Virus record (IMG/VR): IMGVR_UViG_3300009537_000077 | Location: 1 to 36,430 of that record | DNA length: 36,430 nt | Reading direction: 5' to 3' (one strand) | From: a virus | Shown: one piece after another, positions 1-36,430 of the stretch | Position numbering within the stretch: the first letter of the stretch is position 1 | Layout: every line of letters starts with the position of its first letter | Program-made: the position numbers and the translations under genes | The notes under the pieces: model-generated | Seen by the model: the letters and a program-made list of their open reading frames with translations, nothing else | Databases searched by the model: none | Told to the model about the DNA's origin: nothing

Positions 1-14
1 AGTGGGAACGCTGC

Positions 15-122
15 ATGGACGACAGCACGTTCGAGGGGTGGCTCATGCACAAGACTGGCACGTCTAATTTCCGCGACGCCCTGCTCCAGGCCCTGCGCGT
101 GCGAGCCGCACAAGGAGGCAGC
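15..122 (+). other. Upstream in-frame remnant of a small ORF
   Basis: This stretch is open in frame with the gene starting at 123. It encodes a segment (GTSNFRDALLQALRV) matching the end of the ORF at 835-945 (GPSWRHDLLKALRVA), with a shared base run GGCCCTGCGCGTG. The copy at 835-945 stops right after ALRVA, whereas this one runs on through RAAQGGS into the next start. I read it as a small gene fused to its neighbour by a recombination or substitution that removed its stop. Upstream control lies outside the window. Confidence 0.4.
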
Positions 123-133
123 ATGAGTGATGA
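111..133 (+). repeat. 23-bp RBS-plus-start repeat, copy 1
   Basis: Identical to 427-449. It carries AAGGAGG and the first codons MSDD. Weaker similarity extends about ten bases upstream (GCGAGCC) in both copies. Confidence 0.85.
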
Positions 134-377
134 CCTGACGCAGCGGTGCCGGGAGGCGCTGGTCGCGGCGTGTACGAACTACGTCCGTCCATACGGTGAG
201 TTCCCCGGTCACTGGGTGAGGGTGGACGATGCCGCTGCGGCAATGGCACGGGCGGTGGGGGCGGCCGTTGCTGCGGTGGCGCACGCCAGCCGCGACCGAG
301 TTGTGCTGTACACGTCAGACGCCTTGCTTGAGATTGGCCTGGACGCTGCCCTCCGCACCGCTGAAGGGACAGAATGA
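123..377 (+). CDS. Small ORFan protein, MSDDLT family copy 1
   Basis: An 84-residue protein of unknown function. The start is chosen at 123 because a strong Shine-Dalgarno (AAGGAGG, 112-118) precedes it and the same RBS plus start block recurs at 427-449. The frame is also open upstream to an ATG at 15, which would give 120 residues. That extra N-terminal part (GTSNFRDALLQALRV) resembles the end of the small ORF at 835-945, so it may be a separate gene that lost its stop. The protein begins MSDDLTQRC and ends RTAEGTE; the gene at 439-684 begins MSDDLTARC and ends EMGGTE, so the two look like diverged duplicates. The middle is Ala-rich and probably helical. It ends in a 4-base overlap with the next ORF at 374. 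Confidence 0.6.
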   Translation: MSDDLTQRCREALVAACTNYVRPYGEFPGHWVRVDDAAAAMARAVGAAVAAVAHASRDRVVLYTSDALLEIGLDAALRTAEGTE

Positions 378-405
378 GTTGCCCTCGGTGTGGCGGTCCC
401 GTGCG
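366..405 (+). repeat. 40-bp repeat, copy 1 (zinc-ribbon start)
   Basis: These 40 bases match 673-712 with one mismatch. The repeat spans the end of the upstream gene, the ATGA junction and the first codons MSCPRCGGPV. It shows that the gene-end/zinc-ribbon-start unit was duplicated. Confidence 0.85.
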
Positions 406-442
406 GCGCGCGCGAGCCACAGGCGACAAGGAGGCAGCATGA
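374..442 (+). pseudogene. Truncated zinc-ribbon micro-ORF (22 aa)
   Basis: The ORF starts inside the ATGA of the previous gene and encodes MSCPRCGGPVRRARATGDKE plus AA. Its first 10 residues equal those of the 64-residue zinc-ribbon protein at 681-875. After GPVRR it switches to unrelated sequence containing the RBS of the next gene, and it stops in the ATGA at 439-442. The second Cys pair of the ribbon is therefore missing. It may be a dead remnant, or be kept only as a coupler that carries ribosomes from the 123 gene to the 439 gene. Confidence 0.55.
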
Positions 443-449
443 GTGATGA
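427..449 (+). repeat. 23-bp RBS-plus-start repeat, copy 2
   Basis: Second copy of 111-133. It overlaps the end of the truncated zinc-ribbon ORF and starts the gene at 439. Confidence 0.85.
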
Positions 450-684
450 TCTGACGGCCCGCTGCACGGCGCTGGTGCGGCAGGCGATGGAGCGGGAGCC
501 GCACGACCGCGACTGTGCGATTCGCGAGGGCTACTGCGACTGTACCTGGCCGGGACGGTTGCCCGCCACGCTCGGGCGCATGATGGCGGCGGGCATAGCC
601 GTGAATCTTCCCGACGATGCGTGGCCGGAGGAACACGACGTTGCCCTGCGCGCCGTCGAGCGCGAGATGGGAGGGACAGAATGA
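439..684 (+). CDS. Small ORFan protein, MSDDLT family copy 2
   Basis: An 81-residue protein of unknown function. The start at 439 has a clear AAGGAGG Shine-Dalgarno at 428-434, identical to that of the 123 gene. The N-terminus MSDDLTARC and C-terminus GGTE match the 123 gene, while the middle has diverged: it is richer in Cys (REGYCDCTWPGRL) and acidic near the end. Cysteines near residues 28 and 34-36 could bind metal, but I recognise no motif. It overlaps the zinc-ribbon ORF at 681 by four bases (ATGA). It is probably an early, host-directed or accessory phage protein. Confidence 0.65.
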   Translation: MSDDLTARCTALVRQAMEREPHDRDCAIREGYCDCTWPGRLPATLGRMMAAGIAVNLPDDAWPEEHDVALRAVEREMGGTE

Positions 685-712
685 GTTGCCCCCGGTGTGG
701 CGGTCCCGTGCG
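673..712 (+). repeat. 40-bp repeat, copy 2 (zinc-ribbon start)
   Basis: Second copy of 366-405, leading into the longer zinc-ribbon gene. Confidence 0.85.
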
Positions 713-875
713 TCGGGGCGAGCCGAACGCAGACCCGGAGTGTGCTTGCGGGTGGACGCCGGGCGACGACGAGAACGACGATACCGTGCTCGGCCCCGGC
801 GGTGGAGGCGGAGATCCGGCGGCGCGTCGAGGCGATGACGGAGACAGAGGGAATAGCATTGAGCGGATACGGTGA
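681..875 (+). CDS. Small zinc-ribbon protein
   Basis: A 64-residue protein starting MSCPRCGGPV, followed by a second Cys pair in PECACGW. The C-x2-C plus C-x-C pattern is that of a short zinc ribbon, as seen in many small phage and nucleic-acid-binding proteins. The start is fixed by the ATGA overlap with the gene ending at 684 and by duplication of the first 40 bases at 366-405. After an acidic stretch (GDDENDD) the frame becomes low-complexity Gly/Arg. The +1 frame over the same bases reads more like protein (VEAEIRRRVEAMTETEG) and continues to 945, so a frameshift, natural or from an assembly error, is possible near 790-805. Confidence 0.6.
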   Translation: MSCPRCGGPVRRGEPNADPECACGWTPGDDENDDTVLGPGGGGGDPAARRGDDGDRGNSIERIR

Positions 876-945
876 CGCGGTAGTGTGGCACCATCACGGG
901 CCTAGCTGGCGACATGATTTACTCAAGGCCCTGCGCGTGGCATGA
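835..945 (+). CDS. Short ORF or C-terminal half of frameshifted gene
   Basis: A 36-residue ORF from an ATG at 835, or 47 residues from a GTG at 802. No well-placed Shine-Dalgarno is visible for either: GAGG lies only two bases before the ATG. The end, GPSWRHDLLKALRVA, resembles the segment encoded at 15-122. Because it largely overlaps the zinc-ribbon ORF in another frame and lacks its own RBS, it may be made as a frameshift product of that ORF. It overlaps the next gene at 942 by ATGA, which supports translation reaching 945. Confidence 0.4.
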   Translation: MTETEGIALSGYGDAVVWHHHGPSWRHDLLKALRVA

Positions 946-1232
946 CGAATATCGACAAGGTTCTCACCGCGATTGAAACCGATGCGGTAAACCATGTTCC
1001 GGGACCGCATTGGTACTGGTCGGATTGGTGGGTTCACGCCGCCGACGCGCTGGCCTACCTGTACCTGTTGCGGGGCGAGGGAAGCGTTGAGGAATGGCTA
1101 CAGCGCGTGGCAAGCAGAAGCGGGAGCCATTCCATGGCCGCGTCGATCCGCTGGGCCATTGAACGTCGCGGTGGATCGACGAGTGACGACGCCCGCACCG
1201 CTGAGTGGGAGGAACCGACCGATGGGCGCTGA
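942..1232 (+). CDS. Small protein of unknown function (96 aa)
   Basis: A 96-residue protein that I do not recognise. It starts at the ATGA overlap with the ORF ending at 945. The N-terminal two thirds look well folded, with an aromatic-rich stretch (HWYWSDWWVHAADALAYLYL, about residues 23-42) that is probably helical. The C-terminal tail is hydrophilic (GSTSDDARTAEWEEPTDGR) and repeats the base run CGCACCGCTGA also found near the end of the first gene (354-364). The helicase leader ORF begins within its last codons. Confidence 0.65.
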   Translation: MTNIDKVLTAIETDAVNHVPGPHWYWSDWWVHAADALAYLYLLRGEGSVEEWLQRVASRSGSHSMAASIRWAIERRGGSTSDDARTAEWEEPTDGR

Positions 1233-1263
1233 GACGTATCGCCTCACCATCCTCGGGCAGTGA
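1222..1263 (+). CDS. 13-aa leader peptide before the helicase
   Basis: The ORF encodes MGAETYRLTILGQ. It has the best Shine-Dalgarno in this stretch (GGGAGG, 1207-1212, about nine bases upstream). Its TGA (1261-1263) shares its last base with the helicase ATG at 1263, which lacks a good RBS of its own. I infer a coupling leader: ribosomes load here and restart at the helicase. It could also be a small functional peptide. Confidence 0.5.
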   Translation: MGAETYRLTILGQ

Positions 1264-2483
1264 TGCAACTCTACCCCTACCAGTGCGTGGGCGCGCGGTT
1301 CCTTGCGGCCCGGGAGCGCGCGTACTTGGCGGACGACATGGGGCTCGGCAAGACCCTCCAGGCGCTCGCGGCGGCCGACATCATTGCGTTCGATAGGACC
1401 CCCCGCACTTTGGTAGGGTGTCCCGCGTCCGTGATCGAGAACTGGGGGCGGGAGGTTGGGCGGTTGCGTTTCCTCAACCTTGACGTGATGGTCGTGAGCT
1501 ACGCAAAGGCCCCGCCCGAGGGCGAGTGGGACGTGGTGATCCTGGACGAGGCCCACTACCTCAAGAGCCCCCGCGCGCTACGCACGAAGCGCTGGCTTGA
1601 GGTGGCAGAGAAGGCTAAGTACTCGTGGGCGCTCTCGGGCACGCCCGCCCCGAATCACCCGGGCGAGCTGTTCACGATCGCGCGAGCGTTCGGGAGGTCC
1701 CCCTTCCGCACTCACTTCGCGTGGCTCGACACGTTCACGCGCTGGCGGAAGACCCGGTGGGGGAAGCGCCCGTACGCCGCGAAGAACGCCGAGCGGCTGC
1801 GGGAGCTGCTGCGCCCCTGGATGCTGAAGCGCGCGCTCGAGGACGTGGCGCTCGAGCTGCCGCCCCTGCGGGTGGACACGCACTTGCTGACCCGGGACGG
1901 CGCGATCGAGGAGGCGTTCGATCTGCTGGGGTTCGGGGGCATGAGCGCCCAGGACGTGCTGGCCGAGATGCGGGCGGCCGACCGGCGGGATGCGGTCTCG
2001 CGCTTGCGGCACTTCCTGGGGCTCTATAAGGCCCCCCGGGTGGGGGACATTTTGGCCGGCGAGCTGGCCGATGGGGCGTACCAGAAGCTGGTGGTGCTGG
2101 CGTACCACCGGGACGCGCTGGGGGTGCTGCGCGAGAAACTGGGTCGGTTCGGGCTCGTCCACGTGGACGGCTCGATTCAGGCGAGCGCGCGCCAGGCCGC
2201 GATCGATCGGTTCACGACCGAGCCGGGCGTGCGGGTGTTCCTGGGTCAGCAGGTGGCGGTCGGGACCGGCACGAACCTGCAGGCCGCGCACGAGGTGGTG
2301 CTGGTCGAGCCCGACTGGAGTCCCGAGGTCAACCGCCAGTACCTGAAGCGGATCCACCGGATCGGGCAGGGGGAGCCGTGCCGGGCGCGACTGTTCGCCG
2401 TGCAGGGCACGCTCGACGAGAGCCTGATGTCGGTGTTGGCCGAGAAGTCGGCGATGATCGACGAGACCATAGGGAGGCTGTAA
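1263..2483 (+). CDS. SNF2-family DNA helicase/translocase
   Basis: A 406-residue, compact SF2/SNF2 ATPase expected to remodel or translocate on duplex DNA during phage replication or recombination. Visible motifs: Q-motif-like YPYQ at the N-terminus, Walker A DDMGLGKT (about residues 24-31), Walker B/DEAH in VILDEAHYLKS (about 90-100), motif III SGTPAPN (about 125-131), and motifs V/VI in QVAVGTGTNLQAA and RIHRIGQGEPC (about 363-373). The RIHRIGQ form is the SNF2 signature. A GTG at 1260 is a possible alternative start; I prefer the ATG at 1263, which overlaps the leader peptide stop. Small SNF2 proteins of this kind are common in phage modules carrying DUF2800, DUF2815 and family A polymerase. 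Confidence 0.92.
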   Translation: MQLYPYQCVGARFLAARERAYLADDMGLGKTLQALAAADIIAFDRTPRTLVGCPASVIENWGREVGRLRFLNLDVMVVSYAKAPPEGEWDVVILDEAHYLKSPRALRTKRWLEVAEKAKYSWALSGTPAPNHPGELFTIARAFGRSPFRTHFAWLDTFTRWRKTRWGKRPYAAKNAERLRELLRPWMLKRALEDVALELPPLRVDTHLLTRDGAIEEAFDLLGFGGMSAQDVLAEMRAADRRDAVSRLRHFLGLYKAPRVGDILAGELADGAYQKLVVLAYHRDALGVLREKLGRFGLVHVDGSIQASARQAAIDRFTTEPGVRVFLGQQVAVGTGTNLQAAHEVVLVEPDWSPEVNRQYLKRIHRIGQGEPCRARLFAVQGTLDESLMSVLAEKSAMIDETIGRL

Positions 2484-2485
2484 GC

Positions 2486-2659
2486 GTGTGCGACCGAGGC
2501 GCTGAGAGTGGCGCGCCCCAGCCAAACCAGCGGGGACAGGGAGTGAAGGATCGGTGGTTGTACCCCCTGAAAGATGATGCCGAACGAGAGGCACTGGTAG
2601 CGTTAGACGCGACTTATGAGAAACGTAAACGGCTTGTCCTTCGACCGGGAGTACGGTAA
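2486..2659 (+). CDS. Small protein, unknown function (57 aa)
   Basis: A 57-residue hydrophilic protein with no recognised family. The GTG start at 2486 is preceded by GGGAGG (2472-2477) with an eight-base spacer, two bases after the helicase stop. An in-frame GTG at 2543 is the alternative, but its AGGGAG abuts the start. The C-terminal half (KDRWLYPLKDDAEREALVALDATYEKRKRLVL) looks structured, with a helix rich in charged residues. It ends in TAATG, sharing one base with the HD hydrolase start. Confidence 0.6.
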   Translation: MCDRGAESGAPQPNQRGQGVKDRWLYPLKDDAEREALVALDATYEKRKRLVLRPGVR

Positions 2660-3222
2660 TGCACACGCTATCGGGTAAGCGGTTTGAGCTGGGCGGAAGC
2701 TTCGTGCCCACCGTGCGGGACGTGGCGGTCGGGCTGTCCCGCATTCCCCGCTGGGCGGGCGCGACGATCGTGCCTTGGACGGTGCTCCAGCACTCGCTCG
2801 CGTGCTACCGCATCACGGCCGAGTCGGGCCTCTCGCCCGAGACGCAGTTGCTGGCGCTCTGGCACGACTGCGAGGAGATGGCAACGAACGACATCCCGAA
2901 GCCGTTCAAGACGCCCGAGCAGGTGGCGCTCGGGGACACGCTCCGGGTGCAACTGTACCGGGGCGCGCTCGGGATGCCCGAGCCGCGCGACTTCGTATGG
3001 CAGCCCGTCCACATGGCGGACGAGACGATCCGGGACGCGGAGGCGCACTGCCTGTGCCACCCCACGAGCCGGGCGGACTTCGGGCTCCCGTTCACGCCTG
3101 CGGTGGACGCGGTGTGGGACCTGATCCCCGCCAGCCCGAACGACACGATCGCGATGTTCGTGAACATCACCGGGGGGCTGCTCAAGGACAAAACGATCCG
3201 CGCGCTCCAGACGAGGGCATGA
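2659..3222 (+). CDS. HD-domain phosphohydrolase (YfbR/DatZ-like)
   Basis: A 187-residue HD-superfamily protein. It shows the order expected for phage HD nucleotidases: His45 in VLQHSLA, His69-Asp70 in LALWHDCEEM, Asp78 in TNDIPKPFK, and a later Asp in MADETIRDAEA. The N-terminal MHTLSGKRFEL and the phrase VPWTVLQHS match the phage group related to bacterial YfbR (a 5'-deoxynucleotidase) and to DatZ (a dATP triphosphohydrolase of aminoadenine phages). The likely role is trimming a dNTP or dNMP pool during replication. The sequence alone cannot separate dATPase from 5'-nucleotidase activity. It lies between the helicase and the DUF2800 protein, with a 4-base overlap to the latter. Confidence 0.82.
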   Translation: MHTLSGKRFELGGSFVPTVRDVAVGLSRIPRWAGATIVPWTVLQHSLACYRITAESGLSPETQLLALWHDCEEMATNDIPKPFKTPEQVALGDTLRVQLYRGALGMPEPRDFVWQPVHMADETIRDAEAHCLCHPTSRADFGLPFTPAVDAVWDLIPASPNDTIAMFVNITGGLLKDKTIRALQTRA

Positions 3223-4415
3223 TGAACGCGACCGAACGAACCCACGTCGAGCACGGCGCCTCGAGCGCCGAGCGCTGGATGTCGTGCCCGGGCTCGGTCC
3301 GGCTCTGCCGGGGGCAGCCCAACCGCTCCACGCCCGAGTCGCGCGAGGGCACGGCCGCGCACGAGCTGGCGGCCGCCTGGCTGTCGCGCTACCCCGCCGT
3401 GCCCACCCCGGCCGAGATCGTGGTGGAGGGCGAGCCGATCGAGGTGACGGACGAGATGCGGGCGGCAGTGCAGGACTACGTCGGGGAGGTGGTGGGGCGG
3501 CTGCTGGACCTGGACGGGGACACGCGGTTGCTAGTTGAGGAACCGATCGACCTCGAGTCGCTCCGGCCGCCCGTGCCGATGCGGGGCACGGCCGACGCGA
3601 TCGTGTACCGCGCGGGCGCGCTGGACGTGATCGACTTCAAGTACGGCAAGGGCGTGGCGGTCGATGCGACCGAGAACGTGCAGGCCATGTACTACGCCCT
3701 CGGGGCCGTGCTGGCGCTCAAGAAGCGCCCCCGCACGATCCGGGTCACGATCGTGCAGCCGCGCGCGTTCCACCCGGCCGGCCCGATCCGCTCGTACACG
3801 TTCGGCTGGGAGCGGCTGCTGGGGTTCAAGGACGAGCTGTTCGGGGCGGTCGAGGCCACGCTCGAGCCCAACGCGCCCCTCGTGCCGGGCGAGCACTGCC
3901 GCTTCTGCCCCGCCCGGCCGGTGTGTCCGGCCCAGCGCGCGATGGCGCTCGAGGTGGCGAAGAACGAGTTCGAGGCACAGCCCCTGCCCGCGCCGGCCGA
4001 GCTGACGCGCGAGGAGATGCTGCGCGCGCTCGAGCTGGCGCCCGCGATCGAGCAGTGGTTCGGCGCGATCCGGGAGTTCGTGCGGGCGGAGCTGGAGGCC
4101 GGCCGGCCCGTGCCGGGCTGGAAGTTGGTCGCGAAGCGCGCGACCCGGAAGTGGGTGGACGAGCGGGCCGCCCAGGAGTGGTCGTCCGCGCACGGGATCG
4201 AGCCCTGGCAGACCACGCTCAAGTCGCCCGCCCAGATTGAGGCGGCCGTGAAGGCGGTCTATCCGGCCCGGCAGCGGCCCACGCTGCCCGAGGCGCTGTT
4301 CGAGAAGGTGTCGAGCGGAAACACGCTGGCCCCCGAGGCCGACCCGCGGCCGGCCGTGCCGCTCTTGTCGGCCCAGGACGAGTTCACCGCACTACCACAG
4401 GGAGAAACGGAATGA
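3219..4415 (+). CDS. DUF2800 protein, PD-(D/E)XK nuclease-like
   Basis: A 398-residue protein of the DUF2800 family, a RecB/Cas4-like PD-(D/E)XK nuclease group found in phage replication modules. The N-terminus (ASSAERWMSCPGSVRLCRG, then EGTAAHELAAAWL) is the family's signature. The nuclease core is visible as ALDVIDFKYGKG (about residues 133-144, D-x-K). A Cys cluster, CRFCPARPVCPAQ (about 227-239), may join an N-terminal Cys in a Cas4/AddB-like Fe-S or Zn site. It probably processes DNA ends for recombination or packaging. It starts within the HD gene's stop (ATGATG, so 3222 is an alternative start) and overlaps the ssDNA-binding gene by four bases. Confidence 0.85.
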   Translation: MMNATERTHVEHGASSAERWMSCPGSVRLCRGQPNRSTPESREGTAAHELAAAWLSRYPAVPTPAEIVVEGEPIEVTDEMRAAVQDYVGEVVGRLLDLDGDTRLLVEEPIDLESLRPPVPMRGTADAIVYRAGALDVIDFKYGKGVAVDATENVQAMYYALGAVLALKKRPRTIRVTIVQPRAFHPAGPIRSYTFGWERLLGFKDELFGAVEATLEPNAPLVPGEHCRFCPARPVCPAQRAMALEVAKNEFEAQPLPAPAELTREEMLRALELAPAIEQWFGAIREFVRAELEAGRPVPGWKLVAKRATRKWVDERAAQEWSSAHGIEPWQTTLKSPAQIEAAVKAVYPARQRPTLPEALFEKVSSGNTLAPEADPRPAVPLLSAQDEFTALPQGETE

Positions 4416-5125
4416 CCGCGAAAACGGAGAAGGCGGAGATCCCGCAGACGATCCGGACGCCCGAGGCGATCCTGTCGTACCCGCACCTGTTCGAGCCCCA
4501 GGCGTTCCAGGACGAGCAGGGCAAGGTCACGAAGATGCAGTACTCGGCGTGCCTGATCTTCACGCCCGAGGCCCAGAAGACGCCCGAGTTCAAGGTCATG
4601 CGGGAGGTGGTCGCGTCCCTTCTGAGCGAGCGCTGGGGCGAGGGGCTCATGGTCGGAAAGAAAAAGTACACGCTCCAGCAGGCGCTCAAGCAGGGCCTGC
4701 TCATGACGCCCTTCCGGAGCAACTGGGACGAGAAGGGCTACCCCGAGGGCTCGGTGTATATCAACGTGACCCGGAAGGACAAGTTCGGCCCGCCCCAGGT
4801 GGTGTCGATCTACCCCGACAAGGACGGCCGCCCCACCCCGATCACGGACCCCACGCTCGTGTATCCGGGCGTGATCGTGCTCGCGACCGTGCGGCCCTAC
4901 ACGTGGGACTACCAGGGCATGAAGCGGGGCGTGTCGTTCGGGATGGGGAACTTCCAGATCCGGCGGGACGGTGAGCGGCTCGACTCCCACACGGACGCGC
5001 GGGACGAGTTCGAGAGCGACCCGAACGCGAGCGCCCAGCTCGAGGCACTGAGCGAGGAGCAGGCGGGCGGGGCGGGCGGTGAGGACGACGCGTTGCCCGA
5101 CGATCTGGCCGGACTGCTCGGGTGA
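4412..5125 (+). CDS. DUF2815 ssDNA-binding protein
   Basis: A 237-residue protein of the DUF2815 family, generally regarded as phage single-stranded DNA-binding proteins. The N-terminal region (TIRTPEAILSYPHLFEP, then KMQYSACLIF) and the core (GSVYINVTRKDKFGPPQVV, ATVRPYTWD, KRGVSFGMGNFQIRRDGERL) fit an OB-like fold. The C-terminus is acidic (GGEDDALPDDLAGLLG), as usual for SSBs that recruit partners through a charged tail. It lies directly before the DNA polymerase, with a 4-base overlap (GTGA). Confidence 0.85.
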   Translation: MTAKTEKAEIPQTIRTPEAILSYPHLFEPQAFQDEQGKVTKMQYSACLIFTPEAQKTPEFKVMREVVASLLSERWGEGLMVGKKKYTLQQALKQGLLMTPFRSNWDEKGYPEGSVYINVTRKDKFGPPQVVSIYPDKDGRPTPITDPTLVYPGVIVLATVRPYTWDYQGMKRGVSFGMGNFQIRRDGERLDSHTDARDEFESDPNASAQLEALSEEQAGGAGGEDDALPDDLAGLLG

Positions 5126-7053
5126 CGGTTCTTTCGATCGACTTCGAGACCCGAAGCCGATTGAACCTCAAGACGGTGGGGGTGTACCGGTACGCGGCCG
5201 ACACCTCCACCGACTTGTGGTGCCTGGCGTGGGCGCTGGGCCAGGACGAGACCAGCCTGTGGCGCCCGGGCGAACCGCTGCCTGGCCCGCTGATCGAGCA
5301 CGTGCGCGCGGGGGGCGAGATCCGGGCCTACAATGCCCAGTTCGAGCGCCTGCTGTGGTGGCTGGTGCTCGCGCCGCGCTACCAGTTCCCGCGCCCGAAG
5401 CTGGAGCAGTTCTGGTGTACGGCCGCCGAGGCGTCCGCGATGGCGCTCCCGCGCTCGCTCGAGGCGGCCGCTCGCGTGCTGGGCGTGGCGCAGCAGAAGG
5501 ACGTGGAGGGTCGGCGGGTGATTCTCCAGTGCGCGCGCCCCAAGAAAGACGGCAGCTGGGAGAGCGATGACTGGAAGCTGGCGCGACTGTACGAGGCCTG
5601 CCGGCAGGACGTGCGGACCGAGCGCGCGGTCGCGGGGCGCGTGCGCCGCCTCCCGCCCAGCGAGCGGGAGGTGTATCTGCTCGACCAGCGCATCAACGAT
5701 CGGGGCGTGCCGGTCGATATCGGGCTGGCGGCCGCGATGGACCGGCTGGTCGATCGCAGCACGGCCGAGGCGAACGCCGAAATCTCCCGGCTCACGGGGG
5801 GCGCGGTCCAGAAGGTGAGCGAGCCCGCCCGGCTGAAGGTGTGGCTGAACGCGCGCGGGCTGGACGTGGAGAGCGTGGCCCGCGCGACCGTGAAGGAATT
5901 GATGGGGCAGGAGCACGAGTCCGACATCGAGCGCGTGCTGCAGCTCCGGTTCGAGAACGGCCGCTCCTCGCTCGCGAAGCTGAAACGGGTCCCGGAGTTG
6001 GCCGGCCGTGACGGTCGCGTGCGGGGCACGCTCCTGTATCACGGGGCCGCGACGGGCCGCTGGAGCGCGAAGCTGCTTCAGCCCCACAACTTCCCTCGCG
6101 GGGACGTGAAGGACGTGGAGCGCTACCTCCCGGCCGTGCTGTCGGGCGACGTGAGCGCGATCGAGGAGCCGCTCCTGATCGTGCTGTCCTCGATGCTTCG
6201 GAGGGTGTTTCGGGCCCGGCCGGGCTTTCGGTTCATGGAGGCGGACTTCTCCCAGATCGAGGCGCGCGTGGTGGCGTGGTTCGCGGGCCAGGACGACCTG
6301 CTGGTGGCGCTCGAGAGTGGCGCGAGACTGTACGAGGCGATGGGCGCGATGGCGTTCGGGGTTCGGGCCGCGAGCGTCACGAGAGACTCGATCGAGCGCC
6401 AGGTCGGGAAGGGGCTGGTGCTGGGGTGCGGGTTCGGGATGGGGGGACCGAGGTTCCGCGCCACGATGAAACTCCAGGGCGTGGAACTGAGCGAGGGGCG
6501 CGCGCGGGCGGCCGTCAAGGGCTACCGGGAGCGCTTCCCGCGCATTCCGGAGCTGTGGAGCCGGCTGGACGAGGCCGCCCGCTCGGCCGTGTTGCGCCCG
6601 GGCACGGTGGTTCGGACAGGCCGGGCCGGGAACGTGGCGTACCTCAAGCACCCGCGCGTGCTGTGGTGCGTGCTCCCGAGCGGCCGCACGCTCGCGTACA
6701 TGGACCCCGAGATTGTGGTGAAAGAAACGCCCGTGGGCGTGCGGCCCGTGCTGGAGTTCTCGACCGTCTCTCCGATGACTCGCAAGTGGATCCGGCGGGA
6801 TTTCTATGGCGGTCTGGCGGCCGAGAACATCACCCAGGCGGCCGCGCGCGACATCATGGCGGGCGCGATGGCGCGCGTGGAGGGGGCGGGCTACCCGGTC
6901 GTCCTGACGGTCCACGATAGCGTGCTCGCGGAGGTCCCGGACGCGCACGGCACGCTCGATGAGTACTTCGATCTCATGCGGCACTCACCCCGCTGGGCGG
7001 CCCGGCTGCCGATCGCGGTGGAGGGGTGGGAGGGGGAGCGGTACGGGAAATGA
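5122..7053 (+). CDS. Family A DNA polymerase
   Basis: A 643-residue replicative polymerase with proofreading. The 3'-5' exonuclease domain begins at once (LSIDFETRS, Exo I Asp/Glu at residues 7-9). Polymerase motif A is MEADFSQIEARVV (about 371-383), motif B is RQVGKGLVLGCGFG (about 427-440) and motif C is LTVHDSVLAEV (about 594-604). Aligning motif B to E. coli Pol I (R754, K758, F762, Y766) puts Leu at the 762 position and Phe at 766. The Leu762 form is known from uncultured marine phages and is linked to altered fidelity and speed. No 5'-3' exonuclease domain is present. The start is a GTG inside the previous stop (GTGA). The stop overlaps the HNH gene start (ATGA). Confidence 0.95.
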   Translation: MTVLSIDFETRSRLNLKTVGVYRYAADTSTDLWCLAWALGQDETSLWRPGEPLPGPLIEHVRAGGEIRAYNAQFERLLWWLVLAPRYQFPRPKLEQFWCTAAEASAMALPRSLEAAARVLGVAQQKDVEGRRVILQCARPKKDGSWESDDWKLARLYEACRQDVRTERAVAGRVRRLPPSEREVYLLDQRINDRGVPVDIGLAAAMDRLVDRSTAEANAEISRLTGGAVQKVSEPARLKVWLNARGLDVESVARATVKELMGQEHESDIERVLQLRFENGRSSLAKLKRVPELAGRDGRVRGTLLYHGAATGRWSAKLLQPHNFPRGDVKDVERYLPAVLSGDVSAIEEPLLIVLSSMLRRVFRARPGFRFMEADFSQIEARVVAWFAGQDDLLVALESGARLYEAMGAMAFGVRAASVTRDSIERQVGKGLVLGCGFGMGGPRFRATMKLQGVELSEGRARAAVKGYRERFPRIPELWSRLDEAARSAVLRPGTVVRTGRAGNVAYLKHPRVLWCVLPSGRTLAYMDPEIVVKETPVGVRPVLEFSTVSPMTRKWIRRDFYGGLAAENITQAAARDIMAGAMARVEGAGYPVVLTVHDSVLAEVPDAHGTLDEYFDLMRHSPRWAARLPIAVEGWEGERYGK

Positions 7054-7451
7054 CGTGGCGAGAGATGGTTGACCGCTGTGAGGTGTGCGATCTACTACGT
7101 CCGACCCGCGAGTATCACCACGCTCGTCCGAAACGGTACGGCGGCAACGGGCAGAACTCGGCCGTGATTTTGCTGTGCAGGGACTGCCACGCGGTGGCCG
7201 ATCCAATGAACGGGCATGGGATCCCGATGCAGTTAGTGGTTGACGAGATGAAGCGGGCGGGCTTGGGGTTGCGGTATTTACGCGACACGAGCCTCGCGAT
7301 GGCCGACCCACAAAGCGTGGCGGGGGCGCTGAGAAACGCACCGGGCCCATACACTCGGCTGTTTCTGTTGCAGATGGAGGTGTGCTTTGCGCGCAGCGAG
7401 TACGATGCGGAGACTGGCGAAGTTACTCCGGGCGCGGGAAACGCCTTATGA
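7050..7451 (+). CDS. HNH-like zinc-binding protein
   Basis: A 133-residue protein with an HNH-nuclease-like core near the N-terminus: CEVCDLLRP (first C-x2-C), EYHHARPKRYGGNGQNSAVI (His pair and Asn) and LLCRDCHAVAD (second C-x2-C followed by His). This is the beta-beta-alpha metal layout of HNH endonucleases or a catalytically dead relative. The C-terminal half (from about residue 55) is not recognised. The start at 7050 is set by the ATGA overlap with the polymerase. Possible roles are a nicking or homing-type nuclease, or a recombination accessory. Confidence 0.72.
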   Translation: MTWREMVDRCEVCDLLRPTREYHHARPKRYGGNGQNSAVILLCRDCHAVADPMNGHGIPMQLVVDEMKRAGLGLRYLRDTSLAMADPQSVAGALRNAPGPYTRLFLLQMEVCFARSEYDAETGEVTPGAGNAL

Positions 7452-9391
7452 ATAACGCGCAGCGTCTCCACGAGGCGGGCTACCGGCCGCTGGTGTGTGT
7501 CGTACCGCCCGGCGCGCCGCTGTCCTCGAGCACCCGGCTCGACCCGAACTCGCTCGGGAAGGTGCCCGGCAAGCGGGGGGCGGGCGGCTGGCACGGGTAC
7601 GACTTCGTGAGGGTGCCCGAGCCCAGCCCGGACGAGTGCGCGCTCTGGGACACCTGGGGCGCGAACGTGGGGATCCTGGGGCGCGAGTACCCGGGCCTCG
7701 ACATCGACTCCGGCCACCCCGCCCTCACGGAGGCGGTCCTGCAGCTCGCGCTCGAGGAGCTGGGCCAGGCGCCCGTCCGGCTCTCGGCCGGCCACCGGCG
7801 GCTGCTGATGTACCGGGCGGACGAGCCCGGCACGATCGGCCGGATGGGCCTGAAGCTGCTCACGCGCGCGGGCGAGTCCCACATCGTGGAGCTGCTGGGG
7901 GATGGGCGCCAGTACCTGATCGCGGGCGCCCACCCGAGCGGCTCCCAGTACCGGTGGCAGAACCTGGCGGGCCTGTGGGAGCACGAGCCGGCCGAGCTGG
8001 CGTACATCTCACGACCGCGCGCGGTCGCGTTCTTTGAGAAGCTGGAGGCGCGCCTGCGCGAGAAGGCGCCCAGCCTCACGATCGAGGCCCAGGGCTACAG
8101 CTCCTCCGCGTCCTCGAGCGTCACGGTCGCGCAGGCGGACCTGGCCGCCCCGAGCGACGGGGAGCTGGCCGCGCTCGTGCGGGGGCTGCCGAACACGAAC
8201 GAGCACTTCCCCTCCCGGCAGGACTACGTGTCGGTCGGGCACGCGATCAAGGCGGCCGCGAGCGACGAGGCGCTGGGCCTGGAGCTGTTTCTGGAGTGGG
8301 CGCTCCGGTGGGAGGGGAACGATCGTTCCCCGAACGGGAACGACGGCGAGGGCGTGCGGGCGGACTGGGAGCGGATGCGGCCCCCCTTCCGGGTGGGGTG
8401 GGGGTGGTTGCTGGACGCGGCCGCCCGGTGTGGGGCGGCGGTTCCGCTGCGGGCCCAGTACGAGTTTGAGGCCCTGCCGGTCGAGGAAACGAAACCCGTG
8501 GAGGAGGTTCCGGCCGCCCGCCCTTTAGTCGTTACGTTCCGGGAGCTGGAGCAGAATCCGGAGCTGCTCCGCCCGCCCGAGCGGGTGGGCCCCCACCTGA
8601 GCTGGAAGGGAAGGCTCACCCAGCTGTGGGCGGCTCCCAAGACCGGCAAGTCCACCGTCGCGACGGCCGAGGCGGCCGCCGTAACAAAGGCCGGGCGTGA
8701 GGTGCTGTGGCTCTCGTTCGAGGAGAACCCGGGCGACTACGTGAGGCGCGCGCACCGGCACTTCGCGATCATGACGCGGCTGCTGGCGCCGGCCGAGCGG
8801 CCCAAGAAGTTCAGCGAGCTGGCGGATATCGTGCGGGCCGTGCGGCCCGCCCTGCTGGTGGTGGACAGCCTCTCGTCCGCGATCCCGTACCTGTTCGGGA
8901 AGGCGCCCGAGACGTTCGAGTCGTCCGAGTGGTTCGACTTGATGGGCCGGTTCCGGGCGCTCGGGGAGGCGGCCGGGGGTGGCGTGCTGGTGCTGCACCA
9001 CTCCGTGCGGACTGGCAACCGGTACGCAGGCAGTTTCGGGATCGGGGGCGCGACCGACCAGAACGTGGAGTTGGCGCGCCGGCCCGAGGGGAGCACGAGC
9101 CTGCAGTACCAGGGCCGCTGGACCGAGGACACGGTTCCGCTCGTGTTCGATCTCGAAACGGAAACTATTCGCTACAGCACGACGGAGGAACTGAATCACG
9201 CGCTCGATGACGCGATCGTGACGCACGTGCGGGCGGGCGCCCGGAGCGCGAGCGAGATCGCAACACTCATGAAAAAGCGCCGGGCGTTCATTCAGGGTCG
9301 GGTGCGGTTCCTGCTCGGGCGGGGGGACCTACAACGAAACGGGCCGCACTTGGAGGCGGCCCGGGAGGAGTTCACGGTGGGGGGGAAATGA
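7448..9391 (+). CDS. Primase-polymerase with RepA-like AAA helicase
   Basis: A 647-residue multidomain replication protein. The N-terminal quarter is an archaeo-eukaryotic primase-polymerase: GLDIDSGHP (catalytic Asp pair near residues 83-86), RLSAGHRRLLMYR, and VELLGDGRQYLIAGAHPSGSQYRW-type metal/nucleotide motifs. A PriCT-2-like helical domain follows at about 235-330 (DGELAALVRGLPN, DYVSVGHAIKAAA, DWERMRPPF). A RecA-fold helicase follows, with Walker A APKTGKST (about 395-402), Walker B ALLVVDSLSS, and VLVLHHSVRTGN, as in RepA/DnaB-type hexameric helicases. The C-terminus looks like a winged helix. It should prime and unwind the phage genome for the family A polymerase. It overlaps both neighbours by ATGA. 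Confidence 0.88.
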   Translation: MNNAQRLHEAGYRPLVCVVPPGAPLSSSTRLDPNSLGKVPGKRGAGGWHGYDFVRVPEPSPDECALWDTWGANVGILGREYPGLDIDSGHPALTEAVLQLALEELGQAPVRLSAGHRRLLMYRADEPGTIGRMGLKLLTRAGESHIVELLGDGRQYLIAGAHPSGSQYRWQNLAGLWEHEPAELAYISRPRAVAFFEKLEARLREKAPSLTIEAQGYSSSASSSVTVAQADLAAPSDGELAALVRGLPNTNEHFPSRQDYVSVGHAIKAAASDEALGLELFLEWALRWEGNDRSPNGNDGEGVRADWERMRPPFRVGWGWLLDAAARCGAAVPLRAQYEFEALPVEETKPVEEVPAARPLVVTFRELEQNPELLRPPERVGPHLSWKGRLTQLWAAPKTGKSTVATAEAAAVTKAGREVLWLSFEENPGDYVRRAHRHFAIMTRLLAPAERPKKFSELADIVRAVRPALLVVDSLSSAIPYLFGKAPETFESSEWFDLMGRFRALGEAAGGGVLVLHHSVRTGNRYAGSFGIGGATDQNVELARRPEGSTSLQYQGRWTEDTVPLVFDLETETIRYSTTEELNHALDDAIVTHVRAGARSASEIATLMKKRRAFIQGRVRFLLGRGDLQRNGPHLEAAREEFTVGGK

Positions 9392-9921
9392 TGAGATCGT
9401 GCTGCGGAACGGTGGAGGGAGACATTCACCGCCTTAACTGCCCATTCTACCTTGCGAGAACGAGGGAGTTGAGTTATCTTGGGGAGATTCCACCCCTGAA
9501 AGATGGGGACGAGGCGACACTACAGGACGGGCTCCCTGTTTCGGTGCTCTCGGCCGACGCGCGAGCCCGCAAGAATGTGCCGCTCGTGCGGGGGCTGCTG
9601 GACTACTTCCCGGCCGCTCTCGCGGCCGTGGCGGAGCTGTCCCGGATCGGGAACGAGCAACACAACCCGGGCGAGGAGATGCACTGGGCGCGCGGGAAGT
9701 CCACCGACGAGGCGGACTGCATCGTGCGGCACCTGATCGACCGGGGCGCGCTCGACACGGACGGCGTGCGCCACACCACGAAGGTCGCGTGGCGGGCGCT
9801 CGCGCTTCTCCAGAAAGAGCTGGAGTTTCAACAGGGCGCGCCCCTCCCGCGGGGCGCTCGTCCACCCCCTACTGGGGCTGCCCAGGAGCAGCTGGAGTTC
9901 CAAACAGGGGGGACTGGCTAG
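9388..9921 (+). CDS. dATP/dGTP diphosphohydrolase-like (DUF5664) protein
   Basis: A 177-residue protein. The N-terminus holds a short Cys/His motif (CCGTVEGDIHRLNCPF). The core at about residues 60-145 (ARKNVPLVRGLLDYFPAALAAV, GEEMHWARGKSTDEADCIVRHLIDRG, RHTTKVAWRALALLQKELE) matches the all-alpha family once called DUF5664 and now described as the N-terminal domain of dATP/dGTP diphosphohydrolases. Such enzymes cut dNTPs to dNMP and pyrophosphate. The tail carries a repeated LEFQ(Q/T)G motif. It is the last gene of the plus operon. The final 53 bases overlap the 3' end of the convergent minus-strand gene, and an intrinsic terminator follows at 9969. A second ATG at 9391 is possible. Confidence 0.78.
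   Translation: MMRSCCGTVEGDIHRLNCPFYLARTRELSYLGEIPPLKDGDEATLQDGLPVSVLSADARARKNVPLVRGLLDYFPAALAAVAELSRIGNEQHNPGEEMHWARGKSTDEADCIVRHLIDRGALDTDGVRHTTKVAWRALALLQKELEFQQGAPLPRGARPPPTGAAQEQLEFQTGGTG
9838..9857 (-). other. GC hairpin just past the late-operon stop
   Basis: A perfect 7-bp stem (GCGCCCC / GGGGCGC, 6-base loop) begins 12 bases downstream of the last minus-strand stop (9869) and lies within the plus-strand diphosphohydrolase gene. There is no T-run on either side, so it is at best a weak or factor-dependent end point for the late transcript, or an mRNA-stabilising 3' stem. Confidence 0.35.
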
Positions 9922-12631
9922 CGCCCAGCGCACCGAGCGCCACGAGCGGGGGGAGACCGAACAGGGCCGGGCCGAGTTGCTGCTCGGCCCTTTTCGCGAT
10001 CTCGATCCGGCGCACGAACCCCTCGATGTCCTCCGGCCGCATGAGGCCGGGCGTGACGGGCCCCGGCTGGGGCGCGGGCGTGGATTGCGACAGGAACTGC
10101 CCGATGTCCTGCGCCTGGCTGGGTCGGATTACGTCCGGGATAACGGTCTGTCCGCGCGACACGAGGCGCGTCATCGTCCGCACGGGCTCCCACACGGCCG
10201 CCTGGGCCTGGGCGGGCGCGATCGGGGGGAGGCCCGAGAGGCGGTTGAACTCGGCCGTGCCCGCCCGGAGGGAGGCCGACACGCCCCCGTTCCGGGACGA
10301 CACCCCGATGTCGCTCGGCTTCGTGCCGGCCGCTCGGGCCATGTGGGTGTCGAGCGTAACCCGCTGAGTTTCGCCCATCAGGTTCGCGAAGAACGGGTCC
10401 ACCTTCGCGCCCGACAGGAACCCGGGTCTGGTGATGTCCACCCGCGCGATCTCGTCGGCCGACATTCCCATAACCCTCGCGACGTTCGGGGCCATCGTGT
10501 GGGCGGCCTTCCCGGCCCCGATCTCGTGCAGCATCGCGAGCGCCTGCTCGCGCGTGACGGGCTGCCCGCCCGTGCGGTTCCAGATTTCGCGCGCGATCGC
10601 CAGGTTTCGCTCGACCGGCACGTTGGGCGAGGTGGCGGCCATGAGGGCCGTGAACTTGGGCGCGTCCTTCCCGAACTGAGCGATCGCGGCGCGCGAGACG
10701 CTGTACCAATCGCGCGCGTTGTAGCCCAGGTCGATCATGGACGCCCACTCCCGCGGGGTGGGCGACATCGCGAACGCCCGCAGCCAGCTCCGTTGCCAGC
10801 GCGCGTTCGCGCTGGCGTACTGGGCCGCCTCGTCGGGCGTCAGGTTTCGGACCATCTCGCGCTCCACGGCCGCCCGGAAGACGGGCATCTCGTCCAGCAG
10901 CTCGTTCCGCGTGCGGGCGGCCTGGATGGGGTCGGGGTTCCGGATCGTGGTCGTTACGAAACGCCGCTCGGGATTGGGGTTCCCGCTATCCAGGAACGTG
11001 AAGCCCTCCTGGCCAGTCGCGCGCCCAATCCGCTCGGCTTGGCGCTTGCTGCGGACCAGCACGGTCGCGTCGATGAAGTGGCGGCCGTTGCTCTCCCACG
11101 TGCCGAGCACCACGCCCGGGTCTGCGAACAGGTCCGCGTTCGCGTCCATGTACTGGGCCAGGTCCTCGGGCGTTGGGGGCTGGTCCAGCACGACCTCCCG
11201 CATCTTGAAGGGCGAGACCGCGTACCGGCGGGAGCCGGACATATCCAGGCCGGTCCGGGGGTCGAACGTGGACCCCCCGGCCGCGTGTGCCTCGGCCGCC
11301 CGGCCCCCCACTTGGAGCCGCTGGGCGTGCTCGGCCGCCCGGGCGGTCTCGAGCGCCTGCAGCTGCTCGGACGTGCCGCCCAGCACCCCGCTACCGCGCC
11401 TCCGGGCCGCCTCGACCTCCCACAGCCGGGCGTCGTAGTCCGCCCGCCCCGCCTCCACGCTCCGGCTGGTATCGAACAGCTCGTCCCCGGTCGCGGGGCC
11501 CGTCAGCTCGTCCTGGCGGGAGCGAATACGGCGCCCCACCTCCATCAGTTCGTCATCACTCAGGCTTGAGATCGGGCGCGCGCCCCCGGGCGTGGCGATC
11601 GAGAGAAGGTGCTCGGGCCCGCCCGCCGCCTCGATCGCCTCGGGCGGCACGTCCTGAGGACCCTTTGCGATGTCGGACGAGTGGAGCTGGGACAGGCGCG
11701 GGTCGAGCTGGGGGGTCTGGTTGGAGCGCGCGGTAATGGCGCGCGCTTCCTCGGGCGTGATGATCTGGCCCGCGGGCGTGTCGCTCGCCACGAACCCCCT
11801 CGAGCCCATGAGCCACGAGTTGCCGCTGTTGCGCTCCAGCGCGGCCAGCCCCTTGGGCGTGGCCCGCAGGGCGTCCGCGGCCGCCTCTTGCGCCATGCCG
11901 TGATTGAGGCCCAGGTACACGTTCCCGTCCGCACCCCGAACCGCGGCCGCCACAACCCGTCTGCCGGCCGGCACGCGCGGGAGCGCGGACGGCGCGGGGC
12001 CGGTCGGGCCCGCGCGCTGGGCTGCCCGGGCGGCGCGCGCGCTCGCGAGCGCGGCCCGATCGCCGGGGCCCGTGATGGCGCGCTTGGCGGCCCGCTCGAG
12101 AATGTCGGGCGGGAGCGAGCGCAGGGAGGTGATGTCGTCCGGGATTCCGCCCTCGCGCAGGAACTCGCTCATCTCGTTCCCGAACCGGCCCGAGATCCCG
12201 CGCGCCTTCGCGATCCCCTGCTCGGCCGTCATCTCTCCGTTCGCGATCGCGCGCACGATCGACTCCGCGTTCCGGGTAGCGACCCGCCCCCGCCGGAGCC
12301 ACCGGAGCGGGATCCCGACAATCGGGATGGTCGCGAGCGCGCTCAGGGCGGCCGCGCCCTTTCGGTTCTGCTTGAGGGCCCGGAGCGCGTCCCGGGCGGC
12401 GAACATCTCGCCCGTGACGGGCCCGACCTCGCCCACCCCGCGCAGCATGGCCGCGCCCGCCTCGCGGGAGGCCAGCTCGACCGTGGTACGGGGGTCCTCT
12501 CTTAATCCCGTGACCCCAAAGCCCGGCAGATCGTCCGGCCGGGGGGCGGGACCAACGCGCGCGCGGGACCGGAAGTTCATGCCCCTCGGGCGGGGGGTGG
12601 GGCCGAGCGGCCGGAATGGGGGATTCGACAT
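9869..12631 (-). CDS. Large internal/ejection-type virion protein with glycosylase-like domain
   Basis: A 920-residue protein, last in the late operon, probably packaged inside the capsid and ejected with DNA. This is inferred from its size, its Ala/Gly/Arg-rich composition and its place after the tail genes. The N-terminal 300 residues are low complexity with one hydrophobic stretch (ALSALATIPIVGIPL). A compact segment at about 480-560 (VLGTWESNGRHFIDATVLV, GFTFLDSG) resembles a small alpha/beta domain. The segment at about 635-800 (LGYNARDWYSVSRAAIAQF, LMAATSPNVPVERNLAIAREIW, FFANLMG, VTLDTHMARAAG) resembles the phage DUF7178 family, whose layout recalls helix-hairpin-helix DNA glycosylases. 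Assignment to that family is from memory of the pattern. The 3' end overlaps the convergent gene by 53 bases. Confidence 0.6.
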   Translation of the reverse strand: MSNPPFRPLGPTPRPRGMNFRSRARVGPAPRPDDLPGFGVTGLREDPRTTVELASREAGAAMLRGVGEVGPVTGEMFAARDALRALKQNRKGAAALSALATIPIVGIPLRWLRRGRVATRNAESIVRAIANGEMTAEQGIAKARGISGRFGNEMSEFLREGGIPDDITSLRSLPPDILERAAKRAITGPGDRAALASARAARAAQRAGPTGPAPSALPRVPAGRRVVAAAVRGADGNVYLGLNHGMAQEAAADALRATPKGLAALERNSGNSWLMGSRGFVASDTPAGQIITPEEARAITARSNQTPQLDPRLSQLHSSDIAKGPQDVPPEAIEAAGGPEHLLSIATPGGARPISSLSDDELMEVGRRIRSRQDELTGPATGDELFDTSRSVEAGRADYDARLWEVEAARRRGSGVLGGTSEQLQALETARAAEHAQRLQVGGRAAEAHAAGGSTFDPRTGLDMSGSRRYAVSPFKMREVVLDQPPTPEDLAQYMDANADLFADPGVVLGTWESNGRHFIDATVLVRSKRQAERIGRATGQEGFTFLDSGNPNPERRFVTTTIRNPDPIQAARTRNELLDEMPVFRAAVEREMVRNLTPDEAAQYASANARWQRSWLRAFAMSPTPREWASMIDLGYNARDWYSVSRAAIAQFGKDAPKFTALMAATSPNVPVERNLAIAREIWNRTGGQPVTREQALAMLHEIGAGKAAHTMAPNVARVMGMSADEIARVDITRPGFLSGAKVDPFFANLMGETQRVTLDTHMARAAGTKPSDIGVSSRNGGVSASLRAGTAEFNRLSGLPPIAPAQAQAAVWEPVRTMTRLVSRGQTVIPDVIRPSQAQDIGQFLSQSTPAPQPGPVTPGLMRPEDIEGFVRRIEIAKRAEQQLGPALFGLPPLVALGALGASQSPLFGTPAAPGQPQ
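9969..9994 (+). terminator. Intrinsic terminator of the early operon
   Basis: A perfect 8-bp stem, GGGCCGAG / CTCGGCCC, with a TTGCTG loop, is followed directly by TTTT (9991-9994). It starts 48 bases after the stop of the last plus-strand gene and lies inside the coding end of the convergent minus-strand gene. The T-run is only on the plus-strand side, so it should act on plus-strand transcripts and not on the late mRNA. Confidence 0.75.
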
Positions 12632-14217
12632 CAGTTACCTCCAAACAGGGTTGGGGCGGCGCGGGGCGCGAGCACGCTCCCTGTGACGGCGCCCGCTGCG
12701 GCAGAGCTGAACTCGTTCAGCACGCGACGGTACGTGCTGGGGTAGAGTTTCTTGAGGCGCTCGAGCGCGCGCGGGCCCTCGTCCAGCATCACGTCCGCCA
12801 CCATCTCGGCCGCCTCCATCTTGCGGCCCTCACCCCCGACCAGAATGCGCGCCAGCAACTGCCGGATCCCGAACCCGGGCGAGGGGAACTCGCGCTGAAT
12901 CAGGTTCGGGTTGGCGGTCTGGATCGCCTTCCAGGTGTCTTTCCAGCGCTTCGTCTGGGCGACCTGCTGCGCGTAGATCCGGTTCGCCTCCCTGAGCCCC
13001 GGCACATTTTTCTCAGCGAGGTTGAGGAACTCCGTGAGCGCGTCCACGGCCTCCTTGTGCTGGGCCGGCCGGCCGCGCGCCTTCTGCACTCCCTCCCGCA
13101 GCTCGGTCACGATCGACTGAATGTGCCGCACGCTCAGGGTGGCGGCATCGTCTCCAAGCACGTTGCGGGGAACTACGTGCCGGATTGCGTCCGCCACGCG
13201 GGAGCTGAGGACTCCGAACGCGCCCAGCGGTACGTCGGGCAGCGCCTCAAGGGGCGTGTAGACCGCCTCCGCGGTCTCCCGCAGGGCGTTCTTCGCGCCC
13301 TCGGTCGCCCGGAACTGGAGCGTCTGGAGTCGCGCCTCGGGGATTCCGCTCCGGGTTCCGCGGCCGGCCTGCACGGCCGTCGCGCGCGCCCGGATCGACA
13401 TATCGGCCGGCACGTCTCCAGCCAGCAGCCGACGCAGCCGGTCGGGCGTGACGCCACTCTCGGCCAGCACCCGGCCCGCCGCGGGGCCGGGCTTCGGGGG
13501 CACGAACGCTCGAAACAGGCGCTGCCCGAGTCCCGTTGCGCCTGGAATGGCCGCTCCGACCGTGCCACCGAACAGCGCGCTCGCGCCCACCCTCGGCAGC
13601 CGCTCGCTCAAGTTACCTTCGGCCTCGCCCAGCCCGAACAGGCCCCCCGCGCCCGCTCCCACGGTCGCGCCCGCGCCGACCCGCCCCAGGCGGGGAACGA
13701 GCGCCTTCGCGCCCAGGCCCGGCACGGTCAGTCCGCCCGCCAGCTCCGAGAGAAGCGTGGCGCCTGGGGCGACCTCGCGCAGGTCTTCGATGCGCTGTTG
13801 GGAGGCATCGTGCGCTTCCCGGAACCCCCGACCGCCCGGAATGATCGCGGCCCCCAGCCCGGCCAGCTCAGGCGCGAACCCGAACGTAGCGCTCTGGATG
13901 CCGGCCCTTCCGAAGTCCTCTACGCCCCTTGCGAGGTCGGGGTTGGGCAGTCCCGGTTGCCCGGTTAGCATCGCAACGACTTGTGCGGCCCCCCGCCCGA
14001 TCGGGCCGGCCTGGCGCGCTCCGACCGCAATCTCGGCCCTCTCCCGGCGGGCCTCGTGCTCGGGGGGCGCGAACGCCGCGCCCGCCAAGCCCGCCAGGTC
14101 GGCGTACTGGCCGTTCGTGAGGGCCGAGATGCGCGAGTTGACCGCCTCGAGGGGCGCGCCCGCGATGCGGGCCGCGCGGGCCTCCCGCAGCAGCTGCAGC
14201 AGGTCTTCCTGGTTCAT
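12631..14217 (-). CDS. Putative internal virion protein (528 aa)
   Basis: A 528-residue Ala/Gly-rich protein. Long glycine-rich, weakly hydrophobic stretches in the first half (VGAGATVGAGAGGLFGLG, ALFGGTVGAAIPGATGLG) suit membrane-active ejection proteins. The second half is helical and charged (SIVTELREGVQKARGRPAQ, EAVDALTEFLNLAEKNVPG). No enzyme motif is seen. It shares one base with the next gene's start (12631) and overlaps the previous gene by four (14214-14217). Its place between the tail hub and the 920-residue protein supports a role in DNA ejection, but the sequence does not prove it. Confidence 0.6.
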   Translation of the reverse strand: MNQEDLLQLLREARAARIAGAPLEAVNSRISALTNGQYADLAGLAGAAFAPPEHEARRERAEIAVGARQAGPIGRGAAQVVAMLTGQPGLPNPDLARGVEDFGRAGIQSATFGFAPELAGLGAAIIPGGRGFREAHDASQQRIEDLREVAPGATLLSELAGGLTVPGLGAKALVPRLGRVGAGATVGAGAGGLFGLGEAEGNLSERLPRVGASALFGGTVGAAIPGATGLGQRLFRAFVPPKPGPAAGRVLAESGVTPDRLRRLLAGDVPADMSIRARATAVQAGRGTRSGIPEARLQTLQFRATEGAKNALRETAEAVYTPLEALPDVPLGAFGVLSSRVADAIRHVVPRNVLGDDAATLSVRHIQSIVTELREGVQKARGRPAQHKEAVDALTEFLNLAEKNVPGLREANRIYAQQVAQTKRWKDTWKAIQTANPNLIQREFPSPGFGIRQLLARILVGGEGRKMEAAEMVADVMLDEGPRALERLKKLYPSTYRRVLNEFSSAAAGAVTGSVLAPRAAPTLFGGN

Positions 14218-15446
14218 CGAACGCCCTCCGGAACGAGATCACTGAAACGGTTTCCCGGTCCTGCGGGGCTGTCGGGCGCGTTCGAAATCTCCTTCTCCTC
14301 CCGCCGCCGGGTTGTCATGATGCGCTGGATCTCGGCCGGCGAGCGGCCCTCCGCCCGCAGGGCGGCCTCCCAGGGATCGACGTTCGGGTTCCGGAGGATG
14401 TCCTCCACCCACCGGTTGAGGATCGTGAGCTTCCGCTGGACGGCCGCCTCGCCCTCGCCCGCCTGGGGTACGAACCCCCGCGAGAGCCGCTGGACCTCCG
14501 CCTCGGCCGCCTGCGCGCCCGAGATCAGTTTCGTCACCAGGCTCTGTACCTGTTCTTTCGCGGCGAAGAAAATCTGCACGTCGTCGCTCGTGAAGGCGCG
14601 CGTGATGCCCGCGAGGGGGTTCGTGCTCAGGAACTGGGACACGATTCCGGGCGCGGTGGTGTACTTGTTGAGGTCCTCCATCGCCAGCCGCAGGGCGGCC
14701 GCGATCGCCTGCTTGTCCTCCCGGCCTGCGGTGGGCCGAACGGGAACAGAGCCAGCATCCATCAGTTCGTGGGTATTTACGTCCCGGTACCGTCCGACAT
14801 CGAAATCGAACGTAGCGCGCTCGATCTGACCCGTACGGTTGTTGAGAACGTCCTGGGGAATGCCGAGCCGCGGTCGGGTCGGGTCGGGCGGAAACTCGAG
14901 CACCACCTCAACCCCGCCCGTGGCGGGGTCAAGCCGGAGCAGCCGGTTCCCGATCGTGCGGAACTCGAACCCGCTACCGGGCTTCCCTTGCGTGGCCTTG
15001 ATGAGGTCCACCGCCAGCTTGGCGGACTCCATGTCGCCCGCCGCGACCGCCTCCGAGAAGAACGCCATCATCTCGGCCATGTTCGCGCTCTGGGCCTGGT
15101 TCGCGAGTTGGCGCCTCACCCGGGCGGTCTGGATCTGCTGGCGCGCCTCCCCGCCCGCCTGCCGGCCCTGCGAGAGCGCCATCGCTAGGCCCGCCAGGGT
15201 GGGCTCCCCACGCCCGGACGCCATGAGGGCCATCAGGCCCGCCTGGATCATCGCCTGCCGGGAGGCCTCCTGGTTCTGCTCGGGAGAGATCGCGCTCGAG
15301 GCGGGACCCCCGATCAGGCGCTGCAGGCGCTCCCCGAACGAGAGCTGCTGGGGCTCCTGCGGCTGGGGAGGGTTGAGGGGCGAGGGGGCGGGACCGGCCC
15401 CGAACAGGCCCGTCTCGTGCGGAAGAATCGGAAGCGGTAGCGTCAT
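14214..15446 (-). CDS. Putative internal virion protein (410 aa)
   Basis: A 410-residue protein of no recognised family. The start at 15446 has a Shine-Dalgarno (TGAGGA) and lies eight bases after the previous stop; the longer upstream frame would run through that gene. The N-terminal 60 residues are Pro-rich and start MTLPLPILPHETGLFG. Next is a Met/Ala/Gln-rich helical part (MIQAGLMALMASGRGEP, then a coiled-coil-prone region to about residue 130), then a mixed domain (FEFRTIGNRLLRLDPATGGV) and an acidic/basic helical C-terminus. Helical, Ala/Gln-rich proteins in this spot are usually ejection or internal core proteins. Confidence 0.6.
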   Translation of the reverse strand: MTLPLPILPHETGLFGAGPAPSPLNPPQPQEPQQLSFGERLQRLIGGPASSAISPEQNQEASRQAMIQAGLMALMASGRGEPTLAGLAMALSQGRQAGGEARQQIQTARVRRQLANQAQSANMAEMMAFFSEAVAAGDMESAKLAVDLIKATQGKPGSGFEFRTIGNRLLRLDPATGGVEVVLEFPPDPTRPRLGIPQDVLNNRTGQIERATFDFDVGRYRDVNTHELMDAGSVPVRPTAGREDKQAIAAALRLAMEDLNKYTTAPGIVSQFLSTNPLAGITRAFTSDDVQIFFAAKEQVQSLVTKLISGAQAAEAEVQRLSRGFVPQAGEGEAAVQRKLTILNRWVEDILRNPNVDPWEAALRAEGRSPAEIQRIMTTRRREEKEISNAPDSPAGPGNRFSDLVPEGVR

Positions 15447-15453
15447 GGTGTCC

Positions 15454-15846
15454 TCACCCGAAAATCCCGCCCGGGAGGGGCGGAATCTGACCAAACACAG
15501 GGAACGCGGTGGGCGGGAGCTGCACGGGCTGGGGTTGCTGCTGGAACAGCTGGCTCACTTGCTGCATGAACTGGGGGTTCGTGAGGGCCGCCCGGAGCTG
15601 CTCCTCGAACGAGAGCCGCGCGTGCGGCTTCGGTGGGGCGGAGCCCACGCTCGAGGTGATGCCCTTGCTGGGATCGCGATCGAGCGTGCTGATGTTCTTG
15701 ATGGAGTCCAGGAGGGGGCTCTGGTCGAGCGCGCCCCGCACGCCCGGCCCCAGCTCCCGCAGGAGCATCCGCGTGAGGGGGCTGCCCGCGCCCGGGCCGC
15801 CGCTCGCGCGGCCCAGGGCCGCCCCCAGGCCGTAGTGGAACGGCAT
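15454..15846 (-). CDS. Gln/Pro-rich small virion protein (130 aa)
   Basis: A 130-residue protein. Residues 1-60 are Gly/Leu-rich (MPFHYGLGAALGRASGGPG). The C-terminal third is strongly Gln/Pro-rich (FMQQVSQLFQQQPQPVQLPP) and ends PPLPGGIFG. No known domain is seen. It begins MPF, like the next upstream gene, and shares a base with that gene's stop at 15846. It is probably a minor structural or internal protein; the function is unknown. Confidence 0.6.
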   Translation of the reverse strand: MPFHYGLGAALGRASGGPGAGSPLTRMLLRELGPGVRGALDQSPLLDSIKNISTLDRDPSKGITSSVGSAPPKPHARLSFEEQLRAALTNPQFMQQVSQLFQQQPQPVQLPPTAFPVFGQIPPLPGGIFG

Positions 15847-16385
15847 CAGAAGCCCGCCCCGATCGCGGCCCCGCCCAGCGCGCCCAGGAACGGGTTCTGC
15901 TGGAAGTTCGAGGTCCCGCGCTGGATCTGGGGGAGCCCGAACACGCCCAGCTGACCCCGGCGGGCGGCGTCCATCTGGGCCGCCTGGAGGGCCGACTGGA
16001 AGCCCTGGGACTGCAGGCCCGCGATGCTGGACATGAGCCCGCGCCCGATCTCGCCCGCCGCGGCGCCCTGGAACGCGGCCTCGCGCGTGCCCCCGCCCGC
16101 CCCCTGGAGGGTGGAGCCGGACGCGATCTGGCCCATCGCGCGGGGGAGGAACGCGTCCGCCTCCGCCCGGAGGGCCTCGATCTGCTGGGGGATGAAGGGG
16201 TTCATGAACGCGAACGGGTCGGCCTGCCCGAACCCGGCCGCGATCGCGCCCTGGCGGTGGGGGCGCAGGAGCGCCTCCGCCTCGGGCGAGAGGCCCGTGA
16301 AGCTGGACTGGCGCTGGCCGCCCCCGCCGAACAGGGAGCCCGCGAGGCCCAGCCCGGCCCCGATTGCGATAGGAAGGAACGGCAT
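15846..16385 (-). CDS. Gly/Ala-rich virion protein with membrane-like ends
   Basis: A 179-residue protein. The N-terminus (MPFLPIAIGAGLGLAGSLFG) and C-terminus (FLGALGGAAIGAGF) are glycine-zipper-like hydrophobic segments. The centre is helical, Ala/Gln-rich and coiled-coil-prone (IEALRAEADAFLPRAMGQ). Small Gly-zipper proteins of this design occur in podovirus ejection modules and can insert into membranes to help form the DNA channel. That role is inferred from composition and position after the tail fibre-like gene. The start codon is ATG at 16385, with 15 bases to the previous stop. Confidence 0.6.
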   Translation of the reverse strand: MPFLPIAIGAGLGLAGSLFGGGGQRQSSFTGLSPEAEALLRPHRQGAIAAGFGQADPFAFMNPFIPQQIEALRAEADAFLPRAMGQIASGSTLQGAGGGTREAAFQGAAAGEIGRGLMSSIAGLQSQGFQSALQAAQMDAARRGQLGVFGLPQIQRGTSNFQQNPFLGALGGAAIGAGF

Positions 16386-16400
16386 GGTGTTGTGTCTCCT

Positions 16401-17144
16401 CTAGTCAACGGTGTTGATGCGAACGAACACGACCACCGGAACATCGCCACCCTCGAGCGACGCGAGGGAGGTGGCGGACTCGTCGGCCGCGAGCGCGCCG
16501 TAGGTGGCGTTCTTTACCCACCCGAAGCGCGTAAACAGGTTGCCGCCCGAGTTGAACCACCCCAGCCCGGGCCAGCCGTTCGTGGGCTGGAACGTTCGGG
16601 TCTGGTGCTGGCCGGTGCCGGCCACGTAGGCGGTGCAGTACACGGTCCCCGGCACGAGCGACACGTCGATGTTGGCGGTCTTCAGGCCGGTGGAGGAGGT
16701 GATGAACTCCCCGCTGTCCACGATCAGGGTAGTGGGCTTGTACGTGACCTGATTGGCGTTGTACAGCCCCACCCGCGCGACCCCGTTCGGGACCTGGGCC
16801 GTCACCTCGAGCGCGATCCGGTCCAGGCGCGTGAACTGGGACACGATGAACGGGATGAACTGGAACTTGTTGATCCCGGGCGTGCCGGTCGAGAGGGCGG
16901 TCGCGAACACGGCCGGGTAGTAGGTCTCCTCGGGGAAGTTGCTGGTGGGGCGCGGGAGCGGCATCCGCACGCCGCCCGCCTTCCCGATCTGGGTGATGAC
17001 GGTCTCGTGGAGATCGAGATCGCCCACCGCGGACGAGATCTCATCGAGCGCGCCCTGGAGTGTGCGCCGGAAGCGGTTCTCGTTCTCGAGATCGTACCGG
17101 GGCTGGGGCTGGGGGAGCTTGTAGGTTTTCGCGAACTCGGCCAT
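16401..17144 (-). CDS. Putative tail fibre or receptor-binding protein (247 aa)
   Basis: A 247-residue beta-rich protein. The N-terminal 50 residues (YKLPQPQPRYDLENENRFRRTLQGALDEI) look like an attachment peptide and helix. From about residue 70 the sequence is a single carbohydrate-binding-like beta domain (FTRLDRIALEVTAQVPNGVARVGLYNANQVTY, LKTANIDVSLVPGTVYCTAYVAGTG) ending VVVFVRINTVD. It directly follows the tail hub gene with no gap, which fits a short fibre or distal tail protein. No chaperone or endosialidase signature is seen. It could instead be a tail decoration protein. Confidence 0.6.
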   Translation of the reverse strand: MAEFAKTYKLPQPQPRYDLENENRFRRTLQGALDEISSAVGDLDLHETVITQIGKAGGVRMPLPRPTSNFPEETYYPAVFATALSTGTPGINKFQFIPFIVSQFTRLDRIALEVTAQVPNGVARVGLYNANQVTYKPTTLIVDSGEFITSSTGLKTANIDVSLVPGTVYCTAYVAGTGQHQTRTFQPTNGWPGLGWFNSGGNLFTRFGWVKNATYGALAADESATSLASLEGGDVPVVVFVRINTVD

Positions 17145-19487
17145 CTATCGCCTCCCGCTCGGCACGACCTCCGCCCGGAACGGCCCCACGCGCCAGTCGC
17201 GCTCCACGTTCTCTTCCAGCCGGAGCCGCACCTGGCGGGCCGTGATCCGCACGGGCGTGGGCTCGGCCGTGCTGAAGGGTCCGTGGACACTCTCGAGACC
17301 GGTCGGATGCAGGCGGCTGTACAGCCGCACGTCCACGTCCCCCAGGTTCTTCTCGTCCGGGATCAGTTGCGTCATCGCCAACATCGAATCGCCGGCCCCG
17401 ATCTCGATCGGGCCGCTCTCGAGGTACGCCACCTCGGTGCCCCGATCGAGGCCCTTCTCGTGCTCGTAGATGACGGAGTTCGCGCCCGACTTCTCGATCA
17501 TGATCGGGTACTGGAGCGCGCCCGCGTCCACGCCCGCCAGGCGGGCGAGCTTTCCGACGTACCACACGTTGGTTTGGTAGTTCCAGACTACGTAGCGGTC
17601 GATCTCGGACGTGGTACCCTCTTTCGAGGGGTAGAACCACCACACCTCCCCAAACTGCGTGAGCGACATCGACCACACCTTCGCGGCCTGGTCGATGTTG
17701 ATGTCGTTGAACACGTAGTCCGCCACCTCGCACGGGATTGGGCGCACGTACCCGTCGTACAGGAAGAACTGCTTCGCGCCCATCCACACGATCGTGCCGG
17801 TGTTGATCGAGGCGAACGCCCGCCGGGAGATGATGCCGCAGTTCGCGCCCCGCTGGGAGAGTCCGTACACGTCCTGCCCGCCCACGTACCGCATCGCGTA
17901 CAGCTCCTGGTCGGTCAGGATCAGGTGCTCGCCATCCCCCACGACCGCGCACATGGGGATGCCGTTCCCCTTCAGGTTGTTCGCGCCCGCCCCGATCCCG
18001 GGCGCGGTGGAGCTGAAGTCCCAGTTCGTGAGGTCGTCCTGCTTACACCACGCAATCTGGCGGGGGGAGTCGGTCTCCCCCACCGCAACCAGGAACCGCT
18101 CGGGCGTCACGAAGATGAACCGCACGCCGGCCGGCACGGTGCCCGCGCTGGGCGTGATGACGACCATCGCGCCCGGGTTGCCGCCCGGGAACGTTTGCTG
18201 CCAGATTTTTCCGTCCGAGTTCGAGCACGCGAGGGGCGTAATAACGCCGTTCGCCGTCACGAACTCCGCCAGCGACCAGGTCGTGGCCTCGGTCGCGGTG
18301 CCGTGCAGTCGCGAGGTGCCCGCCCCGTACGTGGTGTCGGCCTGCCCGACCGTGAAGCCCGCGGCGGGCGTCACGTCCGTGAGGGTGCCCGACTCGAAGT
18401 GGTAGATTTTCGAGTGCGTGCCCATCATGAGGTAGGCCGCCCGGCTCACGCCCCGCTCGGACGCGAACACGCCCCGGCAGATTCCGGTCAGCGTGACGAC
18501 CGAGCCGGCCTGGGTCGCGTACGTGACGCCCGCGTGGGGGTCGGCGTCCGTAGCGATGTTGAACCCGTGGAGCGAGAACGAGGCGGTCCCGAGCGCGGGG
18601 TACGAGAACACGATCGTGGAAGCACCACTGAAATTGAGGCCCGCGTCCACGCTCGGAATCCGAAGCCGGATCTGGGCGGTCGGGGTGAGGCCGGCCACGG
18701 TGCCGGAGATCGACTCGTCCTCCCACACGCGGTTCTGTTCCCCGGGCGCAAGGGTGTACACTTTCGTGCCCCGGTTCGTCCATGGGTCATTCCCGTCCGG
18801 GGAGGTCTCGAGCACGATCGTACTGCTCCCGCCCACGAGCCCGGTCGCGGCATTGAGCTGCACCTTGTACCGAACAGTGTAGATGTTGGTCAGGGAGGGC
18901 GCGTTCACCAGTATTGCTGCGGACGAGCCGTCTGGCCCCTGTATCGGGTCAGGCACGCCCGCGTGGGAGGCCGAAACGGGAGGCTGCGTGAACGTCACCA
19001 CCCGGAGCCGGATCTTCTCGGTCGCGGCCTGGCCGGGCAGCTCGAGCGTCACGTCCTCGTGCGGGAACGAGGCCGTACCGAGCCCGGTCTTCGTGTACGT
19101 TTTCCTCTCCTGGGCCGTCCAGACCGCGCCATCCCACGACTCGATGTCCACAATGAGTCGAGCTTCCCCGGAGGGAACCTCGCTGGCCGCGTGCGTGATC
19201 GAGGCGCTGTAGTGGACGGTGTACTTGTCGTCCACGCTGGGCGCGTTCGCGGTCGTGACCTCGGTCGTGCCCCCCTCGACCGTGATGTCGTTCCCGGCCG
19301 GGAAGTCGTCATTCCGGGCGAGCAGGGCGGAGCCCGTCAGCTGCTGCCAGCCCCCGATGGGCTGCGCCACGCCCTGGTACCAACGCACCAGGTGCGTGTC
19401 GAACCAGCGGCCGGAGGAGGCGTACTGCGTCCCCCGACGAACCACGCCGGGCGGCAGGTTGAGCGGCACGTGCTGGGGTTTCGGCAT
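17145..19487 (-). CDS. Tail hub / tubular-type tail protein with inserted beta domains
   Basis: A 780-residue structural protein of the group that forms the podovirus tail hub (compare T7 gp12-type and related phage proteins). The N-terminus (NLPPGVVRRGTQYASSGRW, RWYQGVAQPIGGWQQL) is typical, and the C-terminal 430 residues show repeated propeller-like blades (QIAWCKQDDLTNWDFSS, GEHLILTDQELYAMRYVGG, NTGTIVWMGAKQFFLYDG, EVWWFYPSKEG, DRYVVWNYQTNVWYVGKL). Between residues about 65 and 300 sit two related beta-sandwich domains (NAPSVDDKYTVHY / NAPSLTNIYTVRY; RKTYT / TKVYT; EKIRLRV / AQIRLRI). The ATG at 19487 shares a base with the previous stop; a GTG at 19490 is possible. Confidence 0.78.
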   Translation of the reverse strand: MPKPQHVPLNLPPGVVRRGTQYASSGRWFDTHLVRWYQGVAQPIGGWQQLTGSALLARNDDFPAGNDITVEGGTTEVTTANAPSVDDKYTVHYSASITHAASEVPSGEARLIVDIESWDGAVWTAQERKTYTKTGLGTASFPHEDVTLELPGQAATEKIRLRVVTFTQPPVSASHAGVPDPIQGPDGSSAAILVNAPSLTNIYTVRYKVQLNAATGLVGGSSTIVLETSPDGNDPWTNRGTKVYTLAPGEQNRVWEDESISGTVAGLTPTAQIRLRIPSVDAGLNFSGASTIVFSYPALGTASFSLHGFNIATDADPHAGVTYATQAGSVVTLTGICRGVFASERGVSRAAYLMMGTHSKIYHFESGTLTDVTPAAGFTVGQADTTYGAGTSRLHGTATEATTWSLAEFVTANGVITPLACSNSDGKIWQQTFPGGNPGAMVVITPSAGTVPAGVRFIFVTPERFLVAVGETDSPRQIAWCKQDDLTNWDFSSTAPGIGAGANNLKGNGIPMCAVVGDGEHLILTDQELYAMRYVGGQDVYGLSQRGANCGIISRRAFASINTGTIVWMGAKQFFLYDGYVRPIPCEVADYVFNDINIDQAAKVWSMSLTQFGEVWWFYPSKEGTTSEIDRYVVWNYQTNVWYVGKLARLAGVDAGALQYPIMIEKSGANSVIYEHEKGLDRGTEVAYLESGPIEIGAGDSMLAMTQLIPDEKNLGDVDVRLYSRLHPTGLESVHGPFSTAEPTPVRITARQVRLRLEENVERDWRVGPFRAEVVPSGRR

Positions 19488-19966
19488 CACTCCCCCTGGA
19501 CTTCGAGCGGGACGGGATTGCGGATCGTCACGAAGGCGTGCTCGCCATCATCGAGCGCGGGCCGGATGATCGACTTGAGCGCCAGCAAGTGCAGGCGCGA
19601 GTCGCGCACGGTGCCGCCCGCGGGACCGGGCACCCACTCGCCCACCAGCAGGCAGCCCTCGGTGTCGTCGGCCGTGTTGCCGGCGTGAATGCGAACGTAC
19701 TTGAAGCCCGGCACGCCGATCAGACTCAGGGTCTTGGGGCCGAACTTGGGGCTGGTCACCAGCTCCAGCTCGTACCGCCCCTCCGGGATCGCGGTCCGGC
19801 CGGGGATCTTCCAGTCCGGCGCGCCCCCGTACACGGGCTCCCGGATCGGGTCCTCGAGGCTCGACATGGGGCGCCCGTTCGCAGTGAGTCGCCGGCCTTG
19901 GATGTACAGCCGCCCCTCGGTGGAGCTGCCGATGGTGGGCTCGCGCTGAACTAGCAGCTCGATCAT
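19487..19966 (-). CDS. DUF5675 protein, possible cell-wall enzyme
   Basis: A 159-residue protein of the DUF5675 family. Visible features are TIGSSTEGRLYIQGRRL, SLEDPIREP, AIPEGRYELELVTSPKFGP, and the family's key stretch VRIHAGNTADDTEGCLLVGE. His, Gly and Cys in IHAGN...GC recall the H...S-x-GC-R core of L,D-transpeptidase-like (YkuD) proteins; that likeness is my inference. The start is chosen at the ATG at 19966 (MIELLVQREP), overlapping the holin-like gene by four bases. The frame upstream is open but lies in other genes. Its place next to two small membrane proteins suggests a part in lysis. Confidence 0.75.
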   Translation of the reverse strand: MIELLVQREPTIGSSTEGRLYIQGRRLTANGRPMSSLEDPIREPVYGGAPDWKIPGRTAIPEGRYELELVTSPKFGPKTLSLIGVPGFKYVRIHAGNTADDTEGCLLVGEWVPGPAGGTVRDSRLHLLALKSIIRPALDDGEHAFVTIRNPVPLEVQGE

Positions 19967-20160
19967 TTCGCCTGCCCGGTTCCGTTCTTGAGGGCCGCGT
20001 GGTCCGCGATCGCGTTCGCGGCCTGGTACGCGCCCACCGCGACCGTCACGACCGTCACGAACTCGCCACCGTCGATTTGTCCGAACGCACACAGGGCGGT
20101 CGCGCACGCGAGCGAGCCGGCCGAGATCAGGAACTTCCGCGTCAACAGCTTTGCGATCAT
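19963..20160 (-). CDS. Holin-like small membrane protein (65 aa)
   Basis: A 65-residue protein with two hydrophobic segments: about residues 9-27 (RKFLISAGSLACATALCAFG) and about 34-52 (EFVTVVTVAVGAYQAANAIA). A short charged tail follows (DHAALKNGTGQAK). Size, topology and position between a coiled-coil membrane protein and the DUF5675 gene fit a phage holin. No family motif confirms it. Confidence 0.65.
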   Translation of the reverse strand: MIAKLLTRKFLISAGSLACATALCAFGQIDGGEFVTVVTVAVGAYQAANAIADHAALKNGTGQAK

Positions 20161-20178
20161 TGCAATGACTCCGTGCGG

Positions 20179-20373
20179 TTACCGTATCCAGCCAGCGAAG
20201 AATCCACCCAGGACGCCCCCGATTGTCCCCAGGATCGAGGACTTCGTTTCGACCCGGGTCAGGCGGCGCTCGCTCTCGATCCGGTGCTTCGTGAGCGCGT
20301 CCGAGACGCGGTCGAGCTTCTGCTCCAGCCGGTCGAGCTGCTTCACGACCCGGTGCTCGGTCTCGTTGTTCAT
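20179..20373 (-). CDS. Coiled-coil, C-terminally anchored membrane protein (64 aa)
   Basis: A 64-residue protein starting MNNETEHRVVKQLDRLEQKL. Residues 5-45 form a heptad-like coiled coil, and residues 46-63 (SSILGTIGGVLGGFFAGWI) are a single glycine-rich membrane segment at the C-terminus. This is the layout of XhlA-like hemolysin/holin-associated phage proteins. The start at 20373 gives a 4-base overlap with the adaptor gene. It probably works with the holin-like protein encoded just downstream. Confidence 0.65.
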   Translation of the reverse strand: MNNETEHRVVKQLDRLEQKLDRVSDALTKHRIESERRLTRVETKSSILGTIGGVLGGFFAGWIR

Positions 20374-20996
20374 CCGATCGCCCTCCGGGGCCGGCGGGAG
20401 ATCGTGCCCGAGAACTGCCGCCGTTGCAGATACTCGTGCAGGCGCTCGAGCCGCAGATCCAGCGACTGCTGCCACACGGCGATCCGCTCGTCGTCCTTGA
20501 GGTAGGGCGCGCTCTCAGCGAGCGTTGCGTACAGGTACACGTGCGGGTGGTTGGTGATGAGCCAGTTTGTGGGCGCGGCGTCCGAGAGGGCGGGTACCGT
20601 GCGCCAGTACGAGAGCCGGAGTGTGTAGGAGCCGCTGGGGGCGGGCGCGAACTTCAGAGCGTTGTTCTGGATCGCGGCGTACGCAGGCACGCCCGTGGTG
20701 CCGTGGACGGCCTTCAGGCCCGCCAGCTTCTCGGCCGGCACGATCTCGATCTCGCCAAAGTAGGTCGCGCCATCGTGGTAGAGCGACTCTGGGTACGCGC
20801 AATCGCTCGGGAGCGTCTCGCCGTCCTCGTCCACCGTGAAGGAGTTATTCACGACCAGGCTCCGCACACGGTGATCCTCGTTCAGGGAGTGCTCCGCGAG
20901 CTGGATCATGGTCTTGATCGACTCGCTCAGGTCGGTCCGGTTGAGCCAGTTCGCGACCTCGCTCTGGAGGGAGCCGTAGTTAGTTATCAGTGCCAC
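20370..20996 (-). CDS. Head-tail adaptor protein (P22 gp4/SU10-type)
   Basis: A 208-residue protein matching the phage adaptor family that joins portal to tail. The N-terminus (NYGSLQSEVANWLNRTDLSESIKTMIQLAEHSLNEDHRVRS) is the helical segment typical of these proteins. A beta-rich middle follows (TLPSDCAYPESLYHDG, APSGSYTLRLSYWRTVPAL), then a helical C-terminus (LYATLAESAPYLKDDERIAVWQQSLDLRLERL) and a basic tail. The start codon at 20996 lies 17 bases inside the glycosyltransferase gene. Confidence 0.8.
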   Translation of the reverse strand: MALITNYGSLQSEVANWLNRTDLSESIKTMIQLAEHSLNEDHRVRSLVVNNSFTVDEDGETLPSDCAYPESLYHDGATYFGEIEIVPAEKLAGLKAVHGTTGVPAYAAIQNNALKFAPAPSGSYTLRLSYWRTVPALSDAAPTNWLITNHPHVYLYATLAESAPYLKDDERIAVWQQSLDLRLERLHEYLQRRQFSGTISRRPRRAIG

Positions 20997-21687
20997 TGGG
21001 GGCCTCCCGTAGGGCCGCGTGGGTTGTCCGGTACTCGAACGAGCCGATGTGGGCGCACTCGCGCGAAAGATCGTGATCGACGTAGATCGACACGCCCGCC
21101 TTCGTGAGCTTCTGACAGAAGAACACGTCCTCCCCGATCAGCTGCCCGCCCGGCCGGCGAGCGAAGTCGAACCAAGGCCGCTCGCCCAGCTTGGGGGCCA
21201 GCCGGCGGAGGTCCATCAGCACCAGCCCGAACCCGAGCGACTCGACCTTCTCGAGCCCGGCCGAGACCTCGGTCGTGCGGAGCTTTTTCGCGCCCTCGAT
21301 GTCCTTGATCGCCACGAAGTCGGGCGGACGGCCGCTCTCGGGCAGCCCCCGCTGGGAGTAGTTGATCCCCACCATCGCCTTGTTGTGCCCGAGCAGGCGC
21401 AGGAGGGACTCCTTTGGGAACCTCATGTCGGAGTCGATCCACAGGAGGTGCGTGGCCCCGCTTTCGAGCGCGGCCGCGAGGACCTCGTTCCGCATCTCGT
21501 GCAGGTACGTACCCATCTGCAGCGCCAGCCCGAACTGGAACTCCATCTCGGGATCCCGGAACACGTTCGCGGTGAACACGCCCGCCGAGTAGGAGGCCAG
21601 GTTCGCGAAGTCGTGCGCCCACAGCACGGGCACCACGTCGTGGCTCGGAACCGCGACTATGATGCGAAGCGTTTTCGGGACCCCCAC
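20980..21687 (-). CDS. Glycosyltransferase-like protein (GT-A fold)
   Basis: A 235-residue protein of the GT-A/ANP1-like type found in phages. Residues 8-15 (RIIVAVPS) form the first beta strand. After a long helical segment containing HEMRNEVLAAALESGATHLL comes the metal/nucleotide-sugar-binding DxD (WIDSDMRF, Asp85 and Asp87), then LLGHNKAMVGINYSQRGLP and a late acidic/His region (GGQLIGEDVFFCQKL, YVDHDLSREC). It should transfer a sugar to an unknown acceptor. The GTG start at 21687 follows GGGAGG and shares a base with the previous TAG. It lies among head-tail genes, so a virion protein could be the acceptor. Confidence 0.8.
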   Translation of the reverse strand: MGVPKTLRIIVAVPSHDVVPVLWAHDFANLASYSAGVFTANVFRDPEMEFQFGLALQMGTYLHEMRNEVLAAALESGATHLLWIDSDMRFPKESLLRLLGHNKAMVGINYSQRGLPESGRPPDFVAIKDIEGAKKLRTTEVSAGLEKVESLGFGLVLMDLRRLAPKLGERPWFDFARRPGGQLIGEDVFFCQKLTKAGVSIYVDHDLSRECAHIGSFEYRTTHAALREAPSGTDN

Positions 21688-22019
21688 TAGATCCTCCCCG
21701 GGCGGGTGCGGAACACGCGGTTGTCGGGATCCTCGAGCCAGGCCTTGAAGGCCCGCTCGTCGTCCGCGATACCCCGCCACTGCAGGTCCGCGTACACGTT
21801 CCCGGGGATGGAGGCGTACTTCGTAAAGCCCTCCCCGTGCCGGCCATGCTCGGCGTTGTACTCGGCCTTGTTCTGCTCGACCAACCCCGTCACGTCCTGC
21901 TTGGAGGCGATCGTGAACGTGTCGCTGGCGGGGTCGTAGTGGAACGTCTCCCACGCCAGGTCCTCGGGCGTGACGGAGAACAGTCGATCGTTTACGGCCA
22001 CGGAAGCCTCACTTTCCAT
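21687..22019 (-). CDS. Conserved phage protein, unknown function (110 aa)
   Basis: A 110-residue protein. The motif-rich C-terminal half (KYASIPGNVYADLQWRGIADDERAFKAWLEDPDNRVFRTRPGRI) looks like a conserved phage family seen near head-tail genes. I cannot assign a function. The start at 22019 (MESEASVAVNDRLF) lies 28 bases inside the spanin-like gene. It was preferred because the longer frame upstream reads in the shadow of that gene. It ends in TAG overlapping the GTG of the glycosyltransferase. Confidence 0.6.
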   Translation of the reverse strand: MESEASVAVNDRLFSVTPEDLAWETFHYDPASDTFTIASKQDVTGLVEQNKAEYNAEHGRHGEGFTKYASIPGNVYADLQWRGIADDERAFKAWLEDPDNRVFRTRPGRI

Positions 22020-22561
22020 TGCAGGGACACGCCCGCGCCCGCGCAGGGCCGGCCGTCCGTACACAGTCCCACGAACGGGCCCGCCCCGATTGTGGGCATC
22101 CAGCCCGGCCGGGGACTGGGCACGTCTCTCAGAACCGCCCGGAGCGTGTCGGCCGCCATCCAGGCGTCCGCAAGCGCGCCAGTCAGCAGCCCGATCGCGC
22201 GCCCGCGCTCGACGTAGGCGTGGTTCAGACTATCGACGCTCGCCAGGAGCGTGTCGATAATCTCGTCCCGTTTCGACACGATCGTGGTGCAGGGGGGCGG
22301 AACGGGCTGCCTGCGGACCACCCGCAATCGCGCCCGCGCGACCAGCTCGTACCGGGTCGCCACGCCCGCGAGCGAGTCCGCCCGCACGCCCGCAACCTGG
22401 GCCGCCCGCTCGGCCGTGTCGGCCCGAGCCAGAAGAACCTGGGCGAGCGAGTCCGCCCGCTCCGCCCGGGCTTTCCATTCCCGGAACCGGCCGTCCACGA
22501 ACAGACCGGACACAGCGAGGACGACCGCGATTGCGGCCGCCCACGCCAGTATCCGTTTCAT
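21992..22561 (-). CDS. i-spanin-like coiled-coil membrane protein
   Basis: A 189-residue protein with one N-terminal membrane segment (residues 4-22, ILAWAAAIAVVLAVSGLFV) followed by a long heptad-rich region (about 28-75: EWKARAERADSLAQVLLARADTAERAAQ and on). A Pro/Cys linker and a second helical stretch follow. The C-terminus (GPFVGLCTDGRPCAGAGVSLQWKV) is a beta-like ending common in phage Rz-type proteins. This suits an inner-membrane spanin spanning the periplasm of a Gram-negative host. No o-spanin lipoprotein was found nested in it. Confidence 0.6.
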   Translation of the reverse strand: MKRILAWAAAIAVVLAVSGLFVDGRFREWKARAERADSLAQVLLARADTAERAAQVAGVRADSLAGVATRYELVARARLRVVRRQPVPPPCTTIVSKRDEIIDTLLASVDSLNHAYVERGRAIGLLTGALADAWMAADTLRAVLRDVPSPRPGWMPTIGAGPFVGLCTDGRPCAGAGVSLQWKVRLPWP

Positions 22562-23040
22562 CAGTCGCCCACCGGGGTGAGCCTTTTCAGTTCGTACAGC
22601 ACCTCAGCATTGATCTGGTTCAGCGCGATCAGCTGCTCGATGAACTGCAGCACGTTCCCGGTGCCGCCCGCCAGTGTGGCGGCGCCCCAGGAGGCGTTCG
22701 TTTGCGTCTCGGTCGTGGCGACGTTGTTACCGATCGCGCCCGGCACGCCCGCGAACACGCGCAGCACGGTCGCAGAGACCTTGACCGCCCACACGTGCGC
22801 GTTGCGGGTCATCGAGGCGGCGTAGGCCGTTCCTGCGCCCGCACCGAGATTGATTGCCGCAACGAGGTTGTCGATCGTGGCCTCCGCGGAGCCCCCGATC
22901 AGTACGTTGCCGTCCACGTCCGTGAGCGAGGCCTGGGTCGTGTAAGCCTTCCCCCCGATCGTGACGGTCTGCGTATCGGTCAGGTTGCCCGTGAGGGTCA
23001 AGTCCTGGCTCGCGAACGCCACAGAGACTGCGTTTGCCAT
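22561..23040 (-). CDS. Virion protein with flagellar-hook-motif-like domain (159 aa)
   Basis: A 159-residue protein. Residues about 20-110 (TQTVTIGGKAYTTQASLTDVDGNVLIGG, IDNLVAAINLGAGAGTAYAAS, TVLRVFAGVPGAIGNNVATTET) match the recurrent phage structural domain that resembles the hook IN motif of flagellar cap/hook proteins. The C-terminus is helical (LQFIEQLIALNQINAEVLYELKRL). Its place right after the major capsid gene suggests a capsid- or neck-associated protein. It shares a base with the spanin-like gene start at 22561. Confidence 0.65.
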   Translation of the reverse strand: MANAVSVAFASQDLTLTGNLTDTQTVTIGGKAYTTQASLTDVDGNVLIGGSAEATIDNLVAAINLGAGAGTAYAASMTRNAHVWAVKVSATVLRVFAGVPGAIGNNVATTETQTNASWGAATLAGGTGNVLQFIEQLIALNQINAEVLYELKRLTPVGD

Positions 23041-23049
23041 GCGTGGGTC

Positions 23050-23078
23050 CCCCTAGCTAGGGGCGGGTCGCCCCGCCC
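23050..23078 (-). promoter_or_regulatory. Two overlapping hairpins after the capsid gene
   Basis: In the 62-base gap between the capsid stop (23103) and the next start (23040), the minus-strand RNA can form GGGCGGG-GCGA-CCCGCCC (23061-23078), a perfect 7-bp stem with a GNRA-type loop. It can also form the perfect 14-base palindrome CCCCTAGCTAGGGG (23050-23063). The two share three bases and exclude each other. There is no T-run. A partial terminator or mRNA-stabilising stem that sets capsid protein excess is plausible. Confidence 0.5.
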
Positions 23079-23102
23079 CCAGCCAGATCAGAAGGTTGAG
23101 AA

Positions 23103-24068
23103 TTACGACACGTTGAGGTCGGCCGCCAAACCGATCGCGGCCTCCTGCTTCACCTCGAGCGTGTACTCGGCCAGCAGGTGACGCTTCTCGGCGTCGCCCG
23201 TCTTCGCCAGCCGCTCCGTCATGAACGGACGGAGGTAGCGGAGCGAGAGGAACTCGAAATCGAGCACCCACCCATCCCGCTCGCGCTGGAACCGGTTCGG
23301 AATGACGCGCAGGGTCCCGAAGTCGGACACGTACACGTCCACCGAGGCAATGATCGCCGCCGGCTGCGGTCGCGACATATCGAAGTTCCGGGTGGCGATA
23401 CCACTGAACCCCGACACGACCGTCTTGTTGAAGGGACCGACCATCAGGATGCGGGGGTTCCCGCCCGCCGTCCACACCAGCTGGATGACGTTCTTGAGGA
23501 TCGTTTCCGTGAACGCGCGCTGGGTGCCGTCCGTCCGCACCGCGCCCGGCACGCCGGACGTGTACGTGGGGCTGGCCCCGGTCGCACCGAGGTCGTCGTT
23601 CGTCTTCACCCAGGCGTTGAGTCCCGCCAGGGTGCGGGCCACGCCGAGAGAGCCGGCAGCGCCAGCCTGGGCGCGCAGGAGGATCGTCTCCATGTCGCGC
23701 TTCAGCTCGCGACCGCGCTTGGCGAGCTGGTACGACAGCTCCGAACGACGGCCGGCCTTGTCCACCTCCTCGACCGTGCCCGAGATGATGACGGACTTCT
23801 TGCTGATCTGCGTGTAGTTGCCAACCCGCACGGTTGCGGCGGGGGTCGAGAACGCGGTGTCATCACCTTCGAGGTGTGCGTTCGTGCCGTCCGCGCTCGC
23901 GAGCGAGTCGGTTTGCCATTCGACGAGCGTCTGCTTCGCGCGCTCGCCCACCCCAATGCCCGTCAGGAACGGGGTATCCATCGGGGAGATGTTGTAGATG
24001 CGGTCCGAGAGCTGCTCGCGCAGTCCCTGTGCATCATAGCGGGTCATGGTGCCCGAAACGAGTCCCAT
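23103..24068 (-). CDS. Major capsid protein (SU10/DUF5309-type)
   Basis: A 321-residue protein of the SU10-type HK97-fold capsid family. The N-terminus (TMTRYDAQGLREQLSDRIYNISPMDTPFLTGIG, then TLVEWQTDSLA) is the family hallmark. It is followed by ISKKSVIISGTVEEVDKAGR and a helical spine-like region (SELSYQLAKRGRELKRDMETILL). The C-terminal half (NPRILMVGPFNKTVVSGFSG, VSDFGTLRVIPNRFQ, YTLEVKQEAAIGLAADLNVS) completes the A-domain and P-loop region. It follows the scaffold gene after 35 bases with its own RBS region and forms the icosahedral head. Confidence 0.88.
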   Translation of the reverse strand: MGLVSGTMTRYDAQGLREQLSDRIYNISPMDTPFLTGIGVGERAKQTLVEWQTDSLASADGTNAHLEGDDTAFSTPAATVRVGNYTQISKKSVIISGTVEEVDKAGRRSELSYQLAKRGRELKRDMETILLRAQAGAAGSLGVARTLAGLNAWVKTNDDLGATGASPTYTSGVPGAVRTDGTQRAFTETILKNVIQLVWTAGGNPRILMVGPFNKTVVSGFSGIATRNFDMSRPQPAAIIASVDVYVSDFGTLRVIPNRFQRERDGWVLDFEFLSLRYLRPFMTERLAKTGDAEKRHLLAEYTLEVKQEAAIGLAADLNVS

Positions 24069-24103
24069 TGTCGTTCACTCCTCGCGACGGGCGGCCGGGT
24101 GGC

Positions 24104-25177
24104 CTAGTCCTCGTCGCCCAGTAGATCGTAGAAGACGGCAGCAGCGTCCTTTATGCTGCCGGTGGACTTGAGCCGGCTGATTTTCTCCCGCGTGGCCTTC
24201 CGGGTGGCGACCTTGTTGCCCTGCGGTTTTCCGGGTCGGAGAGTCTTCGCGGGCCGAGCCTTGGCCTGCTGAAGAACCTTTTTCCCCTTCGTGGAGGCGC
24301 GATCGTGGAGCATCGCCTTCCGGAACATCAGGAAGATACGGTGGTCCGCAACCTGGGCGAGCTGCTGGTCGGTGAAGCCGAGCGAGTTCGCGTACTGCCG
24401 AACCTCGTCCTGGCCCACTTTCCGCTTCGCCTCGTCCTTCCATTCAGGGATCGCCTCGACCAGCCTCTGCGCGGCCCCCGTCACGAGCTGGGCGTGCTTG
24501 TTCTGGGCGTCCTGGAGCTGCTCCTGTCGGAGTCGCTCGCGCTCGGTACGCACGCGACCGCGAGCGTCCTGCGCCCGCTGCCACTTCGCGTGGGCCGCCG
24601 CAAACTCTGCGGGGTCACCCTTCTCAAGCTCGGCCCAGTCGGGCTCGGGCCCGCTGGCCTTGGCGAGCAGCTCGTCCAGCTCCTCGAGCCGCTGCCCGTA
24701 CGCATCGCGCAGTTCGCCCGCCTCGGCCGTCTGATCTTCGATCTGGCGCCGCTGCTCTGCGAGTTGCTGCGTCTTGCGCGTGTAGTCTTTCTGGCGGGAG
24801 TAGCCCTTCTGGAGTTCGTCCAGGGTGACTCGCACGGTCTCACCATCCACGGTGAGTTCGTACAGTTCCTGTTCTGGCTCCTCGGTCTGCTCCTCGCCCT
24901 CAGACTCGTCCTCGGTCGCGGCCTCTTCGGACTCCTCGTCCGCCGACTCCTGCTCCGCGTCCTCGGACTCCGGCTCGGTCTGGTCCGTGCCGGCCGGCTC
25001 GTCCGTCTCCTCCGGTTCCTCGGCGCCCGCGAACTCGGGGTCCGAGCCGAGCAAGTCGAACAAGCTCTTCGCACTCTCTTCGTCACTCTCCTGCGTGGCC
25101 GTCCCGCGCCGCTCGTGCGGCAGCAGGAACTCCGGCCCCAGCGGTTGGTCTTTCGGAGACTCCGCGCCCTGCGCCAT
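24104..25177 (-). CDS. Capsid scaffolding protein
   Basis: A 357-residue protein encoded just before the capsid gene. Residues about 30-105 are extremely acidic (runs of Glu/Asp/Ser/Thr). A short beta motif (YELTVDGETVRVTLDELQKG) follows, then long coiled coils (RKTQQLAEQRRQIEDQTAEAG) and a basic C-terminus (KARPAKTLRPGKPQGNK) with the end motif TGSIKDAAAVFYDLL. This acidic-coil-basic layout is typical of podovirus scaffolds, whose basic end binds the coat protein. The N-terminus contains FLLPHERRG, a motif shared with the portal. Confidence 0.82.
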   Translation of the reverse strand: MAQGAESPKDQPLGPEFLLPHERRGTATQESDEESAKSLFDLLGSDPEFAGAEEPEETDEPAGTDQTEPESEDAEQESADEESEEAATEDESEGEEQTEEPEQELYELTVDGETVRVTLDELQKGYSRQKDYTRKTQQLAEQRRQIEDQTAEAGELRDAYGQRLEELDELLAKASGPEPDWAELEKGDPAEFAAAHAKWQRAQDARGRVRTERERLRQEQLQDAQNKHAQLVTGAAQRLVEAIPEWKDEAKRKVGQDEVRQYANSLGFTDQQLAQVADHRIFLMFRKAMLHDRASTKGKKVLQQAKARPAKTLRPGKPQGNKVATRKATREKISRLKSTGSIKDAAAVFYDLLGDED

Positions 25178-25202
25178 ACATCACCTCGTTGTACTGGTGG
25201 GA

Positions 25203-25475
25203 TTACTGCGGGGCCTGTCGCTCTTGGCGTTGCAGGGTCTCCCGCGCGAACACACCCTCCGCCACGGCCCGCTCGAACTCCTCGACCAGGTCGTGCAGTG
25301 CCTGTGATTGGTGCCACACGCGCTCCCGCGCCTCGGGCGTGGAGTCGCGCTCTTTCCATGCGACAATGTACCGGTCCTCTAACTCCCGGAGCATTCCCCG
25401 AACGTCGGGGTCCGCCAGCAACCGGGCGATCGACTCGCCCCTCCGGGCTTGCTCGTCGTAGCTGAGTTGTTTCAT
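25203..25475 (-). CDS. Small conserved helical protein (90 aa)
   Basis: A 90-residue, nearly all-helical, charged protein (RGESIARLLADPDVRGMLRELEDRYIVAW, HQSQALHDLVEEFERAVAEG). Small proteins like this sit between portal and scaffold in many related podovirus genomes; their function is unknown to me. It overlaps the portal stop by ATGA at 25472-25475, suggesting coupled translation. It may help portal assembly. Confidence 0.65.
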   Translation of the reverse strand: MKQLSYDEQARRGESIARLLADPDVRGMLRELEDRYIVAWKERDSTPEARERVWHQSQALHDLVEEFERAVAEGVFARETLQRQERQAPQ

Positions 25476-27643
25476 TGGATCGCCCCCTGCTCACGCCGGA
25501 CATCGGCGTCCATCGCGGCCCGATCGCGGGCCACCTGAGCGCGAAGCTCGGCGTCCACGATCTCGGCCTGGTATTTCATCTCCAGCTCGCGCTCCTTCAG
25601 GGCGGCCTCGCGGGCCATCTTGTCGCGCTCGCGGTCGTCCTTCAGCATCATCTCCTGCCGACGCAGGGCGAGGTCGTTCGCGTCCTTCTCGCGCTGCAGC
25701 TCGACCTTCGCGGCCTCGATCTGCGCGAACAGCTGCGCGGGGTCGGGCGGGGGTGGGGTGGCCTGTTGCTGTTGCTGGAACTCCTCCATCTCTTTCGGCC
25801 CGAACCGGCGGAAGTACTTCTCGGCGTTCCGGGTGCCCAGCATGGGGCCGGCCATCTCCACGAGCTGCCCGAGCGTGTTCCGGTACTCGACCGGACTCAC
25901 GAGGGGCGAGCCGAGCTGCATCAGCTGCTCCTGCTTCTGCATCACGAGCGCCAGGACGGCGATCTTCTCCTCGAACGAGCCCGCCCCGAGCGCCACGTTG
26001 ACATCGAAATCCATCGCGTCGTACCACACGCGGGGGTCGATCTCGGCGTACTGGCCCCGCAGTCGAACCACGCGCGCGCGATTTTGGTGACGGATCGTGA
26101 GACGCAGCAGGCCCCGGTACAGGTCCCGCACGCCCGTCTCGGCAAAGATGCGCGCGATCATCTCGATCCGCTGCTGGGCGGCCGAGAGCATGGCCCCCAC
26201 GGCGGCCTTGTTCGAGGACTGGAGCGCGGCCGAGTCGAGCCCGGTCGAGCCGCGCGTGCGGCCGGTGCGACTCTCGAGCACGCCGTCCAGGTACTCGACC
26301 ACGCCCAGGGCGGACGGGCCCACGAACGTGTGCGGGATCTCGCGCACCATTCCGGGCCGGCGCACGCGCAGGATGCCGGACACCTCGGGGTTGAGGAGGT
26401 CCTGCATATTCACCTCGCTCGCGACCACCTCCTGCTGGGGGTCGATCGCGTTCGAGAGCGAGTCGAGCGTGCCGCGCAGCACCTGGGACTTGATCTTCTG
26501 AATGTCGCGCGTGAGGTCCCACAACCCCCGGCCCACGATCTCGTGCGCCTCGGGGTGGGGGCACAGGTCCGCGAACGGCAGCTCAGGCGCTATCACGCCC
26601 GGCCGGCCCTCGTCGTCCTGGTTCGCGATCTCCCACGAGGGGCCCACGCACCAGAACATTCGCAGCTCGGCCTGGCCGTCCCCGTCCAGGTCCATGCGCG
26701 CGTACGCCTCCGCGAACCGGACCGGCCGGGTGGACTCGTGCTGGGTGTCCTCCTGTCCGAACCGGTGGGCGTTCTGTTGATCGAACCGGCGCGCCTCCGA
26801 GAGCAGCTCCTGGGAGGGCTGGCGGGACTTCCCCTTGTTCGTCTCGACCAGGTCGGGATCGATCCCCATCGCGATCAGCTCGTCCGCCGGAACGTCCCGC
26901 ACGTGCGCCACCAGGGGCGCGCGATCGAGCGAGCGCGCGGTGGGCGACCACACCAGCTCGTCGTTCGGCACGGCCTCGAAGCGCGCGCGCCCGAAGTCCT
27001 CGGTCCGTTTGACGCGCACGTTGAACAGGGGCTCGCCCGGCCGGGCGGGGTCCTCGATCAGGTGTACGTCGTCGGGCGCGATGTCCACCTCGGGGTCCGC
27101 AAGTAGCATCAGGAACTGCTCCTCCGACACCCCCTCCAGCCGCTCCTCGCTCGTTTTGGGCTGGTCCTCCCACCACCACTTCACGGCCCCCACGCGCCGA
27201 ATCAGGGCGTCCTGAAACCACGAGTGGAACACCAGGAAGCCCTTGTTGTCCTTCGTCACGATGTGATTGACGTAGTCCTGCTGCTGGCGGGCGACCTCCT
27301 CGTCCTCCGGCCCCACGGGCACCGCCTCGAGCACGCGCTCCGAGCCGAAGAACATTCGCAGCAGGGAGGGCATGATCGAGAGCACGGTGTCGGAGAGGTC
27401 GGTCGAGACGACCTGCGAGCGGCCCTTCTCCTCGTTCCCGAACGGGCGGCCCCAGTAGTAGTCGGTCGCGTCGCTCTGGTCTTGCTCGAGGTTCTCCTCG
27501 TAGTGCGCGATCGCCTCGTCGATCATTCGGCCCAGCAGGCCCTGCACGCTGTCGTCCCCCTCGCGCGCGATGGGCTCCGGATCGGGCTCGATGTCGGCCC
27601 GCTCGTGCGGAAGGAGTAGCTCCTCGTTCGGATCGTGTGGCAT
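25472..27643 (-). CDS. Portal protein
   Basis: A 723-residue portal of the SU10/podovirus type. Visible parts: an acidic N-terminus with ELLLPHERAD (residues about 7-16); DYYWGRPFGNEEKGRSQVVSTDLSDTVLSIMPSLLRMFFGSER; VGAVKWWWEDQPK; the crown/wing region (KSQVLRGTLDSLSNAIDP, VRRPGMVREIPHTFVGPSAL, TGLDSAALQSSNKAAVGAMLSAAQQRIEMIARIFAETG); and a coiled-coil Gln/Lys-rich barrel at the C-terminus (EEFQQQQQATPPPPDPAQLF, then an about 70-residue charged helix). The start is at 27643, sharing a base with the previous stop. The longer upstream frame is a shadow of the HExxH gene. It forms the dodecameric DNA gate for packaging and ejection. Confidence 0.88.
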   Translation of the reverse strand: MPHDPNEELLLPHERADIEPDPEPIAREGDDSVQGLLGRMIDEAIAHYEENLEQDQSDATDYYWGRPFGNEEKGRSQVVSTDLSDTVLSIMPSLLRMFFGSERVLEAVPVGPEDEEVARQQQDYVNHIVTKDNKGFLVFHSWFQDALIRRVGAVKWWWEDQPKTSEERLEGVSEEQFLMLLADPEVDIAPDDVHLIEDPARPGEPLFNVRVKRTEDFGRARFEAVPNDELVWSPTARSLDRAPLVAHVRDVPADELIAMGIDPDLVETNKGKSRQPSQELLSEARRFDQQNAHRFGQEDTQHESTRPVRFAEAYARMDLDGDGQAELRMFWCVGPSWEIANQDDEGRPGVIAPELPFADLCPHPEAHEIVGRGLWDLTRDIQKIKSQVLRGTLDSLSNAIDPQQEVVASEVNMQDLLNPEVSGILRVRRPGMVREIPHTFVGPSALGVVEYLDGVLESRTGRTRGSTGLDSAALQSSNKAAVGAMLSAAQQRIEMIARIFAETGVRDLYRGLLRLTIRHQNRARVVRLRGQYAEIDPRVWYDAMDFDVNVALGAGSFEEKIAVLALVMQKQEQLMQLGSPLVSPVEYRNTLGQLVEMAGPMLGTRNAEKYFRRFGPKEMEEFQQQQQATPPPPDPAQLFAQIEAAKVELQREKDANDLALRRQEMMLKDDRERDKMAREAALKERELEMKYQAEIVDAELRAQVARDRAAMDADVRREQGAIQ

Positions 27644-28035
27644 CAAACCCCCTCGGGGGGTACGGTGTTGTAGCGGGCCACCCACAGCGCCCGGGCAAGT
27701 TTCGTGGTGACGTTCTCGTTGTGCCAGGCCGCCTGATCGTCCGGCAGCAATCGCTCTGCGAACTCCGCCAGCACCCACACTGGCGCGTGGCACAGCTCAT
27801 GCAGGGCGAGATACTCAATGTGGCGCGCGGTCCCGTACGTGCCGAACTCCCGCTCGGCCGCGCTCGGGTTCAGCGTCAGGTGAACCTCCCGGTACCGGGG
27901 CCGGGTGACCGTTTGGGCGACACAGTCGGCCGTGTCGTCGATCTTGAGAAACACCTGCCAGTCCGCGAGACCCACGATCGGCCTCCAGAGCGTGATCGCC
28001 TTCCGGAACTCCCGCTCAACGCTCCGTGCGTCCAT
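27643..28035 (-). CDS. HExxH metallopeptidase-like protein (130 aa)
   Basis: A 130-residue protein with a zincin-type motif in IEYLALHELCHAPVWVLAEFAE: His79-Glu80 and His83. Candidate third ligands are Glu91/Glu94 or His105/Glu107 (AAWHNENV). Before it comes a beta strand RYREVHLTLNPSA, as in small SprT-like or WLM-like zincins. It is encoded between large terminase and portal and shares single bases with both neighbours. A prohead-maturation protease, a host-directed peptidase or a structural zinc protein are all possible. I only see the metal motif, so activity is inferred. Confidence 0.7.
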   Translation of the reverse strand: MDARSVEREFRKAITLWRPIVGLADWQVFLKIDDTADCVAQTVTRPRYREVHLTLNPSAAEREFGTYGTARHIEYLALHELCHAPVWVLAEFAERLLPDDQAAWHNENVTTKLARALWVARYNTVPPEGV

Positions 28036-29504
28036 TACCACCTCGCTCGGTTTCGGGAGACGGGATCGCGCCAGGCCACCCCGCCCCAGGATTGCCCGCG
28101 GTCCTGGTTCACCACCGCGGCGGGCTCGGACGCGAACGTCAGAATCAGCGCATCGGCAACATCGGGGCTCTTGTGGCCCCGGCGTTTCAGGTCCACCTTC
28201 GACTCCACCATCAGCTTCCCGCTCGAGGTGACGGAGTAGCGAGGCAGCGCAAGCTCTTGGGCCAGAATCTCGACCGGCGAGCGGGGGTCCTTCCGGTTCG
28301 AGGGGAGCGCCACGTCCCGCCGGTCGAGCCACTCGCGCGCCTTGAACCACAGCTCCGCCCGCAGGTTGCGGTACCGGTCCGACCAGGCCGAGCTTTCCGC
28401 GACGTTGATTCCCCGCACGGGCAGCTTCAGCTCCACCAGCCGGTCCACCACGCCCCCGCCGTACCCGATCACGTCCACCAGGATCTCGGTCGGACGCTCG
28501 GTGGGGAGCGTCTTGTCCCACTCGAGCTTCACGCGCCCGGCGGTCGCCATCAGGTCCGTGCCCTCCCACACCAGGATGTCGGACAGCACGCACCGGGCGT
28601 TCCGTTTTACGAGCACGTTCCGGGCGTCCCCGAACCGGGCCACGTCCAGCCCCCACACCACCTCCAGGCTCGGCCGCACGAACAGCTCCCGATTCCGGGC
28701 GGACTCAATCAGCTCGAACGGCACGACCGTGTCGTCGTCCGAGCGCGGGAACTCGCCCAGCACGCGCACCCGGTAGGCGGACGAGTCCTCCCCGTAAATC
28801 TGGGCCACCTCGCGCTCGAACGTGGGCGTGACGCGGGGGGAGTCGGTCCACGAGACCCGCCGGATCCACCAGCCCGAGTTCGGTTGGTGGGTCTTCCAGA
28901 AGAAGCCCGTCGAGCGGGTGGGGTTCGAGAGCAGGAGCGTGGTCGCGTTCGCGCCCGACATCGAGCCCACCGCGGCCTCGAAGATTTTCTCGGGCACGCC
29001 GGACGCCTCGTCCGCGATCAGAAGGACGAACCCGCCCTCGCAGTGAACGCCCTGGAGCGCCTCGGGCGTCTCGGCCCGCGCCGTCCGTACGGAGAGGTAG
29101 CTCTCCTCGGGCGCGGGGATGAAGAAGATCCCGTCGTTCTTCACCTCGAACAGCTGCCGCAGCACGGGCGGCAGGAGCCCGAGCCAGACCTTGACCTCCG
29201 CGAACAGCGCATCCTGCAGTTGCGCTTTCGTGGGCGCCGTCACGACCGTGCGTTGGGGGAAGTGCGTCACCAGCCTATGCACAACCACCCACGCGGCCAC
29301 GCACGTTTTGCCGGGACCGTGGCAGGAGCGGATCGAAATACGGCGCTCGCTCGACCCGATCGCGTGCAACACCTCGAGCTGCCACTCGTCCGGCAGCGCG
29401 CCCAGCTGCTCGCGCACGAACTTCTCGGGCCCCGAGGGGCCCGCGGAGGGGCCGTACTCGCGGATGAACCGCTCCAGTTCCTGCGCGGCCGCCTGGTGGC
29501 TCAC
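28035..29504 (-). CDS. terL: Large terminase subunit
   Basis: A 489-residue DNA-packaging motor. The ATPase has Walker A SIRSCHGPGKTCVAAW (about residues 52-66), Walker B LLIADEASGVPEKI (about 160-172) and coupling motif LLLSNPTRSTGFF. The nuclease domain has its metal Asp residues in VWGLDVARFGDARNVLV (about 283-298), ILVDVIGYGGGVVDRL and HKSPDVADALILTF. The GTG start at 29504 overlaps the previous stop (GTGA). The 35 residues open upstream lie in the adhesin gene and are not counted. The small-terminase-like gene is about 4.8 kb upstream rather than adjacent. Confidence 0.92.
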   Translation of the reverse strand: MSHQAAAQELERFIREYGPSAGPSGPEKFVREQLGALPDEWQLEVLHAIGSSERRISIRSCHGPGKTCVAAWVVVHRLVTHFPQRTVVTAPTKAQLQDALFAEVKVWLGLLPPVLRQLFEVKNDGIFFIPAPEESYLSVRTARAETPEALQGVHCEGGFVLLIADEASGVPEKIFEAAVGSMSGANATTLLLSNPTRSTGFFWKTHQPNSGWWIRRVSWTDSPRVTPTFEREVAQIYGEDSSAYRVRVLGEFPRSDDDTVVPFELIESARNRELFVRPSLEVVWGLDVARFGDARNVLVKRNARCVLSDILVWEGTDLMATAGRVKLEWDKTLPTERPTEILVDVIGYGGGVVDRLVELKLPVRGINVAESSAWSDRYRNLRAELWFKAREWLDRRDVALPSNRKDPRSPVEILAQELALPRYSVTSSGKLMVESKVDLKRRGHKSPDVADALILTFASEPAAVVNQDRGQSWGGVAWRDPVSRNRARW

Positions 29505-32422
29505 GAAGGGAAGTCCGCCCCCGGGCCGGCGCCCTGGGAGGAGCGCCCCAGCAGCTGGCCCCGCCGGAGCCCCTGGGGGTGGTTGATGTCGATCGCGTTC
29601 GGGTCCCAACCCTGGATCGAGCCGTACTGGTCAACCCCGACCGTGCTGGTGGTTGCCGCGACTCCGCTGACAGCGTACGTGGTGGGGGAGGCAATCGAGA
29701 CCCGATCGATGACGAACGTGGCCTCGAAGCCCGTGATCGCGTACGTGGCGGGCTGGGCGTCGCTCGGGGCGTCCCGGCGCGTGTCGACGGGCGCGCCCGC
29801 AAGGGCGTACGTGGTGGGCTGGGCGGGCAGCGCGAGACCGAAACTGGCCGCCGCGCCGGTGAGCGCGTAGCTGCCCGGCTGGGCGTCGATCGTAGCGCCG
29901 GGCGCCTCCGTCTCTGCCGCCACGCCCGTGAGGTCGTAGCTGCCCGGCTGGGCGTCGATCGTAGCGCCGGGCGCCTCCGTCTCTGCCGCCACGCCCGTGA
30001 GGTCGTAGCTGCCCGGCTGGGCATTGGCCGGGATGTCCCGGAGCGTGGTGGCCGCGGCGCCCGTGAGGTCGTAGCTGCCCGGCTGGGCATTGGCCGGGAT
30101 GTCCCGGAGCGTGGTGGCCGCGGCGCCCGTGAGGTCGTAGCTGCCCGGCTGGGCGTCGATCGCGACAGCACGGTGAGTGTCGGCCGCCACGCCCGTGAGG
30201 TCGTAGTTGCCCGGCTGGGCGTCGATCGCGACAGCACGGTGAGTGTCGGCCGCCACGCCCGTGAGGTCGTAGCTGCCCGGCTGGGCATTGGCCGGGATGT
30301 CCCGGAGCGTGGTGGCCGCGGCGCCCGTGAGGGCGTACGAGCCCGCGGCGGCGTTGATCGCGAGGTCGGCGGATGCGGCGGCGCCCGTGAGCGCGTAGAC
30401 ACCCGGTTGGGCATTGGCCGGAATGTCCCGAAGCATGGTGGCCGCGGCGCCCGTGAGCGCGTAAACACCCGGTTGGGCATTGATGCTCGGAGCTGCCAGG
30501 GCCGGGCGCACCACCACGGTGAGCGCCCCCCACTGCTCTGTGAGACTGATGGTCGCGGAGGCGGGATCGTTCGCGAGCGACGTAAGCTCCCGGTGCGCGG
30601 ACCCCAGCAGGGCGCCGAGGACGCTGCCCGGACTGTCCGAGACCCCGTCTACGTAGTTGATCGGGTACGCGGAGACCGTAACGTTCCCGTCTACCCCGAA
30701 CAGCACGAAGAACAGATTGTCGTCGCTGCCCCACGACGCGATCACCTGGGGCGGATTCGGCGTGGTGCTGTTTCCGACAACTATCCCGCCGCTGGTCCGC
30801 TCGGGCGGGGTCGTTCCGTGCCACGTTGCAGCCGCGATTCGCCGGATTCGCCAAGCGCCCCGCTCGATCGCCCCGAGCGTAAGCGTGAAGTTCCCAGACT
30901 CGGAGCCGGTCGCGATCTTGTAGAAATAGATCAGGCTTACATTGCCGTCGCTCCCGAATCCGCTCCCCGACCCGAGCGCGGTCCAGCCCGCCGGCAAACT
31001 GACCGAGGTCGCGTTCCCGTCAGTCGCAGCGAACAGTAGCAGCAGATCGTTCGCTTGGATTGGGCTCGGGTACGTCAGGGTCCAGGTCGAGCTGTCGCTG
31101 CTCTGCACCCCCGCCTGGACGCCCACAACGACCGGGAACCGCCTGTACTGTGTGGCGGCCGTGGCGCCCGTGAGGACATAGCTGCCCGACTGGGCCGGGA
31201 ACCCGAGGTTCGCGCCCGAGGCAACGCCCGTGAGAGCGTAGCTGCCCGGCTGGGCCGGGAACCCGAGGTTCGCGCCCGAGGCAACGCCCGCGAGGACATA
31301 GCTGCCCGGCGCAGCGTTGGTCGAAACGTTTCGCTGGGTCGTTGCCGCGGCGCCCGTGACCGCGTACGCGCCACTGCCGGCCGAAAACCCAAGATCCGCG
31401 CCCGAGGCGGCGCCCGTGAGAGCGTAGCTGCCCGGCTCGGCGTTCGAGGTCTTGTCGCGCGCGGTGGTGGCGGCCGCGCCCGTGACGACGTACGCGCCAC
31501 TGTTGGCCGGGAACCCGAAGTCCGCGCCCGAGGCAGCCCCACTGAGCGCGTAGCTGCCCGGCTGGGCATCGATCGCGATCGCGCGCTGGGTGTCGGCCGC
31601 GAATCCCGAGAGCGCGAGCGAGCCCGCGAGGGCCACGATCGTGATCGCGCGCTGCGCGACCGCCGCAACGCCGGACACGCTGTAGCTGCCGGGCTGGGCA
31701 TCGATCGGGGTGTCGGCCGCGCCCGCGGCCTTGATCTCGATCCCGATCGCGCCCCAGTGGTTCGCGCTGCCCCCGATCGTGGCGTTGACGGTGGTGTCGC
31801 CGCCGTTCGGGTTCTGGTAGTGGACCGCCTGGTTGGTGCGCTCGTTCTCCCAGTGCTGGCCCAGCTCCGTGCGGCCCTCGGTCTCGTCAATCGCGATGTT
31901 CGCGGGGTTGCTCACGCCAGTGCCGATGCCGAACATCGCCAGCATGAGCGAGCCTGTGCCGTCGAACGAGCTGAAGTCGGGCACGGTGGCGGTGTTGTCG
32001 GTCACGCTGGAAATCTGCGCCCGCACCTTCGGGAACGGCGTCGTGGCGTCGAAGCCGGACGCGATCTCCACCAGCCGCCACGACATGGCCGACTGGCCAG
32101 CGGCCCACACGATCCGGATGACCGCGTTGGCGGTCGTGCTGGCCGGGATCACGCGCCAGACCGCGATCGTGCGGCGGTCGGCGTCCCCGAAGCCCTGAGC
32201 GCGGGCCTCGTTCGTGCCGTCCGTGACGGTCGTGAAACTGAGCGGGGTGCCCGTGGGGTCGTGCGTGACGCTCTCGGCGTTCACCGACCCGCCCGAGCGG
32301 TAGCCCGCGACGCACAGCAGGTACAGCCGGTTGGCCGTCAGGACGACCGACTGGGTGTCGTACGAGCTGGCGTTGGCGGTGTTGCCGCTCGCGAAAACTG
32401 TGGTGGGGGTCGAGACCGCCAT
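29501..32422 (-). CDS. Repeat-rich virion adhesin/fibre-like protein (973 aa)
   Basis: A 973-residue protein with two beta-sandwich domains, each followed by tandem short repeats. Domain 1 (about residues 1-235) and domain 2 (about 430-645) share a pattern (RLYLLCVAGY / DLLLLFAATD; RTIAVWRVIPAS / VSLIYFYKIATG; NHWGAIGIEIK / EQWGALTVVVR). Repeats of 20-23 residues, with consensus DAQPGSYxLTGxAAxxxRxxx, occur about nine times at 239-425 and about fourteen times at 647-920. The C-terminus (YGSIQGWDPNAIDINHPQG) is unrelated. It probably forms an extended fibre or head decoration. It sits between small structural genes and large terminase, overlapping both neighbours. Some repeats are identical in DNA, showing recent copying. 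Confidence 0.7.
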   Translation of the reverse strand: MAVSTPTTVFASGNTANASSYDTQSVVLTANRLYLLCVAGYRSGGSVNAESVTHDPTGTPLSFTTVTDGTNEARAQGFGDADRRTIAVWRVIPASTTANAVIRIVWAAGQSAMSWRLVEIASGFDATTPFPKVRAQISSVTDNTATVPDFSSFDGTGSLMLAMFGIGTGVSNPANIAIDETEGRTELGQHWENERTNQAVHYQNPNGGDTTVNATIGGSANHWGAIGIEIKAAGAADTPIDAQPGSYSVSGVAAVAQRAITIVALAGSLALSGFAADTQRAIAIDAQPGSYALSGAASGADFGFPANSGAYVVTGAAATTARDKTSNAEPGSYALTGAASGADLGFSAGSGAYAVTGAAATTQRNVSTNAAPGSYVLAGVASGANLGFPAQPGSYALTGVASGANLGFPAQSGSYVLTGATAATQYRRFPVVVGVQAGVQSSDSSTWTLTYPSPIQANDLLLLFAATDGNATSVSLPAGWTALGSGSGFGSDGNVSLIYFYKIATGSESGNFTLTLGAIERGAWRIRRIAAATWHGTTPPERTSGGIVVGNSTTPNPPQVIASWGSDDNLFFVLFGVDGNVTVSAYPINYVDGVSDSPGSVLGALLGSAHRELTSLANDPASATISLTEQWGALTVVVRPALAAPSINAQPGVYALTGAAATMLRDIPANAQPGVYALTGAAASADLAINAAAGSYALTGAAATTLRDIPANAQPGSYDLTGVAADTHRAVAIDAQPGNYDLTGVAADTHRAVAIDAQPGSYDLTGAAATTLRDIPANAQPGSYDLTGAAATTLRDIPANAQPGSYDLTGVAAETEAPGATIDAQPGSYDLTGVAAETEAPGATIDAQPGSYALTGAAASFGLALPAQPTTYALAGAPVDTRRDAPSDAQPATYAITGFEATFVIDRVSIASPTTYAVSGVAATTSTVGVDQYGSIQGWDPNAIDINHPQGLRRGQLLGRSSQGAGPGADFPS
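29867..30268 (-). repeat. Block-duplicated 66-69 bp coding repeats
   Basis: Six consecutive units come as three adjacent pairs. 29867-29935 and 29936-30004 are identical (69 bp). 30005-30070 and 30071-30136 are identical (66 bp). 30137-30202 and 30203-30268 differ by one base. Each unit encodes one 22-23-residue adhesin repeat. Pairing of identical neighbours points to recent unit-by-unit tandem duplication in frame. Confidence 0.9.
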
Positions 32423-32775
32423 CAGTCGGCGTCCGACGCGAAGGAGGGCAGGCCGGCACGGATCGTCTCGGCCGCGTCGTCCGACAGCTCAAGGCCGGTG
32501 TAGAAGATCGCCACCCCCACCGTCCGCCCGTGGACGGCCTCCACCGTCAGCGAGGCCCGTACCTTGTCCACAATCTGGTTTGCGCGCGCGCCGCGCTGTC
32601 CGGGCGGGATCGTGTTGTCCAGCCGCAGGGCGCCCAGCGCCAGGTTGTCCGCCTGAATCACCTCACCCACGAGCGCCTGGTTCGCGGCGCTCAGGGCGGG
32701 GTGGACGGCAACGAGCGCGAGGCGCTGTACCGCGCCCTCCAGCGCCTCCCGCACGGTCCAGGTTCGCAGCGCCAC
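32422..32775 (-). CDS. Small protein, unknown (117 aa)
   Basis: A 117-residue protein. The N-terminal half is helical (WTVREALEGAVQRLALVAVHPALSAANQALVGEVIQ). The C-terminal half looks beta-rich (RASLTVEAVHGRTVGVAIFYTGLELSDDAAETI). I recognise no family. It lies directly before the adhesin gene and shares a base with its start. Given its neighbours it is probably a minor structural or assembly protein for the adhesin. Confidence 0.6.
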   Translation of the reverse strand: MALRTWTVREALEGAVQRLALVAVHPALSAANQALVGEVIQADNLALGALRLDNTIPPGQRGARANQIVDKVRASLTVEAVHGRTVGVAIFYTGLELSDDAAETIRAGLPSFASDAD

Positions 32776-32825
32776 GCGCGCACTCCCTCAGCGGTGAAAT
32801 GTGGATCGTAGTGCCACGAACTCCG

Positions 32826-33047
32826 TCAGCCCGCGATCCCGAAGTGGCGCGGGTCGGCCGTCATCTCGAAGTGCCGGCGGTCGCAAACCCGACAGCGGCA
32901 CACGATCAGGTCGGGCCGGAGTCGCTCCCAGGGGCTGCGGTTCTCGAGATTCCGGCAGCAGCGCTTGGGCTGGATGGGACGATGAAACAGCCGCCGCACC
33001 CAGTTCATGGTGCGGTAGCCCACCATGTACAGTGGTCCGTTTGCCAC
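32826..33047 (-). CDS. Cys-rich zinc-binding-like small protein (73 aa)
   Basis: A 73-residue protein. The GTG start at 33047 is chosen for its GGGAG Shine-Dalgarno six bases upstream; ATGs at 33026 and 33008 lack one. The core reads KRCCRNLENRSPWERLRPDLIVCRCRVCDRRHFEM in sense. It has a Cys pair at the front, then C-x-C-x2-C and a His, so it is a probable zinc-binding fold. I have a general memory of a small phage family with this pattern (RPDL..CRVC.RRHFE) but no function. It lies between the decoration-like gene and the 117-residue gene. Confidence 0.6.
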   Translation of the reverse strand: MANGPLYMVGYRTMNWVRRLFHRPIQPKRCCRNLENRSPWERLRPDLIVCRCRVCDRRHFEMTADPRHFGIAG

Positions 33048-33061
33048 GCAAGACTCCCGGG

Positions 33062-33511
33062 TTACGCGAGCGTGAAGATCGTACCCGCGCTCGCCTGGTT
33101 GTTGAACTTCACGGTGAACGTTTCGGTGTCCGCGAGCGTGACGCCCGTGCCGTGGTTCCACCAGGCGATCAAGGGATCGACGGGCGCGGCAGGCGTGTCG
33201 TCGTACAGCACCACGTACTGGAACGGACCGATCGACCCGCCCGCGGCCGTGAACACGACCTGGTCGGACGCGACCGTGACCGTGCCCGCCGCGCGCGTGC
33301 CCGTGGGAGAGACGAGCGCGCTCCCGCCGGCCGCGTAGCCGTTCCCGGCCGCGATCTCGGTCAGGTTGGCCTTCACGGTGTTCGTGGCGACCGGGGCGGG
33401 CGAGTTCACGAGCATGATCATGAACGTGTCGCCCGGCGGGGAGCCGAAAATGTCGATGATCTTGTCGCACAGATACTCGACAAACGAGTTGAACTTGTTG
33501 TACGCGGCCAT
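33062..33511 (-). CDS. Probable head decoration/structural protein (149 aa)
   Basis: A 149-residue beta-rich protein of a common phage structural type. The order is NKFNSFVEYLCDKIIDIFG, FMIMLVNSPAPVATNTVKANLTEIAAGNGYAAGG, SDQVVFTAAGGSIGPFQYVVLYDDT, PLIAWWNHGTGVTLADTETFTVKF. This pattern recurs in many tailed phages, where it is thought to be a capsid-associated or decoration protein. The exact role is not known to me. It has a 31-base gap before it and is followed by the Cys-rich gene. Confidence 0.7.
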   Translation of the reverse strand: MAAYNKFNSFVEYLCDKIIDIFGSPPGDTFMIMLVNSPAPVATNTVKANLTEIAAGNGYAAGGSALVSPTGTRAAGTVTVASDQVVFTAAGGSIGPFQYVVLYDDTPAAPVDPLIAWWNHGTGVTLADTETFTVKFNNQASAGTIFTLA

Positions 33512-33542
33512 GACAGTGATCCTTCGGGAGGGGGGTGGGGGA

Positions 33543-34064
33543 TTACAGGGAGGGGAGCGAGACGCCCAGACTGTCGTTCGGCATCCGGACGTAGTAGCAC
33601 GTGTGCCCGCGCTGGGTCGAGACCACCAGCAGCGGGAGCTGGGACGAAAGCCAGACCGCCCGGTCGGGCGGACTCATGGGGCACCACTTCTCGCGCTGCT
33701 CGCCATGTAGTTTCCGAGCGAGCCGGAGGGGGTGGGAGTGCCAAATCCCGAGCGTGCCCGGGGGACAGAGGTCCCAGTCCTGCCGAAACCTAGCGACGCC
33801 CGTCCGGCGATTTACGACCTGGTCGCTGATGGTCCAGGGCGCGTCCGCGGCCGCGTACACTCGCGCGGTGTCGTTCACGATCGCGCCCAGCAGACACCGG
33901 CCGTCCTCCACGTGGGAGGTCTCAGCCAGCTGCTCCAGATGGTCGAGCGTTCGCCCCTCGATCTGGATCGAGCGGGCGGTTTCGTGCGGGGGCGAGAACG
34001 TCTGCGCGGGACCGTGGGCCGCGCTCAAAACCACCAGCGCGGTCGCGAGCGCGAGCGCCCTCAC
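33543..34064 (-). CDS. Secreted JAMM/MPN-like metalloprotein (173 aa)
   Basis: A 173-residue protein. Residues 1-21 form a signal-peptide-like start (MR, then ALALATALVVLSAA, then a small-residue cleavage region near GPA-Q). The rest resembles a JAB/MPN fold: Glu53 in SHVEDGRCLLGAIV, His109-x-His111 in LGIWHSHP, then Ser131-x2-Asp134 in CPMSPPDRAVW, and LLVVSTQRG. The classical JAMM spacing from the second His to Asp is ten residues; here it is 22, with a basic insert (RLARKLHGEQREKW). If active it would be a zinc isopeptidase or peptidase acting outside the cytoplasm. It overlaps the holin-like gene by four bases. Confidence 0.68.
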   Translation of the reverse strand: MRALALATALVVLSAAHGPAQTFSPPHETARSIQIEGRTLDHLEQLAETSHVEDGRCLLGAIVNDTARVYAAADAPWTISDQVVNRRTGVARFRQDWDLCPPGTLGIWHSHPLRLARKLHGEQREKWCPMSPPDRAVWLSSQLPLLVVSTQRGHTCYYVRMPNDSLGVSLPSL

Positions 34065-34327
34065 CGCAGAAATACCTCGGTCAGGGCCGCAGCGAGCGCG
34101 GGCGCGAGCACGTCCATGACGCGATCGAGCGTATCGAGCTTGACGCCCGCCGCCTTACGGTGTATCACCTGCTCCGCCTCACGGAGCCCGTAGAACACGA
34201 CCGCCGTGGTCGCTCCGAACGCCCACGCGATCGGAACGGCCAGCACAGCGTGCATGATCCAGCTCGTCCAGGGGTGATCGCCCGCCAGATCGGACAGGTA
34301 CCGAACGATACTCCACAGCCAGCTCAT
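34061..34327 (-). CDS. Small membrane protein, holin-like (88 aa)
   Basis: An 88-residue protein with a hydrophobic segment at about residues 23-47 (WIMHAVLAVPIAWAFGATTAVVFYG), preceded by an amphipathic start (MSWLWSIVRYLSDLAG). An amphipathic helical tail (DTLDRVMDVLAPALAAALTEV) follows. The YGLREAEQ and LDRVMDVLAPAL phrases recur in small phage membrane proteins sometimes called holins. The start at 34327 overlaps the small-terminase-like gene by four bases. It pairs with the secreted JAMM protein gene that follows. Confidence 0.65.
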   Translation of the reverse strand: MSWLWSIVRYLSDLAGDHPWTSWIMHAVLAVPIAWAFGATTAVVFYGLREAEQVIHRKAAGVKLDTLDRVMDVLAPALAAALTEVFLR

Positions 34328-34821
34328 GGGGCGCTCCGTGTGAGTTGTGGTCGCGGTGGGGGCGCGATCTCCTCGATCTCGGCCTCCCGGATCGGCAGGG
34401 AGGACGCACCCCCGTGCCGGCGGAGGGCGCCCAGGTACAGCTCCCCGATCTGCACGATCGTGGTCTGCTCGGGCTGCCCGTAGTCGTTCCGGTTGAACTT
34501 CTCGGCCAGCCAGCGCCGGTGGCCCGCGCGCGCTTCCGCCAGCCGCACCTCGGGCGGGCTGACCTCCTGGTCGGCCAGCTTCTCCAGGATGTCGCCCGCG
34601 TCCTCCACGTGCGCGTGGGCGGAGTCCGAGCGCGCCTCCCGCATCCGGGCCTGGCGCTCGCCACCCCCCGCGCGGATCCACTTGTAGATCATGCCGCGCG
34701 AGGTGGCAAGCTCGTCCGCGATGTCGGTCACGGGCCGGCCGCCCCTCACCTCGTCAAAGAACCACTCCTCCCGCTTGTCCAGCTCCCCGAACACGCGCCG
34801 CTTTACAGGCTGGCCGGCCAC
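34324..34821 (-). CDS. terS: Small terminase-like HTH protein
   Basis: A 165-residue protein. Residues about 15-52 hold a helix-turn-helix (WFFDEVRGGRPVTDIADELATSRGMIYKWIR). A helical region with the typical small-terminase order follows (ARMREARSDSAHAHVEDAGDILEKLAD, then VRLAEARAGHRRWLAEKFNRNDYG). The C-terminus is Pro-rich. This fits small terminase subunits that recognise the packaging site. It overlaps both neighbours. A transcription regulator is the alternative, but the RxxARxxHRRWLAEK(F) ...YG pattern favours terminase. Confidence 0.75.
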   Translation of the reverse strand: MAGQPVKRRVFGELDKREEWFFDEVRGGRPVTDIADELATSRGMIYKWIRAGGGERQARMREARSDSAHAHVEDAGDILEKLADQEVSPPEVRLAEARAGHRRWLAEKFNRNDYGQPEQTTIVQIGELYLGALRRHGGASSLPIREAEIEEIAPPPRPQLTRSAP

Positions 34822-35003
34822 TCGAGCGGCTCCTCGTACTCGTCGTACTCCCCGTCATCCCCCTCCAGGGAGGGGGCGAGGAGGTCCGGGCTGGGCAGGC
34901 TGGCGGGCACCTGGGCGGGCGCACGGCCGGCAAGCTCGTCCCGCAGCTTCTCGTTCTCGCGCTCGAGGCGCTCGATCTCGGTGTAGGCCTGCGTGAGGTC
35001 CAC
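34803..35003 (-). CDS. Small coiled-coil acidic protein (66 aa)
   Basis: A 66-residue protein. Residues 1-27 are a coiled coil (LTQAYTEIERLERENEKLRDEL). A Pro/Ala linker follows, then a very acidic segment (EGDDGEYDEYEEPLEW). No family is recognised. Its stop lies 19 bases inside the small-terminase-like gene. It may be a protein-protein adaptor or inhibitor. Confidence 0.55.
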   Translation of the reverse strand: MDLTQAYTEIERLERENEKLRDELAGRAPAQVPASLPSPDLLAPSLEGDDGEYDEYEEPLEWPASL

Positions 35004-35005
35004 GG

Positions 35006-35389
35006 TCAGTCCTCCTCGGTGGGCTTGGCGTTCGCGATCAGTGCGGCCCGCAGGTCGGTCAGCTCCTCCTCCAACTGCTCGACCTTCCGGTCGGCTTCCA
35101 GGAGGTCCGCCTCGAGCGCGTCGCGCGCGCTCAGGAGCCGGTTGATCGTGGCGCGCTCGAGCGCGAGCTGCATCTCGTGCGACTCGAGCGTCATCTGCTG
35201 GAGCAGGATCTGGCGCCCGGCGCGCTCCAGCTGCCCGGCCGCCACTTCCATCAGCGCCTCGTTGAGCGCCCCCTTACGCGCGGCGGGGTTGCACGTGCAG
35301 TAGTTGGGGTCGGTACAAACGCGCGCCACCCCACCGTTCTGGTCTTGGGTCGGGTAACAATCACGGCAGGTCGGGTCTACGCACGCCAT
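35006..35389 (-). CDS. Cys-cluster plus coiled-coil protein (127 aa)
   Basis: A 127-residue protein with six cysteines in the first 33 residues (Cys3, 8, 11, 25, 31, 33), suggesting a small zinc or disulphide module. About 80 residues of heptad-like helix follow (ALMEVAAGQLERAGRQILLQQ, ADLLEADRKVEQLEEELTDLR). It ends acidic. Function is unknown. The ATG at 35389 is preceded by the 25-bp repeat 35394-35418, which supplies its GAGG Shine-Dalgarno. Confidence 0.6.
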   Translation of the reverse strand: MACVDPTCRDCYPTQDQNGGVARVCTDPNYCTCNPAARKGALNEALMEVAAGQLERAGRQILLQQMTLESHEMQLALERATINRLLSARDALEADLLEADRKVEQLEEELTDLRAALIANAKPTEED

Positions 35390-35393
35390 CGTC

Positions 35394-35418
35394 GCTACCT
35401 CACGGTTGGCCGGCCGGG
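35394..35418 (-). repeat. 25-bp repeat, copy 1, carrying an RBS
   Basis: The 25 bases from 35394 to 35418 equal those at 35720-35744. On the minus strand they read as a GC-rich part ending CAACCGTGAGGTAGC, so each copy provides the GAGG RBS for the next gene (start at 35389 here). In copy 2 the first part is also the end of a coding region (AGQP-stop). Here it lies in a 55-base gap, so it looks like the remnant of a lost or moved gene end. Confidence 0.85.
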
Positions 35419-35444
35419 CCGGTGTACGAAACGGGGGCGCGCTC

Positions 35445-35717
35445 TCACGGCACCCCTTTCACGCGCTTGAGCTTACGGATACACGCCCGGGGTATGCACA
35501 CGATCCCGCTGAAGCGCGGCACCCCCTCCACGTCCGCCACGGTGGAGCACAGCACCAAGTACCGGGGCCCGCGCCGGAGCACGATCGCGGTCGTGTGGGC
35601 GAGTATGGGCTCCATCGCGTCAACATCTTCGGCGGTGAGCCAGGTGTCGTGAGAGGATGGGTCCTCCCACTCGACGTAGAACCACTGAAAACGGTGGCCG
35701 CGGAGATCGTGGCTCAC
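35445..35717 (-). CDS. Small protein, unknown (90 aa)
   Basis: A 90-residue protein with a GTG start at 35717 and a GAGG RBS inside the 25-bp repeat. It reads as a mixed alpha/beta domain (HRFQWFYVEWEDPSSHDTWL, TAIVLRRGPRYLVLCSTVADV, FSGIVCIPRACIRKLKRV) with a basic end. No family is recognised. It is encoded near the start of the minus-strand operon, so it may be expressed earlier than the virion genes. Confidence 0.6.
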   Translation of the reverse strand: MSHDLRGHRFQWFYVEWEDPSSHDTWLTAEDVDAMEPILAHTTAIVLRRGPRYLVLCSTVADVEGVPRFSGIVCIPRACIRKLKRVKGVP

Positions 35718-35719
35718 GC

Positions 35720-35744
35720 GCTACCTCACGGTTGGCCGGCCGGG
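35720..35744 (-). repeat. 25-bp repeat, copy 2, carrying an RBS
   Basis: The second copy of the repeat at 35394-35418. It overlaps the last codons and stop of the gene at 35726-35899 and supplies the Shine-Dalgarno for the GTG at 35717. Confidence 0.85.
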
Positions 35745-35899
35745 GCCGGCAGTTCGCCCTGCGCGCCGCACTGCAGGCAGCGCCAGAAACCGAGGTGGCC
35801 CTCCGGCGTTGCCGGTCGGTGCCCGAACGTGGCGCACCATCTGCGGGCCAGCTCACGGTAGTCTACCTGCGCGGGGCGCTGCGTGTCGCCCTTGCCCAT
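35726..35899 (-). CDS. Small zinc-finger-like protein (57 aa)
   Basis: A 57-residue protein, first gene of the minus-strand operon. The ATG at 35899 has a GAGG Shine-Dalgarno five bases upstream; an upstream in-frame ATG at 35917 gives six extra residues. The sequence shows a possible C-x4-H plus C-x2-C site (WCATFGHRP and FWRCLQCGAQGE), typical of small phage zinc fingers. Function is unknown; a DNA- or RNA-binding role is plausible. Confidence 0.6.
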   Translation of the reverse strand: MGKGDTQRPAQVDYRELARRWCATFGHRPATPEGHLGFWRCLQCGAQGELPAPAGQP

Positions 35900-35921
35900 C
35901 ACCACCTCGCGGCGCAACCCT

Positions 35922-35951
35922 TTATTGGATATGGACTTCCAGATTTTTTTT
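35922..35951 (-). promoter_or_regulatory. Candidate late-operon promoter island
   Basis: This is one of the few AT-rich stretches in the window. On the minus strand it reads as eight A, then TCTGGAAGTCCATATCC and AATAAAG, about 25 bases before the first minus-strand start. A-tract plus TATCC/AATAAA could be an UP-element-like and -10 region. No convincing -35 is seen, so this is only a candidate. Confidence 0.3.
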
Positions 35952-36400
35952 CGGGACAGGGAGGTAGCGTGTCTCGGTGACCCAGGCCACGGCCGCGCCG
36001 AGGTGGTGGGGCCCCAGCCCCGGGGGCCGCTACCGCACCGCCGATCTGGCAGTGCCTGCCGGAATGACAGGCTCTCGAGCGGCGACGCAACCCCTTCCCG
36101 CTACTGCACTTACACCGCCACCCCCTACCCCCCCCGCCATCTTGACAGTACGGTAGTGGGCGGGGCCCGGCGGTGCGGTAGTGGAACGCGCGGCGACAGC
36201 GAACCGGTGCGGCGGCGGCGGTAGCGGCGCCGGCACGCTCCCCTCTACCCTTGGGGGCAGCCCCGACAACAGCGTGTCAGAGCGACACAGCTCGAGCTGA
36301 CACCCGCCTCGCGCGCACCGGGGAGGGGCGGCCGCGCGCAACTCCACCCCGCCCTGGTCGGCCGGGTGGTGTCGCTACTCCACCCCCAGCCCAGGGGCGC

Positions 36401-36430
36401 GGTACCGGTACCGGCACCCTATAGGGTGCC
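36401..36430. repeat. Two adjacent perfect palindromes at the window end
   Basis: GGTACCGGTACC (36401-36412) and GGCACCCTATAGGGTGCC (36413-36430) are perfect palindromes back to back, and the second ends at the last base. It could be a hairpin where assembly stopped, a terminus or replication structure, or a bidirectional terminator/operator. Confidence 0.7.

What the first reader, a model, noticed from the sequence alone, without database searches (positions are those of the whole stretch)
33543..34327. Signal-peptide JAMM-like protein paired with a small membrane protein
The 173-residue protein has an export signal, a Glu, HSHP and SPPD as in JAMM enzymes, but 22 rather than 10 residues between the second His and the Asp. 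JAB domains in phages are usually part of cytoplasmic tail-tip proteins. A secreted one beside a holin-like gene suggests a periplasmic peptidase for lysis or superinfection control, a type I do not recognise.
Basis: partly seen in the sequence, partly recalled or inferred. Interest (0 to 1): 0.65.

Follow-up and report, generated by a model that had tools for sequence, protein, structure and literature searches.

The report
Exported phage JAMM-like peptidase candidate
This phage carries a small protein with an export signal and the zinc-site residues of JAMM peptidases, in the same overlapping gene string as a small membrane protein; it probably acts in the cell envelope late in infection, but its structure, activity and target are all unproven.

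Summary
ORF 33543-34064(-) encodes 173 aa with a signal peptide, Glu53, HSHP (109-112) and SPPD (131-134), with 22 residues between His111 and Asp134 against 10 in the canonical motif. It overlaps by 4 bp an 88-aa membrane protein, which overlaps TerS by 4 bp.

Pfam, PHROGs and NCBIfam do not recognise it. The only family model that matches sensibly is PADLOC 'JAB' (E=0.017, residues 30-113). AlphaFold had too few relatives to help (pLDDT 37 and 47).

A DNA-motif scan of IMG/VR found one distant relative in an otherwise unrelated phage (L112). It has a signal peptide, the same Glu-x6-Gly, HTHP, SxxD and all four cysteines, again with a long His-to-Asp loop (17 residues). That gene lies between a VanY-type endolysin and a coiled-coil membrane protein that looks like a spanin.

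I read both as a small family of exported, probably disulfide-stabilised, JAMM-like phage proteins, most likely lysis accessories. The substrate is unknown. 'Secreted JAB in a phage' is not wholly new: Zhang et al. 2012 (PMC3482391) noted secreted Tox-JAB-2 proteins in Xanthomonas phages. New here are the sequence family, long loop, cysteine set and late/lysis context.

The parts
33543..34064 (-). Exported JAMM-like protein, 173 aa, GTG start
   Evidence: weak PADLOC 'JAB' match E=0.017 over residues 30-113
34005..34064 (-). Signal peptide (residues 1-20, predicted cleavage GPA|Q)
   Evidence: hydrophobicity rank and (-3,-1) rule; no SignalP available
33906..33908 (-). Glu53, candidate catalytic Glu; E-x6-Gly60 with Leu at +5 as in Prok-JAB E-C-C-G-x-L-x-G
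   Evidence: conserved in L112; Prok-JAB alignment A4 E21/L26/G28
33729..33740 (-). HSHP, residues 109-112 (candidate Zn ligands H109, H111)
   Evidence: hhalign register with Prok-JAB YHSHP
33675..33728 (-). 18-residue stretch (113-130), 12 longer than canonical, ending soon after Trp127-Cys128, which L112 shares
33663..33674 (-). SPPD, residues 131-134 (candidate Zn ligand Asp134)
34061..34327 (-). 88-aa membrane protein, one clear TM segment; holin candidate by position only; GTGA overlap with the JAMM gene, ATGA overlap with TerS
34324..34821 (-). Terminase small subunit, first gene of the overlapping trio
   Evidence: PF20901 E=1.2e-6, phrog_1482 E=6e-9
21992..22561 (-). Spanin-like candidate (N-terminal TM plus heptad-rich region), distant in the window; same architecture as a gene downstream of the JAMM gene in L112
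   Evidence: no family match that names it

Best explanation
It is a divergent JAMM (MPN+/JAB)-type metalloprotein that is made late, exported through the inner membrane by a cleavable signal peptide and held together by two disulfides. I think it works in the periplasm as an accessory of lysis: a zinc ion held by His109, His111 and Asp134, with Glu53 as general base, hydrolyses an isopeptide-like amide bond in the envelope (peptidoglycan cross-link or a periplasmic/envelope protein). The overlapping small membrane protein would be its co-expressed partner, a holin or membrane anchor. Shown: the ORF, motif residues, overlapping gene order, and a second phage with the same features in a lysis-like context. 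Strongly indicated: export. Inferred: fold, zinc, disulfides, catalysis, substrate and the role of the partner.
For: Signal peptide and frame. Motif combination is absent from 5,814 unselected phage frames. The only sensible family hit is PADLOC JAB, E=0.017, spanning the Glu and HSHP region. hhalign with 8 Prok-JAB domains gives probability 74% (2-sequence profile) or 58% (single sequence), with HSHP and the following strand in register. The relative L112:12703-13260 has a signal peptide and conserves Glu, RC, LG, CP, WHxHP, WC, SxxD and RG..C, including all four Cys; the part upstream of the search motif alone aligns better than 99.5% of shuffles. In L112 the gene follows a VanY/phrog_2649 endolysin and a lipoprotein-like gene it overlaps, and precedes a TM+coiled-coil gene. 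In the window the gene sits in the TerS string.
Against: HMMER scoring against Prok-JAB is no better than shuffles that keep GIWHSHP (270 of 2000 reach it); L112 alone shows no significant similarity to Prok-JAB or PADLOC JAB. Foldseek finds no JAMM fold, though the models are too poor to count. The canonical x7 spacing is not met. Only two members were found. L112 has its own endolysin, so the JAMM protein is not needed there as the main lytic enzyme. The small membrane proteins next to the two JAMM genes are not detectably related. In the window the spanin-like gene and the DUF5675 gene are 11-14 kb away, so there is no compact lysis cassette.
Confidence: 0.42

Rival explanations
1. An exported JAB-domain protein aimed at something other than the infected cell's own lysis: superinfection control, or release to act on rival cells, in the manner proposed for secreted Tox-JAB-2/DUF4329 proteins of phages and giant viruses.
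For: Zhang et al. 2012 describe secreted Tox-JAB-2 proteins in Xanthomonas phages with E, H[ST]H, S, D (PMC3482391). The gene is an accessory: the TerL relatives searched lack it.
Against: No Pfam DUF4329 match even at E<=1. No immunity-like partner or toxin-delivery domain. The L112 relative lies among lysis-like genes.
Confidence: 0.22
2. A JAMM fold that no longer cuts, or cuts nucleic acid as proposed for RadC and toxin JABs: an exported binding, scaffold or nuclease protein.
For: Changed His-to-Asp spacing; RadC and Tox-JABs have been argued to be nucleases rather than peptidases (PMC3482391).
Against: All four candidate catalytic residues (Glu, His, His, Asp) are kept in both members.
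Confidence: 0.15
3. Not a JAMM protein: an unrelated exported protein in which the motif arose by chance or by a different metal site (for example a cupin-like HxH or an M23-like HxH).
For: Family searches with Pfam, PHROGs and NCBIfam are empty or irrelevant and profile scores beyond HSHP are weak.
Against: Two distant proteins share the whole residue set; PADLOC JAB is the best library match; by inspection no Glu follows HxH as in cupins and no HxxxD precedes it as in M23.
Confidence: 0.15

Closest known systems
Prok-JAB / M67-type JAMM (PF14464), including phage tail protein K
   Same: Glu with Gly at +7 and hydrophobic at +5, G-x-[YW]-H-S-H-P, S-x-x-D, then a beta strand ending in a Gly turn
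   Different: Exported; four Cys shared with L112; HxH-x19-SxxD (x14 in L112) instead of x7; no NlpC/P60 or ubiquitin-like partner gene as in tail clusters (Iyer et al. 2006, PMC1779556); no Pfam score
Tox-JAB-2 / DUF4329 (PF14220), secreted versions in Xanthomonas phages
   Same: Secreted phage protein with E, H[ST]H, S, D (PMC3482391)
   Different: No detectable DUF4329 score. The phage OP1 sequence was not found under the accession tried, so no direct comparison was made
PADLOC 'JAB' (PDLC00890)
   Same: Weak match E=0.017 over residues 30-113
   Different: Below any safe threshold; no defence genes seen nearby
L112:12703-13260 (IMGVR_UViG_3300036861_000513)
   Same: Signal peptide, all motif residues, four Cys, long loop, overlap with an upstream small exported or membrane protein gene
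   Different: 25% identity over 120 aa; in a phage with different core genes; sits beside a VanY endolysin

Membership tests
JAMM / MPN+ (motif E-xn-H[S/T]H-x7-S-x2-D, PMC300881, PMC9313428) | Catalytic Glu upstream on the first strand | tested here: met
   E53 with Gly at +7 and Leu at +5, same in L112; 1.9% of shuffles
JAMM / MPN+ (motif E-xn-H[S/T]H-x7-S-x2-D, PMC300881, PMC9313428) | H[ST]H(P) | tested here: met
   HSHP 109-112, HTHP in L112
JAMM / MPN+ (motif E-xn-H[S/T]H-x7-S-x2-D, PMC300881, PMC9313428) | Seven residues between HxH and SxxD | tested here: not met
   19 here and 14 in L112; 7 in the 11 Prok-JAB domains extracted
JAMM / MPN+ (motif E-xn-H[S/T]H-x7-S-x2-D, PMC300881, PMC9313428) | SxxD present downstream | tested here: met
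   SPPD and SGMD; 9.6% of shuffles have one by chance
JAMM / MPN+ (motif E-xn-H[S/T]H-x7-S-x2-D, PMC300881, PMC9313428) | Profile similarity to JAB models | tested here: inconclusive
   PADLOC JAB E=0.017, hhalign 58-74%, but HMMER vs Prok-JAB is no better than motif-keeping shuffles and Pfam is empty
JAMM / MPN+ (motif E-xn-H[S/T]H-x7-S-x2-D, PMC300881, PMC9313428) | JAMM fold with zinc geometry | tested here: inconclusive
   AlphaFold pLDDT 37.5 and 47.3; order of elements fits (H37-49, E58-63, E104-110, H132-141, E145-149, E154-158) but the second alignment held JAB rows and Foldseek found nothing
Tox-JAB-2 / DUF4329 | Pfam PF14220 score | tested here: not met
   No Pfam family at E<=1
Phage tail protein K (JAB + NlpC/P60) | Position in the tail-tip cluster next to TAPI/TAPJ, cytoplasmic, NlpC/P60 fusion | tested here: not met
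   Exported, no fusion, next to TerS
Holin (for the 88-aa protein) | Membrane pore or lesion formation timed before lysis | not testable with these tools
   One clear TM segment only; no credible family match

The most novel reading that the evidence does not exclude
A previously undescribed family of phage-encoded, exported, disulfide-stabilised JAMM isopeptidases that open peptidoglycan by cutting the amide between D-Ala and the side-chain amine of diaminopimelate, a bond chemically like the isopeptide bonds that JAMM enzymes cut in ubiquitin chains; in the window phage, where no standard endolysin was found, it could be the main lytic enzyme.
Probability: 0.12. Interest if true: 0.8.

Novelty: new variant of a known kind. 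Interest (0 to 1): 0.42.

Why it matters
JAMM enzymes are known mainly as intracellular isopeptidases of ubiquitin-like systems; an exported one used by phages against the cell envelope would extend the chemistry of the fold to a new compartment and perhaps a new substrate, and would add a metallo-isopeptidase class to the list of lysis enzymes. The distinctive marks (signal peptide, four Cys, WC before SxxD) give a usable search signature.

Tried and rejected
Homologue searches that found nothing: exact-peptide scans of IMG/VR with the protein, its core and a 2-row alignment, tblastn in phages and plasmids, TerS relatives, 73 loci from TerL relatives (49 of their whole records with a profile). 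Genome scans: 14 pattern matches, none a real member; profile scans of 297, 199 and 299 genomes gave only weak matches on frames that look spurious, or nothing. Two further motif scans gave only canonical JABs or chance frames. AlphaFold twice: confidence too low, Foldseek meaningless. Testing whether the two small membrane proteins are homologous: not detectable (p=0.47). Feeding hand-cut JAB fragments to steer the alignment was tried in the Python box and dropped as circular. Cupin and M23 readings of HxH rejected by inspection (no Glu after HxH; no HxxxD before it). DUF4329 sampling in planctomycete genomes: nothing rang, also not in controls, so it shows nothing. Xanthomonas phages OP1 and Xp10 were not found under the accession numbers tried.

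Full report
What is there. The window is a 36,430-base IMG/VR virus record with no exact end repeat, 69% GC, with an SU10-type head/tail module: portal PF23899, capsid PF17236, adaptor PF24175, plus TerL. At its right end three genes on the minus strand overlap by 4 bases each: TerS 34324-34821, an 88-aa membrane protein 34061-34327, and the 173-aa protein of the finding, 33543-34064. Codon-position GC (0.69/0.51/0.87) matches the structural genes, so the frame is real. It starts with GTG, the first start codon after the upstream stop.

The protein. Residues 1-20 form a standard signal peptide (one Arg, a 13-residue hydrophobic core, GPA|Q). Only the spanin-like protein in the window has a more hydrophobic N-terminus. 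The mature part holds E53DGRCLLG60, LCPPGTLGIWHSHP112, KWCPMSPPD134 and LLVVSTQRGHTCYYV. E-x6-G with a Leu at +5 is the register of the Prok-JAB E-C-C-G-x-L-x-G motif (alignment A4). HxH to SxxD is 19 residues, where the 11 Prok-JAB domains I extracted all have 7.

Is it more than chance? In 0.81 Mb of phage DNA that was not picked by this motif, 4 of 5,814 frames have H[ST]HP and none has the full set. If the protein is shuffled while GIWHSHP is kept, the Glu motif and SxxD both appear in 0.25%.

Relatives. Database searches with the sequence gave nothing, so I scanned IMG/VR for a DNA pattern of WH[ST]HP, a gap, then C-x-x-S-x-x-D. One of 38 stretches is a real relative: L112:12703-13260, 185 aa, with its own signal peptide. 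Over 120 residues it is 25% identical and keeps E, RC, LG, CP, T, WHxHP, WC, SxxD, V, RG and C. All four cysteines are conserved, three of them outside the search pattern. The BLASTP E-value (8e-6) is inflated because the locus was chosen by motif; without the motif the N-terminal part still beats 99.5% of shuffles, the C-terminal part only 86%. HxH to SxxD is 14 residues there, so a long, variable loop ending near WC marks this small family. By tblastn the two records share only the JAMM gene (E=0.001) and a marginal match to the phrog_644 gene (E=0.003).

Context in L112. The order is tail protein, two or three small genes (some with TM segments), an M15/VanY endolysin (PF02557 E=4e-5, phrog_2649 endolysin E=1.6e-4), a 132-aa exported protein with an HELAHH zinc motif, a lipoprotein-like exported protein (phrog_26616, E=0.008), the JAMM gene (overlapping it by 4 bases), a DUF6527-like gene, and a TM+coiled-coil protein that looks like a spanin. 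The spanin-like and HExxH readings are mine from the sequence. This is the main evidence for a link to lysis.

Membership. I tested it against JAMM. Met: Glu, HxHP, SxxD. Not met: the x7 spacing. Inconclusive: profile similarity and fold. PADLOC's JAB model is the best relevant hit of any library (E=0.017, residues 30-113) and hhalign with 8 Prok-JAB domains gives 58-74%; but HMMER scores against Prok-JAB are reached by 270 of 2,000 motif-keeping shuffles. L112 alone shows no significant profile similarity. AlphaFold gave pLDDT 37.5 (two sequences) and 47.3 (six rows, four of them canonical JABs and partly misaligned), and Foldseek found nothing. So 'works like a JAMM enzyme' is likely, about 0.8 in my judgement; 'is a member of a named JAMM family' is not claimed.

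Mechanism. JAMM enzymes cut isopeptide bonds with a zinc held by two His and an Asp, with a Glu at the site (PMC300881 abstract; PMC9313428). In the periplasm of a Gram-negative host the most abundant bond of a similar kind is the D-Ala to diaminopimelate cross-link; that is a hypothesis from chemistry, not from data. A role in lysis fits the overlapping string with a membrane protein and the L112 context. Window genes that could complete lysis are a spanin-like gene at 21992-22561 and a DUF5675 gene at 19487-20107; no standard endolysin was recognised, but the record may be a fragment.

Prior knowledge. Phage JABs are best known from tail protein K with NlpC/P60 (PMC1779556). Zhang et al. 2012 wrote that all previously identified prokaryotic JABs were intracellular, and reported secreted Tox-JAB-2 (DUF4329) proteins in Xanthomonas phages and large DNA viruses as possible virulence factors (PMC3482391). 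So an exported phage JAB is a known idea, without experiments that I could find in the held library; this sequence family, loop, cysteine set and context are additional. I rate it a new variant of a known kind.

Noticed in passing
window 21992-22561 (-): 189-aa protein with N-terminal TM and a long DSL/DTL heptad-rich region, C-terminus rich in Gly and two Cys; spanin-like, resembles L112:13840-14466 in architecture.
   Followed up: partly
window 19487-20107 (-): DUF5675 protein (PF18925 E=1.4e-20) with the motif RIHAGNTADDTEGCLLVG, possibly peptidoglycan-related; the true start is probably the internal Met near residue 48.
   Followed up: no
window 33062-33511 (-): phrog_644 protein directly downstream of the JAMM gene; relative of Pseudanabaena phage Pam1 gene 09 (46.9% identity), whose function is not annotated.
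   Followed up: partly
window 29501-32422 (-): 973-aa protein with many repeats of NAQPGSYALTGAAA type between TerL and the small genes; a similar repeat-rich gene (different repeat) precedes TerL in L002.
   Followed up: no
L112:11387-11785 (+): 132-aa exported protein with WEIAHELAHH, a small zincin-like candidate next to a VanY endolysin in a phage.
   Followed up: no
L112:13239-13637 (+): Weak match to DUF6527 (PF20137, E=0.002) directly after the JAMM gene.
   Followed up: no
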